Shown here: piece by piece, positions 1 to 64,000 of the stretch | Numbering within the stretch: position 1 is the stretch's first letter | Layout: every line of letters starts with the position of its first letter | Source of the DNA: Candidatus Sulfopaludibacter sp. SbA3 | GTDB taxonomy: Bacteria > Pseudomonadota > Alphaproteobacteria > Caulobacterales > Hyphomonadaceae | Length of the DNA: 64,000 nucleotides | Reading direction: 5' to 3' | Assembly (NCBI GenBank): GCA_945888325.1 | Contig: CAMDAC010000003.1 | Location: forward strand, 1-64,000 | Program-made: the position numbers and the translations under genes | Notes under the pieces: model-generated | The model's input: only the letters and a program-made list of their open reading frames with translations | Told to the model about the DNA's origin: nothing | Database searches by the model: none

Positions 1-105
1 GGCGCAGACCTTCACATCAACAAAACCCCTCGGCAAGGCAATCCGGCGGATTCTGTCCTCAGTAATATCCGAAGCAATCCTCGCCGCCTTTTTCGGCCAG
101 CCCAT
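1..105 (-). CDS. Partial hypothetical ORF, 5' end only
   Basis: An open frame starts with ATG at 105 on the minus strand and runs off the window edge after 35 residues (begins MGWPKKAARIASDI). It lies 32 nt downstream of the alaS stop, so it could be the next gene of that transcript. The ribosome binding site is weak and I do not recognise the sequence. It does not look like the isocitrate dehydrogenase gene found after alaS in some relatives. It may equally be a chance open frame. Confidence 0.3.
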   Translation of the reverse strand, partial: MGWPKKAARIASDITEDRIRRIALPRGFVDVKVCA

Positions 106-137
106 CCAGGCCGTGTCCGCAGGCGCGAGAATCGGCC

Positions 138-2780
138 TCAGCCCTTCAGCGCCGTGCGGACCGCCTCAAGGGCGTCATCCGCCTTGTCGATCTCGCTGCC
201 GCCGGCCTGCGCCATGTCCGGCCGGCCGCCCCCGCCTGAGCCGCCCATGGCCGCGGCCGCGACCTTGACGAGATCCACGGCGGAATGCGTGCCCACCAGA
301 TCCTTGGTGACGCCGACCGCGATGCCCGCCTTGCCGCCTTCGATGCCGACGAACACGACGACGCCCGAGCCGATGCTGGCCTTTGCCTCCTCGACCAGCG
401 GGCGCAGGTCCTTGCTGCCGACGCCTTCGGCGATCCGCGCGATCAGGTTTACGCCGTTAATGACTTCCGGGCCCGAGGCGCCGCCGCCGCCGCCCATCGC
501 GAGCTTGCGCTTGGCATCGTTGAGTTCCCGCTCCAGCGACTTGCGCTCGTCGGTCAGCGCCGCCACGCGGCGTGGCAGGTCTTTCAGCGGAACCTTCAGG
601 CTTTTCGCGACATCCGCCGCAATCTGCGCGCGGCCCTTCAGGTAGCTCAGCGCCTCGGCGCCGGTGGCCGCCTCGATGCGGCGCACGCCGGCGGCAACGC
701 CGCCTTCCGACAGGATCGCGAACACGGCGATGTCGCCCGTGCGGGTCACGTGGGTGCCGCCGCACAGCTCGACGGAATAGGACCGCCCGCCATCGCCCGG
801 CTCGCCCATCGACAGTACACGGACTTCCTCGCCATACTTCTCGCCGAACAGCGCGAGCGCGCCGGCCTCGATCGCCTTCTCGGGGCTCGTCACCTTGATG
901 CCGGTCTCTATGTTCGCCCGGATCTGCGCGTTGACTTCATCCTCGACCGCTTCGATCTCGGCCGGCGTCATCGGCGCGCCGTGCGAGAAGTCGAACCGGA
1001 ACCTGTCGGCTTCGACGAGCGAGCCTTTCTGCGTGACATGCGCGCCGAGCACCTTGCGCAGCGCGGCATGCATCAGGTGGGTCGCCGAATGGTTCGCCAT
1101 GACCTGCTTGCGGCGCACGGCGTCGACTTTCAGCTGCGCCTTCGCGCCAAGCTTCACCGTGCCGGACACCAGTTCGCCGATATGCACATGCACATCCCCG
1201 GCGCGCTTCTGCACGTCGCGTACGATGAAGCGCGCGCCGCCTTCGAAGACGATCTCGCCGTGATCGCCCGCCTGGCCGCCGGATTCGGCGTAGAAGGGCG
1301 TCGTGTCGAACACCAGTTCAGCCTCGCCGGCCGACATGTCCTGCGCGAGCAGCCCGCCGGCAGCGATCGCCACCAGCTTGCCGTCGCCGGAGGTGGCGCC
1401 GTAGCCGCCAAATTTCGTCGCGCCGGTCTTGGCGCGGGCCTCGAACCAGATTTCCTCGGTGGCGCGGTCGCCGGACGTGAAGCCTGCGGCGCGGCTTGCG
1501 CCGCGCTGGACATCGAGCGCCGCCTCGAAGCCGGCCACGTCGACGTCGAGCCCGCGGCCGCGCAGGATGTCCTGCGTCAGGTCGAGCGGAAAGCCGTAGG
1601 TGTCCGACAGTTTGAACGCCACATCGCCCGGCAGCGCCGCGCCGGGCTTCAGCTCGGCGAGCGCCTTGTCGAGCAGCGACAGGCCGTTGCCCAGCGTGCG
1701 CTGGAAGCGGGCCTCCTCCTGCTCGATCGCGGCTTCGATGGCGACCTGCGCGCGGCCGAGTTCCGGATAGGCCTTGCCCATTTCGGCGACCAGCGCGGGC
1801 ACCAGCTTGTGCATCAGCGGCTCGCGCGCGCCGAGCATGTGGCCATGGCGCATGGCGCGCCGCATGATCCGGCGCAGCACATAGCCGCGCCCTTCGTTCG
1901 ACGGCAGCACGCCGTCCGCGACGAGGAATGCCGAGGTGCGCAGATGGTCGGCGATGACGCGGAACGAGGCGGCCTTGTCGCCGGCCGATTTCTGGCCGTA
2001 CACATCTTCTTCCGCATTGATCAGCGTACGGAACAGGTCGATGTCATAGTTGTTGTGCTGGCCCTGCAGGACCGCCGCAATCCGCTCAAGGCCCATGCCG
2101 GTATCGATCGAGGGCTTGGGCAGGCTGGTGCGCTTGCCGCCTTCGTGCTGCTCGAACTGCATGAACACGAGGTTCCAGACCTCGATGAAGCGGTCACCGT
2201 CCTGATCGGCGCTGCCCGGCGGGCCGCCGGCGACCTTGTCGCCATGATCGAAGAAGATTTCCGAACAGGGGCCGCACGGGCCGGTATCGCCCATCGACCA
2301 GAAATTGTCGCTGGTGGCGATCCGGATGATCCGCGAATCGTCGAAGCCGGCGACCTTTTTCCAGATCGAGGCGGCTTCCTCGTCCTCGGCATAGACGGTG
2401 ACCAGAAGGCGTTTCGGGTCGAGCCCGTAATCCTTGGTGATCAGTTCCCAGGCGAGGCGGATCGCGTCGTCCTTGAAGTAATCGCCGAAAGAAAAATTCC
2501 CCAGCATTTCGAAGAAGGTGTGGTGGCGCGCGGTGTAGCCGACATTGTCGAGGTCATTGTGCTTGCCGCCGGCGCGTACGCATTTCTGCGACGTCGTGGC
2601 GCGCGGCGCAAACGGGGCTTCCACGCCGGTGAAGATGTTCTTGAACGGCACCATGCCTGCGTTGACGAACAGCAGGGTCGGGTCATTCTGCGGCACCAGC
2701 GGCGCCGATGGCCGGCGGGCATGGCCGTTCTTCTCAAAAAAGCTGAGGAACGTCTCCCGGATCTCGTTAACGCCTTGCAT
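138..2780 (-). CDS. alaS: Alanine-tRNA ligase
   Basis: This 880-residue protein charges tRNA-Ala and edits misacylated Ser/Gly. The N-terminal class II catalytic core is visible ([15 protein letters not shown] and [24 protein letters not shown]). The editing domain carries the zinc-type motifs NHSATHL and CGGTHV, and a glycine-rich linker leads to the C-Ala domain. The ORF track extends 39 codons further upstream. I chose ATG 2780 because [15 protein letters not shown] is the family's usual N terminus. The gene lies downstream of recA on the same strand, an arrangement common in Alphaproteobacteria, with about 266 nt between them and a candidate promoter of its own. Confidence 0.97.
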
Positions 2781-2851
2781 CTCTGTTCCTTGCCAATCAC
2801 CAAACGTTCCGGCGCCCGCCTTAGCCGAGGCGCGCGATGGATTACAGAGGC

Positions 2852-2880
2852 GATATAAAGGCCCCTTTGCAGCACGCCAA
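2852..2880 (-). promoter_or_regulatory. Candidate alaS promoter
   Basis: On the minus strand TTGGCG and TATATC are separated by exactly 17 nt, about 70 nt before the alaS start. The -35 box lies inside the loop of a 9-bp stem (CCCCTTTGC/GCAAAGGGG, 2862-2902), so a DNA or RNA hairpin overlaps the promoter. The call is sequence-based only. Confidence 0.4.
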
Positions 2881-2983
2881 GACAAGGCGCGCCGCAAAGG
2901 GGACTTCTTCCAGTCCGGAGATCGGTAGACCGGAAGCTTGCCACACCGGTCCAGCGCGGATTTACCGCGCAGACCGTGGAGGC

Positions 2984-3018
2984 TTGCGGTTTCCCATGTT
3001 GCAAGTGGAAAACCGCAA
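2984..3018. terminator. Hairpin after recA
   Basis: TTGCGGTTT-C-CCA pairs with TGG-A-AAACCGCAA (13 bp with one mismatch) around a 9-nt loop, 29 nt past the recA stop. No clear T-run follows, so it is either a weak terminator or a processing/stability stem. Confidence 0.4.
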
Positions 3019-3046
3019 TTTCATGTCCCTGCCAGACCCGCCGGGA

Positions 3047-4141
<1,095 letters not shown>

Positions 4142-4211
4142 AGGTCGTCTCCTTAGGTCTACCATGGGGGCCGGTTTGGCAAGGCCCCCGATTGCCATGC
4201 TGAGACGTTAT

Positions 4212-4226
4212 GTACACTATTTGTTC
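4212..4226 (-). promoter_or_regulatory. SOS (LexA) box, recA operator, one mismatch
   Basis: The plus strand reads GTAC-ACTATTT-GTTC, one base off the alphaproteobacterial GTTC-N7-GTTC LexA site. On the coding strand it sits between a possible -35 TTGTTC and -10 TACATA (16-nt spacer), where repressor would block polymerase. An overlapping perfect palindrome GTTC-CAGA-GAAC (4223-4234) is also present. Confidence 0.65.
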
Positions 4227-4297
4227 CAGAGAACAAAGCAGAAACTTTTTGCCGGAACGTCTTTCCTTCCGGCGTTGTCTCAGGCATAGACCAAGCC

Positions 4298-4507
4298 ATG
4301 CTCACACGGTCCGGAAATTCCGGCGGGGAAGCCCGCCTTCGCTATGGCGACAATGATTACGACATCCTCACGCCGGGGAGTTTCGTCACCTGCGCCGTGA
4401 CCGGTAGACCGATTCCCTTGAGCGCGGTGCGCTATTGGAGCGTTGACCTGCAGGAAGCCTATTGGGACGCCGAAGCGGCCGCCCAGCGCCTCACCTATTC
4501 GAAGTGA
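4298..4507 (+). CDS. DUF2093 domain protein
   Basis: This small soluble protein of 69 residues matches my memory of the DUF2093 family, which is confined largely to Alphaproteobacteria. Visible hallmarks are GEARLRYGDNDYDIL, FVTCAVTGRPIPL and RYWSVDLQEAY. The function is unknown. The CxVTGxxIPLxxLRYWSV pattern suggests a compact beta fold rather than an enzyme. It is divergent from recA across about 155 nt that contain the recA operator and convergent with tspO. Confidence 0.8.
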   Translation: MLTRSGNSGGEARLRYGDNDYDILTPGSFVTCAVTGRPIPLSAVRYWSVDLQEAYWDAEAAAQRLTYSK

Positions 4508-4513
4508 TGCCAG

Positions 4514-4999
4514 TCAGGCAGGCGCGCGCGCCGCAGGATTGAGCTGCCAGACGCGCAGGTTGAGCGCCGAGGCGATGGTCACCCAGGTCAGGTACGGCGC
4601 CAGCATCCCCGCCGCGAGGGCATTGATCGGCGCAAACGCGGCCATCACCGCCGCGATCGACAGCCAGAGCGTCACGACGATCACAAAACCCAGCCCCATC
4701 CGGCGCAGGCCGAAGAAGACGCCCGACCAGCTGGCATTGATCACGAGGCTGACGCCATAGAGCACCAGCGCGCCCGTGGCCTCCGCCCCGCCGGTCAGCC
4801 AGACCAGCCAGCCCGCCACCGCGTTCAGCACGAACAGCGCCGACCAGACGACCGGAAAGGCCCAGTTCGGCGGCGTCCAGGGCGGCTTGGACAGCGCCGC
4901 ATACCAGGCGCCCGGCCGGAACACCGCCCCGCTGGAGGCGGCGGCGAGATTGGCGAGCACGAACAGCGCCAGCACGAGCAGGTTTCCGGATGTGAACAT
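4514..4999 (-). CDS. tspO: TspO/MBR family membrane protein
   Basis: This 161-residue integral membrane protein with five predicted helices belongs to the tryptophan-rich sensory protein / peripheral benzodiazepine receptor family. The family pattern is clear: FRPGAWYAALSKPPWTPPNWAFPVVWSALF near the N terminus and INASWSGVFFGLRRMGLG mid-protein. Bacterial TspO proteins bind porphyrins and affect tetrapyrrole or stress responses; the role here is inferred from family. It is convergent with the DUF2093 gene, 6 nt apart. Confidence 0.88.
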   Translation of the reverse strand: MFTSGNLLVLALFVLANLAAASSGAVFRPGAWYAALSKPPWTPPNWAFPVVWSALFVLNAVAGWLVWLTGGAEATGALVLYGVSLVINASWSGVFFGLRRMGLGFVIVVTLWLSIAAVMAAFAPINALAAGMLAPYLTWVTIASALNLRVWQLNPAARAPA

Positions 5000-5093
5000 G
5001 AACGGGCGCCCTGCGATCTGACTTGCCTGGCCTATATGGGGCCGCTGAGGCCCAGAACGAAGCGCCCCGGCAAATGATCGCCCGCTGCGGCGC

Positions 5094-6269
5094 TCAGCGC
5101 CTCACATCCGTGCGCCAGACGACCTCATCCGCGCCAACAAGCCGCGCCAGCCGTCCCAGCTCCGCCTCCAGCTTGGCCTGCCGCGCCTCGGTCCACTTCA
5201 CGCCCGGCTCCGGCCACAGCTGGTGCACGCTGATCTCGCCGGCCTCTCGGTCGGATTTCACTTCGATGCGCCCGACGAACCGGTCCCCTTCCAGCAGCGG
5301 GTAGACGTAATAGCCCCATTGACGCTTGGCCTCCGGCACGAAAATCTCGATCCGGTAATCAAAGCCGAACAGGCGCGTCAGGCGGTTCCGGTCGCGGATG
5401 ACCGGGTCGAACGGGTTGAGGATGCGCAGCCGCGGCGCCGGCGCCGAGACCGAGGCCAGGCGCGTCTCGATATCCGGCAGCGCCAGCGCTCCGCTCCACT
5501 CGCCGCGCGCCGACTCGATCTCCACCGGCACCAGCTTTCGCGCCTTCGCCGCTGTCCAGGCTTTCACTTCGCCCAGATCCGCCGCGGCCCAGAAGCGCTG
5601 GATGTCGCCCTCGGTGCCGAACGCGAGCCGAGCCAGCGCCTCGCGGCACAGCCAGTCGACCTGCGCCGCGTCGGTGTGCTCGGCCGCGCGGTGATGATCC
5701 GGAATCACGCGCTCGGTCAGATCGTAGAACTTGGTGAAGCCGTCGCGGTGCGAGGTCGACAGCTCCCCGGCATACCACATGTAATCCAGCGCCAGCTTGT
5801 GCGGCGGCCGGCGCCACATCTCGCGCTTACCCACGATCTTGGTGTCGAACACCTTGGTGCTGAGCGGGCCTTCCGCTTCGATCCGTGCACGGATGGCGGC
5901 GCGCCCGTCCTCGTCCAGCATGCCCCGGTGCCATTCCCAGCCGCGAACCTTCTCCTCCATCCGGCGGAACTGGCGCCGCCACATCGGATAGAAGTCGATC
6001 GGGATCAGCGAGGCATCATGCGTGAAATGCTCGAAGACGTGCCGGTCCCGCGCGAGACACGTGTGCAGCATCGGTTCGCGGTAGTTCTGGTTGCGGCTCC
6101 ACAGGATATGGTCGTGCGCACGCGCCACCACGCGAATCGTGTCGAGCTGCACGAAGCCGAGCTTGCGGATCGTCCCGGGCAAATCCACCGGCCCCGTCGG
6201 CGGCGCCGACAGTCCCTGCGCGTCCAGCCACAGCCACCGCGCGTCCCGGTTGGCAATTCTCAGCGCCAT
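5094..6269 (-). CDS. YcaQ/AlkX-like winged-helix DNA glycosylase family protein
   Basis: This 391-residue protein resembles the HTH_42 family that includes the interstrand-crosslink glycosylases AlkZ and YcaQ. The N terminus has GFVQLDTIRVVARAHDHILWSRNQNY. QLD fits the QXD catalytic signature that I recall for the YcaQ/AlkX branch, as opposed to QXQ of AlkZ. A C-terminal NPFDPVIRDRNRLTRLFGFDYRIEIF block is typical. ATG 6269 is preferred over the track start 6308 because GGGAGGGG lies upstream and the alignment starts there. It probably acts in repair of bulky alkyl adducts; no SOS box is visible before it. Confidence 0.8.
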   Translation of the reverse strand: MALRIANRDARWLWLDAQGLSAPPTGPVDLPGTIRKLGFVQLDTIRVVARAHDHILWSRNQNYREPMLHTCLARDRHVFEHFTHDASLIPIDFYPMWRRQFRRMEEKVRGWEWHRGMLDEDGRAAIRARIEAEGPLSTKVFDTKIVGKREMWRRPPHKLALDYMWYAGELSTSHRDGFTKFYDLTERVIPDHHRAAEHTDAAQVDWLCREALARLAFGTEGDIQRFWAAADLGEVKAWTAAKARKLVPVEIESARGEWSGALALPDIETRLASVSAPAPRLRILNPFDPVIRDRNRLTRLFGFDYRIEIFVPEAKRQWGYYVYPLLEGDRFVGRIEVKSDREAGEISVHQLWPEPGVKWTEARQAKLEAELGRLARLVGADEVVWRTDVRR

Positions 6270-6321
6270 TCCCCGCCCCCGCCCCTCCCGCTGTAAGCTG
6301 CTGGCCAAGCCGGCAACTGCG

Positions 6322-6798
6322 TCAGTTTGCCGTGCCCGGCAAGGGCGGCGGCGGGGCCAGCTGGTCGTCGATGGCAGACTTCATCGGCTCCGGGAAATCG
6401 TCCGCAAGGCCGACGCAGTCACGCCGGAAACCGGCCTCGGCGGAGTCCACGCTGTCCGGCTTCTGCGGATCGCTCGTCAGCGAGACTTCCCAATCGAATT
6501 GGCAGGCGCGCGAGGCGAAGCTGCGCGTGCAGACCGCCATCGGCTCCGGATAGTCTTCGTGCGCTTCGCCGTAGGTGCATTCATAGCCCGCCTCGGCCAG
6601 CTGGGCGAGCGTGGCCGCCCGGCCTTCGCGGTGCGCGATGCGGCTGAACCCGGTCTCCATCGCAGCCATGAGGTCGGCGCCGGGCTCGTGCTGCCAGACA
6701 TGCTGCTGGTGCAGCTCGGTCACCGTCTTCGGCCCCGCCATCCCGTGCGCGCACGCGCCGAGACCCAGAGCCAGTATCACCCCTGCCAAAGCTTTCAT
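6322..6798 (-). CDS. Hypothetical lipoprotein
   Basis: This 158-residue protein has a signal peptide ending in a lipobox (LGLGAC), so it is probably a membrane-anchored periplasmic lipoprotein. Six cysteines follow the signal (for example GYECTYGE, AVCTRSF, RACQFDW, RRDCVGL), consistent with disulfides. The C terminus is proline-rich (QLAPPPPLPG). I do not recognise a family. It lies about 50 nt upstream of the YcaQ-like gene on the same strand. Confidence 0.65.
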   Translation of the reverse strand: MKALAGVILALGLGACAHGMAGPKTVTELHQQHVWQHEPGADLMAAMETGFSRIAHREGRAATLAQLAEAGYECTYGEAHEDYPEPMAVCTRSFASRACQFDWEVSLTSDPQKPDSVDSAEAGFRRDCVGLADDFPEPMKSAIDDQLAPPPPLPGTAN

Positions 6799-6860
6799 GT
6801 TCGTCTCCCCGTTTGTGGCTGAAGATTCTTCTCGGATTGCGGCGCAATCATGGAAATCCG

Positions 6861-7838
6861 TCAGGGCACCAGCAAGGTCGCCCCGGTCGTCGCGCCGCTT
6901 TCCAGCGCGCGGTGCGCCTCGGCGGCGTCCTTCAGCGCAAAGCGCTGGCCGATATCGGCGCTCAACACACCCTTCTCGATCAGGCTGAAGAGCCGCTTCG
7001 ACGCCCGCGCCAGTGATTCCGGCGTGTCGGTGAAATTGAACAGTGTCGGCCGCGTCATCACCAGCGAGCCGCCGGCAGCCAGCCGCCCCGGCGGGATCGG
7101 ATCGGCCGCGCCGGATGCGTTGCCATAGGTGATGAACCAGCCGCGCGGCCGCAGGCTCGCGAGCGAGGCCTCCGCCGAGATCTTGCCGACGCTGTCATGC
7201 ACCACATCGACGCCCTTGCCATTCGTCAGGGCACGGACCTGTTTGGCCACGTCGTCATAACCGACCACCACCTCGTCCGCGCCGAGCGCTTTCGCGCGCT
7301 CCGCCTTCGCCGCGCTGGATGTGACCGCGATCACCCGCGCGCCGAGATGTTTCGCCCAGGGCGTCAGCAGCGAGCCGACCCCGCCGACCGGCGCCCAGAC
7401 CAGCGCCGTCTCGCCTTTCTGCAGCGGCCGGATTTCCTCCAGAAGCATCCAGGCCGTCATGCCCTTCAGCAGGATCGCAGCGGCCTCCTCGTCGCTGATC
7501 CCGGCGGGCAGCGGCACGACGCCCGCCGCAGGCCCGGTATAGTGCGTCGCATAGGTGCCGCGCCCGGTATAAGCGACCCGGTCGCCCGGCTCCACGTGCA
7601 GCACGCCCTCGCCGACCTCCTCGATCACGCCCGCACCTTCCGACCCCGGAACAAATGGCAGCGGCATCTTGTAGAGGCCCGTCCGGTGATAGGTGTCGAT
7701 GAAGTTCACCCCCACCGCGGTCTGGCGCACCAGCACCTCGCCCGGCCCCGGCGCGCGCGGCGGCGCTGTCTCCACCTGCAACACCTCCGGCCCGCCGGTC
7801 TGGTGCATGCGAATGGCATAGGCATTGGGAAGGGTCAT
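6861..7838 (-). CDS. qor: NADPH:quinone oxidoreductase, zinc-free MDR family
   Basis: This 325-residue medium-chain dehydrogenase/reductase is predicted to reduce quinones or enone-type electrophiles with NADPH. It lacks the zinc-binding cysteines of alcohol dehydrogenases. Family features are VGVNFIDTYHRTGLYKMPLPFVPGSEGAGVI, a nucleotide-binding stretch WAPVGGVGSLLTPWAKHLGA, and the C-terminal HRALESGATTGATLL. The start MTLPNAYAIRMHQTGG (7838) fits the family; the track start is 15 codons longer. The gene is divergent from a VOC gene across an interval containing an SOS box. Confidence 0.88.
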   Translation of the reverse strand: MTLPNAYAIRMHQTGGPEVLQVETAPPRAPGPGEVLVRQTAVGVNFIDTYHRTGLYKMPLPFVPGSEGAGVIEEVGEGVLHVEPGDRVAYTGRGTYATHYTGPAAGVVPLPAGISDEEAAAILLKGMTAWMLLEEIRPLQKGETALVWAPVGGVGSLLTPWAKHLGARVIAVTSSAAKAERAKALGADEVVVGYDDVAKQVRALTNGKGVDVVHDSVGKISAEASLASLRPRGWFITYGNASGAADPIPPGRLAAGGSLVMTRPTLFNFTDTPESLARASKRLFSLIEKGVLSADIGQRFALKDAAEAHRALESGATTGATLLVP

Positions 7839-7930
7839 CTGGCGCTCCATGAACTTTGCGGGATCACCAAGCCGGGACTGCACGGGACTGTCAAATCCCC
7901 GCCTCGCAGCGGACTCGACAAGCGCGAAAA

Positions 7931-7945
7931 GTTCTGCTTTTGTTC
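7931..7945 (+). promoter_or_regulatory. SOS (LexA) box, exact GTTC-N7-GTTC
   Basis: GTTC-TGCTTTT-GTTC matches the alphaproteobacterial LexA consensus at all eight defined positions and has a T-rich spacer like the recA site. It ends 25 nt before the VOC gene start and lies 93 nt upstream of the divergent qor. Confidence 0.65.
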
Positions 7946-7970
7946 GCGTCTCACTGGAGGGAGAAAATCA

Positions 7971-8339
7971 ATGATCGGCTATGTCACCCTGGGCACGCGC
8001 GACCTTGCGCGCGCTTCGAAATTCTATGATGCGATCGCGGCCGAGCTGGGCACTTCGCGCATGTTCACGATGGACAACTTCATTGCCTGGGGCACGCCGG
8101 AGGGCGGCGCGGGCATTGGTGTGGGCTATCCCTATGACGGCAACGCAATGAGCGTCGGCAATGGCGTGATGGTGGCGCTGCAGGCGAAGGACAAGGCGCA
8201 GGTGGACCGCATCTATCATCTCGCCCTCAGCCTGGGCGCGACCGATGAAGGCCCGCCCGGACCGCGCGGCGACACGTTCTACGCGGGCTACTTCCGCGAC
8301 CCCGACGGCAACAAGCTGAACGCCTTCGTGATGGGCTGA
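7971..8339 (+). CDS. VOC family (glyoxalase-like) protein, likely SOS-regulated
   Basis: This 122-residue single-domain vicinal-oxygen-chelate protein begins MIGYVTLGTRDLARASKFYDAI and ends YFRDPDGNKLNAFVMG, the usual strand-helix frame of bacterial glyoxalase-like proteins. The reaction cannot be read from sequence. The ATG at 7971 follows GGAGGGAGAAAATCA. The exact LexA-type box 25 nt upstream suggests induction by DNA damage. Confidence 0.85.
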   Translation: MIGYVTLGTRDLARASKFYDAIAAELGTSRMFTMDNFIAWGTPEGGAGIGVGYPYDGNAMSVGNGVMVALQAKDKAQVDRIYHLALSLGATDEGPPGPRGDTFYAGYFRDPDGNKLNAFVMG

Positions 8340-8359
8340 TCCGGCGCGGCCGCGCGAGT

Positions 8360-8620
8360 TCAGTTATGTCCCTCGCGCGGACGCGGCAGGATCATGCCTT
8401 CATAGAGATAGAGGTCTGGCCGCTCCATGTTGCCGGGGCGGATCCGGGCGAGCGCATATCGCGACAGCGATATCCGGCGCGGCGGCGCGAATGTCGTGCC
8501 GGGCACGGCATGGATCGCCTCCGCGAACGGCTCGCCGCCGACCTCGACGAGCAGGGCCACCGCATACGTCACCCCGCCGGTTTCAAGCGGCAGCGGGATC
8601 ACCACAAGATCTTCGCTCAT
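8360..8620 (-). CDS. Hypothetical protein, 86 residues
   Basis: This short soluble protein (MSEDLVVIPLPLETGG) has a hydrophobic, beta-rich N-terminal half and a basic C-terminal half ending LPRPREGHN. There is no signal peptide or recognised motif. Codon usage matches the neighbours and it is convergent with the VOC gene. I cannot assign a family. Confidence 0.5.
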   Translation of the reverse strand: MSEDLVVIPLPLETGGVTYAVALLVEVGGEPFAEAIHAVPGTTFAPPRRISLSRYALARIRPGNMERPDLYLYEGMILPRPREGHN

Positions 8621-8701
8621 TACAGGGTCTCCGGCAGCTTAACCGTTTGAAGCCCGGCGCGAGCCTCGCGTCAAACCGGAACGCCGGCACGGAGGATGAA
8701 A

Positions 8702-9121
8702 TCACAGCGCGCGCATGCGGTTGCCCCGCGCGTTGTGTTCCACTTCCGCAAGCCCCAGCGCCTCCATCAGCGGCGGCACGTACATCCCGAACCGCCCCCG
8801 CAATCCCTTCTTCAGTCCGTACCAACCGCCGACGGGATTGGACGGTGAACGGCCCCACGCTTCCACGGTGCCGTCCTTGGCGTCTTTCTGCTCGTCAGCC
8901 GAACCCAGCTCCATCCAGTCCCCATGCGCCTTCAGCATCGCCTGCAGGTCCTGCAGGCAGCGGGCGTCATAGAGGAGGACCGTCTTGCCCACGGTGCAGA
9001 CCAGCACGTCCTTTCCGTCCCGAACGTCGCGGTGCATCGTGAAGTCCGATGTCAGCGGCGGCGTCTTCAGCTGCCAGGGAGCGGCCGGTGTTCCCTGTCC
9101 GGCAACGGGAGGCTTGGTCAT
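8702..9121 (-). CDS. Conserved unknown protein (DUF6855-like)
   Basis: This 139-residue soluble protein has blocks APWQLKTPPLTSDFTMHRD, VCTVGKTVLLYDARCLQDL, GDWMELGSADEQK and TVEAWGRSPSNPVGGWYGL, then GRFGMYVPPLMEALGLAEVEHNARGNRMRA. These agree with my recollection of a family catalogued as DUF6855 in actinobacteria and proteobacteria; the name should be verified. The function is unknown. It is cytoplasmic by composition and lies 27 nt downstream of an enoyl-CoA hydratase on the same strand. Confidence 0.7.
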   Translation of the reverse strand: MTKPPVAGQGTPAAPWQLKTPPLTSDFTMHRDVRDGKDVLVCTVGKTVLLYDARCLQDLQAMLKAHGDWMELGSADEQKDAKDGTVEAWGRSPSNPVGGWYGLKKGLRGRFGMYVPPLMEALGLAEVEHNARGNRMRAL

Positions 9122-9148
9122 GTTGGGCTCCTTCGTTGATTTGCCTTG

Positions 9149-9937
9149 TCAGGCCCCCGTAAACTTGGCTGGCCGTTTCTCGAGGAAGGACGCCACGCCC
9201 TCCTTGTGGTCGGCCGACTTGAAACAGGCCGACAGCGCGGTCACGTGCGCCTTCATGTGCTCCGGCAATTCGCGCGCGAGGCCTTCATAGACCAGCGCCT
9301 TCATGTGGCGGATCGAGAAGGGCGAAGAATTCAGGTACCGCCGCGCCTCGGCCAGCGCCGCGTCCATCAGCGCTTCCGGCGCCACGACCTCGTTGGCATA
9401 GCCGATCTCCTTCGCCTCCGCCGCCTCGAGGAAGCCGCCGGAATAGAGGAGACGCAGCGCCCTCGAATGCCCGATCAGGCGCGGCAATATCCAGCTGCCC
9501 GCGCCTGTGTCCGGCACCAGGCCCCGGTGCGCAAAGTTCCAGGCAAACCGCGCCCGGTTCGTCACAATGCGCACATCGCACTGGCTGGAAAACTCCGCCC
9601 CCATGCCGACTGCGTAGCCGTCGATCGCGCCGATCACCGGCTTCGGACACGCCACCAGCGGCCACCAGACATCGCCCTCATGCGCTTCGCCGCGCACCCC
9701 GCGCGTCTCGCCCGGAATGGTCGAGAGATCCGCAAGGTCAGTGCCCGCGCAAAACGCTCCGCCCGATCCGGTCACGATCAGCACACGGACACTGTCGTCC
9801 ACCGACACTTCGCGCACCTTCTCGATGAACGCGAACAGCATCGCATAGGTCATCGCATTGCGCTTCTCCGCGCGGTCGATGGTGAGAATGGCAATGCCGT
9901 CTGCCGTCTTTTCCAGCTTGATATGGTGGGCCGTCAT
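9149..9937 (-). CDS. Enoyl-CoA hydratase/isomerase family protein
   Basis: This 262-residue crotonase-fold protein probably hydrates or isomerises an enoyl-CoA. The oxyanion-hole segments are GSGGAFCAGTDLADL and IGAIDGYAVGMGAEFSSQCD, and the helical C terminus contains SACFKSADHKEGVASFLEKR. The ATG at 9937 is preceded by GGGAGGAAC; the track start 8 codons earlier lacks this. It lies upstream of the DUF6855-like gene and downstream of terC on the same strand. Substrate is not predictable. Confidence 0.9.
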   Translation of the reverse strand: MTAHHIKLEKTADGIAILTIDRAEKRNAMTYAMLFAFIEKVREVSVDDSVRVLIVTGSGGAFCAGTDLADLSTIPGETRGVRGEAHEGDVWWPLVACPKPVIGAIDGYAVGMGAEFSSQCDVRIVTNRARFAWNFAHRGLVPDTGAGSWILPRLIGHSRALRLLYSGGFLEAAEAKEIGYANEVVAPEALMDAALAEARRYLNSSPFSIRHMKALVYEGLARELPEHMKAHVTALSACFKSADHKEGVASFLEKRPAKFTGA

Positions 9938-9963
9938 TTTTTTGTTCCTCCCGAATTGCATGA

Positions 9964-9985
9964 CCCCTCTCCCAAGGGAGAAGGG
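9964..9985. repeat. Small hairpin repeat between terC and the crotonase gene
   Basis: CCCCTCTCCC-AA-GGGAGAAGGG forms a 10-bp stem (one wobble) with a 2-nt loop. Sequences of this type are dispersed in many proteobacterial genomes; here it may separate two co-directional genes. Confidence 0.35.
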
Positions 9986-9997
9986 TTCAAAGGTGCC

Positions 9998-10777
9998 TCA
10001 ATGCACCTTCGCCTTCCCTTCCGCCTTCGTCCGCGTCTGGATGTTCAAGAGTTCCACGCCCAGCGAGAAGGCAATCGCGAAGTAGAGATAGCCGCGCGGA
10101 ATGTGGAAGCCGAGCCCGTCCGCCACCAGCGCCACGCCGACCAGCAGGATGAAGGCCAGCGCCAGCATCTTCGTCGTCGGATGCTCCGCAATGAACTTCG
10201 ACAGCGGATCGGCCGCGACCGCCATCACGAACGTCGACAGCACCACCGCCGCCACCATCACCGCCAGGATGTCCGTCATCCCGATCGCCGTGATTACGGA
10301 GTCCAGAGAGAACACGATGTTGATCACGAACAGTTGCACGATGACGCTCGTAAAGTTCGATTTCGCGTTCGTCTCCTCGTGGTGCGTGCCCTCGACCGAA
10401 GCGTGAATCTCCTGCGTCCCCTTCCAGAGCAGGAACAACCCGCCGCCGAGCAGGATCAGGTCCTTGATCGTGATCTCTTCGAAATGGTGCGCCGCCTCCG
10501 CATCGCCGCCCGACACGAACATCGCCAGTTCGTGCGGCAGATGGAACAGCGCCTCCTTGTCCAGCCCGATGATGACGAAGATCAGCGACAGCATGATGAT
10601 GCGCAGGCCCATCGCGCCCCAGATGCCGATGCGGCTGGCGCGCTTGCGTTCCGCGCCCTCCAGCTTGCCGGTGGCGATCGAAATGAACAGCAGGTTGTCG
10701 ATCCCCAGCACGACCTCAAGGAAGGTCAGCGTGGCGAGGGATCCCCAGAACGCTGGGGAGGCTAGAAGTTCGGCCAT
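9998..10777 (-). CDS. TerC family integral membrane protein
   Basis: This 259-residue polytopic protein has seven or so hydrophobic helices. TerC signatures LEVVLGIDNLLFISI and VFSLDSVITAIGMTD carry the conserved intramembrane acidic residues. TerC/Alx proteins are linked to manganese export and metal handling during membrane-protein biogenesis; this is family knowledge. The start is ATG 10777 (MAELLASPAFWGSL). The track extends 38 codons upstream without support. No yybP-ykoY riboswitch is obvious in the short 5' region. Confidence 0.9.
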   Translation of the reverse strand: MAELLASPAFWGSLATLTFLEVVLGIDNLLFISIATGKLEGAERKRASRIGIWGAMGLRIIMLSLIFVIIGLDKEALFHLPHELAMFVSGGDAEAAHHFEEITIKDLILLGGGLFLLWKGTQEIHASVEGTHHEETNAKSNFTSVIVQLFVINIVFSLDSVITAIGMTDILAVMVAAVVLSTFVMAVAADPLSKFIAEHPTTKMLALAFILLVGVALVADGLGFHIPRGYLYFAIAFSLGVELLNIQTRTKAEGKAKVH

Positions 10778-10914
10778 GGGAGTCGCCTTTGTGGTTGGAT
10801 CCGTTGGCGCCGAGTGAACCCTGCGCCGCGATTTTGAGCAAGGCTTTCCCTTCGGGAGCGTCTTGCGCGCGGGCCTGCCCTGCCGCAGCATCCGGCCATC
10901 CTCGGGAGGGACCC

Positions 10915-11910
10915 ATGCCAGATATCCGGCCAGAATTCCGCACCGTAGACGCCGGTGCCGCGCAGATTCGTTTGGCGATTGAAGGCACTGGCCCCCTCGT
11001 GCTGATGGTCCACGGCTTCCCGGAGAGCTGGTATTCCTGGCGCCACCAGATCGGCCCCATCGCCGCTGCGGGATTTACGGCCGCCGCGATGGACGTGCGC
11101 GGCTATGGCGGCAGCACGCGCCTGCCCGAGGTCGCCGACTACCGCATGGAAGCGCTGATCGCCGACATCCTCGGCGTCGGCGCCGTGCTCTCCCCCGGCC
11201 AGCCCTTCACCCTCATCGGGCATGACTGGGGCGCCCCGCAGGTCTGGAACACCGCCCTCCTCCACCCGGACCGCATTGCCGCCGTCGCCGCCCTCTCGGT
11301 CCCCTTCTTCGGCGCCCCGGAATTCTCCTTTGACGACGTGATCAAGCGCGTCTTCGACGAGCGCGACCGCTTCTTCTACCAGTCCTATTTCCGCACCCCC
11401 GGCCGCGCAGAAGCCGCCCTCGAAGCGGACCTCATCCGCTTCCTGAAAGGCTTCTACTATTCGATTTCCGGCGACGCGAAGGACGGCGACTGGAAGATGG
11501 GCCTGCCCTCCAGCGCGACGCTGATGGACACGCTGACCGTGCCGGACGTCATGCCTTACTGGATGACCGACGCCGATCTTTCCTACTACGAAGCGGAATT
11601 CAGACGCTCCGGCCTGTTCGGGCCAATCAGCCGCTACCGCAACCACACGCGCGACTTCGAGTTCCTCTCCCCCTTCCGCGAACGGACGATTTCCCAGCCC
11701 GCCTGTTTCATCGCCGGCGACAAGGATCCCGCCTTCAACGGCTTCGGCATGGTGACAGACCCCATCGGCAAGATGCGCCCCGCCGTGCCCCACCTCGAAA
11801 CCGCGGTCGTCCTGCCCGGCTGCGGCCACTGGACCCAGCAGGAACGCCCCGCCGAGGTCAACGCCACCCTCGTTCCCTGGCTCGCCAGCCTCAAGGGACG
11901 GGTCGTCTGA
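10915..11910 (+). CDS. Alpha/beta hydrolase, epoxide hydrolase type
   Basis: This 331-residue protein has the epoxide hydrolase oxyanion motif HGFPESWYSW, nucleophile elbow GHDWGAP (Asp nucleophile), cap-domain tyrosines (FFYQSYF) and a C-terminal histidine (PGCGHWTQQE). It probably opens epoxides to diols; haloalkane dehalogenase is a less likely alternative. GGGAGGGACCC precedes ATG 10915. It is divergent from terC. Confidence 0.88.
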   Translation: MPDIRPEFRTVDAGAAQIRLAIEGTGPLVLMVHGFPESWYSWRHQIGPIAAAGFTAAAMDVRGYGGSTRLPEVADYRMEALIADILGVGAVLSPGQPFTLIGHDWGAPQVWNTALLHPDRIAAVAALSVPFFGAPEFSFDDVIKRVFDERDRFFYQSYFRTPGRAEAALEADLIRFLKGFYYSISGDAKDGDWKMGLPSSATLMDTLTVPDVMPYWMTDADLSYYEAEFRRSGLFGPISRYRNHTRDFEFLSPFRERTISQPACFIAGDKDPAFNGFGMVTDPIGKMRPAVPHLETAVVLPGCGHWTQQERPAEVNATLVPWLASLKGRVV

Positions 11911-11981
11911 GGCATCCAATACCGGCTATCAATTTTCACGCGCGCTGTTTAGCTGGCGCTTTCCAGCAGGAGACCTGATTC

Positions 11982-12413
11982 ATGTTCCGCACCCTTGCCG
12001 CCGCCCTCGCCCTCGCCGCCACCCCGCTCGCCGCCCTCGCCGACGAAGTCTGGGCCCTGCCGAGCGGCAACCAGATCGTCTATGATCGCGACAGCGGCCA
12101 GATGGCCGTGCTGTCCTACAAGGCGGAACAGGGCCTCGAAAGCGGCTGGATCTTCGTGCCCGGCCTCGCCGGCGTCTATGAAGGCCGCACCTCGTATCAG
12201 GGCTACTGGGTCGAAGCTGCCGATGCGGGCGCCGCCTGCCCGGCCGGCCTCGTCGACGCCGAAGGCAATACCTGGAGCCGCTGGGGTCTGATCGAGATCA
12301 AGTTCGCCAAGCCGACCTTCCCCTCGAAGATCACCATCAAGCGCGGCACCTGCTTCGGCCCCGCCAAGGACAAGCTCACCGCAAAGCCGGTCGTCGGCGC
12401 CGGGCTTCAATAG
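11982..12413 (+). CDS. Hypothetical secreted protein
   Basis: This 143-residue protein has a signal peptide (MFRTLAAALALAATPLAALA) with an Ala-rich cleavage site, and is probably periplasmic. The mature part is beta-rich and aromatic (SGNQIVYDRDSGQMAVLSY, WSRWGLIEIKF) with two cysteines. I do not recognise the family. It lies 71 nt after the epoxide hydrolase on the same strand and could share its transcript. Confidence 0.65.
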   Translation: MFRTLAAALALAATPLAALADEVWALPSGNQIVYDRDSGQMAVLSYKAEQGLESGWIFVPGLAGVYEGRTSYQGYWVEAADAGAACPAGLVDAEGNTWSRWGLIEIKFAKPTFPSKITIKRGTCFGPAKDKLTAKPVVGAGLQ

Positions 12414-12484
12414 AATCTGTCATCCCGGGCAGCGCGTAGCGAGTGACCCGGGACCTTCTCTCCGCCTACGTACAATAACCTGAC

Positions 12485-12516
12485 CCGCTCACCCCCGCAA
12501 AGGCGGGGATGAGCGG
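12485..12516. terminator. Bidirectional hairpin between convergent genes
   Basis: CCGCTCACCCCCGC-AAAG-GCGGGGATGAGCGG forms a 14-bp stem with one mismatch. It lies 9 nt from the SDR stop and about 70 nt from the secreted-protein stop, so it can serve both. A second inverted pair of CCCGGG lies at about 12424-12452. T-runs are absent, so this may be a REP-type element. Confidence 0.5.
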
Positions 12517-12524
12517 AACAGGTG

Positions 12525-13298
12525 CTACCGCGTTTGCCCGCCGTCCACCGCAATCACCGCGCCATTGATGAAGCTCGCCCGCTCCGACAGCAGGAACGCC
12601 GCCGTATCGCCGATCTCCTGCGGCGTGCCGAACCGCTTCATCGGCACTTCGCGCTTGATCCAGCGCCACCAGTTTTCGGCGCGCGGACCGGTTGATTGCT
12701 TCTCCCAATTGTTCCCGGCAAAGATGATGTTGCCCGGCGCAATCGTGTTGACACGCACCTTCGTATCGAACGCAAACCGCGCGACGCTCGTCGAGAGATG
12801 GTTCACCGCCGCCTTGGTTGCACCATAGTCGAGCGGCGTCCCCAAAGCCCCCAGCCCGGCAATCGAGCTGATGAACAGGAAACTCCCGCCGCCATTCTTC
12901 GCCATGCGCGGGATCGCCCCGCGCGCCAAGCGAAACGCCGAGTTCAGGTTCTGGTCCAGCCCCGCCTGCCATTCGTCATCGCTCACCTCGAGGCCCAGCG
13001 GCGAGGGCGACAGGCCCACATTCGCCACCGCCCCGGTGATCGGCCCGAACTCCGCCTCGCATTTCGCCAGCGCCTCCTCGATCGGCGCCGTCTGCGTCAG
13101 GTCCCCCGCAAAGCTCCACACCTTGTCCGCGCCGAAGCGCTTCGCAAATTCCGCCTTCGTCTCCGCCAGCGCGTCCGCCCCGCGCGCCGTCAGCGCCACC
13201 TTCGCGCCCTCGCCCAGCAGGCTCTCCGCGATGCCATAGCCAATCCCCCGGCTCGCGCCCGCAATGAAGATCACCTTGTCCTTCAGCCCGAAATCCAT
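12525..13298 (-). CDS. SDR family oxidoreductase
   Basis: This 257-residue classical short-chain dehydrogenase has the cofactor motif GASRGIGYGIAESL, strand-4 motif VANVGLS (variant of NNAG), catalytic Tyr/Lys DYGATKAAV and the C-terminal AVDGGQTR. The start ATG 13298 has AGGAGACGG upstream; the track start 106 codons earlier has no support. The substrate is unknown. It is 55 nt downstream of the WYL regulator on the same strand. Confidence 0.9.
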   Translation of the reverse strand: MDFGLKDKVIFIAGASRGIGYGIAESLLGEGAKVALTARGADALAETKAEFAKRFGADKVWSFAGDLTQTAPIEEALAKCEAEFGPITGAVANVGLSPSPLGLEVSDDEWQAGLDQNLNSAFRLARGAIPRMAKNGGGSFLFISSIAGLGALGTPLDYGATKAAVNHLSTSVARFAFDTKVRVNTIAPGNIIFAGNNWEKQSTGPRAENWWRWIKREVPMKRFGTPQEIGDTAAFLLSERASFINGAVIAVDGGQTR

Positions 13299-13353
13299 GT
13301 CCGTCTCCTCCGTTTTTTCCATGCTGGCGGAGCGGGCGCCGAAAGGCCAGAGG

Positions 13354-14322
13354 TCACGTCGCGCGAAGCCGCGTGCGCACCGCGTCGGCCTCCTCCGCAA
13401 TGGCCCGCCGCAAGCCTGCCGGGGACAGCACTTCGGCCTCACTGCCCAGCGCCAACCATTGCAGCCGCGCAAAGCGCGAGACCTCGACCGGAATGCGCGC
13501 CCGCTGCCAGCCGGGCCGGGCAAAGTCCGTGCACCCCGCTTCGAACGCCGCCGCCGCCCGCGGATTGATATCGCGCAGCCAGGTGAGCCCCAGCGACGAC
13601 AGCGCGACCTCTGCAATCTCGGTCACAAGGCTCGCCTCGAACGCCCTGGCAGACTTCGCCCAGTAGCGCGCCAGATTGAAGTTCGCCGGCCGCCGGAACG
13701 AGGCTTGCGTCACCTCCAGCGCGTCGATGTTCATCACCCGGTAGGTCCGGATCGACCGTCCGTCCCGCGCTACGAGATACCAGGTCCCCGCCTTGAGCAC
13801 GAGGCCAAGCGGATCGAGCCGGCGCGCCACCGCCGCCTTCCAGCTGCGATACGCGACCTCGATACGCCGCTCCTGCCAGACCGCCCCGGCGAGCGGCCCC
13901 AGCCAGCGCGCCGCCCCATCAGCAGCGTACCAGTTCTCCGTATCTAGATGAAACCGCGAGGCGGTCCGCTCGGCCCGCGCAGCCGCGTCCGGCGGCAGGC
14001 TCGCCATCAGTTTCAGCCGCGCTTCGGCGAGGTCGCCGCCGAGTCCGAGCGCCGTGGCCGCCGACCCGGCACCCGCCAGCATCAGCGCATCCGCCTGCGC
14101 CGGCGTCATCCCGGTCAGCTGGGTGCGGTAGCCGCCTGTCAGCTGGAATCCACCGCTGCGTCCCCGCTCGCCATATACCGGCACGCCGGCCGCGCTCAGC
14201 TGGTCGATGTCGCGGTAGATCGTGCGCACCGAAACCTCAAATTCCTCCGCCAGCGCCTCAGCGCTCACCCGCCCGCGCAGCTGCAGGATCATCAGGATCG
14301 ACAGAAGCCGGCTCGCCTGCAT
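13354..14322 (-). CDS. HTH-WYL transcriptional regulator, YafY type
   Basis: This 322-residue regulator has an N-terminal DeoR-like winged helix (ILMILQLRGRVSAEALAEEFEVSVRTIYRDIDQL) followed by a WYL domain (TWYLVARDGRSIRTYRVMNIDALE). WYL domains sense ligands, often nucleic-acid related or small effectors. It is divergent from a two-gene operon, and the gap holds a 17-bp palindrome that is probably its operator, so autoregulation is likely. Confidence 0.88.
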   Translation of the reverse strand: MQASRLLSILMILQLRGRVSAEALAEEFEVSVRTIYRDIDQLSAAGVPVYGERGRSGGFQLTGGYRTQLTGMTPAQADALMLAGAGSAATALGLGGDLAEARLKLMASLPPDAAARAERTASRFHLDTENWYAADGAARWLGPLAGAVWQERRIEVAYRSWKAAVARRLDPLGLVLKAGTWYLVARDGRSIRTYRVMNIDALEVTQASFRRPANFNLARYWAKSARAFEASLVTEIAEVALSSLGLTWLRDINPRAAAAFEAGCTDFARPGWQRARIPVEVSRFARLQWLALGSEAEVLSPAGLRRAIAEEADAVRTRLRAT

Positions 14323-14344
14323 TTTTTCGGGACGCCCCTAATAC

Positions 14345-14361
14345 CTGACATTCGATGTCAG
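14345..14361. promoter_or_regulatory. Palindromic operator for the WYL regulator (predicted)
   Basis: CTGACAT-TCG-ATGTCAG is a perfect 7-bp dyad, 23 nt upstream of the regulator start and 45 nt before the divergent membrane protein. Similar TGACAT-type dyads are, from memory, common next to YafY-like regulators. Confidence 0.6.
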
Positions 14362-14405
14362 TTTATGCCGTGTATGCCCGTGAGGCGCAATCCGGAGTTC
14401 CCTGC

Positions 14406-14783
14406 ATGTGGGCCATTCTTACCGTCCTCTCGTTCCTCTTTCTCGCCCTGCTGCATCTGATGCCGGCCGCCGCGTCCCTCCGTCCGGACGTGCTAACGGC
14501 GCTCTACGGCGTCCAGCCCGGCGACCCGGCCTTTGCCCTCCTGCAGCACCGTGCAGCCCTGTTTGCGGCGGTGCTGATTATCTGCATCTGGGCGGCGGTC
14601 GATCCACAGCCGCGCCGCGCTGCGGCTTTGGTCGCAGCCATCAGCATGCTGAGCTTCCTGTGGATCTATTTCACCAGTGGCCAGCCGCCGCGCCTGCGCA
14701 CCATCGCGTGGGCTGATCTCGCCGGACTCCCGGCGCTCGCCTTCGCGCTGGTGGCTGCCTTTCGGCCCGCAACCGCCCCATGA
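14406..14783 (+). CDS. Small integral membrane protein, unknown
   Basis: This 125-residue protein has four hydrophobic segments (LTVLSFLFLALLHL, AALFAAVLIICIWAAV, AALVAAISMLSFLWIYF, ALAFALVAAF), suggesting a four-helix inner-membrane protein. ATG 14406 is chosen because CCGGAG precedes it and the longer track start (14355) falls inside the operator palindrome. It overlaps the next gene by ATGA, implying translational coupling. No family is recognised. Confidence 0.7.
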   Translation: MWAILTVLSFLFLALLHLMPAAASLRPDVLTALYGVQPGDPAFALLQHRAALFAAVLIICIWAAVDPQPRRAAALVAAISMLSFLWIYFTSGQPPRLRTIAWADLAGLPALAFALVAAFRPATAP

Positions 14784-15352
14784 GCCTCAATCGCCGCGAA
14801 GCCCTCGCGCTCCTCTTCGCCAGCCTCGCCTCTGCGGCCTGCGCCCACATCCCAGAAGGAACCCCTCCGATGACGAACATTCCCGAAGGCCGCCCCGGCG
14901 AGTTCGACTTCCTGCAAGGTGAATGGAAAATCGCCCATCAGCGCCTCAAGGCGCCCGGAGATTGGGACACGTTCGAAGGCGAAGCCTCCTGCTGGACGAT
15001 CCTCGGCGGCATCGGAAGCGTCGAGGAATTGCGCATCCCGGCGCGTGACTTCGCGGGAATGGGCCTGCGCCTGCTCGATCAAGACAAGAAGGTCTGGAAC
15101 GATCTCTGGATGAACGTCAAATCCGGCGTCCTCACCGGCCCCGGCACGCCCGGCGGCTTCGCGAACGGCGCCGGCATCTTCGACGCGGCCGAAACCGTGG
15201 ACGGAAAAACCTTCATCTACCGCGGCATCTGGGACGAGATCACGCCCACCTCCTGCCGCTGGCGCCAGATGGCCTCCGAAGACAGCGGCGCCACCTGGGC
15301 CGAGAACTGGATCATGCACTGGACCCGCGTTGCCGCACAGCCCCTGCGCTAG
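14780..15352 (+). CDS. Hypothetical exported protein, DUF1579-like fold
   Basis: This 190-residue protein has an N-terminal signal (MSLNRREALALLFASLASAAC) that combines a twin-arginine-like start (NRREAL) with a lipobox, so it is probably a lipoprotein. The mature domain (GEFDFLQGEWKIAHQRL; ASCWTILGG) resembles the lipocalin-like DUF1579 group. It is translationally coupled to the preceding membrane protein and divergent from the WYL regulator, so it is a probable regulatory target. Confidence 0.65.
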   Translation: MSLNRREALALLFASLASAACAHIPEGTPPMTNIPEGRPGEFDFLQGEWKIAHQRLKAPGDWDTFEGEASCWTILGGIGSVEELRIPARDFAGMGLRLLDQDKKVWNDLWMNVKSGVLTGPGTPGGFANGAGIFDAAETVDGKTFIYRGIWDEITPTSCRWRQMASEDSGATWAENWIMHWTRVAAQPLR

Positions 15353-15774
15353 ACCGGCAAGGGCTGCAAGTCCGGCGCAACCCACTCCCGCCGCGCCTCC
15401 GGCGACATCAACCGCTCCTTGGTCCAGTAGTCGAATATCCAGCCGGATCGGCCGCAGGGACCGTTCATCATGCCCGCGAGCACCGCGCTCAGCGGCGCGC
15501 CCTCGGCTTCTGCCAGCGCCCGCGCCGCCATGCGCAGCGACGCCTGCGTGATCGTCTCGTGATAGCCTTCGGTGTCGGTATTCCGTCCGCCTACGGACTC
15601 GTTATACCGCCGGATCAACCCCGGCATCTCGGCATACGCCGCCTCGCCGCGATCCCGCAGCAACCACAGCGCCGCCGCAAAATGCGCCGCATGCGTCCAG
15701 CGCTCTTTCGGCAAGGTGCACGCTATCATCGCGCGCGCCGCCGCCTCGATCTCGTCGTCCGTCTCGAAATTCAT
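15349..15774 (-). CDS. Conserved hypothetical protein
   Basis: This 141-residue soluble helical protein carries ERWTHAAHFAAALWLLRDRG and DTEGYHETITQASL, histidine-containing motifs that I have seen in an uncharacterised bacterial family. Catalytic or metal-binding use of the histidines is speculation. GAGGAGACTGAC precedes ATG 15774. Its stop shares CTAG with the convergent gene. A terminator-like hairpin lies only 41 nt upstream, suggesting either attenuation or an independent small RNA ahead of it. Confidence 0.6.
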   Translation of the reverse strand: MNFETDDEIEAAARAMIACTLPKERWTHAAHFAAALWLLRDRGEAAYAEMPGLIRRYNESVGGRNTDTEGYHETITQASLRMAARALAEAEGAPLSAVLAGMMNGPCGRSGWIFDYWTKERLMSPEARREWVAPDLQPLPV

Positions 15775-15814
15775 GTCAGTCTCCTCAGGTTTTGAGAGAC
15801 GGGGGCCAGAAACA

Positions 15815-15840
15815 AAAACCCCGCCTCTCGGGCGGGGTTT
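15815..15840 (-). terminator. Strong Rho-independent-type terminator
   Basis: On the minus strand AAACCCCGCC-CGAGA-GGCGGGG is followed by TTTTTGTTT. This is the best intrinsic terminator shape in the window. It ends a short leader or sRNA unit rather than any annotated gene. Confidence 0.75.
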
Positions 15841-15975
15841 GAAGTCAGCTCAGCGCGGGAACCGTTCAGGTCCGAGGCCAGCCACACACCAACGCGCGCG
15901 CCGTTATCCGGAGCGTCCGTTGGGTCTGCTGGCAGGTTTTCCGCGTGAACATGCGCGCGGTTTAAATTCGCATCA
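15815..15975 (-). ncRNA. Candidate small RNA or attenuator leader
   Basis: The unit contains a weak promoter-like TTGACG near 15990, a 28-codon ORF (MFTRKTCQQTQRT..., 15866-15952) and the strong terminator, and sits in the gap between two minus-strand genes. It may be an sRNA, or a leader peptide with attenuator controlling the 15349-15774 gene. The peptide has no run of a single amino acid as in classical biosynthetic leaders. It is shown only by architecture. Confidence 0.35.
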
Positions 15976-15999
15976 CGCCGGCGTCAACCGGCTGCCGGA

Positions 16000-16350
16000 T
16001 CAAACCAGAGCGATGCGCTCGCGTTGTGCCGGATCCGGGTAAGGACGGTAAAGCCCGACATTCAGTGACCCGATCAGGCTGTGCATGAATTCATAGCGGC
16101 GGGTGTGCTCGTCATCCATTTTCGACAGCTCGCTGAACGCCTTTTCCAGCGCGCTCATGCTCTCGACTTCGATCTCGATCAGGAAGTCCGTATGCTGTCC
16201 TGAGGCCAGGCCGAACTTGCGGCGCAGCAAGCGCCAGTCGGTGATGATGTTTTCGGATTTCAGGTGTCCGAGCCAGGCGTCCGCGGCCGCCGCGAACTGC
16301 AGCGCCCGGTCGCCGCTCTTCAGCTCCACCATGCAATGATACACGTTCAT
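16000..16350 (-). CDS. Conserved unknown protein (DUF6614-like)
   Basis: This 116-residue protein begins MNVYHCMVELKSGDRALQFA and ends SLNVGLYRPYPDPAQRERIALV. It looks like a ferredoxin-like dimeric alpha-beta barrel unit (TDFLIEIEVESMSALEKAF). From memory it resembles the alphaproteobacterial DUF6614 family; the label should be checked. The track ORF of 264 codons is a fused-frame artefact; ATG 16350 fits the family start. The function is unknown. Confidence 0.75.
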   Translation of the reverse strand: MNVYHCMVELKSGDRALQFAAAADAWLGHLKSENIITDWRLLRRKFGLASGQHTDFLIEIEVESMSALEKAFSELSKMDDEHTRRYEFMHSLIGSLNVGLYRPYPDPAQRERIALV

Positions 16351-16497
16351 GTCGTCTGTCCTAACGGTCCGTTCTCTGCTGGGCAGCCTATCAAATCCTG
16401 ATTGAGAAACCCTTAGTCCTGACCCTGACATTTCCCGGACCAGTTCAACCGGGGTAGTCACTGGCCAAGCGTTGCGATTCCCTGCTAACCATGCCGG

Positions 16498-17076
16498 ATG
16501 CAGCACCGGATCTTCACCTGCGGCGTCGATGAAGCCGGCCGGGGCCCCTGGGCCGGGCCAGTCACCGCGGCCGCCGTGATCCTCGATCCGCAGCGCCCCA
16601 TCCCCGGCCTCACCGATTCCAAGAAGCTCTCCGAAGGCGCCCGCGACCGCCTCGCCCCCGAAATCCGCGCCCATGCCCTGGCCTGGGCTGTCGCCGAGGC
16701 GAGCCCTGAGGAGATCGACCGCCTCAACATCCGCGAGGCCACCTTCCTCGCCATGACGCGCGCCGTCGCCGCCCTCGCCCGCGCCCCGGCCCATATCCTG
16801 ATCGACGGCAACGCCCTGCCGAAAAACCTGCCCGCCCCCGCCACAGCCATCATCAAGGGCGACCTCACCGAGCCCGCCATCTCAGCCGCCTCGATCCTCG
16901 CGAAAACCCACCGCGACGCCCAGATGAAAGCCTTCTGCGCCCAGCACCCCGGCTACGGCTTCAGCCAGCACAAGGGCTATGGCACCGCCGCCCATGCGCA
17001 GGCCCTCGCCCGCCTCGGCCCCTGCACCCTCCACCGGCGCAGCTTCGCCCCCGTCCGCGTCCTGCTGGAAGGCTGA
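16498..17076 (+). CDS. rnhB: Ribonuclease HII
   Basis: This 192-residue enzyme cleaves RNA in RNA-DNA hybrids and removes single ribonucleotides from DNA. The catalytic [13 protein letters not shown] has D11 and E12, with further motifs [35 protein letters not shown] and HKGYGT. The length is typical. It stands alone, with a GATTC (GANTC, CcrM-type) methylation site about 20 nt upstream of the start. Confidence 0.96.
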
Positions 17077-17145
17077 CCCCGCCCCCACGTCAGGCTTTGC
17101 GCGCGCGCAGTCCGGGGTTACCATTCTACGCGGAGGACTACGCCC

Positions 17146-18384
17146 ATGACTTACGATCTGATCATCGTCGGCGGCGGCATCGGCGGCAGCGCGCTCGCCG
17201 CCGTCATGGCCCGCGCCGGCCGCAAGGTTCTGCTGCTGGAAAAATCCGAACATTACGAAGACCGCGTGCGCGGCGAATGGATCGCCCCGTGGGGCGTCAC
17301 CGAAACCAGGCGCCTCGGCCTCTACGACCTCCTGATGTCCGCCGGCGGCCACCACATCACCGACCACGTCACCTATGACGAAAGCCTCGCCCCGGCCGAC
17401 TGCGAAGCCGCCCCGCTCCCCCTCGGCATCTTCGCCGCCGATGTGCCCGGCCCCCTCTGCCTCGGCCACCCGCACCATTGCCAGACGCTGTATGACGCCG
17501 CCACCGCCGCCGGTGCCGAAACCCTCCGTCCCGTGACGATCGACATCATCACGCTCGGCAACGCGCCGTCGGTCACCTTCTTCCACAATGGCGAGACGCG
17601 CACCGCCCGCGCCCACATCGTCGTCGGCGCCGAAGGCCGCCAGTCCGAAGTGCGTGCCGCCGCCTCCATCCCCCTGCACCAGGACAAACCCCACCACTGG
17701 TTCGCCGGCCTCCTCGTCGAGAACGTGCCGGACGTAAACCCCAGACGCCAGACCATCGGCACCGAAGGCAATTTCGGCTTCCTCACCTTCCCGCAAGGCA
17801 ATGGCCGCGTCCGCGTCTATGGCGGCTACGCGCTCGAGGAGAAGGGCCGCTTCCACGGCGAAGGCGGCGCCCAGCGCTTCCTCGACGCTTTCCGCATGGC
17901 CTGCGCGCCCCAGAACGCCGCCCTCGCCGAAGGCACGCCCGCGGGCCCGCTCTTCTCCTATTTCAACAATGACAGCTGGACGGATGAACCCTTCGCGCAA
18001 GGCTGCGTCCTCATCGGCGACGCCGCCGGCTGGAACGACCCGATCAACGGCCTCGGCCTCTCGATCACTTACCGCGACGTGCGCATGGTCTCCGACATTT
18101 TGAAGGAAACCCCCGCCGGCGAGGCCCCCGACTTCGCTCCGTATGCAGAGGAACGCGCCGAGCGCATGCGCCGCCTGCGCTTTGCCGGACAGCTGCAAGC
18201 CTCGCTCGATATGGAATTCGGCCCCGAAGCCCGCGAACGCCGCCGCCAATACCATGAACGCAAGGCCGCTGACCCGACGCTTGGAATGCACGGCGTCGCC
18301 ATCATGGCCGGCCCGGAAAACGCGCCCGCCGAAATCTTCACCGAGGCCCACCGCGCCCGCGTCCTGGGGCTCGCCCCTGCATGA
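17146..18384 (+). CDS. FAD-dependent monooxygenase/oxidoreductase
   Basis: This 412-residue protein has the dinucleotide motif DLIIVGGGIGGSALAAVMARAG at residues 4-25 and the second FAD motif CVLIGDAAGWNDPINGLGLS, as in p-hydroxybenzoate hydroxylase-like flavoproteins. It probably hydroxylates or epoxidises an organic substrate using NAD(P)H; the substrate is unknown. It overlaps the NTF2-like gene by ATGA, so the two are probably made together. Confidence 0.88.
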   Translation: MTYDLIIVGGGIGGSALAAVMARAGRKVLLLEKSEHYEDRVRGEWIAPWGVTETRRLGLYDLLMSAGGHHITDHVTYDESLAPADCEAAPLPLGIFAADVPGPLCLGHPHHCQTLYDAATAAGAETLRPVTIDIITLGNAPSVTFFHNGETRTARAHIVVGAEGRQSEVRAAASIPLHQDKPHHWFAGLLVENVPDVNPRRQTIGTEGNFGFLTFPQGNGRVRVYGGYALEEKGRFHGEGGAQRFLDAFRMACAPQNAALAEGTPAGPLFSYFNNDSWTDEPFAQGCVLIGDAAGWNDPINGLGLSITYRDVRMVSDILKETPAGEAPDFAPYAEERAERMRRLRFAGQLQASLDMEFGPEARERRRQYHERKAADPTLGMHGVAIMAGPENAPAEIFTEAHRARVLGLAPA

Positions 18385-18740
18385 GCGTCGACATCGAAAC
18401 CTTCAACGCCGCCTGGCTCGCCGCCTGGAGCGCCAAGGATGTGGACAAGCTCCTCGGCTTCTATTCCGCGAACACCGTCTACAAGGACAGCCAGACTGCC
18501 GCCGGCCTCACCGGCCATGCCCAGCTGCGCCCCTACCTCGAAGGCCTCTTCGCTTCGACCCCCAAGATGATCTACACGCCCGACGAGACCTGGCCGATCC
18601 CTGGCGGCTTCTGCGGCCGCTGGTACTGCGCCATCGGCGAGACCGGCACGGACGCCAGCATGCGCGGCTTCGACCTCTGCCTCGTCCAGGATGGCAAGAT
18701 CACCCTCAACGAAGTCTACGTCCACATGATGCCCGCCTGA
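18381..18740 (+). CDS. Nuclear transport factor 2 / SnoaL-like protein
   Basis: This 119-residue cone-shaped alpha+beta fold protein begins MSVDIETFNAAWLAAWSAKDVDKLLGFYSANTVYKD and has WYCAIGETGTDASMRGFDLCLVQDGKI. Such proteins bind small hydrophobic ligands or act as isomerase/cyclase partners. Translational coupling to the flavin monooxygenase suggests action on the same substrate; this is inference. Confidence 0.82.
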   Translation: MSVDIETFNAAWLAAWSAKDVDKLLGFYSANTVYKDSQTAAGLTGHAQLRPYLEGLFASTPKMIYTPDETWPIPGGFCGRWYCAIGETGTDASMRGFDLCLVQDGKITLNEVYVHMMPA

Positions 18741-18744
18741 CCGG

Positions 18745-18767
18745 CCGGTTAAGGCGCCATTAACCGG
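18745..18767. promoter_or_regulatory. CtrA-like box within a palindrome
   Basis: The arms CCGGTTAA and TTAACCGG flank GGCGCCA, so the site contains an exact TTAA-N7-TTAA (18749-18763), the CtrA binding consensus of Caulobacterales relatives. It lies 57 nt before the GIY-YIG ATG and 5 nt past the NTF2-like stop. It could instead be a terminator stem. Confidence 0.45.
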
Positions 18768-18823
18768 ACATCGCCGATTCTCCCCGCGCTCCGCACTGTC
18801 GCGGGCAAGGTGGGGTGGGTGAC

Positions 18824-19285
18824 ATGTTTCTGTTCGACTGGTTCATTTTCGGCTGGCATGTCTGGCGCGGCGAAACCGGCCAACGCTACCGCTTCAAGAT
18901 CACGCTGACCCGCAAGGGCATCCCCGAAGGCAGCGGCATCTACATCTTCGTCCGCCGCCGTTTCGGCTTCGTCCTCTTCCCCCTCTATATTGGCAAGGCG
19001 ACCGACTTCCGCTCGCGCCTCTATGGCCACGAGCGCTGGTGGGAAGCCTGGTGGAAACGGGGCGCCACCGAGCGCCACGTGCTCGTCGTGCGCACCGCTG
19101 CCGACCGCGCCCGCATCGAGGAAGACCTCATCCGCCGCTACCAGCCGCGCATGAACGACATGCTCGTCCCCCGCCACGAGCTCGACCTGCCGTCGAACGC
19201 CAGGCTGCGCGCAGAGTGGCGCTTCCGCCAATGGCTGCGCAACATCTTCCGCCTCCCCTTCGGCGGCGGCAACCGGGTGGCCTGA
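18824..19285 (+). CDS. GIY-YIG nuclease family protein
   Basis: This 153-residue protein has the GIY-YIG core as GIYIFVRRRFGFVLFPLYIGKATDFRSRL, then an RIEEDLIRRYQPRMN segment carrying the metal-binding Glu and Asn. It lacks the large accessory domains of UvrC or homing enzymes. The N terminus is hydrophobic and aromatic (MFLFDWFIFGWHVWRG), suggesting membrane association. ATG 18824 follows AAGGTGGGG; GTG 18815 is an alternative. A CtrA-like box lies upstream. The biological role is unknown. Confidence 0.82.
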   Translation: MFLFDWFIFGWHVWRGETGQRYRFKITLTRKGIPEGSGIYIFVRRRFGFVLFPLYIGKATDFRSRLYGHERWWEAWWKRGATERHVLVVRTAADRARIEEDLIRRYQPRMNDMLVPRHELDLPSNARLRAEWRFRQWLRNIFRLPFGGGNRVA

Positions 19286-19442
19286 CGCAGGCCTACTCGC
19301 CTGACGCGCGAGCGTGACCGGAAACACGCAGCGGCGGCAAAATCGCCTTCACGATCCTGTCATCCCCTTGAGAATTTTCCGTCACGGATATTCTTGGAAC
19401 CCGGGCGCCCATGCGCTTCCAAGCCAGCCTGGAGACTCATAC

Positions 19443-21680
19443 ATGAAACCTACACATACCTGGCGCGCTGCCATGGCGTCTTCTTGCGCCATCGCCTTGA
19501 TCGCCCCTTTCGCCCTCGCCCAGGAAGCTCCGTCTCAGGACGATGCGCTGAAGCTGACCTCTGTGACGGTCACCGCCACCAAGCGCGAAGAGAACATCAA
19601 GGACGTCCCGGTTTCCCTCACCTCGCTCGATGAAACCGCGCTCGCCACCTACGGCCAGGCCGGCGAAGACATCCAGTTCCTCACCGCCCGCGTGCCCAGC
19701 CTGATCATCGAAACCTCCTTCGGCCGCATCTTTCCGCGCCCCTATATCCGCGGCCTCGGCAACACGGATTTCGACTTCAACGCCTCCCAGCCCGTCTCCT
19801 TCATCTATGACGAGATCGTCTACGAGAACCCGGTCCTCAAAGGCTTCCCCGTCTTCGACACCGCACGCGTCGAAGTCCTGCGCGGCCCGCAAGGCACGCT
19901 GTTCGGCCGCAACACCCCGGCCGGCGCCCTGAAATTCGAAAGCGTCAAACCCGGCGACGAACTCGACGCCTATGCCCGCGCCTCCTACGGCACGTTCGGC
20001 ACCACCAACGTTGAAGGCGCTGTCGGCGGCCCGGTCTCCGACAAGGTCTCCCTGCGCCTCTCCGGCGTATTCCAGCGCCGTGACGACTATATCGAAACCG
20101 CCCTGCCGACCGGCGGCGCCGATGCTGGCGGTTACGAAGACCTCGCCTGGCGCGCCCAGGCCAAGGTCGAAGTCACCGACAACCTCACCTGGCTCGGCAA
20201 CCTGCACGGCCGCACGCTCGATGGCGGCCAGGTCAGCTTCCAGGCCAACGCCTTCCAGACCGGCTCCGCCGGCCCGCGCCCGGGCTTTGACCGCGAAAAG
20301 AACTTCGCCGACGCCCAGGCCGATGCGACCCTCGAGACCGACGCCCTCGGCTTCACCTCGCGCGCCGATTGGGAACTCTCCGCCGCGACGCTGACCTACC
20401 TGTTCGGCTACGAAACCGTCGAGACCTTCTCGCGCGGCGATGTGGACGGCGGCGCCGGCGCGGCCTTCCTGCCCACAGGCTCCACGCCGGGCTTCATCCC
20501 GTTCCCGGCCGAGTCCGCAGACGGCATCGACGACCATCAGCAGATCACGCACGAGCTTCGCCTCTCGAACGGCGAAGACGCAGACCTGCGCTGGACCGCC
20601 GGCCTCTACGCGTTCAACGAAGAGATCGACATCAGCTCGCGCAGCTACAATACGCTCGCCGGCGGCGCCGAGAACGGCACGGCCTTCCAGACCCAGAATA
20701 CAGACTCGCTCGCGGTTTTCGGCAGCCTTGCCTATGACCTGACCGAGACCCTGACCGGCCAGGTTGGTCTTCGCTACACGGACGAAAGCAAGGACCTGAC
20801 GGCTCGCCGTACCCTTTCGCCTTTCGGCGCGCCGAACATTGCTCCGCCAACGGTCAATGTAGGCGATGAGCAGCTCTCCTGGGATGCCTCGCTCACCTAC
20901 GCCCTCAACGGCGATACCAACGTTTATGGCCGCATCGCCCGCGGCTTCCGCGCCCCGTCCATCCAGGGCCGCCTCGTCTTCGGCGACGCGATCACCACGG
21001 CCGATTCGGAAATCCTCGACAGCTACGAAGCTGGCCTCAAGACCACGCTTCTGGACGGGCGCCTGGACGCGAACCTCGCCGCCTACACCTACACAGTCGA
21101 AGACCTGCAGCTCACCGCCATCGGCGGCGCCGGCAACTTCAACCAGCTCCTCAACGCCGAGGAAGGCAAAGGCTACGGCTTCGAGGCCGACATCCGCGCC
21201 CTGCTCATGGAAGGTCTCGCCTTCAGCGCGGGGCTTTCCTACAACAACACCGAGATCGACGATGCAGGCCTGACGGCCGGCGTCTGCGGCTCGCCCTGCA
21301 CCGTGCTCGACGCGATTGATCCGGTCACGGGCGGCGCCCTGATCGACGGCAACCCGTTCCCGCAAGCGCCGGAATGGATCGGCAACTTCGCTTTCGATTA
21401 CACGCGCGACTTCCGCGGCGGCGAAATCTTCGCCTCCACCGACTGGTCGTACCGGTCTGACTCGAACATCTTCCTGTACGAGTCGGTAGAGTTCACCGCC
21501 GAAGGCCGCTGGGAAGGCGGCGCCGCACTTGGCTACCGCAAGGGCCCCTGGTCGGCGAAAGCCTTCGTCCGTAACCTGACCGACGAAATCGGTACGGTCT
21601 CGGCGATCGACTTCAACAACCTCACCGGCATCTTCAACCAGCCGCGCATCTACGGCATCGAACTCGGCTGGACCATGTAA
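19443..21680 (+). CDS. TonB-dependent outer-membrane receptor
   Basis: This 745-residue outer-membrane transporter has a signal peptide ending APFALAQ, a TonB-box-like LTSVTVTATKR, a plug domain (IRGLGNTDFD, VEVLRGPQGTLFGRNTPAGAL) and a 22-strand barrel ending in the terminal aromatic-type strand YGIELGWTM. There is no N-terminal signalling extension. It belongs to the large family used by oligotrophic marine alphaproteobacteria for siderophores, vitamins or oligosaccharides. No specific neighbour identifies the ligand. ATG 19443 precedes the signal peptide; the 43 codons upstream are unsupported. Confidence 0.93.
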   Translation: MKPTHTWRAAMASSCAIALIAPFALAQEAPSQDDALKLTSVTVTATKREENIKDVPVSLTSLDETALATYGQAGEDIQFLTARVPSLIIETSFGRIFPRPYIRGLGNTDFDFNASQPVSFIYDEIVYENPVLKGFPVFDTARVEVLRGPQGTLFGRNTPAGALKFESVKPGDELDAYARASYGTFGTTNVEGAVGGPVSDKVSLRLSGVFQRRDDYIETALPTGGADAGGYEDLAWRAQAKVEVTDNLTWLGNLHGRTLDGGQVSFQANAFQTGSAGPRPGFDREKNFADAQADATLETDALGFTSRADWELSAATLTYLFGYETVETFSRGDVDGGAGAAFLPTGSTPGFIPFPAESADGIDDHQQITHELRLSNGEDADLRWTAGLYAFNEEIDISSRSYNTLAGGAENGTAFQTQNTDSLAVFGSLAYDLTETLTGQVGLRYTDESKDLTARRTLSPFGAPNIAPPTVNVGDEQLSWDASLTYALNGDTNVYGRIARGFRAPSIQGRLVFGDAITTADSEILDSYEAGLKTTLLDGRLDANLAAYTYTVEDLQLTAIGGAGNFNQLLNAEEGKGYGFEADIRALLMEGLAFSAGLSYNNTEIDDAGLTAGVCGSPCTVLDAIDPVTGGALIDGNPFPQAPEWIGNFAFDYTRDFRGGEIFASTDWSYRSDSNIFLYESVEFTAEGRWEGGAALGYRKGPWSAKAFVRNLTDEIGTVSAIDFNNLTGIFNQPRIYGIELGWTM

Positions 21681-21688
21681 ACTGTCAT

Positions 21689-21718
21689 CGCGGGCTAGAG
21701 CTGCCGCGATAGCCCGCG
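21689..21718 (+). terminator. Hairpin after TonB receptor
   Basis: CGCGGGCTA pairs perfectly with TAGCCCGCG around a 12-nt loop, 9 nt past the receptor stop. It lacks a T-run, so the terminator role is plausible but weak. Confidence 0.4.
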
Positions 21719-21738
21719 ATAACGCGCCGACACTGCGC

Positions 21739-21953
21739 GATAAAAAATGAGAATGAATGAGAAAGAATCGTCATTCCGTGTGCATGGATTGTATACGGAA
21801 TGACGCCCCTTGGAGAGGATTGGCGAGGGCCGGAGCCCGGACTTGCGCCTACAAAAACCACCCCGCCCAAAAAAAATCGATTCCCCTCAAGCCGCTATAA
21901 AATACGCACCCAATCCTTCCGCCACACCTCAGCCCACGGAGTTATACTCCGTG
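21739..21953 (-). repeat. Dispersed intergenic repeat, copy A
   Basis: Read on the minus strand the element starts with the palindrome CACGGAGT-ATA-ACTCCGTG, continues GGGCTGAGGTGTGGCG, then TTTTTGTAGGCGCAAGTCC, and ends TCTCATTCATTCTCATTTTT TATC. It shares all these blocks with copy B (33424-33630) and the last three with copy C. Its variable middle holds an 11-bp inverted repeat (CGTCATTCCGT/ACGGAATGACG). It fills most of the 427-nt gap between the TonB receptor and ttcA. There are no terminal inverted repeats and no transposase. Confidence 0.8.
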
Positions 21954-21981
21954 CCTGATCACATAAGAGTTTTCCCAAACA

Positions 21982-22057
21982 ATAGCCCCTAACCCCTCTA
22001 CCGCTTCGCGGGAGAGGAGAGGCCCACGACCGAAGGTCGTGGAAGGTGAGGGGCTAT
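21982..22057 (+). repeat. Cruciform/three-way-junction element before ttcA
   Basis: Outer arms ATAGCCCCTAACC and GGTGAGGGGCTAT (one mismatch) enclose two further hairpins: CCTCTACCGC-TTC-GCGGGAGAGG and CCACGACC-GAA-GGTCGTGG. As RNA this is a three-way junction 51 nt before the ttcA ATG. It may be a REP-like dispersed element or a structured 5' UTR. Confidence 0.6.
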
Positions 22058-22107
22058 CCAGGCCCCCCGCCCTTGCCGCGCCCGGCCCCGCATGGCAAAT
22101 CGCGCGC

Positions 22108-22992
22108 ATGCCCGATACGCTTTCTCCCACCCCGAGCCTCTATGCCGGCGCCCCCGACTCCGTCAGCTTCAAGAAGCTGCGCAAACGCCTCGTGCGCGGC
22201 GCCCAGGAGGTCATCGACACCTACGGCCTGCTCGACCGGCGGGCCATCGACGCGGGCGAGAAACCCCGCCCGAAATGGCTGGTCTGCCTGTCCGGCGGCA
22301 AGGATTCCTACGGCCTCCTCGCCGTCCTCATGGATCTTCAGTGGCAGGGCGCCCTGCCGGTCGATCTGATCGCCTGCAATCTCGATCAGGGCCAGCCGGG
22401 CTTTCCCAAACACGTGCTGCCGGAATGGCTCGCCCGTGTCGGCGTGCCCCACCGGATCATCACCGAAGACACCTATTCCATCGTCACCGAAAAGGTTGAT
22501 GCCGGCCGCACCTATTGCTCGCTCTGCTCGCGCCTGCGCCGCGGCATCCTCTACCGCGTCGCCCGGGAGGAAGGTTGCGAGGCGATCGTGCTCGGCCACC
22601 ACCGGGACGACGCGCTCGAAACCTTCATGATGAACCTCGTCCACGGCGGCCGCCTCGCCGCGATGCCGCCGAAGCTTCTCAATGATGAAGGCGACGTGAT
22701 GGTCTTCCGTCCCCTGATCACTTCCGCCGAAGCAGACCTTGCAAAATTCGCCGAGGCGATGGCCTTTCCGATCATCCCCTGCAATCTCTGCGGCAGCCAG
22801 GACGGCCTGCAGCGCGTCGCCATGAAACACCTGCTCGACGAGTGGGAGCGAAAGAAGCCCGGTGTGCGTCAGACTATGGCCCGCGCCCTCGCCAATGTAC
22901 GCCCCAGCCACCTGCACGACGGCCGCGTCTTCGACTTCACCGCCCTCGGCCTCGGCGGCCGCGGCGAGGACGATCCGAACGTGCCGTTCTGA
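22108..22992 (+). CDS. ttcA: tRNA 2-thiocytidine(32) synthetase TtcA
   Basis: This 294-residue PP-loop ATPase carries SGGKDS at residues 62-67 and the two Fe-S cysteine pairs YCSLC (137,140) and PCNLC (225,228) that define TtcA. It thiolates C32 in selected tRNAs. ATG 22108 is used because [12 protein letters not shown] is followed directly by conserved sequence; the track start at 22039 lies inside an upstream palindromic element. Its stop abuts the stop of the convergent PepSY gene. Confidence 0.93.
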
Positions 22993-23700
22993 TTACTTCA
23001 GTATACGGCCTTTCAGAAGCCGGTCCACGACCAGCCAGATGCCCGCCAGCGACAGCATCAGCGCGCCGAAGGAAAACAGCTTCATCCACCAGGACGAAAT
23101 CGTCTCGCGGTTCGTCCAGTCCATGATGTGCAGTCCCCAGAACAGGTCGAACGTGCGCCACCAGTCGGTGCGCACCGCCGCCACATCGCCCGCCTGCGGA
23201 TCAACCCAGAAGGTCGCCGTGTCCTCGCCCTCGAACTCTGCCCGCCACATCGGACGCCCCGCCCCGCGCCCCGCTTCCGGCGGCGCCTCATCGACCAGCG
23301 CGAGGCTTGCGAGTTCGCCCTCACCCGCCCACGCAGCCTCTGCCACAAGGCGCGCATCCGCTTCAGACACGGGCGACAGTGGCTGACCGCTCACATAGTC
23401 GAACATCACCTTGCCGGAATGCGTTTCCGCCTCCCAGACCGGCCGTCCCAGCCAGGGCTTCACCTTAAGCGCCATCACCGGCTCGCCCACCGCGGCGAGA
23501 ATGCTGCTGACCGGCGCCTCGCTGTCCGGCAGCTCGGTGATCATCGTGTGTGCAGGGCTGCGAAGGTGTTCGCCCCGCACTTCCTCGATCGGCCGCAGCG
23601 AGAAATACAGGCCAGACACGACCCATAGCACGACCTGCGCGCCGACGATCAGCCCCAGCACATTGTGCAGCCGCCGGAAAAAATGCGTCAGCCGGTTCAT
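22993..23700 (-). CDS. PepSY domain-containing membrane protein
   Basis: This 235-residue protein has an N-terminal helix (FRRLHNVLGLIVGAQVVLWVVSGLYFSLRP) and a C-terminal helix (LFSFGALMLSLAGIWLVVDRLL) around a periplasmic PepSY-like region (GKVMFDYVSGQPLSPVSEADA). PepSY-associated proteins of this form are often linked to iron reduction at the inner membrane, sometimes near TonB receptors. A link to the receptor 1.3 kb away is only a possibility. Confidence 0.8.
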   Translation of the reverse strand: MNRLTHFFRRLHNVLGLIVGAQVVLWVVSGLYFSLRPIEEVRGEHLRSPAHTMITELPDSEAPVSSILAAVGEPVMALKVKPWLGRPVWEAETHSGKVMFDYVSGQPLSPVSEADARLVAEAAWAGEGELASLALVDEAPPEAGRGAGRPMWRAEFEGEDTATFWVDPQAGDVAAVRTDWWRTFDLFWGLHIMDWTNRETISSWWMKLFSFGALMLSLAGIWLVVDRLLKGRILK

Positions 23701-23766
23701 ACCAAGCCCCCGTTTAAAGTACAGGGAAAGCGATGCCGGAATTGATCCTGCGCCGCAAGCGCCGGC

Positions 23767-24474
23767 TTACTCCCCGCTCTCGAGAGTCAACGTGTACGGA
23801 ATGAAAATCTCCAGCTCCAGCGGCCCGGAAGGCTGCGTGATGATGCGGCTTTCGAGACCAGTGAGCGTGACCCTCGCCGGTGCAAAGGCCGTGCGAAGCC
23901 CGCTGACCTCGGTGGCAATGTCGGCAACAAGGTCAGCCCGGTGCTTGGCCACGTCGCGCGCGCCGATGAATTGCTCGCCGCCCAGATAGGCTTCGGCGCG
24001 GCCGGCAGTATCGATCGAATCGATGAATCCCTGCGCCCGCTTCATCAGCGCTTCGAAGGACTCGTCGGGCTTGGTGTCGATGCTCAGGGTCAGGGTAAAC
24101 CGTCCGGTCCCGGAATAATCCGAGGCGTAGACGTCGGTGAAGAGGACCGTGTCGATGTCCGAGATCGACTCGCCTAGGCTGCCACCCTGCAGGTTGAAGC
24201 CGGGCGACTTGGCCGCCTTGGCCTTCAACCGGTCGAACATGGTCTCGAGTTCTTTGGCCCGCTCAGCGGTGTCGCGTGTTGCGCTCTGATACGTCACGGC
24301 GACGAGGACGAAGTCTGCCGGAATCTGGCGATAGACCGCCGGCGCCGAGCGCATCTCCTCGGCCTCGATCCGGTTGGCGGTGACGATGATGCGCTCCATG
24401 TCCTGCGCCAGCGCGGGCGCGGCCGGAATGGCGGTGAGCAAGGAAAGTGCAGCAAAAACAGACTTCAGACGCAT
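23767..24474 (-). CDS. Hypothetical periplasmic protein
   Basis: This 235-residue protein has a clean signal peptide (SVFAALSLLTAIPAAPALAQ). The mature part starts DMERIIVTANRIEAEE and alternates helix and strand (FVLVAVTYQSATRDTAERAKEL). The pattern faintly recalls SIMPL (DUF541) proteins, but I would not assign it. It lies 66 nt upstream of the PepSY gene on the same strand and may be co-transcribed. Confidence 0.6.
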   Translation of the reverse strand: MRLKSVFAALSLLTAIPAAPALAQDMERIIVTANRIEAEEMRSAPAVYRQIPADFVLVAVTYQSATRDTAERAKELETMFDRLKAKAAKSPGFNLQGGSLGESISDIDTVLFTDVYASDYSGTGRFTLTLSIDTKPDESFEALMKRAQGFIDSIDTAGRAEAYLGGEQFIGARDVAKHRADLVADIATEVSGLRTAFAPARVTLTGLESRIITQPSGPLELEIFIPYTLTLESGE

Positions 24475-24556
24475 GAGCAGATCCTCCCGATTATGGCGTC
24501 AGCGTCTGCCTGTGCCCGGCTGGTGTCAATCCGCAGCAGCCGCCTTGCTGCGCCGG

Positions 24557-24584
24557 TTGACAGGTTCAGGATTTTATATATTAT
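24557..24584 (+). promoter_or_regulatory. Strong sigma-70-type promoter for the TetR gene
   Basis: TTGACA and TATTAT are separated by 16 nt. The -10 ends 7 nt before ATG 24592, so the expected transcription start coincides with the start codon, predicting a leaderless mRNA. Confidence 0.6.
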
Positions 24585-24591
24585 CACCATT

Positions 24592-25164
24592 ATGCCAAAA
24601 ATAGTGGACCATGATGATCGCCGCCGCGCCCTGGCCCGCGCCGCGGTCGATGCTGTCGCCGCGAGCGGACTTGACGGGGTGAAGCTGTCGGACATCGCGC
24701 GGGCGGCGGGCGTCACGACCGGGGCCCTTGCCCACTATTTTCCGGACAAGGACGCGGTCCTCGCGGCCGCGCTTGAAGAAGTTTGCTCGCGCCTCCTGTT
24801 GCGGCTTGAGGCGGATGGCGTGCGGATCCGGATCGAGGACATTGCCAATGCCCTGCCGCTGGACAAGGCGTCGATGAAGGACTGGCGCGTCTGGCTCGCC
24901 TATTGGGGCCGCGCGCCCTTCTCGGAGAGCCTGAGAGCCATTCACCAGCAATACTATCAGGAAATCGAAGACGCGCTCACCGCCGGATTCGCGAAGGCCT
25001 CGAAAACGCCGCGCCTAGTTGCGGCCGCGATCATTGCTGCCGTGGACGGGGTTGGGACACGTGCCACGCTCGAGCCGGAGGCCTGGCCGCCGGAGCGCCA
25101 GCGCGCCCTTCTGTCTACCCTGCTGGGCCCTTTGTTTGCGGGCCTCAAATTCAAACCTGCCTAG
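24592..25164 (+). CDS. TetR family transcriptional regulator
   Basis: This 190-residue regulator has an N-terminal helix-turn-helix (LDGVKLSDIARAAGVTTGALAHYFPDKDAVLAAAL) and a helical ligand-binding C terminus. The ATG has no Shine-Dalgarno sequence, and a near-consensus promoter ends 7 nt before it, so it is probably translated from a leaderless transcript. It is followed 12 nt later by a PhyH-type dioxygenase with a strong ribosome site. The pair is probably one operon, possibly autoregulated. Confidence 0.9.
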   Translation: MPKIVDHDDRRRALARAAVDAVAASGLDGVKLSDIARAAGVTTGALAHYFPDKDAVLAAALEEVCSRLLLRLEADGVRIRIEDIANALPLDKASMKDWRVWLAYWGRAPFSESLRAIHQQYYQEIEDALTAGFAKASKTPRLVAAAIIAAVDGVGTRATLEPEAWPPERQRALLSTLLGPLFAGLKFKPA

Positions 25165-25176
25165 AGGAGGCCCGCC

Positions 25177-26067
25177 ATGCGCAGTCTCAAGCATTTGCCT
25201 GCCAAAGCCACCCGTGAAGATGTGCTGAAAGTCCTGGCCGAAGACGCCGCCGTGATCATCGACGGCCTGATGACGCCGGACCTCCTGAACCGTGTACGGA
25301 CGGAAATAATGCCTTTCGTAGAGGCGACCCCTCCCGGCCGGGATGACTTTACCGGCCGACTGACGACCCGGACCGGCGCCCTGGTAGCGCGCTCGCCCGC
25401 CTGCCGGGACCTGGTAAGCGATCCGCTGATCAACGCCGCCACTGAATCTTTCCTCGCGCCCTTCTGCGACCGCTACCAGCTGCACCTGACCCAGGTGATC
25501 CGCATCAAGCCGGGACAGGGCGCGCAGGTGCTGCACCGCGACCGCCTCGCCTGGGGCGGCTACCTCCAGCGCAGCATCGAGCCGCAGCTGAACATGATCT
25601 GGGCCGTGACGGATTTCACGAAGGAGAATGGCGCAACCCGCGTCGTGCCCGGCAGCCATCTCTGGGAAGACGGGCGCGGCGCCCATGAGGAGGAGATCAC
25701 CTATGCCGAGATGAAGGCGGGATCGGTGATCATCTATACCGGCTCGGTGATCCACTCCGGCGGCGCCAACGTCTCGGCCGCCGACCGCGTCGGCATCAAC
25801 ATCACTTTTTCCCTCGGCTGGCTGCGGCAGGAAGAGAACCAGTATCTCTCCTGTCCGCCGGAGATCGCCGCGAACCTGTCGCCGGACCTGCAGCGCCTGA
25901 TCGGCTATTCGATGGGCAGCTATGCGCTCGGCTATTTCAGCCCGCCTCTGCCACCCGGCGAAGGCCCGGAAATCGTGCCGCCGGAAACGCTGTTCTCCGG
26001 CGAAGTGAAAGGATGGGGGGATGATCTGTATGCGAAGGTTTCCCAGCGCGCATCCACCGCGTCCTGA
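25177..26067 (+). CDS. Phytanoyl-CoA dioxygenase (PhyH) family protein
   Basis: This 296-residue protein fits the Fe(II)/2-oxoglutarate oxygenase family. The metal-binding HxD is H120-R-D122, the distal histidine H192 is in VIHSGGANVS, and the 2-oxoglutarate arginine is probably R203 in DRVGINITFS. It probably hydroxylates a lipid-like or secondary metabolite substrate. AGAGGAGG lies ahead of ATG 25177. It is downstream of the TetR gene and presumably under the same control. Confidence 0.88.
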   Translation: MRSLKHLPAKATREDVLKVLAEDAAVIIDGLMTPDLLNRVRTEIMPFVEATPPGRDDFTGRLTTRTGALVARSPACRDLVSDPLINAATESFLAPFCDRYQLHLTQVIRIKPGQGAQVLHRDRLAWGGYLQRSIEPQLNMIWAVTDFTKENGATRVVPGSHLWEDGRGAHEEEITYAEMKAGSVIIYTGSVIHSGGANVSAADRVGINITFSLGWLRQEENQYLSCPPEIAANLSPDLQRLIGYSMGSYALGYFSPPLPPGEGPEIVPPETLFSGEVKGWGDDLYAKVSQRASTAS

Positions 26068-26089
26068 CACGCCAGAGCGAAGAGCAAGC

Positions 26090-26602
26090 ATGCGAACCCA
26101 GAGCATCCGGATGATCCCGCGCGGCGCAGGCCGCGTCTTTCTGGCCGCAGCGATCTGGACCCTCGCCGCGTGCGCCTCCGCCCACGATACCCGTATCGAA
26201 ATACAAGATCAGGCACAGGAAACCCTGCCGATGACACCGGCCATGACCTATTTTGAAATTCCCGTCGCCGACATGGACCGGGCCATGCAGTTCTATACCT
26301 CCGTATTCGGTGTTTCCCTGACCCGGGAAATCGTGGACGGTTACGACATGGCGCTCTTTCCGCCGGCGGAAGACGGATGGGGTGCGAGCGGCGCGCTGGC
26401 CAAGGGCGATGTCTATGTGCCGTCGAAGACCGGAGCGATCCTCTATTTTCGCGTCGCCTCGATTGACGATGTCCTTGCGAGGGCGACCGCGGCTGGCGCG
26501 GGCATACTCTATCCCAAGAAAGACATCGGCGAGCTTGGCTTCGTGGCCGAGATCGAAGACAGCGAAGGCAGCCGGATCGCGCTGACCGAGCAGAAGATGT
26601 GA
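26090..26602 (+). CDS. VOC family lipoprotein
   Basis: This 170-residue protein has an N-terminal signal with lipobox (WTLAAC) followed by a glyoxalase-like domain (MTYFEIPVADMDRAMQFYTSVF; GILYPKKDIGELGFVAEIEDSEGSRIAL). A VOC domain on a lipoprotein is uncommon; an in-frame Met (MTPAMTYFEIPV) at 26231 could start a cytoplasmic form of usual length. It lies 22 nt after the PhyH gene and probably in the same operon. Confidence 0.75.
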   Translation: MRTQSIRMIPRGAGRVFLAAAIWTLAACASAHDTRIEIQDQAQETLPMTPAMTYFEIPVADMDRAMQFYTSVFGVSLTREIVDGYDMALFPPAEDGWGASGALAKGDVYVPSKTGAILYFRVASIDDVLARATAAGAGILYPKKDIGELGFVAEIEDSEGSRIALTEQKM

Positions 26603-26676
26603 GACAGCGCGCCTGAAAAGCAAAGCGCGCGGAAGTTGCCCTCCGCGCGCCTTTGATTTTCAATCCGTAGCCGGAC

Positions 26677-27978
26677 TTACTTGCGCCAGATGGCGGCCAG
26701 CGAGGGGTCTTCGACGCCGCCTTCATACTTGCGCAGCTCGTGGCGGCCGACCACCATGTGGTGGACTTCGTCCGGGCCGTCTGCGAGGCGCAGGGTGCGC
26801 TGGCTGGCATACATGCGGGCCAGCGGGGTCCATTGCGAGACACCTGTTGCGCCGTGGATCTGGATCGCCTGGTCGATGATCTGGCAGACGCGCTCCGGCA
26901 CCATGGCTTTCACCATCGAGATCCAGATGCGGGCTTCCTTGTTGCCGAGGACGTCCATCGCCTTGGCGGCTTTCAGAACCATCATGCGCATCGCTTCGAT
27001 CTCGATGCGGGCGCGGGAGATGATCTCAGTATTGCCACCGAGTTTCGCCAGCGGCTTGCCGAAGGCCTCGCGGCTGAGGCCGCGGATACACATCAGGTCG
27101 AGCGCGCGTTCGGCCTGGCCGATGGAGCGCATGCAGTGGTGGATACGGCCCGGGCCGAGGCGGAGCTGCGAAATCTCGAAGCCGCGGCCTTCGCCGAGCA
27201 GCATGTTTTCCTTCGGTACGCGGACGTTCTCGAAGCGCAGGTGCATGTGGCCATGCGGCGCGTCAGGCTCACCGAACACGTGCATCGGGCCGACGATCGT
27301 GACGCCCGGATGGGGCAGCGGCACGAGGACCTGGGACTGCTGGCGGTTGACGTCCGGGCCGTTGTTCGAGCGGCACATCACGATCATGATGCGGCACCGC
27401 GGATCGCCGGCGCCGGAGGCGTAGTACTTCTCGCCGTTCAGCACATACTCGTCGCCGACCAGTTCGCACTTCATCGAGACGTTCTTGGCATCCGAGGAGG
27501 CCATGTGCGGCTCGGTCATCACGTAAGCGGAGCGGATCTTGCCTTCGAGCAGCGGCTTCAGCCACTTCTCTTTCTGGGCGGGGGTGCCGACGCGTTCCAG
27601 CACTTCCATGTTGCCGGTGTCGGGCGCCGAGCAGTTCATCGTCTCGGACGCCATCGGGTTCTTGCCGAGTTCGGCGGCGATGTAGGCATAGTCGAGGTTC
27701 GACAGGCCTTCGCCGGTTTCGGCGTCCGGCAGGAAGAAGTTCCAGAGGCCCTGCTTCTTGGCTTCGTCCTTGGCTTTCTCGAGGCATTCAAGCTGGCCGG
27801 GGGCGTAGGTCCAGATGTTCGGATTGCCTTCGCCGAGGCGGTGGAACTCCACGCTCATCGGGTTCACGGTTTCCTGGATGAACTTCACGACGTGCTCGTA
27901 AAGCGGACGGACGCCCTCGGACATGCGAAGGTCGTTCAGGTCGGCGTGCTCGTCGCCGGTGCGTTGTGTATCAGGCAT
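26677..27978 (-). CDS. Acyl-CoA dehydrogenase family protein
   Basis: This 433-residue flavoenzyme resembles the ACAD10/11-type subgroup. It has AYVMTEPHMASSDAKNV (FAD/substrate contact), FGKPLAKLGGNTEIISRARIEIEAMRMMVL and the C-terminal QIHGATGVSQWTPLARMYASQRTLRLADGPDEVHH. It oxidises an acyl-CoA, transferring electrons to ETF. The start ATG 27978 gives MPDTQRTGDEH. A phosphotransferase of the kind often paired with this subfamily occurs far away at 54 kb. Confidence 0.92.
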   Translation of the reverse strand: MPDTQRTGDEHADLNDLRMSEGVRPLYEHVVKFIQETVNPMSVEFHRLGEGNPNIWTYAPGQLECLEKAKDEAKKQGLWNFFLPDAETGEGLSNLDYAYIAAELGKNPMASETMNCSAPDTGNMEVLERVGTPAQKEKWLKPLLEGKIRSAYVMTEPHMASSDAKNVSMKCELVGDEYVLNGEKYYASGAGDPRCRIMIVMCRSNNGPDVNRQQSQVLVPLPHPGVTIVGPMHVFGEPDAPHGHMHLRFENVRVPKENMLLGEGRGFEISQLRLGPGRIHHCMRSIGQAERALDLMCIRGLSREAFGKPLAKLGGNTEIISRARIEIEAMRMMVLKAAKAMDVLGNKEARIWISMVKAMVPERVCQIIDQAIQIHGATGVSQWTPLARMYASQRTLRLADGPDEVHHMVVGRHELRKYEGGVEDPSLAAIWRK

Positions 27979-28108
27979 GGGTCTGTTTCCTCTCCCAAGG
28001 TTCATGTTTTCTGCTGGTCTTCTTCAGCAGGGTAACTGACGCGCCGGGGGGCGCGCAAATTCTTTCTGGCTCTCGCGCTGGCGAAGGGACTCGGCTAAGG
28101 CGCTTGCG

Positions 28109-28855
28109 ATGAGTTCCGTTTCGGCCCTCGTGATCCTGGTTACCGTGTTGGTGACCGCGTTCATTTCCGGCATCTTCGGCATGGCCGGCGGGCTGATCCT
28201 GATGGGCGTGCTGGCCGCGATGCTGCCCGTCGCGACCGCGATGGTCGTCCACGGCGCTGTGCAGATGGTCTCCAACGGCTACCGGGCTTTCCTCTGGCGC
28301 CAGTACATCGACTGGCGCGTCTTCCGCCGTTACGCGCTCGGCGCGCTGTCGGGCTTTCTGGTCCTGTTGCTTGTGGCCTGGCGCCCCGAGGCGCGCGCCG
28401 TCTACCTGTTCCTCGGGCTCACAGCGATGCTCGTCTGGCTGCCGAAGAGCTGGCTCCGGCTGGACATACTCCAGCGAGGCCAGGCGGAACTGGCGGGTCT
28501 TGCCGTACAGGCCCTGAATACGCTGGGGGGCGTTGCCGGCCCCCTGCTCGATATCTTTTTTGTCACGACTGACATGGACCGGCGCGCGATCGTGGCCACC
28601 AAGTCGGTGACGCAGGTGCTCGCCCATCTTGTGAAGATTGTTTTCTGGGGCGTTCCGGTGATGGCCGCTGCCGGCGAGGCGGCCTTTCCGCCCGCCTGGT
28701 TTTTTGTCATGGCGGTCCCGGTCTCGATGCTCGGCACGACTCTCGGCGGCAAGCTGCTCGAGCGCATGAGTGATGTCGACTTCAAGCGGGCGATGAAATG
28801 GCTCGTCACCGCGATTGGCGCGGCGATGCTGCTGAAGGCGGCGGGATGGCTTTAG
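28109..28855 (+). CDS. Sulfite exporter TauE/SafE family transporter
   Basis: This 248-residue inner-membrane protein has about eight helices and the family's glycine-rich repeats (FISGIFGMAGGLILMGVLAAMLP; VVHGAVQMVSNGYRAFLWRQYIDW). Members export sulfite, sulfoacetate or related organosulfur anions; the substrate here is not deducible. It is divergent from the acyl-CoA dehydrogenase. Confidence 0.85.
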   Translation: MSSVSALVILVTVLVTAFISGIFGMAGGLILMGVLAAMLPVATAMVVHGAVQMVSNGYRAFLWRQYIDWRVFRRYALGALSGFLVLLLVAWRPEARAVYLFLGLTAMLVWLPKSWLRLDILQRGQAELAGLAVQALNTLGGVAGPLLDIFFVTTDMDRRAIVATKSVTQVLAHLVKIVFWGVPVMAAAGEAAFPPAWFFVMAVPVSMLGTTLGGKLLERMSDVDFKRAMKWLVTAIGAAMLLKAAGWL

Positions 28856-28945
28856 CACGGCGGTCATGCGCGTTACTCCACTTCCCCACCGCGCTCCTTT
28901 GCCCCAGTCTCGACTATTCGGCAACTTTATCTTATGAAGCTCACT

Positions 28946-28962
28946 CATCACCGATGGTGATG
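28946..28962. promoter_or_regulatory. LysR-type operator (T-N11-A dyad)
   Basis: CATCACC-GAT-GGTGATG is a perfect 7-bp dyad containing T-N11-A (TCACCGATGGTGA), ending 17 nt before the LysR start. The position fits autorepression. Confidence 0.55.
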
Positions 28963-28979
28963 TGAGGAATTTACCATAG

Positions 28980-29873
28980 ATGAACCTGCGCAGTCTCGAC
29001 CTGAACCTCCTGCCGGTATTGGAAGCCATCCATACCGAGCGCAGCCTGACCCGGGCGAGCGAGAGCCTGCACATCACGCAGCCCGCCGTCAGCAATGCGC
29101 TGGCCCGGCTGCGGCTGCATTTTGAAGATCCGTTGTTCGTGCGCGAGGGGCGCGGCGTGAAGCCGACGGCAATGGCCGAGGCGCTGATGCCGGCGGTGCG
29201 CGAGGCGCTGGACCGGCTGCGTGCGGGACTGGAGCCGCGCTCCGATTTCGATCCCGCCCGCTCGACCCGTGTGTTCAACATCTCTGCCCGCGATGCCTCC
29301 GCCTACATGCTGGTGCCGCCCCTGGCGCGCAAGCTGGAAGCCGTGGCGCCGGGACTGCGCATCGCCTGGAGCCAAATCGACCGCTCCGCGATCTCGACGG
29401 AGCTGGCCTCCGGGCGCCTTGACCTCGCCATCGATGTGCCGGAACTGCGCGGCCCGAACCTGGAACGCGAAGTGCTGTTCTCGACACCCTATGCCTGCAT
29501 GCTGGCGCCGGATCATCCGATGGCGGACAAGAAGTTGACGGCCGAGCGCTTCTTCGCCTTGCGCCATATCGCCGTCTCCAGCCGGCGCGAGGGGCGCAGC
29601 CTGGTGGAGGAGATGGCACGCGCGGCGGGCGGGCGGATCACGCCGGCGCTGCGCCTGCCCAACCACCAGCCCGCCATCGAAGCGGCGCGCCAGACGCAGC
29701 TGGCGCTCGTGGCGCCGCGCCCGATGGCGGAAGCCTCGGGACTTGTGGTGCGCGACTTGCCGATCCCCTCGCCGATGCTGGCGAGCGTGCTCTACTGGCG
29801 GCGGGAGAATTCCGAAGACCCGGCCCTGATCTGGCTGCGCGGCGTGTTCGGGGAGATTGCGACGGGGATGTAA
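28980..29873 (+). CDS. LysR family transcriptional regulator
   Basis: This 297-residue protein has an N-terminal winged helix-turn-helix (MNLRSLDLNLLPVLEAIHTERSLTRASESLHITQPAVSNAL) and a periplasmic-binding-like effector domain, resembling the NodD/NahR/LeuO branch (DPLFVREGRGVKPTAMAEAL). A perfect dyad with LysR spacing lies 17 nt upstream. No obvious divergent target is present; the co-directional TauE gene ends 124 nt upstream. Confidence 0.92.
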   Translation: MNLRSLDLNLLPVLEAIHTERSLTRASESLHITQPAVSNALARLRLHFEDPLFVREGRGVKPTAMAEALMPAVREALDRLRAGLEPRSDFDPARSTRVFNISARDASAYMLVPPLARKLEAVAPGLRIAWSQIDRSAISTELASGRLDLAIDVPELRGPNLEREVLFSTPYACMLAPDHPMADKKLTAERFFALRHIAVSSRREGRSLVEEMARAAGGRITPALRLPNHQPAIEAARQTQLALVAPRPMAEASGLVVRDLPIPSPMLASVLYWRRENSEDPALIWLRGVFGEIATGM

Positions 29874-29883
29874 GGGCCCTGGC

Positions 29884-31632
29884 TCAGGCCCGCCGGTATT
29901 CCTCGTCCCGGGCCTGGCCGATCCGGGTGCGGACGGTCTCGGGATCGTAGCCGAAGATTTCGAGGGCCTTGCGGACAAGTTGAAGTCCGGATTCGATGGC
30001 TTCCGGCACGACATGGCTCGCGCCCGCAGCGGTCAGGCGCACCATATGGTCGCCGTCATGCGCGCGGGCGAGAATGGTGATGTCGGGGCGCAGTTCCAGC
30101 GCGCAGCGAACCATCGATTCCGCCCGGTCCGGATCATCCACGGTGATGATCAGCATGGCGGCGCGGGCGATACCGGTCGCGTTCAGGTACTCGGCCCGGG
30201 CCGCGTCGCCGACATAGGCATGCACGCCGGCCTTGCGGGCCAGGCGGATCTTGTCGGGCTCGCGGTCAATGGCCACGATGGCGGCTTCTTCATCGACGAG
30301 CAGGCGCGCGATCGACTGGCCGACACGGCCGTAGCCGGCGAGGATCACATGGTCGGTCAAGTGATCGAGGTCCATCATCGACGGCAGGCCGTCCTCGGCC
30401 GGCTTGCGGGCGGCGAGCCGGCGGCCGAGCTGGCCGAGCAGCGGCGTCAGCAGCATCGAGAGACCCGCGACGGCGGAGGCAAAGGTCGCCGCATCGGCCG
30501 GTATGGCATCGGCGGCGCGTGCGGCGGTGAGGACGACGAAGGCGAACTCGCCGGCGGGCGCGAGCAGAAGGGCCGCTTCGAGCGAGAGCGGATGATTGCC
30601 CGCAAACAGGCGGCAGGCGACATAGGCGATCAGCACCTTGACGGCGACCAGGGCGCTGAGTGCGGCGAGGATCCAGACGATCTGGTCGGCAATGAACGGC
30701 AGGTCGAGGCCCATGCCGACGGTCATGAAGAAGAGGCCGAGCAGCAGGCCCTTGAACGGCTCGAGGTCCACTTCGGTCTGGTGCTTGAACTCGGTCTCGC
30801 CTACGAGAAGGCCCGCGAGGAAGGCGCCGAGGGCGAGCGACAGGCCGGCGCTGTAGGTGATCGCGGCAGCGCCGACGACGGTCAGCAGCGTCAGCGCCAT
30901 CAGGAAGTCGCGCCCGCCGCTGGCGGCAGCGAGGCGGAAGACGCGGCCGAGCAGGTAGTGGCCAATGGCCCAGATCAAGGCGATGGCGATCAGCCCGCGG
31001 ATCAAGGCATCGACCAGCACGCCGGCCATGTTCGCGTCCGACTTCATCGCCGCGAAGCCGACAAAAATCAGGATCGGGGCGACCATGATGTCCTGGAAGA
31101 GCAGCACGCCGAGCGTGGCGCGGCCGACCGGCTGGGCCGCGCGCTTGCTCTCGATCAGCACCTGCATGACGATGGCGGTGGACGACAGGGCCAGCGCGAG
31201 ACCGAGGATCATGGCGACCGGCAGGTCCAGCCCGAAGGCGAGACCGGCCCCGGCGATGGCGACCGCACTGAGGATCGCCTGCCCGCCGCCCGCGCCGACC
31301 ACGACCTTGCGCAGGGCCCAGAGCTTGGCGAACGAGAACTCGACGCCGAGCAGGAACAACAGGAACAGAACGCCGAGTTCGGCGAAGGGCAGCGCGGCTT
31401 CCGGTGAGGAGATCGAGAAGAATTCGAGAACTGGTGTATCCTGAGCGAGACGTCCCAAGGCGAAGGGACCGAGCGCGAGACCGGCCACCATGAAGGCGAT
31501 GACGGTCGGGATCTTGATGAAGCGCATCGCGGGCACAAGGATGCCGGTGGCGATAAGAAAGACCAGCAGGTCCTTGATCAGCGTTGGGCTGGGGCCATGG
31601 CCGGAGGCGGCGTGATCGATGACCTGTTCCAT
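29884..31632 (-). CDS. Monovalent cation:proton antiporter with TrkA-N domain (KefB/C type)
   Basis: This 582-residue protein has an N-terminal Na/H-exchanger domain of about 12 helices (VIAFMVAGLALGPFALG, FLLFLLGVEFSFAKLW) and a C-terminal RCK NAD-binding domain (HVILAGYGRVGQSIARLLVDEEAAIVAID). It resembles glutathione-gated potassium efflux systems KefB/KefC. No KefF/KefG ancillary subunit is adjacent. ATG 31632 has AAAGGGGG upstream; the track start is 21 codons longer. Confidence 0.9.
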   Translation of the reverse strand: MEQVIDHAASGHGPSPTLIKDLLVFLIATGILVPAMRFIKIPTVIAFMVAGLALGPFALGRLAQDTPVLEFFSISSPEAALPFAELGVLFLLFLLGVEFSFAKLWALRKVVVGAGGGQAILSAVAIAGAGLAFGLDLPVAMILGLALALSSTAIVMQVLIESKRAAQPVGRATLGVLLFQDIMVAPILIFVGFAAMKSDANMAGVLVDALIRGLIAIALIWAIGHYLLGRVFRLAAASGGRDFLMALTLLTVVGAAAITYSAGLSLALGAFLAGLLVGETEFKHQTEVDLEPFKGLLLGLFFMTVGMGLDLPFIADQIVWILAALSALVAVKVLIAYVACRLFAGNHPLSLEAALLLAPAGEFAFVVLTAARAADAIPADAATFASAVAGLSMLLTPLLGQLGRRLAARKPAEDGLPSMMDLDHLTDHVILAGYGRVGQSIARLLVDEEAAIVAIDREPDKIRLARKAGVHAYVGDAARAEYLNATGIARAAMLIITVDDPDRAESMVRCALELRPDITILARAHDGDHMVRLTAAGASHVVPEAIESGLQLVRKALEIFGYDPETVRTRIGQARDEEYRRA

Positions 31633-31743
31633 GCGGCGCCCCCTTTCTGCGGATCCCTGATGGCCGACCTTAACGAGCGCGGAGTCGGCTGACACCCCAT
31701 CTTGTCACAATAGGTAGAATGGACCGGCACGAATGACGGTGGT

Positions 31744-31762
31744 GCCTGATTCCGGATCAGGC
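31744..31762. terminator. Palindrome at the end of the DUF2975-HTH operon
   Basis: GCCTGAT-TCCGG-ATCAGGC is a perfect 7-bp stem that overlaps the HTH gene stop. There is no T-run; it may be a dispersed repeat reused as a transcript end. Confidence 0.35.
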
Positions 31763-32017
31763 GAGGCCATCACTTTCGGCAACCTGGGCACTGGCTGTTC
31801 CCGCAACCGTCTCTCCGAAATCAAGCAGGTCGCCCGGCTTGCAATCGAGCGCCTCGCAGAGCTTGGCCAGCGTCTCGAAGCGCACGCCCTTCACCTTGCC
31901 GGATTTCAGCAGGGAGAGGTTCGCCTCGGTGATGCCGATGGCCGCCGCCAGATCCTTCGCCTTCATCTTGCGGCGGGCCAGCATCACATCGAGCGTGACG
32001 ATGATGTCGCGCGCCAT
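31757..32017 (-). CDS. Small HTH (XRE/YozG-like) regulator
   Basis: This 86-residue single helix-turn-helix protein has MKAKDLAAAIGITEANLSLLKSGKVKGVRFETLAKLCEALDCKPGDLL, the Cro/CI type found paired with DUF2975 membrane proteins. Its ATG overlaps the stop of the DUF2975 gene (TGATG). It probably controls its own operon through the 23-bp palindrome upstream of that gene. Confidence 0.88.
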   Translation of the reverse strand: MARDIIVTLDVMLARRKMKAKDLAAAIGITEANLSLLKSGKVKGVRFETLAKLCEALDCKPGDLLDFGETVAGTASAQVAESDGLA

Positions 32018-32535
32018 CAGATAATCTGGTCGCTTTCGGCCTTCAGGCGGATGCCTTCGGCGAGGACATGGCTGAGGCCGAGGATGGCGGCGCCTATGGC
32101 GGCCGTGCCGAGAGCGAGATCGTTGATGTGCCAGATAAAGCCGCGCCCGTCGCCGGTGGTCCAGCTGAGGACGGTGGGCACGATGATTGCGCTGGCGGCG
32201 GCCGCCCAGATGAGGCCGCCTCCGGCATTGCGGAGGGCCTTCAGGTTGCGGGCCGAGAAGACCTCGCCCTCGCCTGTACGGCTGAACAGACCAGCGAAAT
32301 CCCCGAGGACACCGATAATGATCAGCGTCGGCGTATTGACCAGCAGGGCGAGGAGAAAGGCCTGCAGCACATCCTTCCAGTTCTCCTGCGTGACGACGCG
32401 CGCGCCGACCTTGCCGGTCAGGTCGGCGGCGACGGAGCCGAGCATCATGACGATGAGCACGATGGCGGCGATGGACAGCCAGGACGTGTCGCGCAGGGCG
32501 GAGGCCGGAGGGGTGGTGGCTTCGGAGCGGGTCAT
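32017..32535 (-). CDS. DUF2975 membrane protein
   Basis: This 172-residue protein has four hydrophobic helices (SIAAIVLIVMMLGSVAADL, VLQAFLLALLVNTPTLIIIGVL, GGLIWAAAASAIIVPTVLSW, LGTAAIGAAILGLSHVL) and the family's DLALGTAAIGAAILGL-type end. DUF2975 genes are typically followed by a small HTH gene, as here. The function is unknown. ATG 32535 follows AGGGAGACC; the track start (32571) has no ribosome site. Confidence 0.82.
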   Translation of the reverse strand: MTRSEATTPPASALRDTSWLSIAAIVLIVMMLGSVAADLTGKVGARVVTQENWKDVLQAFLLALLVNTPTLIIIGVLGDFAGLFSRTGEGEVFSARNLKALRNAGGGLIWAAAASAIIVPTVLSWTTGDGRGFIWHINDLALGTAAIGAAILGLSHVLAEGIRLKAESDQII

Positions 32536-32571
32536 GCGGGGGTCTCCCTGTTCGGGAGTCTCATATGTCAA

Positions 32572-32594
32572 AAATTATTGTATGACAATAATTT
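32572..32594. promoter_or_regulatory. 23-bp perfect palindrome, operator of DUF2975-HTH operon
   Basis: Arms AAATTATTGT and ACAATAATTT are exact complements around ATG, an AT-rich island in GC-rich DNA 37 nt upstream of the DUF2975 start. On the coding strand the centre reads CATACAATAAT, which can serve as a -10, so bound regulator would block the promoter. Confidence 0.65.
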
Positions 32595-32616
32595 CTTTTC
32601 GCCACCCTACAAGTCC

Positions 32617-33285
32617 TCAATCCTCCAGGGTCGGCTTGATCGCATCGATCGCGGGCTGGCGGGCGAGGATCTTGTTGCGCCAGTAGGCGCCGCTGGCGAT
32701 GGGCTTCAGGCGTTCGGCTTCGGCCATCGCGGCGGCGTGGACCTCGCCCGGCTCAACGACCTTGTCGAGCCAGCCGACGGGCACGGCTTCGTCCGGTGTG
32801 TAGAGGCGGGCCTGCACGAGGGCTTCGGTGAGGTACATCGGGTTGAGGCGGGCGCGCGGGAGCTCGACGCCGAAGCCGGGCAGCGTCATGCCGTTGATGG
32901 TTTCGTTGGCGCCGATCTTGTAGGCGCCGCGCGCGCCGATGCGGGTATCGGCGCCGAGCAGCAGGAAGGCGCCCATGGCGATGGCGTGGCCGGTGGCGGC
33001 GATGATGATCGGCTGTTTCGAGGTGAACAGGCGGAAGGCGAGCTTGCCGCCGCCATTGACGAGACGGCGCACGTCTTCCGGGTCCGAGGTGGCCAGGAAC
33101 TTCAGATCGAAGCCGGCGGAGAAGCGCTCGGGGCGGCCGGTGAGGATGATCACGCTGGCGGATTTTTCCGCCTCGTCGAGGGCGGCGTTGACGGCGTCCA
33201 GCATGGTCAGGCTGATGGCGTTGGCCTTGCCGTCATCCATGGTGATGAGGGCGATGTCGTTGTCGATCTTGAGGGTGGCGGTCAT
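32617..33285 (-). CDS. Crotonase/enoyl-CoA hydratase family protein
   Basis: This 222-residue member is short for the family. It has ILTGRPERFSAGFDLKFL and IIAATGHAIAMGAFLLLGADTRIGA as the oxyanion-hole segments and a truncated C-terminal helical region. It starts MTATLKIDNDIALITMDDGKANAI at 33285 with AGGAG upstream; the 84 extra track codons read into a dispersed repeat. Substrate is unknown. Confidence 0.87.
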   Translation of the reverse strand: MTATLKIDNDIALITMDDGKANAISLTMLDAVNAALDEAEKSASVIILTGRPERFSAGFDLKFLATSDPEDVRRLVNGGGKLAFRLFTSKQPIIIAATGHAIAMGAFLLLGADTRIGARGAYKIGANETINGMTLPGFGVELPRARLNPMYLTEALVQARLYTPDEAVPVGWLDKVVEPGEVHAAAMAEAERLKPIASGAYWRNKILARQPAIDAIKPTLED

Positions 33286-33423
33286 GGGGGCTCCTGCAGC
33301 TTGGGGCGATTTGGAGCGCGTGACATCGGGGAAAGCAAGGGCCCCCACCGCTTGCGTCGGGGGATCCATTGCGAAGGAATGGACGGTGAGGGTTTTGAGA
33401 TCGGGAAATTTTCTGGAGCCATG

Positions 33424-33630
33424 CACGGAGTATAACTCCGTGGGCGGAGGTGTAGCGCAAGGACGCGCCAAGCATCTTGCAAACGCTTGACGGGGATGGA
33501 GTTTATTTTTCGGGAGGGGTGGTTCTTTTAGGCGCAAGTTCCGTTTCCGGCGGCGGCCACTGGGCGTTATCGCGATGCAAACAGTGCATGTTTGCTATCG
33601 ATTTCCTCTCATCCATTCTCATTTTTTATC
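33424..33630 (+). repeat. Dispersed intergenic repeat, copy B
   Basis: The best-preserved copy starts CACGGAGT-ATA-ACTCCGTG, then GGGCGGAGGTGTAGCGCAAGG, CGCTTGACGGGGATGGAGTT, TTTTAGGCGCAAGTTCC, and ends TCTCATCCATTCTCATTTTT TATC. The variable middle contains a GCAAACA-gtgca-TGTTTGC hairpin. It occupies most of the 364-nt gap between the crotonase and tadA genes, which otherwise holds nothing recognisable. See copies A, C and D. Confidence 0.8.
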
Positions 33631-33649
33631 ATCTGGAGCCGGTTGGCTC

Positions 33650-34132
33650 TCATTCCTTCGCCAGAAATCCGCGTGCTGGATCTTCCCTCCGCTCCCGGAA
33701 GAAAGTGCGCAGCAGGTCTCCTGCCTCGACGGCGTTGGCGTCATCTTCTTCGACCTGTGGGCGCCAATGGCAGGTTTTCTGCTCGAAGAAGCGCGGGCCG
33801 TGGAGGATGGCGCCGCCCTTGGGGTCGCTCGCGGCGAAGATGACCTTGCCGATGCGGGCGAAGCTGATCGCGCCGGCGCACATCGCGCAGGGCTCCAGCG
33901 TGACGTAGAGGTGCAGGCCCGTGAGTCGGTAGTTGCCGAGCCTGGCCGCCGCCGAGCGCAGCGCGATGATCTCGGCATGGGCCGTGGGGTCGTGCGCCAT
34001 GACCGGCGCATTGGCGCCTTCGCCGACGATCTCGCCGGTGGCGGGGTCCACGATGACCGCGCCGACGGGCACCTCGCCCGCTGCGGCGGCGAGACGGGCG
34101 AGTTCGAGGGCGCGGGACATGGGGCTGGTCAT
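33650..34132 (-). CDS. tadA: tRNA adenosine(34) deaminase
   Basis: This 160-residue zinc-dependent deaminase makes inosine at the tRNA-Arg(ACG) wobble position. The active site is H52-A-E54 and P81-CAMC (C82, C85), in the usual TadA context (GEVPVGAVIVD, LGNYRLTGLHLYVTLEPCAMCAGAI). A general nucleoside deaminase is a less likely alternative. Its ATG overlaps the vapC stop by ATGA, so an essential gene is translationally coupled to a toxin gene. Confidence 0.9.
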   Translation of the reverse strand: MTSPMSRALELARLAAAAGEVPVGAVIVDPATGEIVGEGANAPVMAHDPTAHAEIIALRSAAARLGNYRLTGLHLYVTLEPCAMCAGAISFARIGKVIFAASDPKGGAILHGPRFFEQKTCHWRPQVEEDDANAVEAGDLLRTFFRERREDPARGFLAKE

Positions 34133-34509
34133 GGGCTGAGTTCGCTGACGTGACCACCGACACCGAGTTCAGCGGCGACTTCTGCCAGCCTGCGGTCAGC
34201 CGTGCGCAACTGGACCGGGGGGGTAACGAACGCAGACGCCAGAAGGTGGACATCGACCAGACCGATGCCCCGGGAAAAAAGGCGCCGGGATTCGATCAGC
34301 ACAAGGACTTCCTCATCTGATACGCGGCCGGCTTGCGGCAGGGACGAAAGATCCAGAAGCGTGCGGGAACGGCTGCGCAACGAACCCATCGCAATCTCGC
34401 CCAGCACGAGGGCGTGCATCATGACCTGGCCAGACTCCAGGAAAGGCGCGAGCGAAAAGGTGGATGGGCCAAAATGGTCCACCCATACGGACGTGTCGAA
34501 AAGGATCAT
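34129..34509 (-). CDS. vapC: PIN-domain ribonuclease toxin VapC
   Basis: This 126-residue PIN protein has the acidic site D5 (MILFDTSVW), E38 (VLGEIAMG), D86 (GLVDVHLLASA) and D105 (RTADRRL), all present, so it is probably active. VapC toxins cut tRNA or rRNA. It overlaps vapB upstream (ATGA) and tadA downstream (ATGA), making a three-gene coupled run. Confidence 0.92.
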   Translation of the reverse strand: MILFDTSVWVDHFGPSTFSLAPFLESGQVMMHALVLGEIAMGSLRSRSRTLLDLSSLPQAGRVSDEEVLVLIESRRLFSRGIGLVDVHLLASAFVTPPVQLRTADRRLAEVAAELGVGGHVSELSP

Positions 34510-34715
34510 CCGGCCGCTTCTTCCGGCGGAAACCGGCGGCGCGGCGGCGCCTTGACCCCCGGCTCCTTGCCCGCCAACAGCGCGAGGCGGCGCGCGGCCT
34601 CCCGCGCGATCAGGGCCTTCAGCGCTTCACGTAGCAATGCGGGTGTTTCGGCGATGCCGGTATATTCGGTCGCTTTCGCCATGAGTTCGTCGTCGAGGTT
34701 GACCGTCGTGCGCAT
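34506..34715 (-). CDS. vapB: Ribbon-helix-helix antitoxin VapB
   Basis: This 69-residue antitoxin has an N-terminal ribbon-helix-helix (MRTTVNLDDELMAKATEYTGIAETPALLREALKALIAREA) and a C-terminal toxin-wrapping tail ending PPRRRFPPEEAAG. ATG 34715 has GGGAG 8 nt upstream; GTG 34718 is the track start. It neutralises the adjacent VapC and should autorepress through the palindrome just upstream. Confidence 0.9.
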   Translation of the reverse strand: MRTTVNLDDELMAKATEYTGIAETPALLREALKALIAREAARRLALLAGKEPGVKAPPRRRFPPEEAAG

Positions 34716-34739
34716 CACTCATTCTCCCAATTGCATCAA

Positions 34740-34763
34740 ATATAGCATCAAGTGATGCTATAT
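34740..34763. promoter_or_regulatory. vapBC operator palindrome
   Basis: Arms ATATAGCATCA and TGATGCTATAT are perfect complements around AG, 24 nt upstream of the vapB start. An additional half-site TTGCATCA lies at 34731-34738. The AT-rich dyad fits a ribbon-helix-helix operator. Confidence 0.75.
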
Positions 34764-34777
34764 GTCGAGCCGGATGT

Positions 34778-35560
34778 TCAGCGCGTAATGTCCTCGCCAT
34801 TGGCGAGGAAGTCCTTCATCGCGGCCATGGCGCTTTCGGATTTCAGGACGGCGTGGAAGCCGTGCTGTTCCTCGCGGGTGCCGTCCACGAGGCCCCAGGT
34901 GAGCGCGCCGCGCACGAGGCGTTTGGCGTGGGCGAGGCCTTCGGCGCCGCGGGCTGACAGTTCAGCGGCGAGCGCGAGGGCTTCGGTGACGGCATCGGCC
35001 GCGACGGCGTTTACGAGGCCGAGGGCGAGCGCGCCTTCCGCGTCGACCGTCTGTCCCCGGAGGATGAATTCGAGCGCCTTCGCCTCGCCGATCATGCGCG
35101 GCAGGCGCTGCGTGCCGCCGCCACCGGGGAAGATGCCGATGCGGGTCTCCGGCAGGCCGATCAGCGGCACCTGGTTGCCGGCGATGCGCAGGTCGCAGGC
35201 GAGCGCGAGTTCGAAACCGCCGCCCATGCAGACGCCGTTGATGGCGGCGATGACGGGCTTGGGCGATTCAAAAACCGCTCGGATCATGTCGGCAAAGCCG
35301 CCGCGCTCGAAGTCTTCCGGCTTCAGCTGTCCCGCCTGCACCGCTTCGCCGATGGCGACGATCTCGGCGACATCATAGTGGCGCACGAACACATCCTCCG
35401 TACCCGTCAGGACGAGGACGCGGATCGCGGGGTCGGCGACGGCGGCCTGCACCGCCGCCAGCATCAGACCAGCGCCCTCGGCGGTCATGTAATGGCGCGG
35501 CGGGTTGGCGTAGCGGATGAGGCGGGTGGCGCCGTGGGATTCAGTCGTGACTTTGGCCAT
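34778..35560 (-). CDS. Enoyl-CoA hydratase/isomerase family protein
   Basis: This 260-residue crotonase has a complete fold. LTGTEDVFVRHYDVAEI and IAAINGVCMGGGFELALACDLRIAG form the oxyanion hole, and GLPETRIGIFPGGGGTQRLPRMIG carries the usual catalytic-glutamate region. GGAGATTCAA precedes ATG 35560; the track start is 8 codons longer. It is upstream of vapBC but separated by the operator. Confidence 0.9.
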   Translation of the reverse strand: MAKVTTESHGATRLIRYANPPRHYMTAEGAGLMLAAVQAAVADPAIRVLVLTGTEDVFVRHYDVAEIVAIGEAVQAGQLKPEDFERGGFADMIRAVFESPKPVIAAINGVCMGGGFELALACDLRIAGNQVPLIGLPETRIGIFPGGGGTQRLPRMIGEAKALEFILRGQTVDAEGALALGLVNAVAADAVTEALALAAELSARGAEGLAHAKRLVRGALTWGLVDGTREEQHGFHAVLKSESAMAAMKDFLANGEDITR

Positions 35561-35650
35561 TTGAATCTCCGCAGGCATTCGCAATGAATGCGCCCAACGC
35601 CAAAGGGCTGCAAGAGGGGCGGGCCAAAAGCAGCCTGAACAACTGAGCGG

Positions 35651-36595
35651 CTAAAGAGACATCAACGCATCAAACGCAGGCTTCGACTCGATCGATAAGC
35701 TATCGCGCAGATCAACGAAACAGTCGGGCGTTCCCAGCGTCTCGACATTCAGGTCTCGCCCTTCGGCGGCGCGCGCCGAACGAATGCGCTCCAAGAGCCA
35801 GACAACGCCTTCAATGGTCTCGTCATTCGTCATTTGGCGGCCGACGATCATCGGCGCCTTACCCGGAGATCGGATGGAAAAATGGAACGCCGGTGATGCT
35901 GGCATCCCCCGGAAGCCGGTTTGGCGTTTGCACTCGTGAGCAACCGACGACACGTCAGAATACTGCAAAACCTCGACAGAACCGGTTTGGCCCGCCGATA
36001 TTCGGACCATACGATCCGAGCCAAACGCGCCATAGAAGCCTTGCCCGAAGACGGACAGTATTGTGAGCGCCCCAAGCGCGAACAAGGAGCCGAAGACGTA
36101 CCACCGCAAATCGTAAGAAATGGCGCGGCTTATGTACGACTCGCCGTTGGCGGGCGCCGCATGCTTAAGCGCGCGCCCGAGAAACCCCATTCCGCGACCT
36201 GAGGCTCTTCCCAGCGCGATAAAGCAAAACAGGGCATATCGATACGCTGGCCACCACCACGCAAGCAGACGACTAAATATCCCGGCCACAGAGCCTGCGA
36301 ACAGGCCGTAGAGAACCAAGGATACTTCAGGTCCAGCTTGCACGTCGCCCAGGTCAGCAATCAGTTCGATTGGCCCGGCCAAAACTACGGCCGCAGCACG
36401 CGCAGAAGTTTCTGTCATTCTGAGAAGCGACAGGCATCCAGTGGCAATGACCAGCGCCAAAGCTGCGCAAAGCACAGACAGGATCCGCCCGTTGGTTATC
36501 GTCCACCATGCGTTTGTCTCATCTGGAATTTCAGCGGCAGCAATTTCGGCGGCCTCTTCAGAAACGCCCGAATCCCTGAGCGCAGCCCTTAACAT
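35651..36595 (-). CDS. Hypothetical multi-pass membrane protein, atypical composition
   Basis: This 314-residue protein has hydrophobic segments ILSVLCAALALVIATGCLSLL, ARAAAVVLAGPIELIADLG, VLYGLFAGSVAGIFSRLLAWW and WYVFGSLFALGALTILSVFG, then a soluble C-terminal domain of about 130 residues (SVEVLQYSDVSSVAHECKRQTGF). DNA here is visibly lower in GC, and codon use differs from the neighbours, suggesting later acquisition. I do not recognise the family. Confidence 0.6.
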   Translation of the reverse strand: MLRAALRDSGVSEEAAEIAAAEIPDETNAWWTITNGRILSVLCAALALVIATGCLSLLRMTETSARAAAVVLAGPIELIADLGDVQAGPEVSLVLYGLFAGSVAGIFSRLLAWWWPAYRYALFCFIALGRASGRGMGFLGRALKHAAPANGESYISRAISYDLRWYVFGSLFALGALTILSVFGQGFYGAFGSDRMVRISAGQTGSVEVLQYSDVSSVAHECKRQTGFRGMPASPAFHFSIRSPGKAPMIVGRQMTNDETIEGVVWLLERIRSARAAEGRDLNVETLGTPDCFVDLRDSLSIESKPAFDALMSL

Positions 36596-36652
36596 GGAGG
36601 CGTCGTTCCATTAGGTGCCAAACATTCATTGTTTCCCCGGAGCAAACCGAGA

Positions 36653-37213
36653 ATGCGCATAATCGCCGGACAGCACAAGGGCCGGGCCCTGATTGCCCCC
36701 AAGGGGATGGGCACCCGGCCGACCAGTGACCGCACGCGCGAGAGCCTATTCAATGTGATTGCCCATGCAGACTGGGCGCCGCCCATCGAGGGGGCGCGGG
36801 TGATCGACCTGTTTGCGGGCTCCGGCGCGCTGGGGCTGGAGGCGATGAGCCGGGGCGCGGCCTTCTGCCTGTTCGTGGAAACCGATGCGGCCGCGCGCGG
36901 CGCCATCCGCGACAATATCGAGGCGCTCGGCCTGTTCGGCGCGACGCGCCTGCACCGGCGCTCGGCGACGGACCTCGGCCCGAAGCCAGCGGGTGTCGGC
37001 GGCCCGTTCTCGCTCGCCTTCCTGGATCCGCCCTATCACAAGGGGCTGGTGCAACCGGCGCTGGACTGCCTGGCGGGCGGCGGATGGCTGGCGGAGGATG
37101 CGCTGGTGGTGGCGGAAACGGGCGCGGACGAGATGCTGATGTTTCCCGGCTGGACGCTGATCGATGCGCGCGAGTATGGCGCGGCGCGGGTCAGCTTCCT
37201 GAACAGAAAGTAA
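36653..37213 (+). CDS. rsmD: 16S rRNA (guanine(966)-N2)-methyltransferase
   Basis: This 186-residue SAM-dependent methyltransferase modifies G966 of 16S rRNA. It has MRIIAGQHKGRAL, RPTSDRTRESLFN, the SAM site FAGSGALG at residues 54-61 and the catalytic DPPY at 125-128. The start is ATG 36653; the track start 8 codons earlier is unsupported. It is divergent from the atypical membrane protein. Confidence 0.95.
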   Translation: MRIIAGQHKGRALIAPKGMGTRPTSDRTRESLFNVIAHADWAPPIEGARVIDLFAGSGALGLEAMSRGAAFCLFVETDAAARGAIRDNIEALGLFGATRLHRRSATDLGPKPAGVGGPFSLAFLDPPYHKGLVQPALDCLAGGGWLAEDALVVAETGADEMLMFPGWTLIDAREYGAARVSFLNRK

Positions 37214-37280
37214 TCCGGCCACGGATTCTGTTTGGCCGGGAACTGTGGTTCCTTCTCCGTTTCCGATGGGGAAGCACAGC

Positions 37281-37676
37281 ATGCTGATGGATCGAAGAAC
37301 CGTGTTGGCTGGGGCCGTTGGCCTGCCGCTTGTGCCGGCGGCGCTGGACGCGGCGTCTCCACTGGCGCGCCGTATGTTCGTGTTCGATCCGCAGGAAGGT
37401 GTCGCGAAAATCGTCAGCGCGGTCCTTGCGAAGAGCTTCGGTGTAGAGGTTGATTTCGTGGACGAAGGCGCGGAGCGGGCGCGCAGCCTTGTCGCCAGGC
37501 ACCCTCAGGCCTACGGTGCTGTCTTCTGGAGGCATGAGCTCAAACTGCACGTCGCCGAGGTCCGGTCGCCGGTACGCGCAAACGAATTGCGCTGCCCGTT
37601 TTCCATGCGCCAATTGACCTCGCACGTTGAAGCGGTGACCGGTTGGACCCGAAGTGACAAAATCCTGCGGCCGTGA
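37281..37676 (+). CDS. Hypothetical exported protein
   Basis: This protein of about 131 residues has a short signal with a twin-arginine-like start (MDRRTVLAGAVGLPLVPAALDA), so it is probably exported. The mature region (RRMFVFDPQEGVAKIVSAVLAKSFGVEVDFVDEGAER) is alpha/beta and lacks recognised motifs. The start could be 37281 or 37287. It lies 67 nt after rsmD on the same strand and is convergent with the patatin gene. Confidence 0.5.
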   Translation: MLMDRRTVLAGAVGLPLVPAALDAASPLARRMFVFDPQEGVAKIVSAVLAKSFGVEVDFVDEGAERARSLVARHPQAYGAVFWRHELKLHVAEVRSPVRANELRCPFSMRQLTSHVEAVTGWTRSDKILRP

Positions 37677-37682
37677 TGCCTT

Positions 37683-38684
37683 TCAGGTCTCGAGAAACTC
37701 CTTGCGGATATCGAAGCTCGACTGTTTCGTGCCGACATCTTTCGCGCAGTCGGCGAGCCAGCGGTCGGCGGTCTCGTAGCCCTTGTCGTGCAGCTCCGTC
37801 AGCAGGCGCCAGCGGGTGTCGGACTTGGTGGCGAGATTGTAGCCGATCAGGTCCTGCCCGCCCTTGATGGCGTGGATGTTCAGCCTGCGGTATTTCTTCA
37901 TCATCGGCTCCTTCAGCATGCCCTCGTCGATGAGGCGCTGGACGAAGGCGATGGCGCGCAGCTCGCCGATGAGGGAGGCGTTGAAGCTGATCTCGTTGAG
38001 GCGCTCCTGGATTTCGGCGGCGCGTTTGGGTGTGCCTGGCCGCGTCAGCGGATTGAGGATGACGAGCAGCACATCCGCCGGGGCGCCGGAATAGACGAGC
38101 GGGAACAGGCTGGGGTTTCCCATATAGCCGCCGTCCCAATAGGGCGTGCCCTCGATTTCCACGGCCTGGAAACTTTGCGGAAGGCAGGCCGAGGCGAGCA
38201 CGGCGTCGGCGTTGATCTCCGCCTTCGAGAAGACGCGTACCTTGCCGGTTTCGACATTCGTGGCGGAGATGAAAAGCTTGAGGCCGGATGCGTGCACGGC
38301 TTCGAAATCCACCTCGGCTTCGACCAGCTTGCGCAAAGGATTGTAGTTGAACGGGTTGAGGTCGTAGGGGCTGGCGAGGGATTGCAAGGCGGTCGCCATC
38401 GCGAAGCCGGCCGGGCCGAAGGCGCCGAGGGCGGAGCTGGCATCCGAGACCTTGCGCCAGAGCGATTCGAGTTCCTTGCGCGCGCCTTCCGGGCCGCCCT
38501 TGGCGCGGCCTGCGGCGAAGGCGACGGCATTGAGCGCGCCGGCGGATGTGGCCGAGATCGCCTCGATATGCAGGCTTTCCTCGCGGGTCAGGCGGTCCAG
38601 CACGCCCCAGGTATACGCGCCGTGGGCGCCGCCGCCCTGCAGGGCGAGGCTGAGGGGGCGGGGTTTTCCGTTGGCCTTGGCCAT
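37683..38684 (-). CDS. Patatin-like phospholipase
   Basis: This 333-residue protein has the oxyanion loop LQGGGAHGAYTWGVLDRL, the nucleophile elbow SATSAGALNA and the catalytic aspartate in YWDGGYMGNPS, i.e. a Ser/Asp dyad. The elbow is A-x-S-x-G rather than G-x-S-x-G. It probably hydrolyses acyl esters of lipids. No type V or VI secretion signature is seen. Confidence 0.88.
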   Translation of the reverse strand: MAKANGKPRPLSLALQGGGAHGAYTWGVLDRLTREESLHIEAISATSAGALNAVAFAAGRAKGGPEGARKELESLWRKVSDASSALGAFGPAGFAMATALQSLASPYDLNPFNYNPLRKLVEAEVDFEAVHASGLKLFISATNVETGKVRVFSKAEINADAVLASACLPQSFQAVEIEGTPYWDGGYMGNPSLFPLVYSGAPADVLLVILNPLTRPGTPKRAAEIQERLNEISFNASLIGELRAIAFVQRLIDEGMLKEPMMKKYRRLNIHAIKGGQDLIGYNLATKSDTRWRLLTELHDKGYETADRWLADCAKDVGTKQSSFDIRKEFLET

Positions 38685-38758
38685 GGCGGGGCTCCTTTGC
38701 GCGCGCGGCCTGCCCCTGCTAACGGAGGGCGCAGACCACCGCCAGCCCCGGAGACCGG

Positions 38759-40024
38759 ATGCCTGCCCTGCAAGACCCGCCTGCCTCCGGCCCGCGCAGC
38801 TTGACGATCGAATCGGTCGGCGCGCAGGGCGACGGGCGCGCGCAGGAGAATGGCGCGTGGGTGAACGTGCCGTTTACCCTGGCGGGAGAGACGGTGCGCG
38901 TGGAGGGCGCGGGCGAGCGGCTCAGGCTGCTCGAGGTTCTGACGCCCTCGCCGGAGCGCGCCAAACCGGCGTGCAAGCATTTCGGGGCGTGCGGTGGGTG
39001 CACGCTGCAGCATATGGCGCCGGCGCGTTATGCGGATTTCAAGCGGGAGCAGATCCTCCGTGCCCTGAGCGCACGCGGACTGGATGCCGACGTGGCGGAG
39101 ACCTGGATCACGCCGCCCGGATCACGACGGCGGGCGGCATTCACGGCGAAACGGGTAGGCAAGCAAGTCCTCATCGGCTTTCATGCGCGCAAGAGTCATG
39201 ACCTGGTGGCGATCAGCGAATGCCCGGTGGCGCGCCCCGCGATCGTGGCGGCGCTGCCGCGGCTGAAGGAGATCGCGGGATATCTGCTGACGGGCAAGGA
39301 TGGCATCGGCCTGCTGGTGACCGAGACGGCCTCGGGCCTCGACCTGCATATCACGGGTGTTCCGAAGGACGCCAAGGCGCTTGCCCGTGCGGAGGCGGCG
39401 AGCGCGGCGCTGCGGGCGGGGTTTGCGCGGATATCCATTGACGGCGCCGACGTGCTGACCGAGCGGCGGCCGAGCCTGCACGCCGGCGCGGCGCAGCTCT
39501 TTCCCCCGCCCGGCGGGTTCCTGCAGGCCAGCGCCGAGGCCGAGGCGGAGATGGAGCGGATCGTGCGCGAACATCTGAAGTTTGCCGCGAGTGTCGCGGA
39601 CCTTTTCTCCGGATGCGGAACATTTGCGCTGCGCCTTGCGGCTGAATCAAGCGTGCTGGCCGCCGAAGGCAATGCGGAAGCGATCGAGGCGCTGAAGGCG
39701 TCGGTGCGCGCGGCGCATGGGCTGAAGCCGGTGACGGCTGAAGTGCGCGACCTGTTCCGGAATCCCTACGGCGCCCGCGAACTTGCGCGGTTTGACGGTC
39801 TCGTGCTCGACCCTCCGCGCGCGGGGGCGTCCGCGCAAGTGGCGGAGATTGCAAAGTCCAACGTGCCGAAGGTCGCCTATGTCTCCTGCGATCCGGCAAC
39901 ACTGGCGCGGGACCTGCGCGCGCTGGTGGACGGCGGATACCGGATCGTCCGTATACACCCAATCGATCAGTTCCTCTGGTCGGCGCATGTAGAGGCGGTC
40001 GCGCTGTTGGAGCGCGCGCGATGA
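38759..40024 (+). CDS. rlmD: 23S rRNA (uracil-5-)-methyltransferase, RlmD/RumA type
   Basis: This 421-residue protein has an N-terminal TRAM-like strand region, Fe-S cysteines CKHFGACGGC, SAM motif VADLFSGCGTFALRLA, and catalytic motifs LDPPRAGASAQ and YVSCDPATLARDL with the nucleophilic Cys. Alphaproteobacteria often have a single member whose exact target (U1939 or U747) cannot be set from sequence. It overlaps the Nudix gene by ATGA. Confidence 0.88.
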   Translation: MPALQDPPASGPRSLTIESVGAQGDGRAQENGAWVNVPFTLAGETVRVEGAGERLRLLEVLTPSPERAKPACKHFGACGGCTLQHMAPARYADFKREQILRALSARGLDADVAETWITPPGSRRRAAFTAKRVGKQVLIGFHARKSHDLVAISECPVARPAIVAALPRLKEIAGYLLTGKDGIGLLVTETASGLDLHITGVPKDAKALARAEAASAALRAGFARISIDGADVLTERRPSLHAGAAQLFPPPGGFLQASAEAEAEMERIVREHLKFAASVADLFSGCGTFALRLAAESSVLAAEGNAEAIEALKASVRAAHGLKPVTAEVRDLFRNPYGARELARFDGLVLDPPRAGASAQVAEIAKSNVPKVAYVSCDPATLARDLRALVDGGYRIVRIHPIDQFLWSAHVEAVALLERAR

Positions 40025-40452
40025 CCGGCAAGCCGCAACCCGCCGTCGGCACAGTCTGCTTCAGGGGCGAAGACGTGCTGCTGATCCGCCGGGGCACGAA
40101 GCCGCTGGCGGGCGACTGGTCGATGCCGGGCGGGCGCATCGAGTTCGGCGAGCGGGCCGAGGCGGCGGCGCTGCGTGAGCTGGCGGAAGAGACCGGCGTG
40201 ACCGCCCGGCTCGTCGGCCTCATCGATGTCGTCGACGCGATCTTCACCTCGCGCACGACCGGCGCGGTGGCGCGCCACTACCTGCTGTTCGACTATGCCG
40301 CGGTGTGGATCGCGGGCGAGCCGGTGGCCGGCGATGACGCGGACCATGCGGAATGGATCTCAACTGCACGTCTGACGGAGCTGCCGCTGTGGGACGAGAC
40401 GCGGCGGGTGATCGCGGCGGCGAAAGAGATGGTTTCCAAATCCTCCACTTGA
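40021..40452 (+). CDS. Nudix hydrolase
   Basis: This 143-residue hydrolase has a perfect Nudix box at residues 38-60 (GRIEFGERAEAAALRELAEETGV, matching GX5EX7REUXEEXGU). ADP-ribose, sugar nucleotide or oxidised nucleotide substrates are possible. The start overlaps the stop of the RNA methyltransferase gene, so production is coupled. Confidence 0.92.
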   Translation: MTGKPQPAVGTVCFRGEDVLLIRRGTKPLAGDWSMPGGRIEFGERAEAAALRELAEETGVTARLVGLIDVVDAIFTSRTTGAVARHYLLFDYAAVWIAGEPVAGDDADHAEWISTARLTELPLWDETRRVIAAAKEMVSKSST

Positions 40453-40520
40453 CCCGCCCTAGCGTCAGGTCTGTGTAGAGGGTCCAGATATCAGAACATT
40501 TCCAGGGAGGAACTTTCGTC

Positions 40521-41306
40521 ATGACCTACAAACCCTTTGATCTCAGCGGCAAGGTCTGCGTCGTCACCGGCGGCAACAAGGGCATCGGGCTCGGCATGGT
40601 GGAGGCGCTGGCGGCGTCCAACGCAGATGTCGTGATCTGGGGCCGCAAGGCGGATGACAATGCGTCCGCCGTGGCGTCGGCCTCGAAGCTGGGCACCGGC
40701 AAGGTGAAGGCCTGGGTCGTCGATGTCGGCGAGGAAGACCAGGTCGTGAAGGCGATGAAAGAGGCCGAGGAAGAATTCAAGCGCATCGATGCGTGCATCG
40801 CGAATGCCGGCGTCGGGCGGGGCTCGCTCGGCTTCGAGACGATGACGCTGGACACCTGGCGCTACAACCAGCGCATCAACTCCGAAGGCGCCTTCTTCAC
40901 CCTGCGCGAGGCAGCCAAATCGATGGTGGCGCGCGCCAAGGCGGGTGATCCGGGCGGCAGCCTCGTTGGCACGGCCTCGCTGGCCGGTATCGAAGGCGCC
41001 GGCCGCAACCAGGCCTACGCCCACACCAAGGGCGGCCTGATTGCCATGATGAACGCCTGCGCGGTGGAGTATGGACGCTACGGCATCCGCGCGAACTCCA
41101 TCCTGCCCGGCTGGATCGCGACCGACATGACCGAAGGCGCGCAGGGCAATGATGCCTTCGCGACGAAGGTCATCACCCGCGTGCCGATCCGCCGCTGGGG
41201 CGAGCCGGCCGATTTCGGCGGTATCGCGGTCTATCTCGCCTCGGATGCGTCCAAGTACCATTCCGGCGATACGCTGGTCATCGATGGCGGCTACGCGAAG
41301 TTCTGA
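40521..41306 (+). CDS. SDR family oxidoreductase
   Basis: This 261-residue classical SDR has TGGNKGIGLGMVEAL (cofactor), CIANAGVGRGS (NAG motif), the Ser/Tyr/Lys catalytic set in GTASLAGIEGAG and AYAHTKGG, and the C terminus DTLVIDGGYAKF. The substrate is unknown. GGGAGGAAC lies ahead of ATG 40521. A strong hairpin terminator follows. Confidence 0.92.
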   Translation: MTYKPFDLSGKVCVVTGGNKGIGLGMVEALAASNADVVIWGRKADDNASAVASASKLGTGKVKAWVVDVGEEDQVVKAMKEAEEEFKRIDACIANAGVGRGSLGFETMTLDTWRYNQRINSEGAFFTLREAAKSMVARAKAGDPGGSLVGTASLAGIEGAGRNQAYAHTKGGLIAMMNACAVEYGRYGIRANSILPGWIATDMTEGAQGNDAFATKVITRVPIRRWGEPADFGGIAVYLASDASKYHSGDTLVIDGGYAKF

Positions 41307-41340
41307 TTCGCGCACCGTCCGGCATACCGACGCAAAGAAA

Positions 41341-41368
41341 AAGGCCGCTTCCCGAAGGAAGCGGCCTT
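41341..41368. terminator. Bidirectional terminator
   Basis: AAGGCCGCTTCC-CGAA-GGAAGCGGCCTT is a perfect 12-bp stem with a stable tetraloop between the convergent SDR and acidic lipoprotein genes. An A-run (AAAGAAAA) precedes it, giving a T-run on the minus strand, and TTATCTTT follows on the plus strand. Confidence 0.85.
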
Positions 41369-41400
41369 ATCTTTAGACCGGAAAACCGATCGCTCTGAGA

Positions 41401-41664
41401 TTACTCAGGAGCGGTTTCGGTGGTCGTTTCGGTCGTCGTTTCGGTCGTGGTGACGTCTGCAACGGCGCCGTCAACGGTCTCGGTCACGACTTCGGTCGTT
41501 TCTTCGACGGTTTCGGTCACAACTTCAGCAGCCGGCTCAACGGCTTCAACAACCACTTCTTCGACGGTTGCTTCTTCAGCAGCCGGAGCGGCTTCTTCCG
41601 TGGCGCCGCAAGCGGCGAGGACGAGAGCCGAAGCAGCGGCAGCAGCGAGGATCAGTTTTTTCAT
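41401..41664 (-). CDS. Small acidic Thr/Glu-rich lipoprotein
   Basis: This 87-residue protein has the signal MKKLILAAAAASALVLAAC, with the lipobox LAAC. The mature part has no Lys, Arg or His: it is Glu/Val/Ala/Thr rich and ends in a TTTETTTETTTE-like repeat. It is probably an extended, highly anionic envelope lipoprotein. The function is unknown. ATG 41664 is the signal-peptide start; the track adds 18 codons. Confidence 0.7.
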   Translation of the reverse strand: MKKLILAAAAASALVLAACGATEEAAPAAEEATVEEVVVEAVEPAAEVVTETVEETTEVVTETVDGAVADVTTTETTTETTTETAPE

Positions 41665-41825
41665 GATGATAGTACCCCTGTTGAGATGTTCTTGCGAACG
41701 GTTGGGCTTTAACACCACTTCAACATTGCCGAAAGTTAATTTTACAGCTTTGTTGAACCGTCGCGGTTCGGTTAAAGGACACCCTCACCCGCCTAGGGAA
41801 GAGGGCAGTTTCCAGCCGGCGCCGA

Positions 41826-42062
41826 TTACTCGGCAACGGCTTCTTTGGTAACGCCCTTTTCGGCATCTGCTTCGGCCGGGCCAACTTCGCCCTCGGCTTC
41901 GACAGGAGCCTCAATGGCTTCGGCTTCACCATCGGCTTCAGTGTCCGTGGCATCACCCGCCACTTCGACTTCCACGATTTCACCTTCGATTTCTGGCTCG
42001 CCCGCAAAGGCGACACCAGCGAAGAGAATTGCAGCGGCAGCGCTTGCCAACAGTTTCGTCAT
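41826..42062 (-). CDS. Small acidic exported protein
   Basis: This 78-residue protein has a cleavable signal (MTKLLASAAAAILFAGVAFA) and a mature region dominated by Glu, Ala, Val and Asp (GEPEIEGEIVEVEVAG), with only two lysines. It is likely intrinsically disordered and secreted or periplasmic. It is similar in style to the acidic lipoprotein 161 nt downstream, but the two do not align convincingly. Confidence 0.6.
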   Translation of the reverse strand: MTKLLASAAAAILFAGVAFAGEPEIEGEIVEVEVAGDATDTEADGEAEAIEAPVEAEGEVGPAEADAEKGVTKEAVAE

Positions 42063-42270
42063 TCGAGCTACTCTCTCCAGACACACTGCCCAGCGGGCTG
42101 ATCCGCGGACGCACGCGCTCTTGCCCTTTGATCAGGGCCAGATTGCGGCAAAGAAACGGCAAATCTGATGAAATTGCGGCGTCGAAGGCATTTCGCCAAA
42201 GACTCTTGCGTTGACCTTGCGGCGCCAGCCTAAGGATTGGGCATAGAAACCGACCCAACGGAGAGACCCC

Positions 42271-43257
42271 ATGGCGCTGAAAACCCGGCTAACTGACCTG
42301 CTGAACGTCCAGCACCCGATCATGCTGGCAGGCATGGGCGGGGTTTCCTATGCGGAAGTCTGCGCCGCGATGTGCAATGCCGGCGGCTACGGCGTGCTCG
42401 GCATGGCCGGCACCTCGCCGCAGTTCATTGCCAGTCAGATGAAGAGTGTGAAGGAACTCGCGCCCGGAAAGCCGTTCGGCGTGGACCTGCTGGCCGCCAG
42501 CCCCGAGAGCCTCGAGGAATCGGTCGACGTGATCATCCAGGGCGGCGCTGATTCGTTCGTCGCCGGCCTTGGCGTCCCGCTGCCCATCATGGCGCGGCTG
42601 AAGGCGGCCGGCGTGAAGGTCATGGTGGTCGGCGGCGCCGTGAAGCATGCGATCAAGGCCGAGGAAGCCGGCTGCGACGCCGTGATTCTCCAGGGCGGCG
42701 AAGGCGGCGGGCATACCGGCCTCGTCGGCACGATGCCGCTGGTGGCGCAGGCCGTCGAAGCGGTGAAAATCCCGGTGATCGCGGCCGGCGGTATCTATGA
42801 CGGGCGCGGCCTCGCTGCCGCCCTCGCGCTCGGCGCCGAAGGCGTCTGGATGGGCACGCGCTTCATTGCCTCCGCCGAAGCCCACGCCGCCAACATGTAC
42901 AAGAACGCCGTGGTCGAGGCGGGCGACACCGACACGACCCGCACGCGCTGCTACTCGGGCAAGCCGATGCGCTGCCGCACCAACGAGTACATCAATGACT
43001 GGGAAACCCGCCCGCAGGACATCAAGCCTTTCCCCTTCCAGGCGATTCACTCGACCCAGACCGGCGTGATCGGCGGCATCGGCGGCATCACCGAAGAAGC
43101 GAAACTGAACCCGGACACGAGCTGCTTCGCCATGGGCCAGTCGGCCGGCGGCGTGCGCGAGGTGAAGCCGGTGGCAGCCATCGTGGCGGACATCATGCGC
43201 GATGCGGAGGCAGCCGTGGACCGGATGAATGGCATGCGGGCTAAAGCGAAGGTGTAG
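42271..43257 (+). CDS. Nitronate monooxygenase / NAD(P)H-dependent flavin oxidoreductase
   Basis: This 328-residue TIM-barrel FMN protein of the NMO family (class II-like) begins LNVQHPIMLAGMGGVSYAEV. It has phosphate-binding glycines in IPVIAAGGIYDGRGLAAALALGAEGVWMGTRF and the motif QGGEGGGHTG. It oxidises nitronates or acts as a related flavin reductase. GGAGAGACCCC precedes ATG 42271. Confidence 0.88.
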   Translation: MALKTRLTDLLNVQHPIMLAGMGGVSYAEVCAAMCNAGGYGVLGMAGTSPQFIASQMKSVKELAPGKPFGVDLLAASPESLEESVDVIIQGGADSFVAGLGVPLPIMARLKAAGVKVMVVGGAVKHAIKAEEAGCDAVILQGGEGGGHTGLVGTMPLVAQAVEAVKIPVIAAGGIYDGRGLAAALALGAEGVWMGTRFIASAEAHAANMYKNAVVEAGDTDTTRTRCYSGKPMRCRTNEYINDWETRPQDIKPFPFQAIHSTQTGVIGGIGGITEEAKLNPDTSCFAMGQSAGGVREVKPVAAIVADIMRDAEAAVDRMNGMRAKAKV

Positions 43258-43390
43258 CGCGGTTGCGGGACACGGACGTCAGACCCCGGGAGTTGCCAAT
43301 TGTGCCTCCCGGAAAAAGGGCCTAAGCCGCGCGCCGCCGCGATCGGCAATGCATCTTTCCTGATTCCGATCAATCTTGCCGGAGCCAAAC

Positions 43391-45355
43391 ATGACAGGTT
43401 CAACGCCTGTTCCTGAGCCATCGTCAACGCCCCCAACGCCTCCTGCCAACAGTCCACCACCGGAGACCTATGCTCCGGCAGCTCACGGGCATGGAAAGGA
43501 CAAGTTCTGGGCGCTCGCCATCGGGGCGTGCGGTGTCGTCTACGGCGATATCGGCACCAGCCCGATCTACGCGTTCCGCGAGTCGCTGCATGGCGCGATG
43601 AATGACGGCGTGCTGGCGCGGGGCGAAGTGCTGGGCGTCATTTCGCTGATGCTCTGGGCGCTGATCTTCGTTGTGACGATCAAGTACGCGATCTTCGTCA
43701 TGCGCGCGGACAACAAGGGCGAAGGCGGCGTGCTCTCCCTGATGGCGCTGGCACAACATGCCATTGGCCGGCGGACGCGGACGGTGTTCATGCTGGGCGT
43801 TGCCGGGGCCGCGCTGTTCTATGGCGACGCCATCCTGACGCCCGCCATTTCTGTTCTCTCCGCCGTTGAAGGCCTGAAGCTTGCGATCCCGCAGTTCAAC
43901 CCGGACTGGGTTCAGCCGGTGGCCATCGGTATACTGATCATGTTGTTTGCCGCGCAGGCGCGCGGAACCGGAAAGGTGGGGCTCGTGTTCGGGCCCTTGA
44001 TGGCGGTCTGGTTTCTGGTGCTCGCCGCCCTCGGCCTGATGCATATCAGCGATGATCCGGCGATCTTTGCAGCGCTGAATCCCGCGCATGCCTTCGGATT
44101 CCTGGTGTCGCACGGGGCGACCGCCTTCGTCGTGCTTGGCTCGGTGTTCCTGTGCGTGACCGGCGCCGAAGCGCTGTATGCTGACATGGGACATTTCGGA
44201 AAGACGCCCATCCGGATGGCCTGGCTCTGGTTTGTTTTCCCCTGCCTCGCCCTCAACTATCTTGGCCAGGGCGCGATGGTGCTGGCGCATCCCGAACTCG
44301 CAAGCGACCCGTTCTTCCTTATGGCGCCGGACTGGGGCCTCCTGCCCCTGTCACTGCTGACGATGGCGGCGACCATCATCGCCAGCCAGGCCGTGATCAC
44401 GGGCGCCTTCTCGCTCACCCAGCAAGCGATCCAGCTGGGCCTCCTGCCGCGTCTCGAAATCCGCTACACCAATGAAGACCAGCGCGGACAGGTCTACCTG
44501 CCGCAAATCAACTGGCTGCTGCTGGCAGGTGTTGTCTCGCTGGTGATCGTGTTCGGCTCATCCTCCAGCCTAGCCTCCGCTTACGGCATCGCGGTGACGG
44601 CGACGATGCTGGTCGACAGTTTCCTGATCTACATCGTGATGACGCGGATCTGGAAGTTCAAGCCCTGGTTGGCGCTGGCCATCGTGACGCCCTTCCTGAT
44701 CGTGGACACGGCCTTCTTCAGCGCCAACCTGCTGAAGGTCTTTGCCGGTGGCTGGTTCCCGTTGATGCTCGGCGGCGGTCTGTTCTTCATCGTGCTGACC
44801 TGGGTGCGCGGATCGGCGATCCTGCAAGCCAAATCGCTCCGCGATTCCGTGCCGATCATGGACCTGATCGAGTCCTTGAAGATCGGGCCGCCGGTCCGCG
44901 TGAAGGGCACGGCGGTATTCCTCACCAGCAGCCTTGAATCTCCGCCGATCGCGCTGATGCACAACTTGAAGCACAACAAGGTGCTGCACGAGCGTAACGT
45001 GATCCTCAAGGTGCTTACGGCCGACACGCCGCGTGTGGCGGAGGAGTCGCGCGCCGTCATCCGTAAGCTGAGCGATGACTTTGTGTCCATCGAGCTGACG
45101 TTCGGCTTCATGGAAAGCCCCAACGTACCCCGCGTGCTGGCGAAACTGCGCAAGGCCGGTGGGCCGAAGTTCGACATCATGACCACGAGTTTCTTCCTCG
45201 GCCGGCGCACCGTTCTCGCCTCACCCAAGGGCGGCATGCCGCTGTGGCAAGACAAGCTGTATGTCGCGCTCGCCCGTTCGGCGACCAACGCGACCGACTT
45301 CTATCACATTCCGTCCGGAAGGGCTGTGGAGCTGGGCGCTCAAATCGTCGTCTGA
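43391..45355 (+). CDS. kup: Low-affinity potassium transporter Kup
   Basis: This 654-residue KUP/HAK/KT transporter has about twelve helices and a cytoplasmic tail. Signatures include GVVYGDIGTSPIYAFRES, NKGEGGVLSLMALA, FYGDAILTPAISVLSAVEGL and ADMGHFGKTPIRMAW. The N terminus has a Pro/Thr/Ser-rich extension of about 35 residues (TPVPEPSSTPPTPPANSPPP). ATG 43391 is preferred to TTG 43376. It imports K+ with protons. Confidence 0.95.
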   Translation: MTGSTPVPEPSSTPPTPPANSPPPETYAPAAHGHGKDKFWALAIGACGVVYGDIGTSPIYAFRESLHGAMNDGVLARGEVLGVISLMLWALIFVVTIKYAIFVMRADNKGEGGVLSLMALAQHAIGRRTRTVFMLGVAGAALFYGDAILTPAISVLSAVEGLKLAIPQFNPDWVQPVAIGILIMLFAAQARGTGKVGLVFGPLMAVWFLVLAALGLMHISDDPAIFAALNPAHAFGFLVSHGATAFVVLGSVFLCVTGAEALYADMGHFGKTPIRMAWLWFVFPCLALNYLGQGAMVLAHPELASDPFFLMAPDWGLLPLSLLTMAATIIASQAVITGAFSLTQQAIQLGLLPRLEIRYTNEDQRGQVYLPQINWLLLAGVVSLVIVFGSSSSLASAYGIAVTATMLVDSFLIYIVMTRIWKFKPWLALAIVTPFLIVDTAFFSANLLKVFAGGWFPLMLGGGLFFIVLTWVRGSAILQAKSLRDSVPIMDLIESLKIGPPVRVKGTAVFLTSSLESPPIALMHNLKHNKVLHERNVILKVLTADTPRVAEESRAVIRKLSDDFVSIELTFGFMESPNVPRVLAKLRKAGGPKFDIMTTSFFLGRRTVLASPKGGMPLWQDKLYVALARSATNATDFYHIPSGRAVELGAQIVV

Positions 45356-45456
45356 CGCCGTGCGATCAGCCTCTGTCGCTAAGCGGAGACCGGTTGAACC
45401 TTCGCAATTCCTGAACGTTGGGCTATGTCCTTGGGAGGATACGAAGCGAGGCGCTG

Positions 45457-46380
45457 TTGAAATTGGGAACGATCCTTCTCGGCGTGACGCTGGCGGCGGT
45501 GCTGCTCGGCGGCTGCTGGCTGTATACGCCGGACAAGCCGCGCGCCGTTTTGGAGAAGGCCTATCTCCGGCAGGCCAGCGACATGCTGAGCGTGGCGGGC
45601 ACGCAGCTGCATGTGCGCGATGACGGGCGGAAGGATGCGCCGGCGATCATCCTGCTGCACGGCTTCGGCTCCAGCCTGCACACGTTCGAGCCCTGGGCCG
45701 AGGCGCTGAAGGCAGACTACCGCGTCGTGCGGCTCGACCTGCCCGGCTCCGGCCTCTCGCCGCCGGATCCCGCCGGCGACTATACCGACACGCGCTCCAT
45801 CGCCTTGATCCTTGTACTGATGGACCAGCTCGGCATCGACAAGGCGGCGGTTGTCGGCAATTCCATTGGGGGGCGGATTGCCTGGAACATGGCGGCGGAC
45901 CATCCGGAGCGCGTGTCGAAACTCGTGCTGATTTCGCCGGACGGATTTGCGAGCCCCGGCTTTGCCTATGGCGAGAAAGCGGACGTGCCGGCCGTGATCA
46001 AGGCTATGCGCTTCACGCTGCCGAAATCCGCAATCCGGCCGAACCTTGCGGCGAGTTACGGAGACCCGAAACGGCTGACCGAAGCGACGGTCAAGCGCTA
46101 TCACGACCTGATGCTGGCGCCCGGCGGGCGGGGTGCGCTGCTCGCGCGGATGGAGCAGACCGTGCTGACCGATCCGGCAACGCGGCTGCCGCAGATCAAG
46201 GCGCCGGTGCTTTTGCTCTGGGGACGCAAGGACCGGCTGATCCCGTTCAGCAATTCGGCCGACTACACTAGGCTGTTGCCGGACAGCCGCCGCGTCGCCT
46301 TCAAGGGCCTCGGCCATGTGCCGATGGAAGAAGACCCCGCGCAGTCTCTCGTCCCGCTGCAGGAATTTCTGGCGGAGTAG
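45457..46380 (+). CDS. Membrane-anchored alpha/beta hydrolase
   Basis: This 307-residue protein has an N-terminal hydrophobic anchor or lipobox (ILLGVTLAAVLLGGC), HGFGSS oxyanion motif, GNSIGG nucleophile elbow, and the acid/histidine pair in GRKDRLIPF and GLGHVPMEE. The best start is TTG 45457 (M-KLGTILL) with GAGG 5 nt upstream; no ATG suits. The hydrolase substrate is unknown. Confidence 0.85.
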   Translation: MKLGTILLGVTLAAVLLGGCWLYTPDKPRAVLEKAYLRQASDMLSVAGTQLHVRDDGRKDAPAIILLHGFGSSLHTFEPWAEALKADYRVVRLDLPGSGLSPPDPAGDYTDTRSIALILVLMDQLGIDKAAVVGNSIGGRIAWNMAADHPERVSKLVLISPDGFASPGFAYGEKADVPAVIKAMRFTLPKSAIRPNLAASYGDPKRLTEATVKRYHDLMLAPGGRGALLARMEQTVLTDPATRLPQIKAPVLLLWGRKDRLIPFSNSADYTRLLPDSRRVAFKGLGHVPMEEDPAQSLVPLQEFLAE

Positions 46381-46457
46381 GCTGCGCGCAAGCAACTTCC
46401 GCAAGATTTGTCAAAACGAGGTGTGCCAAGGTTCCTTCAGCAAGGGAGCGCGCAGCG

Positions 46458-47318
46458 ATGGCCGACAGCCCAAACACCAGCCATCCGACCTATTTCGACC
46501 GGGTGGAACGCGTGCGCGCTCATATCCGCGCGAACCTCGACGAGGACCTCGATCTTGATGTGATCGCCGAAGTCGCCTGCCTGTCGCGCTTCCATTGGCA
46601 CCGGATTTACCAGGCAATGACGGGCGAGACCGCAGCCCAAACCGTCCGGCGTTTGCGTCTGGCACGGGCCGCCGAAGATCTCGCGCATACCTCGCGGCCC
46701 CTGACGCAGATTGCGGAACGGGCGGGATACGCCTCCCAATCTGCTTTCACACGGGCGTTTGCCGCAGCGCACGGGCTCGCGCCGGCCGCATTCCGGATCG
46801 CTGGCATGCACGCCGCCCTTCAGCAGGCCATCTCGGAGGACAATTCCATGGCTTTCAATATAGACATCCGCACGCTTCCCGTCCGGCCTGCGGTCGGGCT
46901 GCTGCACAAGGGGGCCTTCAACGAGATCGGTGAAGCCTTCGAGCGATTGTTCGGCAATTTGGGCGCGCATGGACTTACCTTGCATGTGCGTGGCCCGTTC
47001 GGCCGCTACCGTGAAGGCCCGGACGGCGTGCCGGTGGACGAGTTGCGATCGCATGCGTGTGCGTTCACGGACATCCGGATTGAACCGCCATCGCCTCTTG
47101 CAGCGTTCGATGCTGGCGGCGGAACCTATGCGGTCCTGACCTACAAGGGACCTTATTCGGCGATGAAACCCGCCTATGACTGGCTGTTCGGTGTCTGGCT
47201 TCCGAATTCCGGGCGTGAGCCGCGCGACGAACATGTCCTCGAAATCAATCTCAACACGCCGATGGATACGCCGCCGTCCGAACTGCTGACCGAAATCTGC
47301 CTGCCACTGGAGGACTGA
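46458..47318 (+). CDS. AraC-family regulator with GyrI-like effector domain
   Basis: This 286-residue protein has two AraC-type helix-turn-helices (LDVIAEVACLSRFHWHRIYQAMTGET; IAERAGYASQSAFTRAFAAAHGLAP), then a GyrI-like small-molecule domain (IDIRTLPVRPAVGLLHKGAFNEIGEAFERL), as in Rob/SbmC-like multidrug or stress sensors. It is followed 2 nt later by the MGMT-like gene, suggesting an operon. Confidence 0.9.
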   Translation: MADSPNTSHPTYFDRVERVRAHIRANLDEDLDLDVIAEVACLSRFHWHRIYQAMTGETAAQTVRRLRLARAAEDLAHTSRPLTQIAERAGYASQSAFTRAFAAAHGLAPAAFRIAGMHAALQQAISEDNSMAFNIDIRTLPVRPAVGLLHKGAFNEIGEAFERLFGNLGAHGLTLHVRGPFGRYREGPDGVPVDELRSHACAFTDIRIEPPSPLAAFDAGGGTYAVLTYKGPYSAMKPAYDWLFGVWLPNSGREPRDEHVLEINLNTPMDTPPSELLTEICLPLED

Positions 47319-47320
47319 CC

Positions 47321-47734
47321 ATAGCCCGGAAAAGCTGGACCGAAAGGGTCAACGATAAGCGCCCTCACGAAGTAAAACCATGCACGAAGGATTTTGCCGA
47401 CATCAAGCGCGGGCAACGCATGTTGCTGACGACCGCCCGGGATGTGGCCGGCGCCGTGCGGACAATACCGCGCGGTCAGGAAGTGGACATGAAGACCCTG
47501 CGGGCGCGTCTGGCGCGCGCATTCCAGGCAGAGACGGCGTGCCCTGTCGTTACCGGCATCCATTTGCGGGCGGTGGCGGAAATGGTGGGGGAGCAACTCG
47601 ACGCCGGTGTCGCGCCGCGCGACGTCGTGCCGGTGTGGCGCGCCATGCCGGAAGGCGCGCCGATCTGGAAGCGGATCGAGAACGGCCGTTCAAGGCTCGC
47701 GGCGCAGCGCAAGGCGGAAGGGCTGCCCGTCTAG
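47321..47734 (+). CDS. MGMT-like small protein with apparent AUA start
   Basis: The frame from 47321 reads (I)ARKSWTERVNDKRPHEVKP..., matching my memory of MGMT-like proteins that begin MARKSWTEKL. It continues through PVVTGIHLRAVAEMVGEQ and VVPVWRAMPEGAP to 137 residues. The codon at the homologous start is ATA, placed 6 nt after GGAGGA. No ATG, GTG or TTG precedes the internal Met at 47420 (the track start). It is either non-canonical initiation, start loss, or translation from CTG 47315. I see no alkyl-acceptor PCHR motif, so methyltransferase activity is doubtful. Confidence 0.6.
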   Translation: MARKSWTERVNDKRPHEVKPCTKDFADIKRGQRMLLTTARDVAGAVRTIPRGQEVDMKTLRARLARAFQAETACPVVTGIHLRAVAEMVGEQLDAGVAPRDVVPVWRAMPEGAPIWKRIENGRSRLAAQRKAEGLPV

Positions 47735-48750
47735 AGCCAGCCGCGCCATTTGAAGAAGAGATAAGGAAGGACGGCCGACATCACCATGAGCGCCAGCGCG
47801 ATGGGGTAGCCGTAGACCCAGTCCAGTTCCGGCATGTGCTTGTAGTTCATCCCGTAGATCGACGCGATGAGCGTGGGCGGCAGGAACACAACGGCGGCCA
47901 CCGAGAAGATCTTGATGATCGCCGTCTGCTGGATGTTGATCATGCCGAGCGTGGCATCGAGCAGGAAGTTGATCTTCTGCGTCAGGAAACCGGCATGGTC
48001 GCGCAGGGCCTGGACGTCGACAGCGAGGGTCTTGATCCGGTGGTCGATGGCCTTGCCGGGCTTGCGTTCCGAGGCCAGTGACGAGTCGAAGGCCAGCAGG
48101 CGCTGGAGCGAGATCAGGCTGTCCTGGATTTTCGAGATCAGGTCACCCTTGTGACCCACTTCGACCAACACCGCCTGGAAGTCGCATTGGCGCGCGTTGG
48201 GGGTGCTCTTTGCCCCCTTGGCTCCACCGGCCGCCGCGGCGTTGCGGACGCTGGCGGGCGCCTGCGTGAAGAAGACCTTTTCCGACAGCATGTCGAGGTC
48301 ATGGCCCGCGCGTTCCAGCAGGTCGCCGATCCTTTCGATGACGCCTTCGAGGATGCCGATCAGGATCTGGTCGGCCGAATAGGTTCCGGATTTCTGGCAG
48401 CGCGCGACGAACGCGTCGATCGCCCGGGGTTCCTCATAGCGCACCGTGATCACCTTATCCCCCGTCAGGATGAAGGTGATCGGCGAAACTTTCACCATGT
48501 CATCGTCGGTGCGAGACAGCATGTTGGCGGTCAGGAAGTGCGCCCCGTCTTCCGAATAGAGGCGGCTCGACAGCTCGATCTCGCTCATTTCCGCGAGTGT
48601 GGGCACGCCGATCCCGAAGGCGCGTTCCAGAGCCGTTTCCTCATCCGGGGTCGGCCGCAGCACATCAATCCAGACCGCCGTGTCGAGCGCGCCGAGATGT
48701 TCGCCGTCCAGCACGAACTTGCCGGACGAGTTGGAATAGGTGCGGATCAT
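47731..48750 (-). CDS. corA: CorA-like magnesium/divalent metal transporter
   Basis: This 339-residue CorA-family channel has an N-terminal cytoplasmic alpha/beta domain, a long helical stalk (RIKTLAVDVQALRDHAGFLTQKINFLLDATLG) and two C-terminal helices with the YGMN motif (SIYGMNYKHMPE). An insertion rich in Ala/Gly/Lys (AAAAGGAKGAKSTPNAR) interrupts the stalk. The start is ATG 48750. It shares CTAG with the convergent MGMT-like gene. Confidence 0.92.
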   Translation of the reverse strand: MIRTYSNSSGKFVLDGEHLGALDTAVWIDVLRPTPDEETALERAFGIGVPTLAEMSEIELSSRLYSEDGAHFLTANMLSRTDDDMVKVSPITFILTGDKVITVRYEEPRAIDAFVARCQKSGTYSADQILIGILEGVIERIGDLLERAGHDLDMLSEKVFFTQAPASVRNAAAAGGAKGAKSTPNARQCDFQAVLVEVGHKGDLISKIQDSLISLQRLLAFDSSLASERKPGKAIDHRIKTLAVDVQALRDHAGFLTQKINFLLDATLGMINIQQTAIIKIFSVAAVVFLPPTLIASIYGMNYKHMPELDWVYGYPIALALMVMSAVLPYLFFKWRGWL

Positions 48751-48826
48751 GAACGCCTCGGCAACCGGTCTTGAGCTTGCCCACGTCTGCGGCAAGTCGG
48801 CCCCGGTTGCAACGCTGCGAGCGCCT

Positions 48827-50002
48827 CTAGCGGGCCGGCGTCAGGCGCAGCAGGCGGGCGCCGTCCTCGTCTTCCAGCACGTAGATCGACCCGTCCGGGG
48901 CTTCTTCAACCTCGCGCACGCGCTTGCCCCAGGTGTAGCGCTCCGCTTCGGCGGCCGTGCCGTCCGGCTGGATCGCGACCCGCACGAGCGCTTTCGAGGA
49001 CAGGCCACCGATCAGGGCGTTGCCTTTCCAGTCAGAAAAGAGGCTGCCGTCGTAGACGTCGAGACCTGCAGGGCTGATGGCGGGCACCCAGTAGGCCGCG
49101 GGCGCGGCGAATTCGGGGCGCGTGGCATGATCCGGAATCTCGCGGCCGTCATAGTGGTCGCCGTTCGAGACTTCCGGATAGCCATAATTCTGTCCACGGA
49201 TGATCAGGTTCAGCTCGTCGCCATGCTTCGGACCCATCTCGTGAACCCACAGCTTGCCATCAGGGGCAAAGGCGATGCCGAGCGGATTGCGATGGCCGAG
49301 GGTCCAGACTTCTGCCGCCGGTCTGCCCTGGCTCGCAAACGGATTGTCGGACGGCACGCTGCCATCGAGATTGAGGCGTACGACCTTGCCGAGCGTCGAG
49401 CCCATATCCTGGGCAGGCGTGAATTTCTGGCGTTCCCCAGACGTGATGAACAGGTGGCGATCCGGCGAGATGGCGAGGCGGTGGCCATAGTGGCCATTTC
49501 CGGGCACGGAATCGAACTGGCGCCAGATAACATTCCGGTCACGGAGGATGCCGCCGGTCTCGGTCAGTTCAAGGGTCGCCAGCGCGACGGCTGCGCCGAA
49601 GAGCTCTTCATTGTCGGCGTCGCGCTCGACATAGGACATGTAGACTTGCCCCGTGGTCGCAAAATCCGGGTGCAGGATGATATCACCCAGGCCGCCCTGG
49701 CCTTTCGCCTCGACGTCCGGGCCGCCGGTCACTTTTCCGGCTTTTGTACCATCGGCCTTCAGCAGCCAGATCGTTCCGGCTTGCAGCGTCACCAGCGCGC
49801 GCCCGTCCGGCAGGAAAGCCATGGCCCAGGGACTGTCGAACGTCTGCAGTTCCTCGGCCTGCAAGACTGTGCCGTTCGTCCCGGTGATCCGGAACCCGGC
49901 GTCGGCGGAAGGCTCTATTTTGTCTGTTGCGGGGCTCGCGCAGGCCGCGAGCACAAGGACAGACGCGGCGGCTGCCAGGGCAGTCGATTTCAGGTGGGTC
50001 AT
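48827..50002 (-). CDS. PQQ-dependent aldose sugar dehydrogenase-like lipoprotein
   Basis: This 391-residue six-bladed propeller of the glucose/sorbosone dehydrogenase family has FDSPWAMAFLPDGRALVTLQAG, GLGDIILHPDF, YGHRLAISPDRHLFITSGER, GHRNPLGIAFAPDGKLWVHEMGP and GDELNLIIRGQNYGYP. The signal ends in a lipobox (VLVLAAC), so it is a periplasmic lipoprotein. It probably oxidises free sugars using PQQ; no PQQ biosynthesis genes are nearby. Confidence 0.9.
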   Translation of the reverse strand: MTHLKSTALAAAASVLVLAACASPATDKIEPSADAGFRITGTNGTVLQAEELQTFDSPWAMAFLPDGRALVTLQAGTIWLLKADGTKAGKVTGGPDVEAKGQGGLGDIILHPDFATTGQVYMSYVERDADNEELFGAAVALATLELTETGGILRDRNVIWRQFDSVPGNGHYGHRLAISPDRHLFITSGERQKFTPAQDMGSTLGKVVRLNLDGSVPSDNPFASQGRPAAEVWTLGHRNPLGIAFAPDGKLWVHEMGPKHGDELNLIIRGQNYGYPEVSNGDHYDGREIPDHATRPEFAAPAAYWVPAISPAGLDVYDGSLFSDWKGNALIGGLSSKALVRVAIQPDGTAAEAERYTWGKRVREVEEAPDGSIYVLEDEDGARLLRLTPAR

Positions 50003-50021
50003 GGCTGTCTCCGTTCGCGGA

Positions 50022-51017
50022 TCAACGCGCGGCAAAGGCCGCAGGTTCCACAAGATTTTTCATCGGTTTTCCGGCGAGATAGAGCGACAGATTGGCAAGG
50101 AAAGTCTCGTCCGCGCCGGCGACCGTACCCGGCGTGTCGGAGCTGTCATGCGGCGTGAGCGCGATCCTCGGGTGGCTCCACAGCGGACTTTCCGGCGGCA
50201 GTGGCTCGGTGCGCGTCACGTCCAGCGCCGCGAAGGCTGGCCGGCCGCCGTCCAGCGCCGCGATCAGCGCGTCTTCATCCACCAGCGCGCCGCGGCCGAG
50301 GTTCATGAACAGGGCGTCCGGCGTCATCGCCGCGAAGAAGGCCGCGTTGGCCATGTTCTCGGTTTCCGGCGTGTGCGGCGGGCACAGGAGAACCACATCG
50401 GCGCGCGGCAATTCCGAGTGCAAGCTGTCCGGATGGGCAATTCGCGCGGCGCCATCAGCGGGCCCCGGCGACCGGCGCAGACCGGTCACCTCGCCGCCCA
50501 GCGCCGTCACCCGCCGGCCCACCGCCTGCCCGATCGAGCCGTAGCCGACTACCAGCCAGCGCGAGCCGCGAATCTCGCGCGCCTTCAGCCGCTGCCACTT
50601 GCCTTCGCTCTGCTGCGAGCGGTGGCAGGGGCCGCCGCGCAGGAAGTCCAGCGCCTGCCAGAGGGCCCATTCGGCCATCGATTCGGCCTGGGTGTGATTC
50701 GTCGTATAGAGGCGCGCCTTCTGGCCGATCATCATCAGGGCCGGGTTCTCGATTCCGGCGGCGGCGGATTGGAACCAGTCGAGCGACGGGCTCTTGAGGA
50801 TGGCCGTCATGTAGTCGCGCACGACCCAGGAGAAGAAGGCATCGGCATTGCCGAACGCGATGTCCAGCGGCGGCACGGTCTCCAGCGCCGCGCTGGTCCA
50901 GCCGTCATGGGCGTTTCCGGCGTCATCCATCGTGACAAAGCAAACAGCGGCTTCCAGCCCCTTGAGCCGGGGGCGAAGGCGCGCGAATGTCCGCGCATGA
51001 AGAAGACATGTTTTCAT
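50022..51017 (-). CDS. D-2-hydroxyacid dehydrogenase family protein
   Basis: This 331-residue NAD(P)-dependent enzyme has the nucleotide motif VVGYGSIGQAVGRRVTALGGEV, the substrate arginine region NLGRGALVDEDAL, and an acid/His region around LDVTRTEPLPPESPLWSHPRIALTPH. The start MKTCLLHARTFARL (51017) fits homologues. Its first 21 bp overlap, antisense, the start of the divergent TIGR02301 gene. It is followed 19 nt later by the sugar dehydrogenase gene, suggesting co-transcription. Confidence 0.88.
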   Translation of the reverse strand: MKTCLLHARTFARLRPRLKGLEAAVCFVTMDDAGNAHDGWTSAALETVPPLDIAFGNADAFFSWVVRDYMTAILKSPSLDWFQSAAAGIENPALMMIGQKARLYTTNHTQAESMAEWALWQALDFLRGGPCHRSQQSEGKWQRLKAREIRGSRWLVVGYGSIGQAVGRRVTALGGEVTGLRRSPGPADGAARIAHPDSLHSELPRADVVLLCPPHTPETENMANAAFFAAMTPDALFMNLGRGALVDEDALIAALDGGRPAFAALDVTRTEPLPPESPLWSHPRIALTPHDSSDTPGTVAGADETFLANLSLYLAGKPMKNLVEPAAFAAR

Positions 51018-51419
51018 GCACTCGTGCTTAGCCTTGCCTTGGGCAGTGGCACAAGCGCCGCGCAATCCGGCCTGCCTGCGCGCGGGCCGGATTACTTCCG
51101 TGATGCCGCCGACCTGGCGGGCATTCTCGGCTCGGCCCACGCCATCCGGGTGCGCTGCAATGGCCGGGATGACCAGTACTGGCGCCGCTACATGGCGGAC
51201 CTGCTTGCCTATGAAGCCCCGGAAACCGGCAACCTGCGCTCTTCGCTGGTGCGGGCGTTCAACGACGCTTTTTCCGACACCAGTGACGATTTCGAGAACT
51301 GCGACCCGATGGCGGTTGCGGCGGAAGCACGGTTCGCGGAGCGCGGCCAGGAAATCGCGACGCGGATGGCGACCTTTTATTTCCCGAAACGGGAACGCAG
51401 CGGCAGGGGATTTGAATGA
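50997..51419 (+). CDS. TIGR02301 family protein
   Basis: This 140-residue exported protein has the signal MKKTCFHALVLSLALGSGTSAAQ. The body (DLAGILGSAHAIRVRCNGRDDQYWRRYMADLLAYEAPE; AFNDAFSDTSDDFENCDPMAVAAEARF) matches the alphaproteobacterial TIGR02301 family of unknown function with its paired cysteines. The track ORF of 588 codons is an artefact; the real start is ATG 50997. It overlaps ggt by ATGA. Confidence 0.85.
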   Translation: MKKTCFHALVLSLALGSGTSAAQSGLPARGPDYFRDAADLAGILGSAHAIRVRCNGRDDQYWRRYMADLLAYEAPETGNLRSSLVRAFNDAFSDTSDDFENCDPMAVAAEARFAERGQEIATRMATFYFPKRERSGRGFE

Positions 51420-53341
51420 TGCGCACCTTACTCGCGGGCGGCCTCGGCGCCCTGATGCTCTCGGCCTGCGCCCTGTTCGAGGCGCCGCCGGAACTGCCGG
51501 CCGTCGGCATCCCGCTTGACCTTGAGGCGGCGCCGATGCCCGGCCCGGTGACCGCGACCGAAATCGAGAACGCCGCCTACCCGAAAATGGGCCAGCGCCC
51601 GGAAAGCGGCCACCCGATCGCCTCGCGCTCGGCGGTCGTCGCGCCCAACGGCGCGGCTGCCACCGCCCACCCGCTGGCGACCCAGACCGCGCTTGATGTG
51701 CTGAAAGCCGGCGGCTCGGCGGTAGACGCCGCGATTGCCGCCAACGCGATGCTCGGCCTCGTCGAGCCCACCGGAAACGGCATCGGCGGCGATCTCTTCG
51801 CCATTGTCTGGGATCCCAAGACGCAGAAGCTCTTCGGCTATAACGGCTCTGGCCGCGCGCCGATGGACGCAACCCTCGCGGATGCCCAATCGAAGGCGGA
51901 CGCCTTTGCCGAGGGCAAGAAGCTGCCTTCCTTCGGCACGATTACCGTCACGGTGCCGGGTGCGGTGGATGGCTGGTTTGCGCTGCACGAGAAGTTCGGC
52001 AAACGTCCGATGGCGGACAATCTGGCGCCGACCATCCGCTACGCCCGCGAAGGCGCGCCGATCCCGGAAATGATCGCCTGGTACTGGTCGCGCGGGCCCC
52101 TGCGTTTCGAGCCGGCCTTCGCGCGCGGCGAACTGGAAGAGTTCGACAACGCCAAGAAACTCTACTTCAGCCCTGCGCCAGTGGCCGGTTCGCTGTTCCG
52201 CAACCCGGACCTTGCCAACACGTTGGAAACTCTCGGGAAGAAGGGCCGCAACGAATTCTACAAGGGCATCATGGCCAAGAACATGGCCGCCTATCTCGGC
52301 CGGATCGGCGGCAAGCTCGACTATGACGACTTCAATGCCCACAAGGGCGAATGGGTGGAGCCGATCTGCGTCGAGTACCGCCAGGAAGTGGCCGTCTGCG
52401 AACTCGGACCGAACACGCAAGGCGTAGCGGCCTTGCAGATGCTCCAGATGCTCGAGCGCTTCGACCTCAAAGCCATGGGCTTCGGCTCTGCGGATGCGCT
52501 GACTGCCATGGTCGAAGCCAAGCGCCTCGCCTTTGCGGACCGTGCTGTCGGCTATGCGGATCCCAAGTTTTCAGGCATCGACCCCTCTATATTCGTTGCC
52601 CCCGGCTACAATGCCGGACGCGCCGAAGCGATCGACGTCAAGAAGGCCGCGCCATCCGTTGCTCCGGGCACGGAGATTACCGACGCCGCCCTGCGCGATG
52701 GCGACACGACCTACCTGACCGTTGCCGACAAGGACGGCATGATGGTCTCGCTGATCCAGTCGAACTATCGCGGCATGGGTTCGGGCCTGGTGCCGGACGG
52801 TCTCGGCTTCATGTTCCAGGACCGGGGCGAACTCTTCAGCCTCGACCCGGCACACCCGAACGTCTACGCCCCCGGCAAGCGCCCGTTCCAGACGATCATT
52901 CCAGCCTTCGCGCTGAAGAAGGACTATCCGAACTGCCAGGTCCGCGCGACGGCGCCGGAGCTTGCCTGCCCGTATGAGCCCTGGCTCGCCTTTGGCCTGA
53001 TGGGCGGCGCGCTGCAACCGCAAGGCCATGTACAGATCATCACCAACCTCGTCGATTTCGGCATGGGCCTTCAGGAAGCGGGCGATGCCGCGCGCTGGGA
53101 GCATGATGGCGGCTGCGAGCCGACCAACAAGCTCGGCGATGATTGCAATGTGGGCACCGGCAAGGTGCTGCTCGAACGCGGCCTCGCCGACGCCGCCGCG
53201 GAACTCGAGGCGCGCGGCTATACGGTCGAGTGCTGCGAAGCCAACTATGGCGGCTACCAGGCCATCATGCGCGACTTCGACAACGGCACCTGGATCGCCG
53301 CCACCGAAATGCGCAAAGATGGCAGCGCGGATGGGTATTGA
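51416..53341 (+). CDS. ggt: Gamma-glutamyltransferase family lipoprotein
   Basis: This 641-residue Ntn-hydrolase has a lipoprotein signal (GALMLSAC), the N-terminal subunit with GGSAVDAAIAANAMLGLVEPTGNGIGGDLFAIV, and the autoprocessing nucleophile Thr in GDTTYLTVADKDG. It hydrolyses or transfers gamma-glutamyl groups, for example from glutathione, in the periplasm. The C terminus has extra cysteines (DGGCEPTNKLGDDCN, VECCEANY), unusual for the family. Confidence 0.92.
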   Translation: MMRTLLAGGLGALMLSACALFEAPPELPAVGIPLDLEAAPMPGPVTATEIENAAYPKMGQRPESGHPIASRSAVVAPNGAAATAHPLATQTALDVLKAGGSAVDAAIAANAMLGLVEPTGNGIGGDLFAIVWDPKTQKLFGYNGSGRAPMDATLADAQSKADAFAEGKKLPSFGTITVTVPGAVDGWFALHEKFGKRPMADNLAPTIRYAREGAPIPEMIAWYWSRGPLRFEPAFARGELEEFDNAKKLYFSPAPVAGSLFRNPDLANTLETLGKKGRNEFYKGIMAKNMAAYLGRIGGKLDYDDFNAHKGEWVEPICVEYRQEVAVCELGPNTQGVAALQMLQMLERFDLKAMGFGSADALTAMVEAKRLAFADRAVGYADPKFSGIDPSIFVAPGYNAGRAEAIDVKKAAPSVAPGTEITDAALRDGDTTYLTVADKDGMMVSLIQSNYRGMGSGLVPDGLGFMFQDRGELFSLDPAHPNVYAPGKRPFQTIIPAFALKKDYPNCQVRATAPELACPYEPWLAFGLMGGALQPQGHVQIITNLVDFGMGLQEAGDAARWEHDGGCEPTNKLGDDCNVGTGKVLLERGLADAAAELEARGYTVECCEANYGGYQAIMRDFDNGTWIAATEMRKDGSADGY

Positions 53342-53984
53342 CCTTCCCGCGGAGGCGCCCCGCGACTGCCCTCTCTGCCCGCGCCTTGTTGCGTATCGTG
53401 AAGCGGTGCGCGCGAAAGAGCCCACCTGGTTCAACGGCGCGGTGCCAAGCTTCGGCAGCGAGACGGCAGAGCTTGTCATCGTCGGCCTGGCGCCCGGCGT
53501 GACGGGTGCCAACCGCACCGGCCGTCCGTTCACCGGCGATTGGGCCGGCGACCTGCTCTATGCCACGCTCGACAAGTTCGGCTTCTCCAAGGGCACCTAC
53601 GCCGCCGATCCCGGCGACGGCTTGAGGCTGAGCCGCGCGATGATCACCAATGCCGTGCGGTGCGTGCCGCCCGAGAACAAGCCGGTGGGCGAGGAGATCA
53701 ACACCTGCCGGCCTTTCCTGCAGGCGCGCCTCGCCGCGCTGCCGAAGCTGAAGGTCATCGTCTGCCTCGGCAAGATCAGCCATGATTCCACCCTGCGCGC
53801 GCTGGGCATGAAGCTCGGCCCGCATCCCTTCGGCCATGGCACCCGCTATGATGTGTCCGTGAACGGACGGCCGGTGGTGCTGCTCTCCTCCTACCACTGC
53901 TCGCGCTACAACACGAATACCGGCCGCCTGACCGCGGTGATGTTCGAAGACGTCTTCGCTGCCGCGAAGGAAGCCCTTGGCTAA
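53331..53984 (+). CDS. Uracil-DNA glycosylase, family 5 (UdgB) type
   Basis: This 217-residue Fe-S glycosylase has CPLCPRL (C13, C16) with further cysteines (VRCVPPENKP and EINTCRPF), the catalytic loop GLAPGVTGANRTGRPFTGDWAGDLL, and the C-terminal SSYHCSRYNTNTGRLT in place of the more usual HPSxxN form. It removes uracil and related bases from DNA. ATG 53331 overlaps the ggt end by 11 nt. Confidence 0.9.
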   Translation: MGIDLPAEAPRDCPLCPRLVAYREAVRAKEPTWFNGAVPSFGSETAELVIVGLAPGVTGANRTGRPFTGDWAGDLLYATLDKFGFSKGTYAADPGDGLRLSRAMITNAVRCVPPENKPVGEEINTCRPFLQARLAALPKLKVIVCLGKISHDSTLRALGMKLGPHPFGHGTRYDVSVNGRPVVLLSSYHCSRYNTNTGRLTAVMFEDVFAAAKEALG

Positions 53985-54011
53985 AGGCCCGGCATTGGCC
54001 ACTCTGGCGCC

Positions 54012-55031
54012 ATGGAAACGCTCGTTGATCTTGCCGCGCTCGCGAACTGGATGGATGCTCAGGGCCTCGGGTCCGGGCCGCTGGACGATGTCCAGCGCCT
54101 CGCCGGCGGCACGCAGAACATCCTCCTGAAATTCTCCCGCGCCGGGCGGTCCTATGTGCTGCGCCGCCCGCCGCCGGTGCTGCGCGCCAATTCCAACGAG
54201 ACGATGCGCCGCGAGGCGCGCATGCTCGCCGCCCTCAAGGGCACGGATGTTCCGCATCCGGAACTGATCGCCGCCTGCCCGGACGAGGGCGTCCTCGGCG
54301 CCGCCTTCTACCTGATGCAGCCCATCGACGGGTACAACCCGAGTACCGGCCTGCCCGAACCCTTCGCCTCCTCGCCTGAGCTGCGCCACCAGATGGGCCT
54401 CTCCCTTGTCGACGGCATCGCCGCCCTCGGCGCGCTGGACTATGTCGCCCTCGGTCTCACCGGGCTCGGCAAGCCGGACAATTATCTGGAACGCCAGGTC
54501 GGCCGCTGGAAGGCGCAGCTGGAGAGCTATGCCGAGTTCCCCGAATGGGACGGCCTGAAGGACCTGCCGGACATTGACGGCGTCAGCCGTTGGCTGGAAG
54601 AACACCGTCCACGGACATTCGCGCCCGGCATCATCCACGGCGATTATCACCTCGCCAACGTCATGTACCGGTTCGATGCGCCGCGCCTCGCCGCCATCGT
54701 GGACTGGGAACTGACCACCATTGGTGATCCGCTGCTTGATCTCGGCTGGCTGCTCGCCACCTGGCCGGAGGGCGAGGCCAGCGCCGTCTCCGTCACGCCC
54801 TGGGAAGGCTTTCCGTCTACGGATGAACTCGTCGCGCATTACGCAAAGCAGACGACGCGCGACCTCTCCCAGATCCACTGGTACGGCGTTCTGGCCTGCT
54901 ACAAGCTCGGCATCATCCTCGAAGGCACCTATGCCCGCGCCCGCGCCGGCAAAGCCCCGAAAGCCACCGGCGACCAACTCCATGCCAGCACCATCGGCCT
55001 GCTCGAACGCGCCAACCGCTGGATCCGCTAA
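54012..55031 (+). CDS. APH-family phosphotransferase (ACAD10/11-associated type)
   Basis: This 339-residue kinase-like protein has RRPPPVLRANSNETMRREARML at the N-terminal lobe, the catalytic HGDYHLANVM and the metal-binding VDWELTTIGDPLLDLGWLL. In bacteria such proteins often accompany acyl-CoA dehydrogenases for 4-hydroxy acid degradation; one candidate partner is at 26.7-28.0 kb. It lies 27 nt after the glycosylase gene and 23 nt before the ADH gene, so a common transcript is likely. Confidence 0.88.
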   Translation: METLVDLAALANWMDAQGLGSGPLDDVQRLAGGTQNILLKFSRAGRSYVLRRPPPVLRANSNETMRREARMLAALKGTDVPHPELIAACPDEGVLGAAFYLMQPIDGYNPSTGLPEPFASSPELRHQMGLSLVDGIAALGALDYVALGLTGLGKPDNYLERQVGRWKAQLESYAEFPEWDGLKDLPDIDGVSRWLEEHRPRTFAPGIIHGDYHLANVMYRFDAPRLAAIVDWELTTIGDPLLDLGWLLATWPEGEASAVSVTPWEGFPSTDELVAHYAKQTTRDLSQIHWYGVLACYKLGIILEGTYARARAGKAPKATGDQLHASTIGLLERANRWIR

Positions 55032-55054
55032 GCCCCGCACAAAGGACACGCCCC

Positions 55055-56098
55055 ATGAAAGCCCTCGTCTATCGCGGCCCCCGCGACATCGCCTACGAGA
55101 CGATGAAGGACCCCGAACTCCACGATGACCGCGACGCGATCATCAAGGTCGACAAGTGCGCCATCTGCGGCAGCGACCTGCACATCTACCACGGCGAAAC
55201 TTTCTCCGAGGATACCGGCTATTGCGTCGGCCACGAGGCAGTCGGCGAAGTGGTCGAGATCGGCCGCGGCGTGCGCCAGCTGAAGGTCGGCGACAAGGTG
55301 ATGATTTCTGCGGCGGTGGGCTGCGGCCAGTGCCGTTCCTGCCTCGCCGGCATCGTCAACCGGTGCGAGAGCAATGCGGCCGGTTGCTACGGCCTCTCGG
55401 CCAAACTCCAAGGCTGTCAGGCCGAAGGCGTGCGCGTGCCCGCAGCCGATTTCAATGCCCAGAAAATTCCGGATGGGATTACCGCCGACCAGGCCCTGAT
55501 GATGACCGACGCCCTCGCGACCGCCTGGTTCGGCGCGCGCAATGCCGACATCCAGCGCGGCGCAACGGTTGCGGTGGTCGGTCTCGGCCCCATCGGCCTC
55601 CTGGCCGCAGAAGCCGCCTTCATCATGGGCGCCGCGCGCGTGTTCGGTATCGATCTCGTGGAGGACCGCCGCGCCATGGGCCGCGCCTTCGGCATGGAAA
55701 CACCGGACCCTGCGATTGCGCGCGAGTACATCGCCGAGGCGACCAAGGGCCGGATGTGCGACAGCGTCATCGAAGCGGTCGGCCACTCCGCCACCATCCG
55801 CGCCTCGCTCGGGCTCGCCGGCCGCCGCGCAACGGTCTCGGTTGTCGGCGTCAACCAGGATCGCAGCTTTGACTTCCCGATGTCGAAAGCTTTCGGCATG
55901 GGACTGACCTTCCGTATCGGGACTTGTTCGGTGCCGCAGGAATGGCCGGAGCTGATCCCGCTGGTCCAGTCCGGACGGATCAAGCCGGAGCGCTATATCA
56001 GCCACACCCTTCCGCTCTCGGATGGAAAGCACGCCTACGACATCTTCGACCGCCGCGTCGACGGCGCGATGAAGATGGTATTCGATATGGGGCTCTAG
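55055..56098 (+). CDS. Zinc-dependent alcohol dehydrogenase (MDR)
   Basis: This 347-residue dehydrogenase has the catalytic zinc ligands in [14 protein letters not shown] and GHEAVGEV, the structural zinc cysteines [16 protein letters not shown], and the cofactor loop [20 protein letters not shown]. It resembles the glutathione-independent formaldehyde / threonine dehydrogenase-like group. The substrate is unproven. Its stop shares CTAG with convergent smpB. Confidence 0.92.
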
Positions 56099-56583
56099 CC
56101 CCCCTTGAGGATCCGCGCCTTGTCCCGCGCCCAGTCGCGCTTGGCTTCGTTCTCGCGCTTGTCATGCGCCTTGCGGCCGGTGGCGACGCCGATCAGCAGT
56201 TTGGCGCGTCCCTTGTCGTTGAAGTAAAGCTTCAGCGGCACGATCGTGCGGCCCGCCCGTTCGACTTCCTGCGACAGTTTTGAAAGCTGGCGCTTCGAGA
56301 CCAGTAGCTTCCGCTTGCGGCGCGGCTCATGGTTGAACCGGTTGGCGCCCGCATAGGTCTGGATCTCGGCATTGATCAGCCAGAGCTCGCCCTGCTCGAC
56401 CGAGGCATAGGCCTCGGCGATGTTCGCCTTGCCATCGCGCAAGGATTTAACTTCCGAGCCGACCAACATCACGCCCGCCTCAAGCGTATCCTCGACGGAA
56501 TACTCGCGGCGGGAGCGCCGGTTCTCGGCGACCATCCCGTCGGTGCGGCCCTTGACGGCTGGGGTCTTCGGCTTGGTGGCCAT
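56095..56583 (-). CDS. smpB: SsrA-binding protein SmpB
   Basis: This 162-residue tmRNA-binding protein is required for trans-translation. It has [60 protein letters not shown] and the basic C-terminal helix [20 protein letters not shown]. The start is ATG 56583; the longer track ORF is spurious. It lies 4 nt downstream of dapA and is probably co-transcribed. The tmRNA gene is not in this window. Confidence 0.97.
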
Positions 56584-56587
56584 GGTG

Positions 56588-57469
56588 CTAGATATTCGCG
56601 CCGGCATGGCGCAGCGCCGCGTCGATCTGCGCGCGGGCTTCGGCGTCCGGCGGCGTGATCGGCAGGCGTACCTCGTCCGTGCACAGACCCATCCGCGACA
56701 GCGCATACTTCGCAGGTCCCGGCGACGGTGAGCAGAACATGGCGCGGTGCAAGAGGACCAGCCGCTGGTTGATGGCGCGCGCGGTTTCGAGGTCGCCATC
56801 ATCAAACGCGGCATGCATTGCGGCGCAGGCTTCCGGCAGCACGTTGGCGGTCACCGAAATACAGCCCGCCCCGCCCATCGCCCGGTGCGCCAGCGCGCTC
56901 GAATCCTCGCCCGACAGCTGGATGAACTGTTCGTCCAGTCCGATGAGATGGCTGTGCAGCGCCACCCGCTCCATCTCGTCGCTCGCATCCTTGATGCCGA
57001 TGACGTTCGGCAGCGCCGCGAGCGCCGCCACGGTCTGCGGCATCAGGTCGACGATCGTGCGCCCCGGCACGTTGTAGACGAACACCGGCAGGGCGACCGC
57101 ATCATTGATCGCCTTGAAGTGGGCAAACAGGCCCGCCTGGTTCGGCTTGTTGTAATACGGGCAGACGACGAGCGCGGCGTCCGCACCCACCGCCTTGGCG
57201 TGGCGCACCAGGTCGATAGCCTCTTCGGTCGCGTTCGAGCCCGCGCCCGCGATCACCGGCACCCGGCCGGCAGCGACTTCAACACAAAGTGATACGACTG
57301 CCTTGTGCTCCTCGGTCGACAGCGTGGACGTCTCCCCGGTCGTGCCCACGGGCACCAGAGCGGCGGAACCACCGGCAATCTGGCGCTCCACCAGCGCTGC
57401 AAAGGCGGTCTTGTCCACAAGGCCATTCCGGAAAGGAGTGACAAGCGCAGGAATGGAACCGGAGAACAT
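56588..57469 (-). CDS. dapA: 4-hydroxy-tetrahydrodipicolinate synthase
   Basis: This 293-residue Schiff-base aldolase condenses pyruvate with aspartate semialdehyde in lysine/diaminopimelate synthesis. It has the active-site lysine K160 in VIGIKDAS, T44-T45 in [12 protein letters not shown]132 in VYNVPGRT and R137. It forms a conserved alphaproteobacterial group with smpB downstream and a divergent lytic transglycosylase. Confidence 0.96.
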
Positions 57470-57580
57470 CTTATTATTGCCAGTTTTTCAGGGATTCGTT
57501 TCAGGAAATCGTGGGAAATGCGTGCTAGGCTCCACAGCTTGGATTGTCACGCTTTGGTACAGAAATAAACATAGGCCGTT

Positions 57581-59695
57581 ATGACACTTACCCGGAATTT
57601 CGTAGTTTTTGTGTCGATGGCGGCGCTCCTGGCCGGCGCAGCCGTCGCGGCCGCGCCCGAGACGCCGAGCCTTAAGCCGGGGAAAAACCTCCCCGTTCAG
57701 GCACCTGAAACCGTGCTGTCCGTTAACACGTCCACCCCGATGGCGACCCCGGTCCTGTCGGCGGCGCCCACCACGCCGCTCCCCGTGCTCCGCCAGAAAT
57801 CCGGCAGCGTGCTCTACCTCGCCCGCGCCCTCAGCGCCGCCGAACGCAGCCAGTGGACCGAACTCTCGGCCCTGCAATACGCCGCGCCCGACCCGGTCCT
57901 CAAGAACCTCATCATGTGGAAGCGTGCCAGCGAAGGCGTGCCGGGCATGACCTTCGACGAGCTGAACCTCGCCCTCACCATGCTCGAGGGCTGGCCGCAG
58001 ACCTCCAAGATGCGCCAGCGCGCCGAGGAGATCATCGAACTGTCGGCGCTTGATGCCCGTGCGCGCGTGGAATGGCTGGACAAGTCCGGCCCGCAGACTG
58101 GCGCCGGCAAGGTCGCGCTGGCCAACGCGCTGCGCGAGGTGGGCGACCGCACGCGATCCGATACCGTCATCAAGGATGTCTGGCGCAACCACTCCCTGGA
58201 AAACGACCTGCAGCGCGTCGTCCTCGCTCGCTACGGCCAGACGCTCAGCCAGGACGATCACCGCGCCCGCGCCGATTTCCTTCTGTGGACCGGCCAGACC
58301 AGCGCGGCCGAAGCCCTGAAGCCCCAGCTCGCGGCCGACTACCGCAAGCTCGTCGATGCCCGCATCGCCCTCGCCAAGCGGACCAAGGCTGTGGACGCCG
58401 CCATCCAGGCCGTGCCGGACCATCTGCAGACCCATCCGGGCCTTCTCTATGAGCGCGCCAAATGGCGCCGCCAGAAGAAGGTCGACGGCGTCTCCGACCT
58501 GCTGCGCCAGATCGACGGCAAGGACGTGCCCGCTGCCGGTCGCGGCAAGCTCTGGGACGAGCGCGCCATCGCGACGCGCGAAGAACTGAAGCTGCGCAAC
58601 TATACCCGCGCCTACCAGCTCGCCGCGCCGCACGGCATGAACACGGGCGCCGACTTTGCCGACGCCGAATGGCTTGCCGGCTGGATCGCCCTGCGCCTCA
58701 ACGGCGACGCCACCCGCAGCCTCGGCCACTTCGAGGCGATGACCGCCGGCGTCTCCAGCCCCGTCAGCCTTGCGCGCGGATACTACTGGACCGGTCGCGC
58801 CCGCGACGCGCTGGGCCAGGCCGAACCCGCCCTCGCCGCCTACGGCGCCGCCTCGACCCACAAGTACACCTATTATGGCCAGCTCGCCTCCGAACGGATG
58901 GGCGACAAGAAGGTCGATCTCGGCGCGCCGCCTGTTCCGACAGCGGAGGAAATCGCCCGCTTCAACGACATGCCGGTCGTGCAAGGCATGCGCCTCCTCG
59001 GCGAGGCTGGCGAGACCGAGAGCTTCCGGCACTTTGCTTTCTTCCTGGATGACCAGCTCACGAACCCGGTCGACTACGAACTGCTCTCGGACCTGACCAA
59101 CCAGTTCACGTCGCCGGATGTCGGCGTGCGCGTCGGCAAGGCAGGTCTTCAGAAAGGCGTGGTCGCTCCGCGCGCCGCCTATCCCGTGCTCAATCCCGCG
59201 ATCAGCCGCAAGCCGGACGTCGAGCGCGCCTTCGTGCTCGCCATCACGCGGCAGGAGAGCGAGTTCAATCCCAAGGCCCAAAGCTCCGTCGGCGCCCGCG
59301 GCCTGATGCAGTTCATGCCCGCCACCGCGCGCAATGAAGCGCGCCTGCGCGGCATGCCCTACCAGCAGTCCTGGCTGACGGATGATCCGGGCTACAACAT
59401 GACGCTTGGCGGCCTGCACCTCGACACGTTGCTCAAACAGTTCGGTGGCAGCTACATTATGACCGCCGCGGCCTACAACGCCGGCCCTTCACGCCCCAGC
59501 CAGTGGGTGCGTGATTATGGCGACCCGCGCACCGGCCAGATCGATCCGATCGACTGGGTGGAATTCGTGCCCTTCTCCGAGACCCGCAACTATATTCAGC
59601 GCGTCCTCGAGAACATCCAGGTCTACCGCCACCGCCTCTCCGGCCAGCCGGAAGACATCCGCCTCGGCGAGGACCTGAAGCGCGGCCGGAAGTAA
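57581..59695 (+). CDS. Slt70-type soluble lytic transglycosylase
   Basis: This 704-residue periplasmic protein has a signal peptide (FVSMAALLAGAAVAAAPE), a long superhelical alpha-rich doughnut region with TPR-like repeats, and a C-terminal catalytic domain with the Glu in ITRQESEFNPKAQSSVGARGLMQFMPATA and AAYNAGPSRPSQWV. It cleaves peptidoglycan glycans to 1,6-anhydro products. It is divergent from dapA. Confidence 0.94.
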   Translation: MTLTRNFVVFVSMAALLAGAAVAAAPETPSLKPGKNLPVQAPETVLSVNTSTPMATPVLSAAPTTPLPVLRQKSGSVLYLARALSAAERSQWTELSALQYAAPDPVLKNLIMWKRASEGVPGMTFDELNLALTMLEGWPQTSKMRQRAEEIIELSALDARARVEWLDKSGPQTGAGKVALANALREVGDRTRSDTVIKDVWRNHSLENDLQRVVLARYGQTLSQDDHRARADFLLWTGQTSAAEALKPQLAADYRKLVDARIALAKRTKAVDAAIQAVPDHLQTHPGLLYERAKWRRQKKVDGVSDLLRQIDGKDVPAAGRGKLWDERAIATREELKLRNYTRAYQLAAPHGMNTGADFADAEWLAGWIALRLNGDATRSLGHFEAMTAGVSSPVSLARGYYWTGRARDALGQAEPALAAYGAASTHKYTYYGQLASERMGDKKVDLGAPPVPTAEEIARFNDMPVVQGMRLLGEAGETESFRHFAFFLDDQLTNPVDYELLSDLTNQFTSPDVGVRVGKAGLQKGVVAPRAAYPVLNPAISRKPDVERAFVLAITRQESEFNPKAQSSVGARGLMQFMPATARNEARLRGMPYQQSWLTDDPGYNMTLGGLHLDTLLKQFGGSYIMTAAAYNAGPSRPSQWVRDYGDPRTGQIDPIDWVEFVPFSETRNYIQRVLENIQVYRHRLSGQPEDIRLGEDLKRGRK

Positions 59696-59803
59696 GCAAA
59701 ACTGTTGACCGCGCGCAGGCCTTGGCTCGCGCACGACAATAACCGGCCTTGCGTACCAGCGCTCCCGATGCTCAGAACAATGTGAGCTGAGGGAGCGCGT
59801 CTG

Positions 59804-61072
59804 GTGTCCATTCTGAAATCTTTGTCGGCCCGCGTGCTGATCGCGCTGGCCCTGGGTCTCGGCATCGGCGCCTTCCTCGGCAGCAGCGGCAATGTACCCG
59901 GTTGGCTCGCCTCGACCACAGAAGCCATCGGCTCGCTCTGGCTCGGCTTCCTGCAAATGACGGTCATCCCGCTGGTCTTTGCGCTGCTGGTCGTCGGCGT
60001 GGCGGCCGTGTCGGATGCCATGTCTGCCGGGCGGCTGACGGCGAAAGCGCTCGCCTGGTTTGCGGGACTGCTGGCCGGCGCCATCGTGCTGACCTTCCTC
60101 GTCTACGAAGCCGTGCTCGCGGCCTGGCCGGTGGATGCCGAAAGCGCCCGCCTGCTCGTCGCAGGCGCCACCGGCGCCGATGCCCCGCCGCCTCAGGCCA
60201 TCGAGTTCGGCGCCTGGCTGAAATCCCTGGCGCCTTCGAACCCGGTGGCTGCGGCCGCCGGCAACGCCATCCTGCCGCTGGTGATCTTCGCGCTGTTCTT
60301 CGCCTTCGCGGTCACGCGCCTGCCGGAGCATCAGCGCACGATCCTTGTACAGATGTTCGACGCGGTGGCGGACACAATGATCGTCATCGTCAAATGGGTG
60401 CTGCTCGCCGCCCCGCTCGGCGTCTTCGCCCTCGCCCTCACGCTCGGACTGCGCGGGGGTCTCGGCTCGACCGGCGCCCTCTTCCACTATGTGCTGCTTG
60501 TCTCTGCAGGCTGCATTGTCACCGTGCTCGCCTGCTACCCGCTCGCCGCCCTCTTCGGCCGGGTCGGCCCGCTGCGTTTCGCCCGCGCGATTGCCCCGGC
60601 GCAGGTCGTCGCCTTCTCGACCCAGTCGTCCATCGGCACGCTGCCGGTGATGGTTGAATGCGCCCGCAAGAACCTCGACGTGCCGGAGCATGTCGCCGGC
60701 CTCGTCCTGCCGCTCGCCGTCGCCGTGTTCCGCCAGACCAGCCCGGTCGCCAACCTCGCGGTCGTCCTCTTCATCTGCCATGTCTCCGGCATCCAGCCGA
60801 CACCGGCCCAGTTCGTGGCAGCCGGACTCGTCGCCTTCGCGGTCTCGATCTCGTCGGTCGGCCTGCCCGGCCAGGTCAGTTTTTTCGTGTCGGTGGCGCC
60901 GATCTGCCTCGCCATCGGTGCCCCGATCGAGCTGCTGCCGCTCCTCCTCGCCGTCGAAGTCATCCCGGACATCTTCCGTACCGTCGGCAACGTCACCGCC
61001 GACCTGATGGTCACCACCATCCTCAATCACGGTGACAAGGGCGTGCGCGTCATCGCGCCGGAAACCGCTTAG
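59804..61072 (+). CDS. Dicarboxylate/amino acid:cation symporter (DAACS)
   Basis: This 422-residue transporter of the GltP/DctA family has helices with FLQMTVIPLVFALLVVGVAAVSDA, the hairpin serine-rich QVVAFSTQSSIGTLPVMVE, and the substrate-binding VFRQTSPVANLAVVLF and VAPICLAIGAPIELLPLLLAVEVIPDIFRTVGNVTADL. It imports glutamate, aspartate or C4 acids with Na+ or H+. It starts with GTG 59804 after TGAGGGAG. Confidence 0.93.
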   Translation: MSILKSLSARVLIALALGLGIGAFLGSSGNVPGWLASTTEAIGSLWLGFLQMTVIPLVFALLVVGVAAVSDAMSAGRLTAKALAWFAGLLAGAIVLTFLVYEAVLAAWPVDAESARLLVAGATGADAPPPQAIEFGAWLKSLAPSNPVAAAAGNAILPLVIFALFFAFAVTRLPEHQRTILVQMFDAVADTMIVIVKWVLLAAPLGVFALALTLGLRGGLGSTGALFHYVLLVSAGCIVTVLACYPLAALFGRVGPLRFARAIAPAQVVAFSTQSSIGTLPVMVECARKNLDVPEHVAGLVLPLAVAVFRQTSPVANLAVVLFICHVSGIQPTPAQFVAAGLVAFAVSISSVGLPGQVSFFVSVAPICLAIGAPIELLPLLLAVEVIPDIFRTVGNVTADLMVTTILNHGDKGVRVIAPETA

Positions 61073-61121
61073 CCCCTTTCCCCCATTCCCCCATGCCGCT
61101 ACGCTGAATCCGGAATGCTCC

Positions 61122-61140
61122 ATAAGTCGGGCTGACTTAT
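61122..61140. promoter_or_regulatory. Perfect dyad before the M20 gene
   Basis: ATAAGTC-GGGCT-GACTTAT forms a 7-bp perfect inverted repeat, 50 nt past the symporter stop and 40 nt before the amidohydrolase start. It could be an operator or the stem of a transcript end (GGCTTTTGT follows). Confidence 0.4.
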
Positions 61141-61179
61141 AGAGGCTTTTGTGGACGGTTCATGGACTGGGGAACGGCG

Positions 61180-62622
61180 ATGAAATCAGCTTTCAAGACA
61201 GCACTTCTGGCAGGCGGGATCGCCCTTCTCGCCGCTTGCGGCAGCGAGACCGTCACAGGCCCTGGCGGCGCGGAAGGCAGCGCTGCTGCCTCCGGTGACG
61301 CGGCAATTGCCTCCGTCGCCGGCATGCCCGAGGGCCCGCTGCGGGTGGCCGACGCCGATCTCGTGACCCTGTACAAGCAGCTGCACGCGGCGCCGGAACT
61401 CTCCTTCAAGGAATCGGCCACGTCCGCCCTCCTCGCGGCGGAACTCAAGTCGCTCGGCTTCACCGTCACCGAAGGCCTCGGTGACGCCTGGGTGAAGGAA
61501 AAGTCGATGCGCGACCATGGCGAAGTACGCCCCGGTGTCGGTGGCTACGGCGTCGTTGGCGTGTTCGAGAACGGTGACGGCCCGGTCGTCCTGGTCCGCG
61601 CCGACATGGACGCGCTTCCCGTTCCCGAGAACACCAATTTTGCCTTCGCTTCCAAGGTTGTTGCTGAAACCTGGACCGGCGTCGAAAGCCCCGTCATGCA
61701 CGCCTGCGGCCATGATGTGCACATGACCGTCTGGGTCGGCACCGCTCGCCGCCTGATCGCCGAGAAGGACAAGTGGAAGGGCACGCTGGTGATGATTGCT
61801 CAGCCTGCGGAGGAAATCGGCCTCGGCGCGCAGGCGATGCTTGCCGAAGGGCTTTACTCGAAATTCCCGCAGCCGGACTACAACATCGCCCTGCACGTCT
61901 CTGCCGGTGCGCCGGCCGGGACCGTGTCCTATTCCTCCGGCTTCGCGCTCGCCAACGTCGACAGCGTCGACATCAAGGTAAAGGGCGTCGGCGGCCATGG
62001 CGCCTATCCGCAAACGACCGTCGATCCGATCCTGATCGCGAGCCATATCGTCGTCGCGCTGCAGAGCCTCGTGTCGCGCAATACCAATCCGCTGGATTCC
62101 GCTGTGGTCACGGTCGGCTCGATCAAGGCCGGCGCCAAGCACAATATCATTCCGGACGAGGCCGAACTGCTGATCACCGTGCGCTCCTACGAAGACAAGA
62201 CGCGCCAGATGCTGCTCGACGGCATCAAGCGCATCGCCGAGGGACAGGCCGCCGCCTTCGGCGCGCCTCCGCCAGAAGTTACCATCGAGAGCGACTACAC
62301 GCCCGCCACCTATAACGATCCGGACCTGACCGCCCGCGCCATGAAAGCGGTGTCGAAGGAACTCGGCGAAGCCAACGTACGTGCCGTCCCGCCGGTCATG
62401 GGCGGCGAGGATTTCAGCCAGTTCGCCCGAACCGACGAGAAGATCCCCGGCGTGATCTTCTGGCTCGGCGTCGTCGAGCCGGAACGCTACGCGGCCTCGC
62501 AAACCGACGGCATGCCGCTCCCCTCGCTCCACTCCGCCCTGTTCGCCCCCGACTACGACCCCGCCATCGCGACCGGCGTCGACGCGATGACCAGCGCAGT
62601 GGTGGAACTGTTCAAGGACTGA
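61180..62622 (+). CDS. M20 family amidohydrolase/carboxypeptidase lipoprotein
   Basis: This 480-residue metallohydrolase has a lipoprotein signal (LLAGGIALLAAC). Metal ligands are in VLVRADMDALPV, MHACGHDVHMTVWVG and AQPAEEIGLGAQAML, with the dimerisation-domain histidine in VGGHGAYPQTTVDPI and the last ligand region near SLHSALFAPDYD. It hydrolyses N-acyl amino acids or peptides in the periplasm. ATG 61180 is preferred over 61162. Confidence 0.9.
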   Translation: MKSAFKTALLAGGIALLAACGSETVTGPGGAEGSAAASGDAAIASVAGMPEGPLRVADADLVTLYKQLHAAPELSFKESATSALLAAELKSLGFTVTEGLGDAWVKEKSMRDHGEVRPGVGGYGVVGVFENGDGPVVLVRADMDALPVPENTNFAFASKVVAETWTGVESPVMHACGHDVHMTVWVGTARRLIAEKDKWKGTLVMIAQPAEEIGLGAQAMLAEGLYSKFPQPDYNIALHVSAGAPAGTVSYSSGFALANVDSVDIKVKGVGGHGAYPQTTVDPILIASHIVVALQSLVSRNTNPLDSAVVTVGSIKAGAKHNIIPDEAELLITVRSYEDKTRQMLLDGIKRIAEGQAAAFGAPPPEVTIESDYTPATYNDPDLTARAMKAVSKELGEANVRAVPPVMGGEDFSQFARTDEKIPGVIFWLGVVEPERYAASQTDGMPLPSLHSALFAPDYDPAIATGVDAMTSAVVELFKD

Positions 62623-62665
62623 GTCTGAAGCACTTTCTTCCTTGAATCCGGGGATTGTCGAGAGA

Positions 62666-62855
62666 TCCGCGGGCGGAGGTGTTGCGCAAGGTTCGGGGGC
62701 GGATGGCGTAACAGCTTGACGGGGATGGGCTGTATTTTTCCAGAGCCGCGTTTCTTGTAGGCGCAAGTCCCCCCGCTGGGCTCACAGGTGGCCTCGTCCT
62801 GTTGCAGGCTTTGTATTCTCCGTGTCGATTCTCTCATTGATTCTCACTTTTTATC
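62666..62855 (+). repeat. Dispersed intergenic repeat, copy C
   Basis: Aligned with copy B from TCCGCGGGCGGAGGTGTTGC, through CAGCTTGACGGGGATGGGCT, TCTTGTAGGCGCAAGTCC, to the tail TCTCATTGATTCTCACTTTT TATC. The palindromic head seen in A and B is absent. It sits 44 nt after the M20 gene, in a 745-nt gap before nadA. Confidence 0.78.
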
Positions 62856-63028
62856 ACTTGGTATCGATCCGGTATCACCTGGTATCACGTGAGCGTAGTT
62901 GAAGGACGAGCTGGGGCTTGCAGCAGCTCTGTTTGGCCCATCCTTCGACTTTGCTCAGGATGAGCTTGGGTCTGTGTTGCGGGCCAAGCACCCAAGGCTT
63001 TGAAGGGGTGCGAGCCTAGCACGAGCGC
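62856..63028. other. Spacer between repeat copies C and D
   Basis: It contains a direct repeat of TATCAC(T/C)TGGTATC (about 62852-62889) and a short CATCCT/AGGATG inverted pair near 62940-62960 of the kind dispersed in related genomes. No gene is seen. From 63142 to about 63320 I also see no gene or element. Confidence 0.5.
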
Positions 63029-63141
63029 GAGTATAACCCCGGCGGCAGGAGTGTAGCGCAAGTTTTCCGGAGACATCTTCCAGGCGCTTGAGGCCCTTAC
63101 GGATTTTGTTTCGGGAGGGGGCGGGTTTGGTTGCATAGGCC
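63029..63141 (+). repeat. Dispersed intergenic repeat, copy D (degenerate, truncated)
   Basis: GAGTATAACCCCGG, then AGGAGTGTAGCGCAAG, GGATTTTGTTTCGGGAGGGG and TTGCATAGGCC correspond in order to the head and internal blocks of copy B. The pyrimidine-rich tail is missing. It lies in tandem, same orientation, 173 bp after copy C. Confidence 0.6.
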
Positions 63142-63324
63142 GGGGGTCAGCGTTTGCCCGGCCCAATCATGGCCAAAAGGTGGCGGCGCCTTGCCTGTAG
63201 GCGGGTTCTGCGCTAGATTGCCTTTTGCTCAGAGTGCGCAAAAGTAACCTCGCTGTCACGAACGAGCCCTGATTTCCGCGAGCGATCCTGGCTGGCCCTT
63301 GAATTGCGGATCATCAGGCCTAAC

Positions 63325-63345
63325 TTATACTCAAATCGAGCATAA
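63325..63345. promoter_or_regulatory. Putative NAD-biosynthesis operator before nadA
   Basis: TTATACTC-AAATC-GAGCATAA is an 8-bp dyad with one mismatch, 22 nt upstream of nadA. It resembles what I recall of the alphaproteobacterial NadQ motif (CTC-N5-GAG core flanked by TATN/NATA). Confidence 0.5.
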
Positions 63346-63367
63346 CGGCTCGGTGAAGGAGGTTTTC

Positions 63368-64000
63368 ATGGCGCGTCTCATCGACTCCGGTCCCGGCTGC
63401 CCCACCCCCACACCCCTGCGCGGCCGATCCGCCGCTGAAGCGCGCGGACTCGTCTATGATGACGCCGTGAAGGCGGAAACCGACGCGCTGTACCCGCTGG
63501 TCGCCGATTTCGTCACGCCGATGGAATGGCCCGCGGTCGCCCCGCTGGTGGCCGGCATCAACCGCCTGAAGAAGGCGAAGAATGCCGTCATCCTGGCGCA
63601 CAATTACATGACTCCGGACATCTTCAGCCTCGTCGGCGATTTCCGCGGCGACTCGCTGCAGCTCGCCCGCGAAGCGGCGGCCACGGATGCCGCGATCATC
63701 GTGCAGGCCGGCGTGCACTTCATGGCCGAGACGTCGAAGATCCTGGCGCCGGGCAAGACCGTTCTGATCCCGGACACCCGCGCCGGCTGCTCTCTCGCCG
63801 CCTCGATCACGGGCGCCGATGTGCGCCTGATCAAGCAGAAGTTTCCAAACTATCCCATCGTCACCTATGTGAACTGCACCGCCGACGTGAAGGCCGAATG
63901 CCACATCACTTGCACCAGCTCCAACGCGGCGCAGGTGGTCGAGCATATCGCGAAGGCCTGGAACACCGACACGGTGATCCTCGTGCCGGACCAGTACCTG
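63368..64000 (+). CDS. nadA: Quinolinate synthase, 3'-truncated by window
   Basis: The first 211 residues are present, absent from the ORF track because no stop lies inside the window. NadA, a 4Fe-4S enzyme, condenses iminoaspartate with DHAP to quinolinate for NAD synthesis. Signatures: [79 protein letters not shown] and [15 protein letters not shown] lies upstream of ATG 63368. nadB and nadC may follow outside the window. Confidence 0.95.

Follow-up and report, generated by a model that had tools for sequence, protein, structure and literature searches.

Known SOS regulons consist mostly of repair, replication and division genes. In Caulobacter crescentus, the SOS regulon governed by LexA includes lexA, recA, ssb, chlI and recN, members that are shared with the genome considered here. 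Part of this membership is documented in a Caulobacter study, which also describes the operator GTTCN7GTTC and gives GTTCttgttatGTTC as the sequence bound by LexA before two mitomycin-induced SOS genes; its main text contains none of the words glyoxalase, bleomycin and dioxygenase (PMC12700426). Another related system is found in Mycobacterium tuberculosis, where Rv0887c, a glyoxalase/bleomycin-resistance-fold protein of the SigG regulon, has been studied in the DNA-damage response to mitomycin C (PMC3776920). Further proteins of this fold, including MRD, which binds mitomycin C, TnmS1 and the bleomycin-binding proteins, occur in antibiotic producers or in resistance loci and not in an SOS regulon. 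A literature search covering Alphaproteobacteria, with the main Caulobacter regulon study of 2008 outside its reach, returned no glyoxalase or VOC gene under LexA or SOS control, and beyond this class the only damage-linked glyoxalase-fold case retrieved was that of the mycobacterial SigG regulon.

The locus described here lies in a 64,000-nt stretch of alphaproteobacterial DNA (the window) and consists of a VOC/glyoxalase-fold gene preceded by the same operator as in Caulobacter (Table 1). We estimate the probability that this gene truly belongs to the SOS regulon at roughly 0.9, a figure which concerns SOS control and not the ligand of the protein. The original prediction placed an exact SOS box 25 nt before the VOC start, and a motif scan of the window finds exactly this: GTTC-TGCTTTT-GTTC on the plus strand, separated by 25 nt from the ATG at 7971. 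It also named recA as the other promoter candidate in the window, which agrees with a one-mismatch box (4245-4231) before recA and with the intragenic position of the three remaining exact matches. The bare count of the motif in the window shows no significant excess, with four exact matches against 1.8 expected, a number reached in 10 of 100 shuffles.

Table 1. Features of the VOC and recA loci, in window coordinates
Feature	Position	Strand	Basis
LexA (SOS) box GTTCTGCTTTTGTTC	7931..7945	+	exact match; kept before orthologues; lexA preceded by same motif
-35-like element TCGACA	7915..7920	+	16 nt 5' of box; T-T/C-G conserved there in 86 non-redundant orthologue promoters
-10-like element TTTTGT within box	7938..7943	+	17 nt from -35; position profile of 86 promoters
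Ribosome-binding site GGAGGGAG	7956..7963	+	sequence; orthologues purine-rich at equivalent place
VOC/glyoxalase-fold gene, 122 aa	7971..8339	+	Pfam PF00903; coding model; AF2 pLDDT 89.9
Divergent quinone-oxidoreductase-like gene	6861..7838	-	92 nt from box; not conserved beside box
recA	3047..4141	-	Pfam RecA E=2.6e-146; coding model
recA SOS box GTTTCTGCTTTGTTC, one mismatch	4231..4245	-	sequence

The significance of the motif before the VOC gene therefore derives from its conservation and not from its count in the window. In Hyphomonadaceae, the family to which the window belongs, exact GTTCN7GTTC precedes 46 of 49 orthologues, mostly 37-47 nt before the ATG, and the sequences flanking the box are otherwise unrelated. 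The box is exact in 29 of the best 30 of these orthologues, with a single mismatch in the other (L037), and in 17 of 19 readable members of a further, less similar set. Among 80 named genomes, an uneven sample picked by similarity, 67 carry the box, including many Sphingomonadales; the boxed genomes include Hyphomonas, Henriciella, Sphingopyxis, Sandarakinorhabdus, Erythrobacter, Qipengyuania and Brevundimonas, and the named genomes nearest to that of the window mark the latter as a Hyphomonas-like alphaproteobacterium. Across the first 110 loci, which pool two sets with some genomes present in both, the motif occurs in 96 of 110 regions of 150 nt upstream of VOC genes versus 17 of 3336 other 150-nt windows from the same loci. 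The closest VOC paralogue, about 48-55% identical, was boxed in none of 18 cases in the same genomes. On a tree of 110 rows, built on 123 columns and poorly resolved, clustering of the box is strong: a single clade with 93 of the 110 rows takes in every boxed row, and 9 changes are needed versus 41.5 in shuffles. The assignment of a LexA/SOS box to the VOC gene has thus passed the conservation check that was named beforehand, with 46 of 49 family orthologues boxed and the paralogue devoid of the box. Sphingopyxis sp. SupBloom_Metag_073, a metagenome bin, has two VOC copies (L047, L074) on separate contigs, and both are boxed.

These comparisons bear on the simplest alternative, namely that GTTCN7GTTC is a chance match or merely a promoter whose -10 region happens to read GTTC. 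The motif is about as frequent in the window as chance would have it, and its 3' half does overlap the -10 element. However, the 5' GTTC is held at a fixed 7-nt spacer in 46 of 49 family orthologues, which a sigma-70 promoter does not explain, and the paralogue has the box in 0 of 18 cases. Conservation refutes a chance match, and we consider this alternative extremely improbable.

The anatomy of the promoter was read from a position profile of 86 non-redundant promoters aligned on the box, in which the half-sites are invariant by construction, having served to select the set. At fixed spacing, positions -16 to -14 before the box prefer T/C and G, corresponding to the TTG of a -35 element, and the preferred core between the half-sites is N-T-G-T-W-A-T. 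A T directly precedes the box and a C or T directly follows it, while positions elsewhere upstream are near background. The box encloses the -10 element (TWATGT), which is 17 nt from the -35, and so a repressor bound to the box would cover this element. Most orthologues have TWATGT at this place versus TTTTGT in the window, whose box core, TGCTTTT, is less typical and whose -10 is weaker than in most relatives. On this profile, the predicted VOC promoter is a conserved sigma-70-type promoter with an operator overlapping its -10. A GTTCN7GTTC operator overlapping the promoter, the arrangement by which the alphaproteobacterial LexA regulon is recognized, is present at this locus.

The surroundings of the gene indicate which transcription unit the operator serves. 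In the window, the VOC gene forms a unit of its own, with the next gene on the opposite strand, and across the loci compared only 15 of 105 have another gene on the same strand within 80 nt downstream. The upstream neighbor varies between lineages and may be SDR-like, protease-like, aminopeptidase-like or of other kinds. Comparison of the VOC loci yielded no neighbor conserved across lineages, which rules out conserved neighbors as a clue to the role of the protein; the operator and the VOC gene therefore travel together as a unit. An operator for the divergent quinone-oxidoreductase-like gene has to be weighed here, as that gene starts on the opposite strand at a distance of 92 nt and a reductase could fit a stress response. 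However, the distance between box and VOC ATG is kept while the upstream neighbor changes, and a divergent gene of the same cluster lies upstream in about 16 of 110 loci. The quinone-oxidoreductase-like gene is probably not the target of the box, and it is very unlikely that the operator serves this gene and not the VOC gene.

The link to LexA is made through the rest of the genome. A single LexA DNA-binding domain (HTH) is encoded in the genome of the window, and the lexA promoter itself carries the motif. In 24 sampled genomes with a VOC box, 23 have the exact motif at most 180 nt upstream of lexA in either orientation. Control of the VOC gene by another regulator with a GTTCN7GTTC site could draw on extra weak LexA-like HTH matches in some genomes, but the single LexA HTH in this genome and the motif before lexA in 23 of 24 genomes leave this explanation barely credible. 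LexA control of the VOC gene also fits GTTCttgttatGTTC, the Caulobacter box introduced above, which is identical to the VOC boxes of five Hyphomonadaceae orthologues (L017, L018, L020, L030, L035).

Genome-wide, exact matches number 83 versus 61 for the reversed control, a mild enrichment; the listing covers exact matches only, and sites were placed with a gene model that had been trained on the same genome. Promoter-placed sites precede lexA, ssb, recN, yifB/chlI, rmuC and photolyase genes, several of which are classical repair genes, as well as PA0069-type radical SAM, MBL-fold and GFA-family genes. The GFA-family gene (glutathione/formaldehyde type; L003:1501-1936, G000:C1:85197-85632) has a reverse SOS box, GTTCATGATTTGTTC, 16 nt before its start; a box also precedes its orthologue in G032 but is missing before that in G022. 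The MBL-fold protein (L008:1501-2680, G000:C1:318304 on) has 381 aa and a weak match to Avs1a/ComEC models, with the SOS box 19 nt upstream. At L190:1501-1551 (G000:C15:18104-18154), three GTTCN7GTTC motifs, two of them overlapping, are packed into 51 bases before a 111-aa gene without a Pfam match. A further SOS box (L178:1501-1780, G000:C9:81537 on) precedes a short open reading frame, MGEYKDDETNGFQSPAQDYIEGVVDL..., which may be frame-disrupted and which we take to resemble the N-terminus of UmuD-like proteins.

The wiring is not uniform within the class. In f174, a family of the same order whose orthologues are 69-79% identical, only one of 11 VOC genes (L273) has the box, at -86, which sets this family apart from the shared Caulobacter-type operator. 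The box precedes three of eight orthologues in f176 and one of three in f2. In f175 (L278-L285), five of eight VOC genes are preceded by an exact reversed box, often near the ribosome-binding site and start codon, and the other three (L280, L281, L284) read GAACN7GAAT there, which departs from the reversed box by a single mismatch. The reversed orientation is also seen before the VOC ATG at a Maricaulis locus (L092). The reversed box of f175 suggests independent wiring. With f174 mostly devoid of the box and f175 carrying it reversed, the wiring is lineage-specific and has been lost or gained more than once. The boxless orthologues of f174, f176 and f2 further imply that LexA control is not needed everywhere for the role of the VOC protein, and that this role is not necessarily connected with DNA damage.

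The protein itself matches Pfam Glyoxalase PF00903 (E=3e-7; 31.3 bits, cut-off 20.6), and AlphaFold (AF2) predicts a confident VOC fold (pLDDT 89.9, pTM 0.85). Among solved structures, the VOC proteins 4qb5 and 4z04 are nearest to it in both sequence and fold. Foldseek ranks 4qb5 first, followed by 4z04, which is bound to glutathione; we know of no SOS link for either. More distant Foldseek neighbors include the mitomycin-binding MRD (E 5e-8) and the antibiotic-binding TnmS1 (E 8.5e-7), although similarity of this degree is common across the VOC superfamily and is no proof of drug binding. These two and the bleomycin-binding proteins share the fold at about 16-20% identity. Rv0887c is alike in fold and belongs to a sigma factor regulon, whereas the VOC gene has a LexA operator.

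Aligned with plant glyoxalase I, the protein has Y4, G50, M67 and N117 at the positions that we take to be metal ligands, and the H/Q-E-H/Q-E ligands of glyoxalase I are absent from this alignment. Y4, M67 and N117 do not vary among 19 orthologues, and position 50 is A, C or G in relatives. With the metal-ligand positions lost, the protein is unlikely to carry out the canonical metal-dependent glyoxalase reaction or to be such a glyoxalase. It is plausible that the protein handles reactive or alkylated compounds, and we infer that it would bind a toxic small molecule or carry out metal-free chemistry on one. A tentative alternative is that the protein is not a binder but a metabolic enzyme for electrophiles derived from damage or stress, such as dicarbonyls, base propenals or glutathione adducts. 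The glutathione in 4z04, the second-best structural match, and the SOS-boxed GFA-family gene in the same genome are consistent with an enzyme of this kind; however, the Y, G/A/C, M and N residues make the known metal-dependent VOC chemistry unlikely, and the GFA gene is present in few species.

Given the operator, its conservation, the promoter anatomy and the LexA link, all of which are seen in the sequences, SOS control of the VOC gene would proceed as follows. LexA on the GTTCN7GTTC operator, covering spacer and -10 of the sigma-70-type promoter, would block RNA polymerase. RecA-ssDNA would trigger self-cleavage of LexA, and the VOC promoter would open. The small VOC protein would then be made from its single-gene unit; as predicted from sequence, it is very probably made upon DNA damage, with repression and induction presumably following the LexA route. 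Lacking the glyoxalase metal ligands, the VOC-fold protein would most likely bind a small genotoxic or damage-derived compound, and chemical disarming of that compound is possible. Its ligand and role are matters of speculation, and it perhaps mops up a DNA-damaging compound. The full proposal, that a metal-free, LexA-controlled VOC protein captures genotoxic molecules and so protects the cell as a detoxifying branch of the SOS response, wired by more than one operator arrangement (a forward box in Hyphomonadaceae and Sphingomonadales, a reversed one in f175), is rather unlikely as a whole.

The VOC gene would be a newly recognized member of the alphaproteobacterial SOS regulon, with novelty provisional. 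A clean test system is at hand, since related families hold close orthologues that have the box and others that lack it, and a paralogue devoid of the box is present alongside the gene. Conservation of a glyoxalase-fold member of the SOS regulon across several groups of Alphaproteobacteria points to a response that also removes the damaging agent itself.
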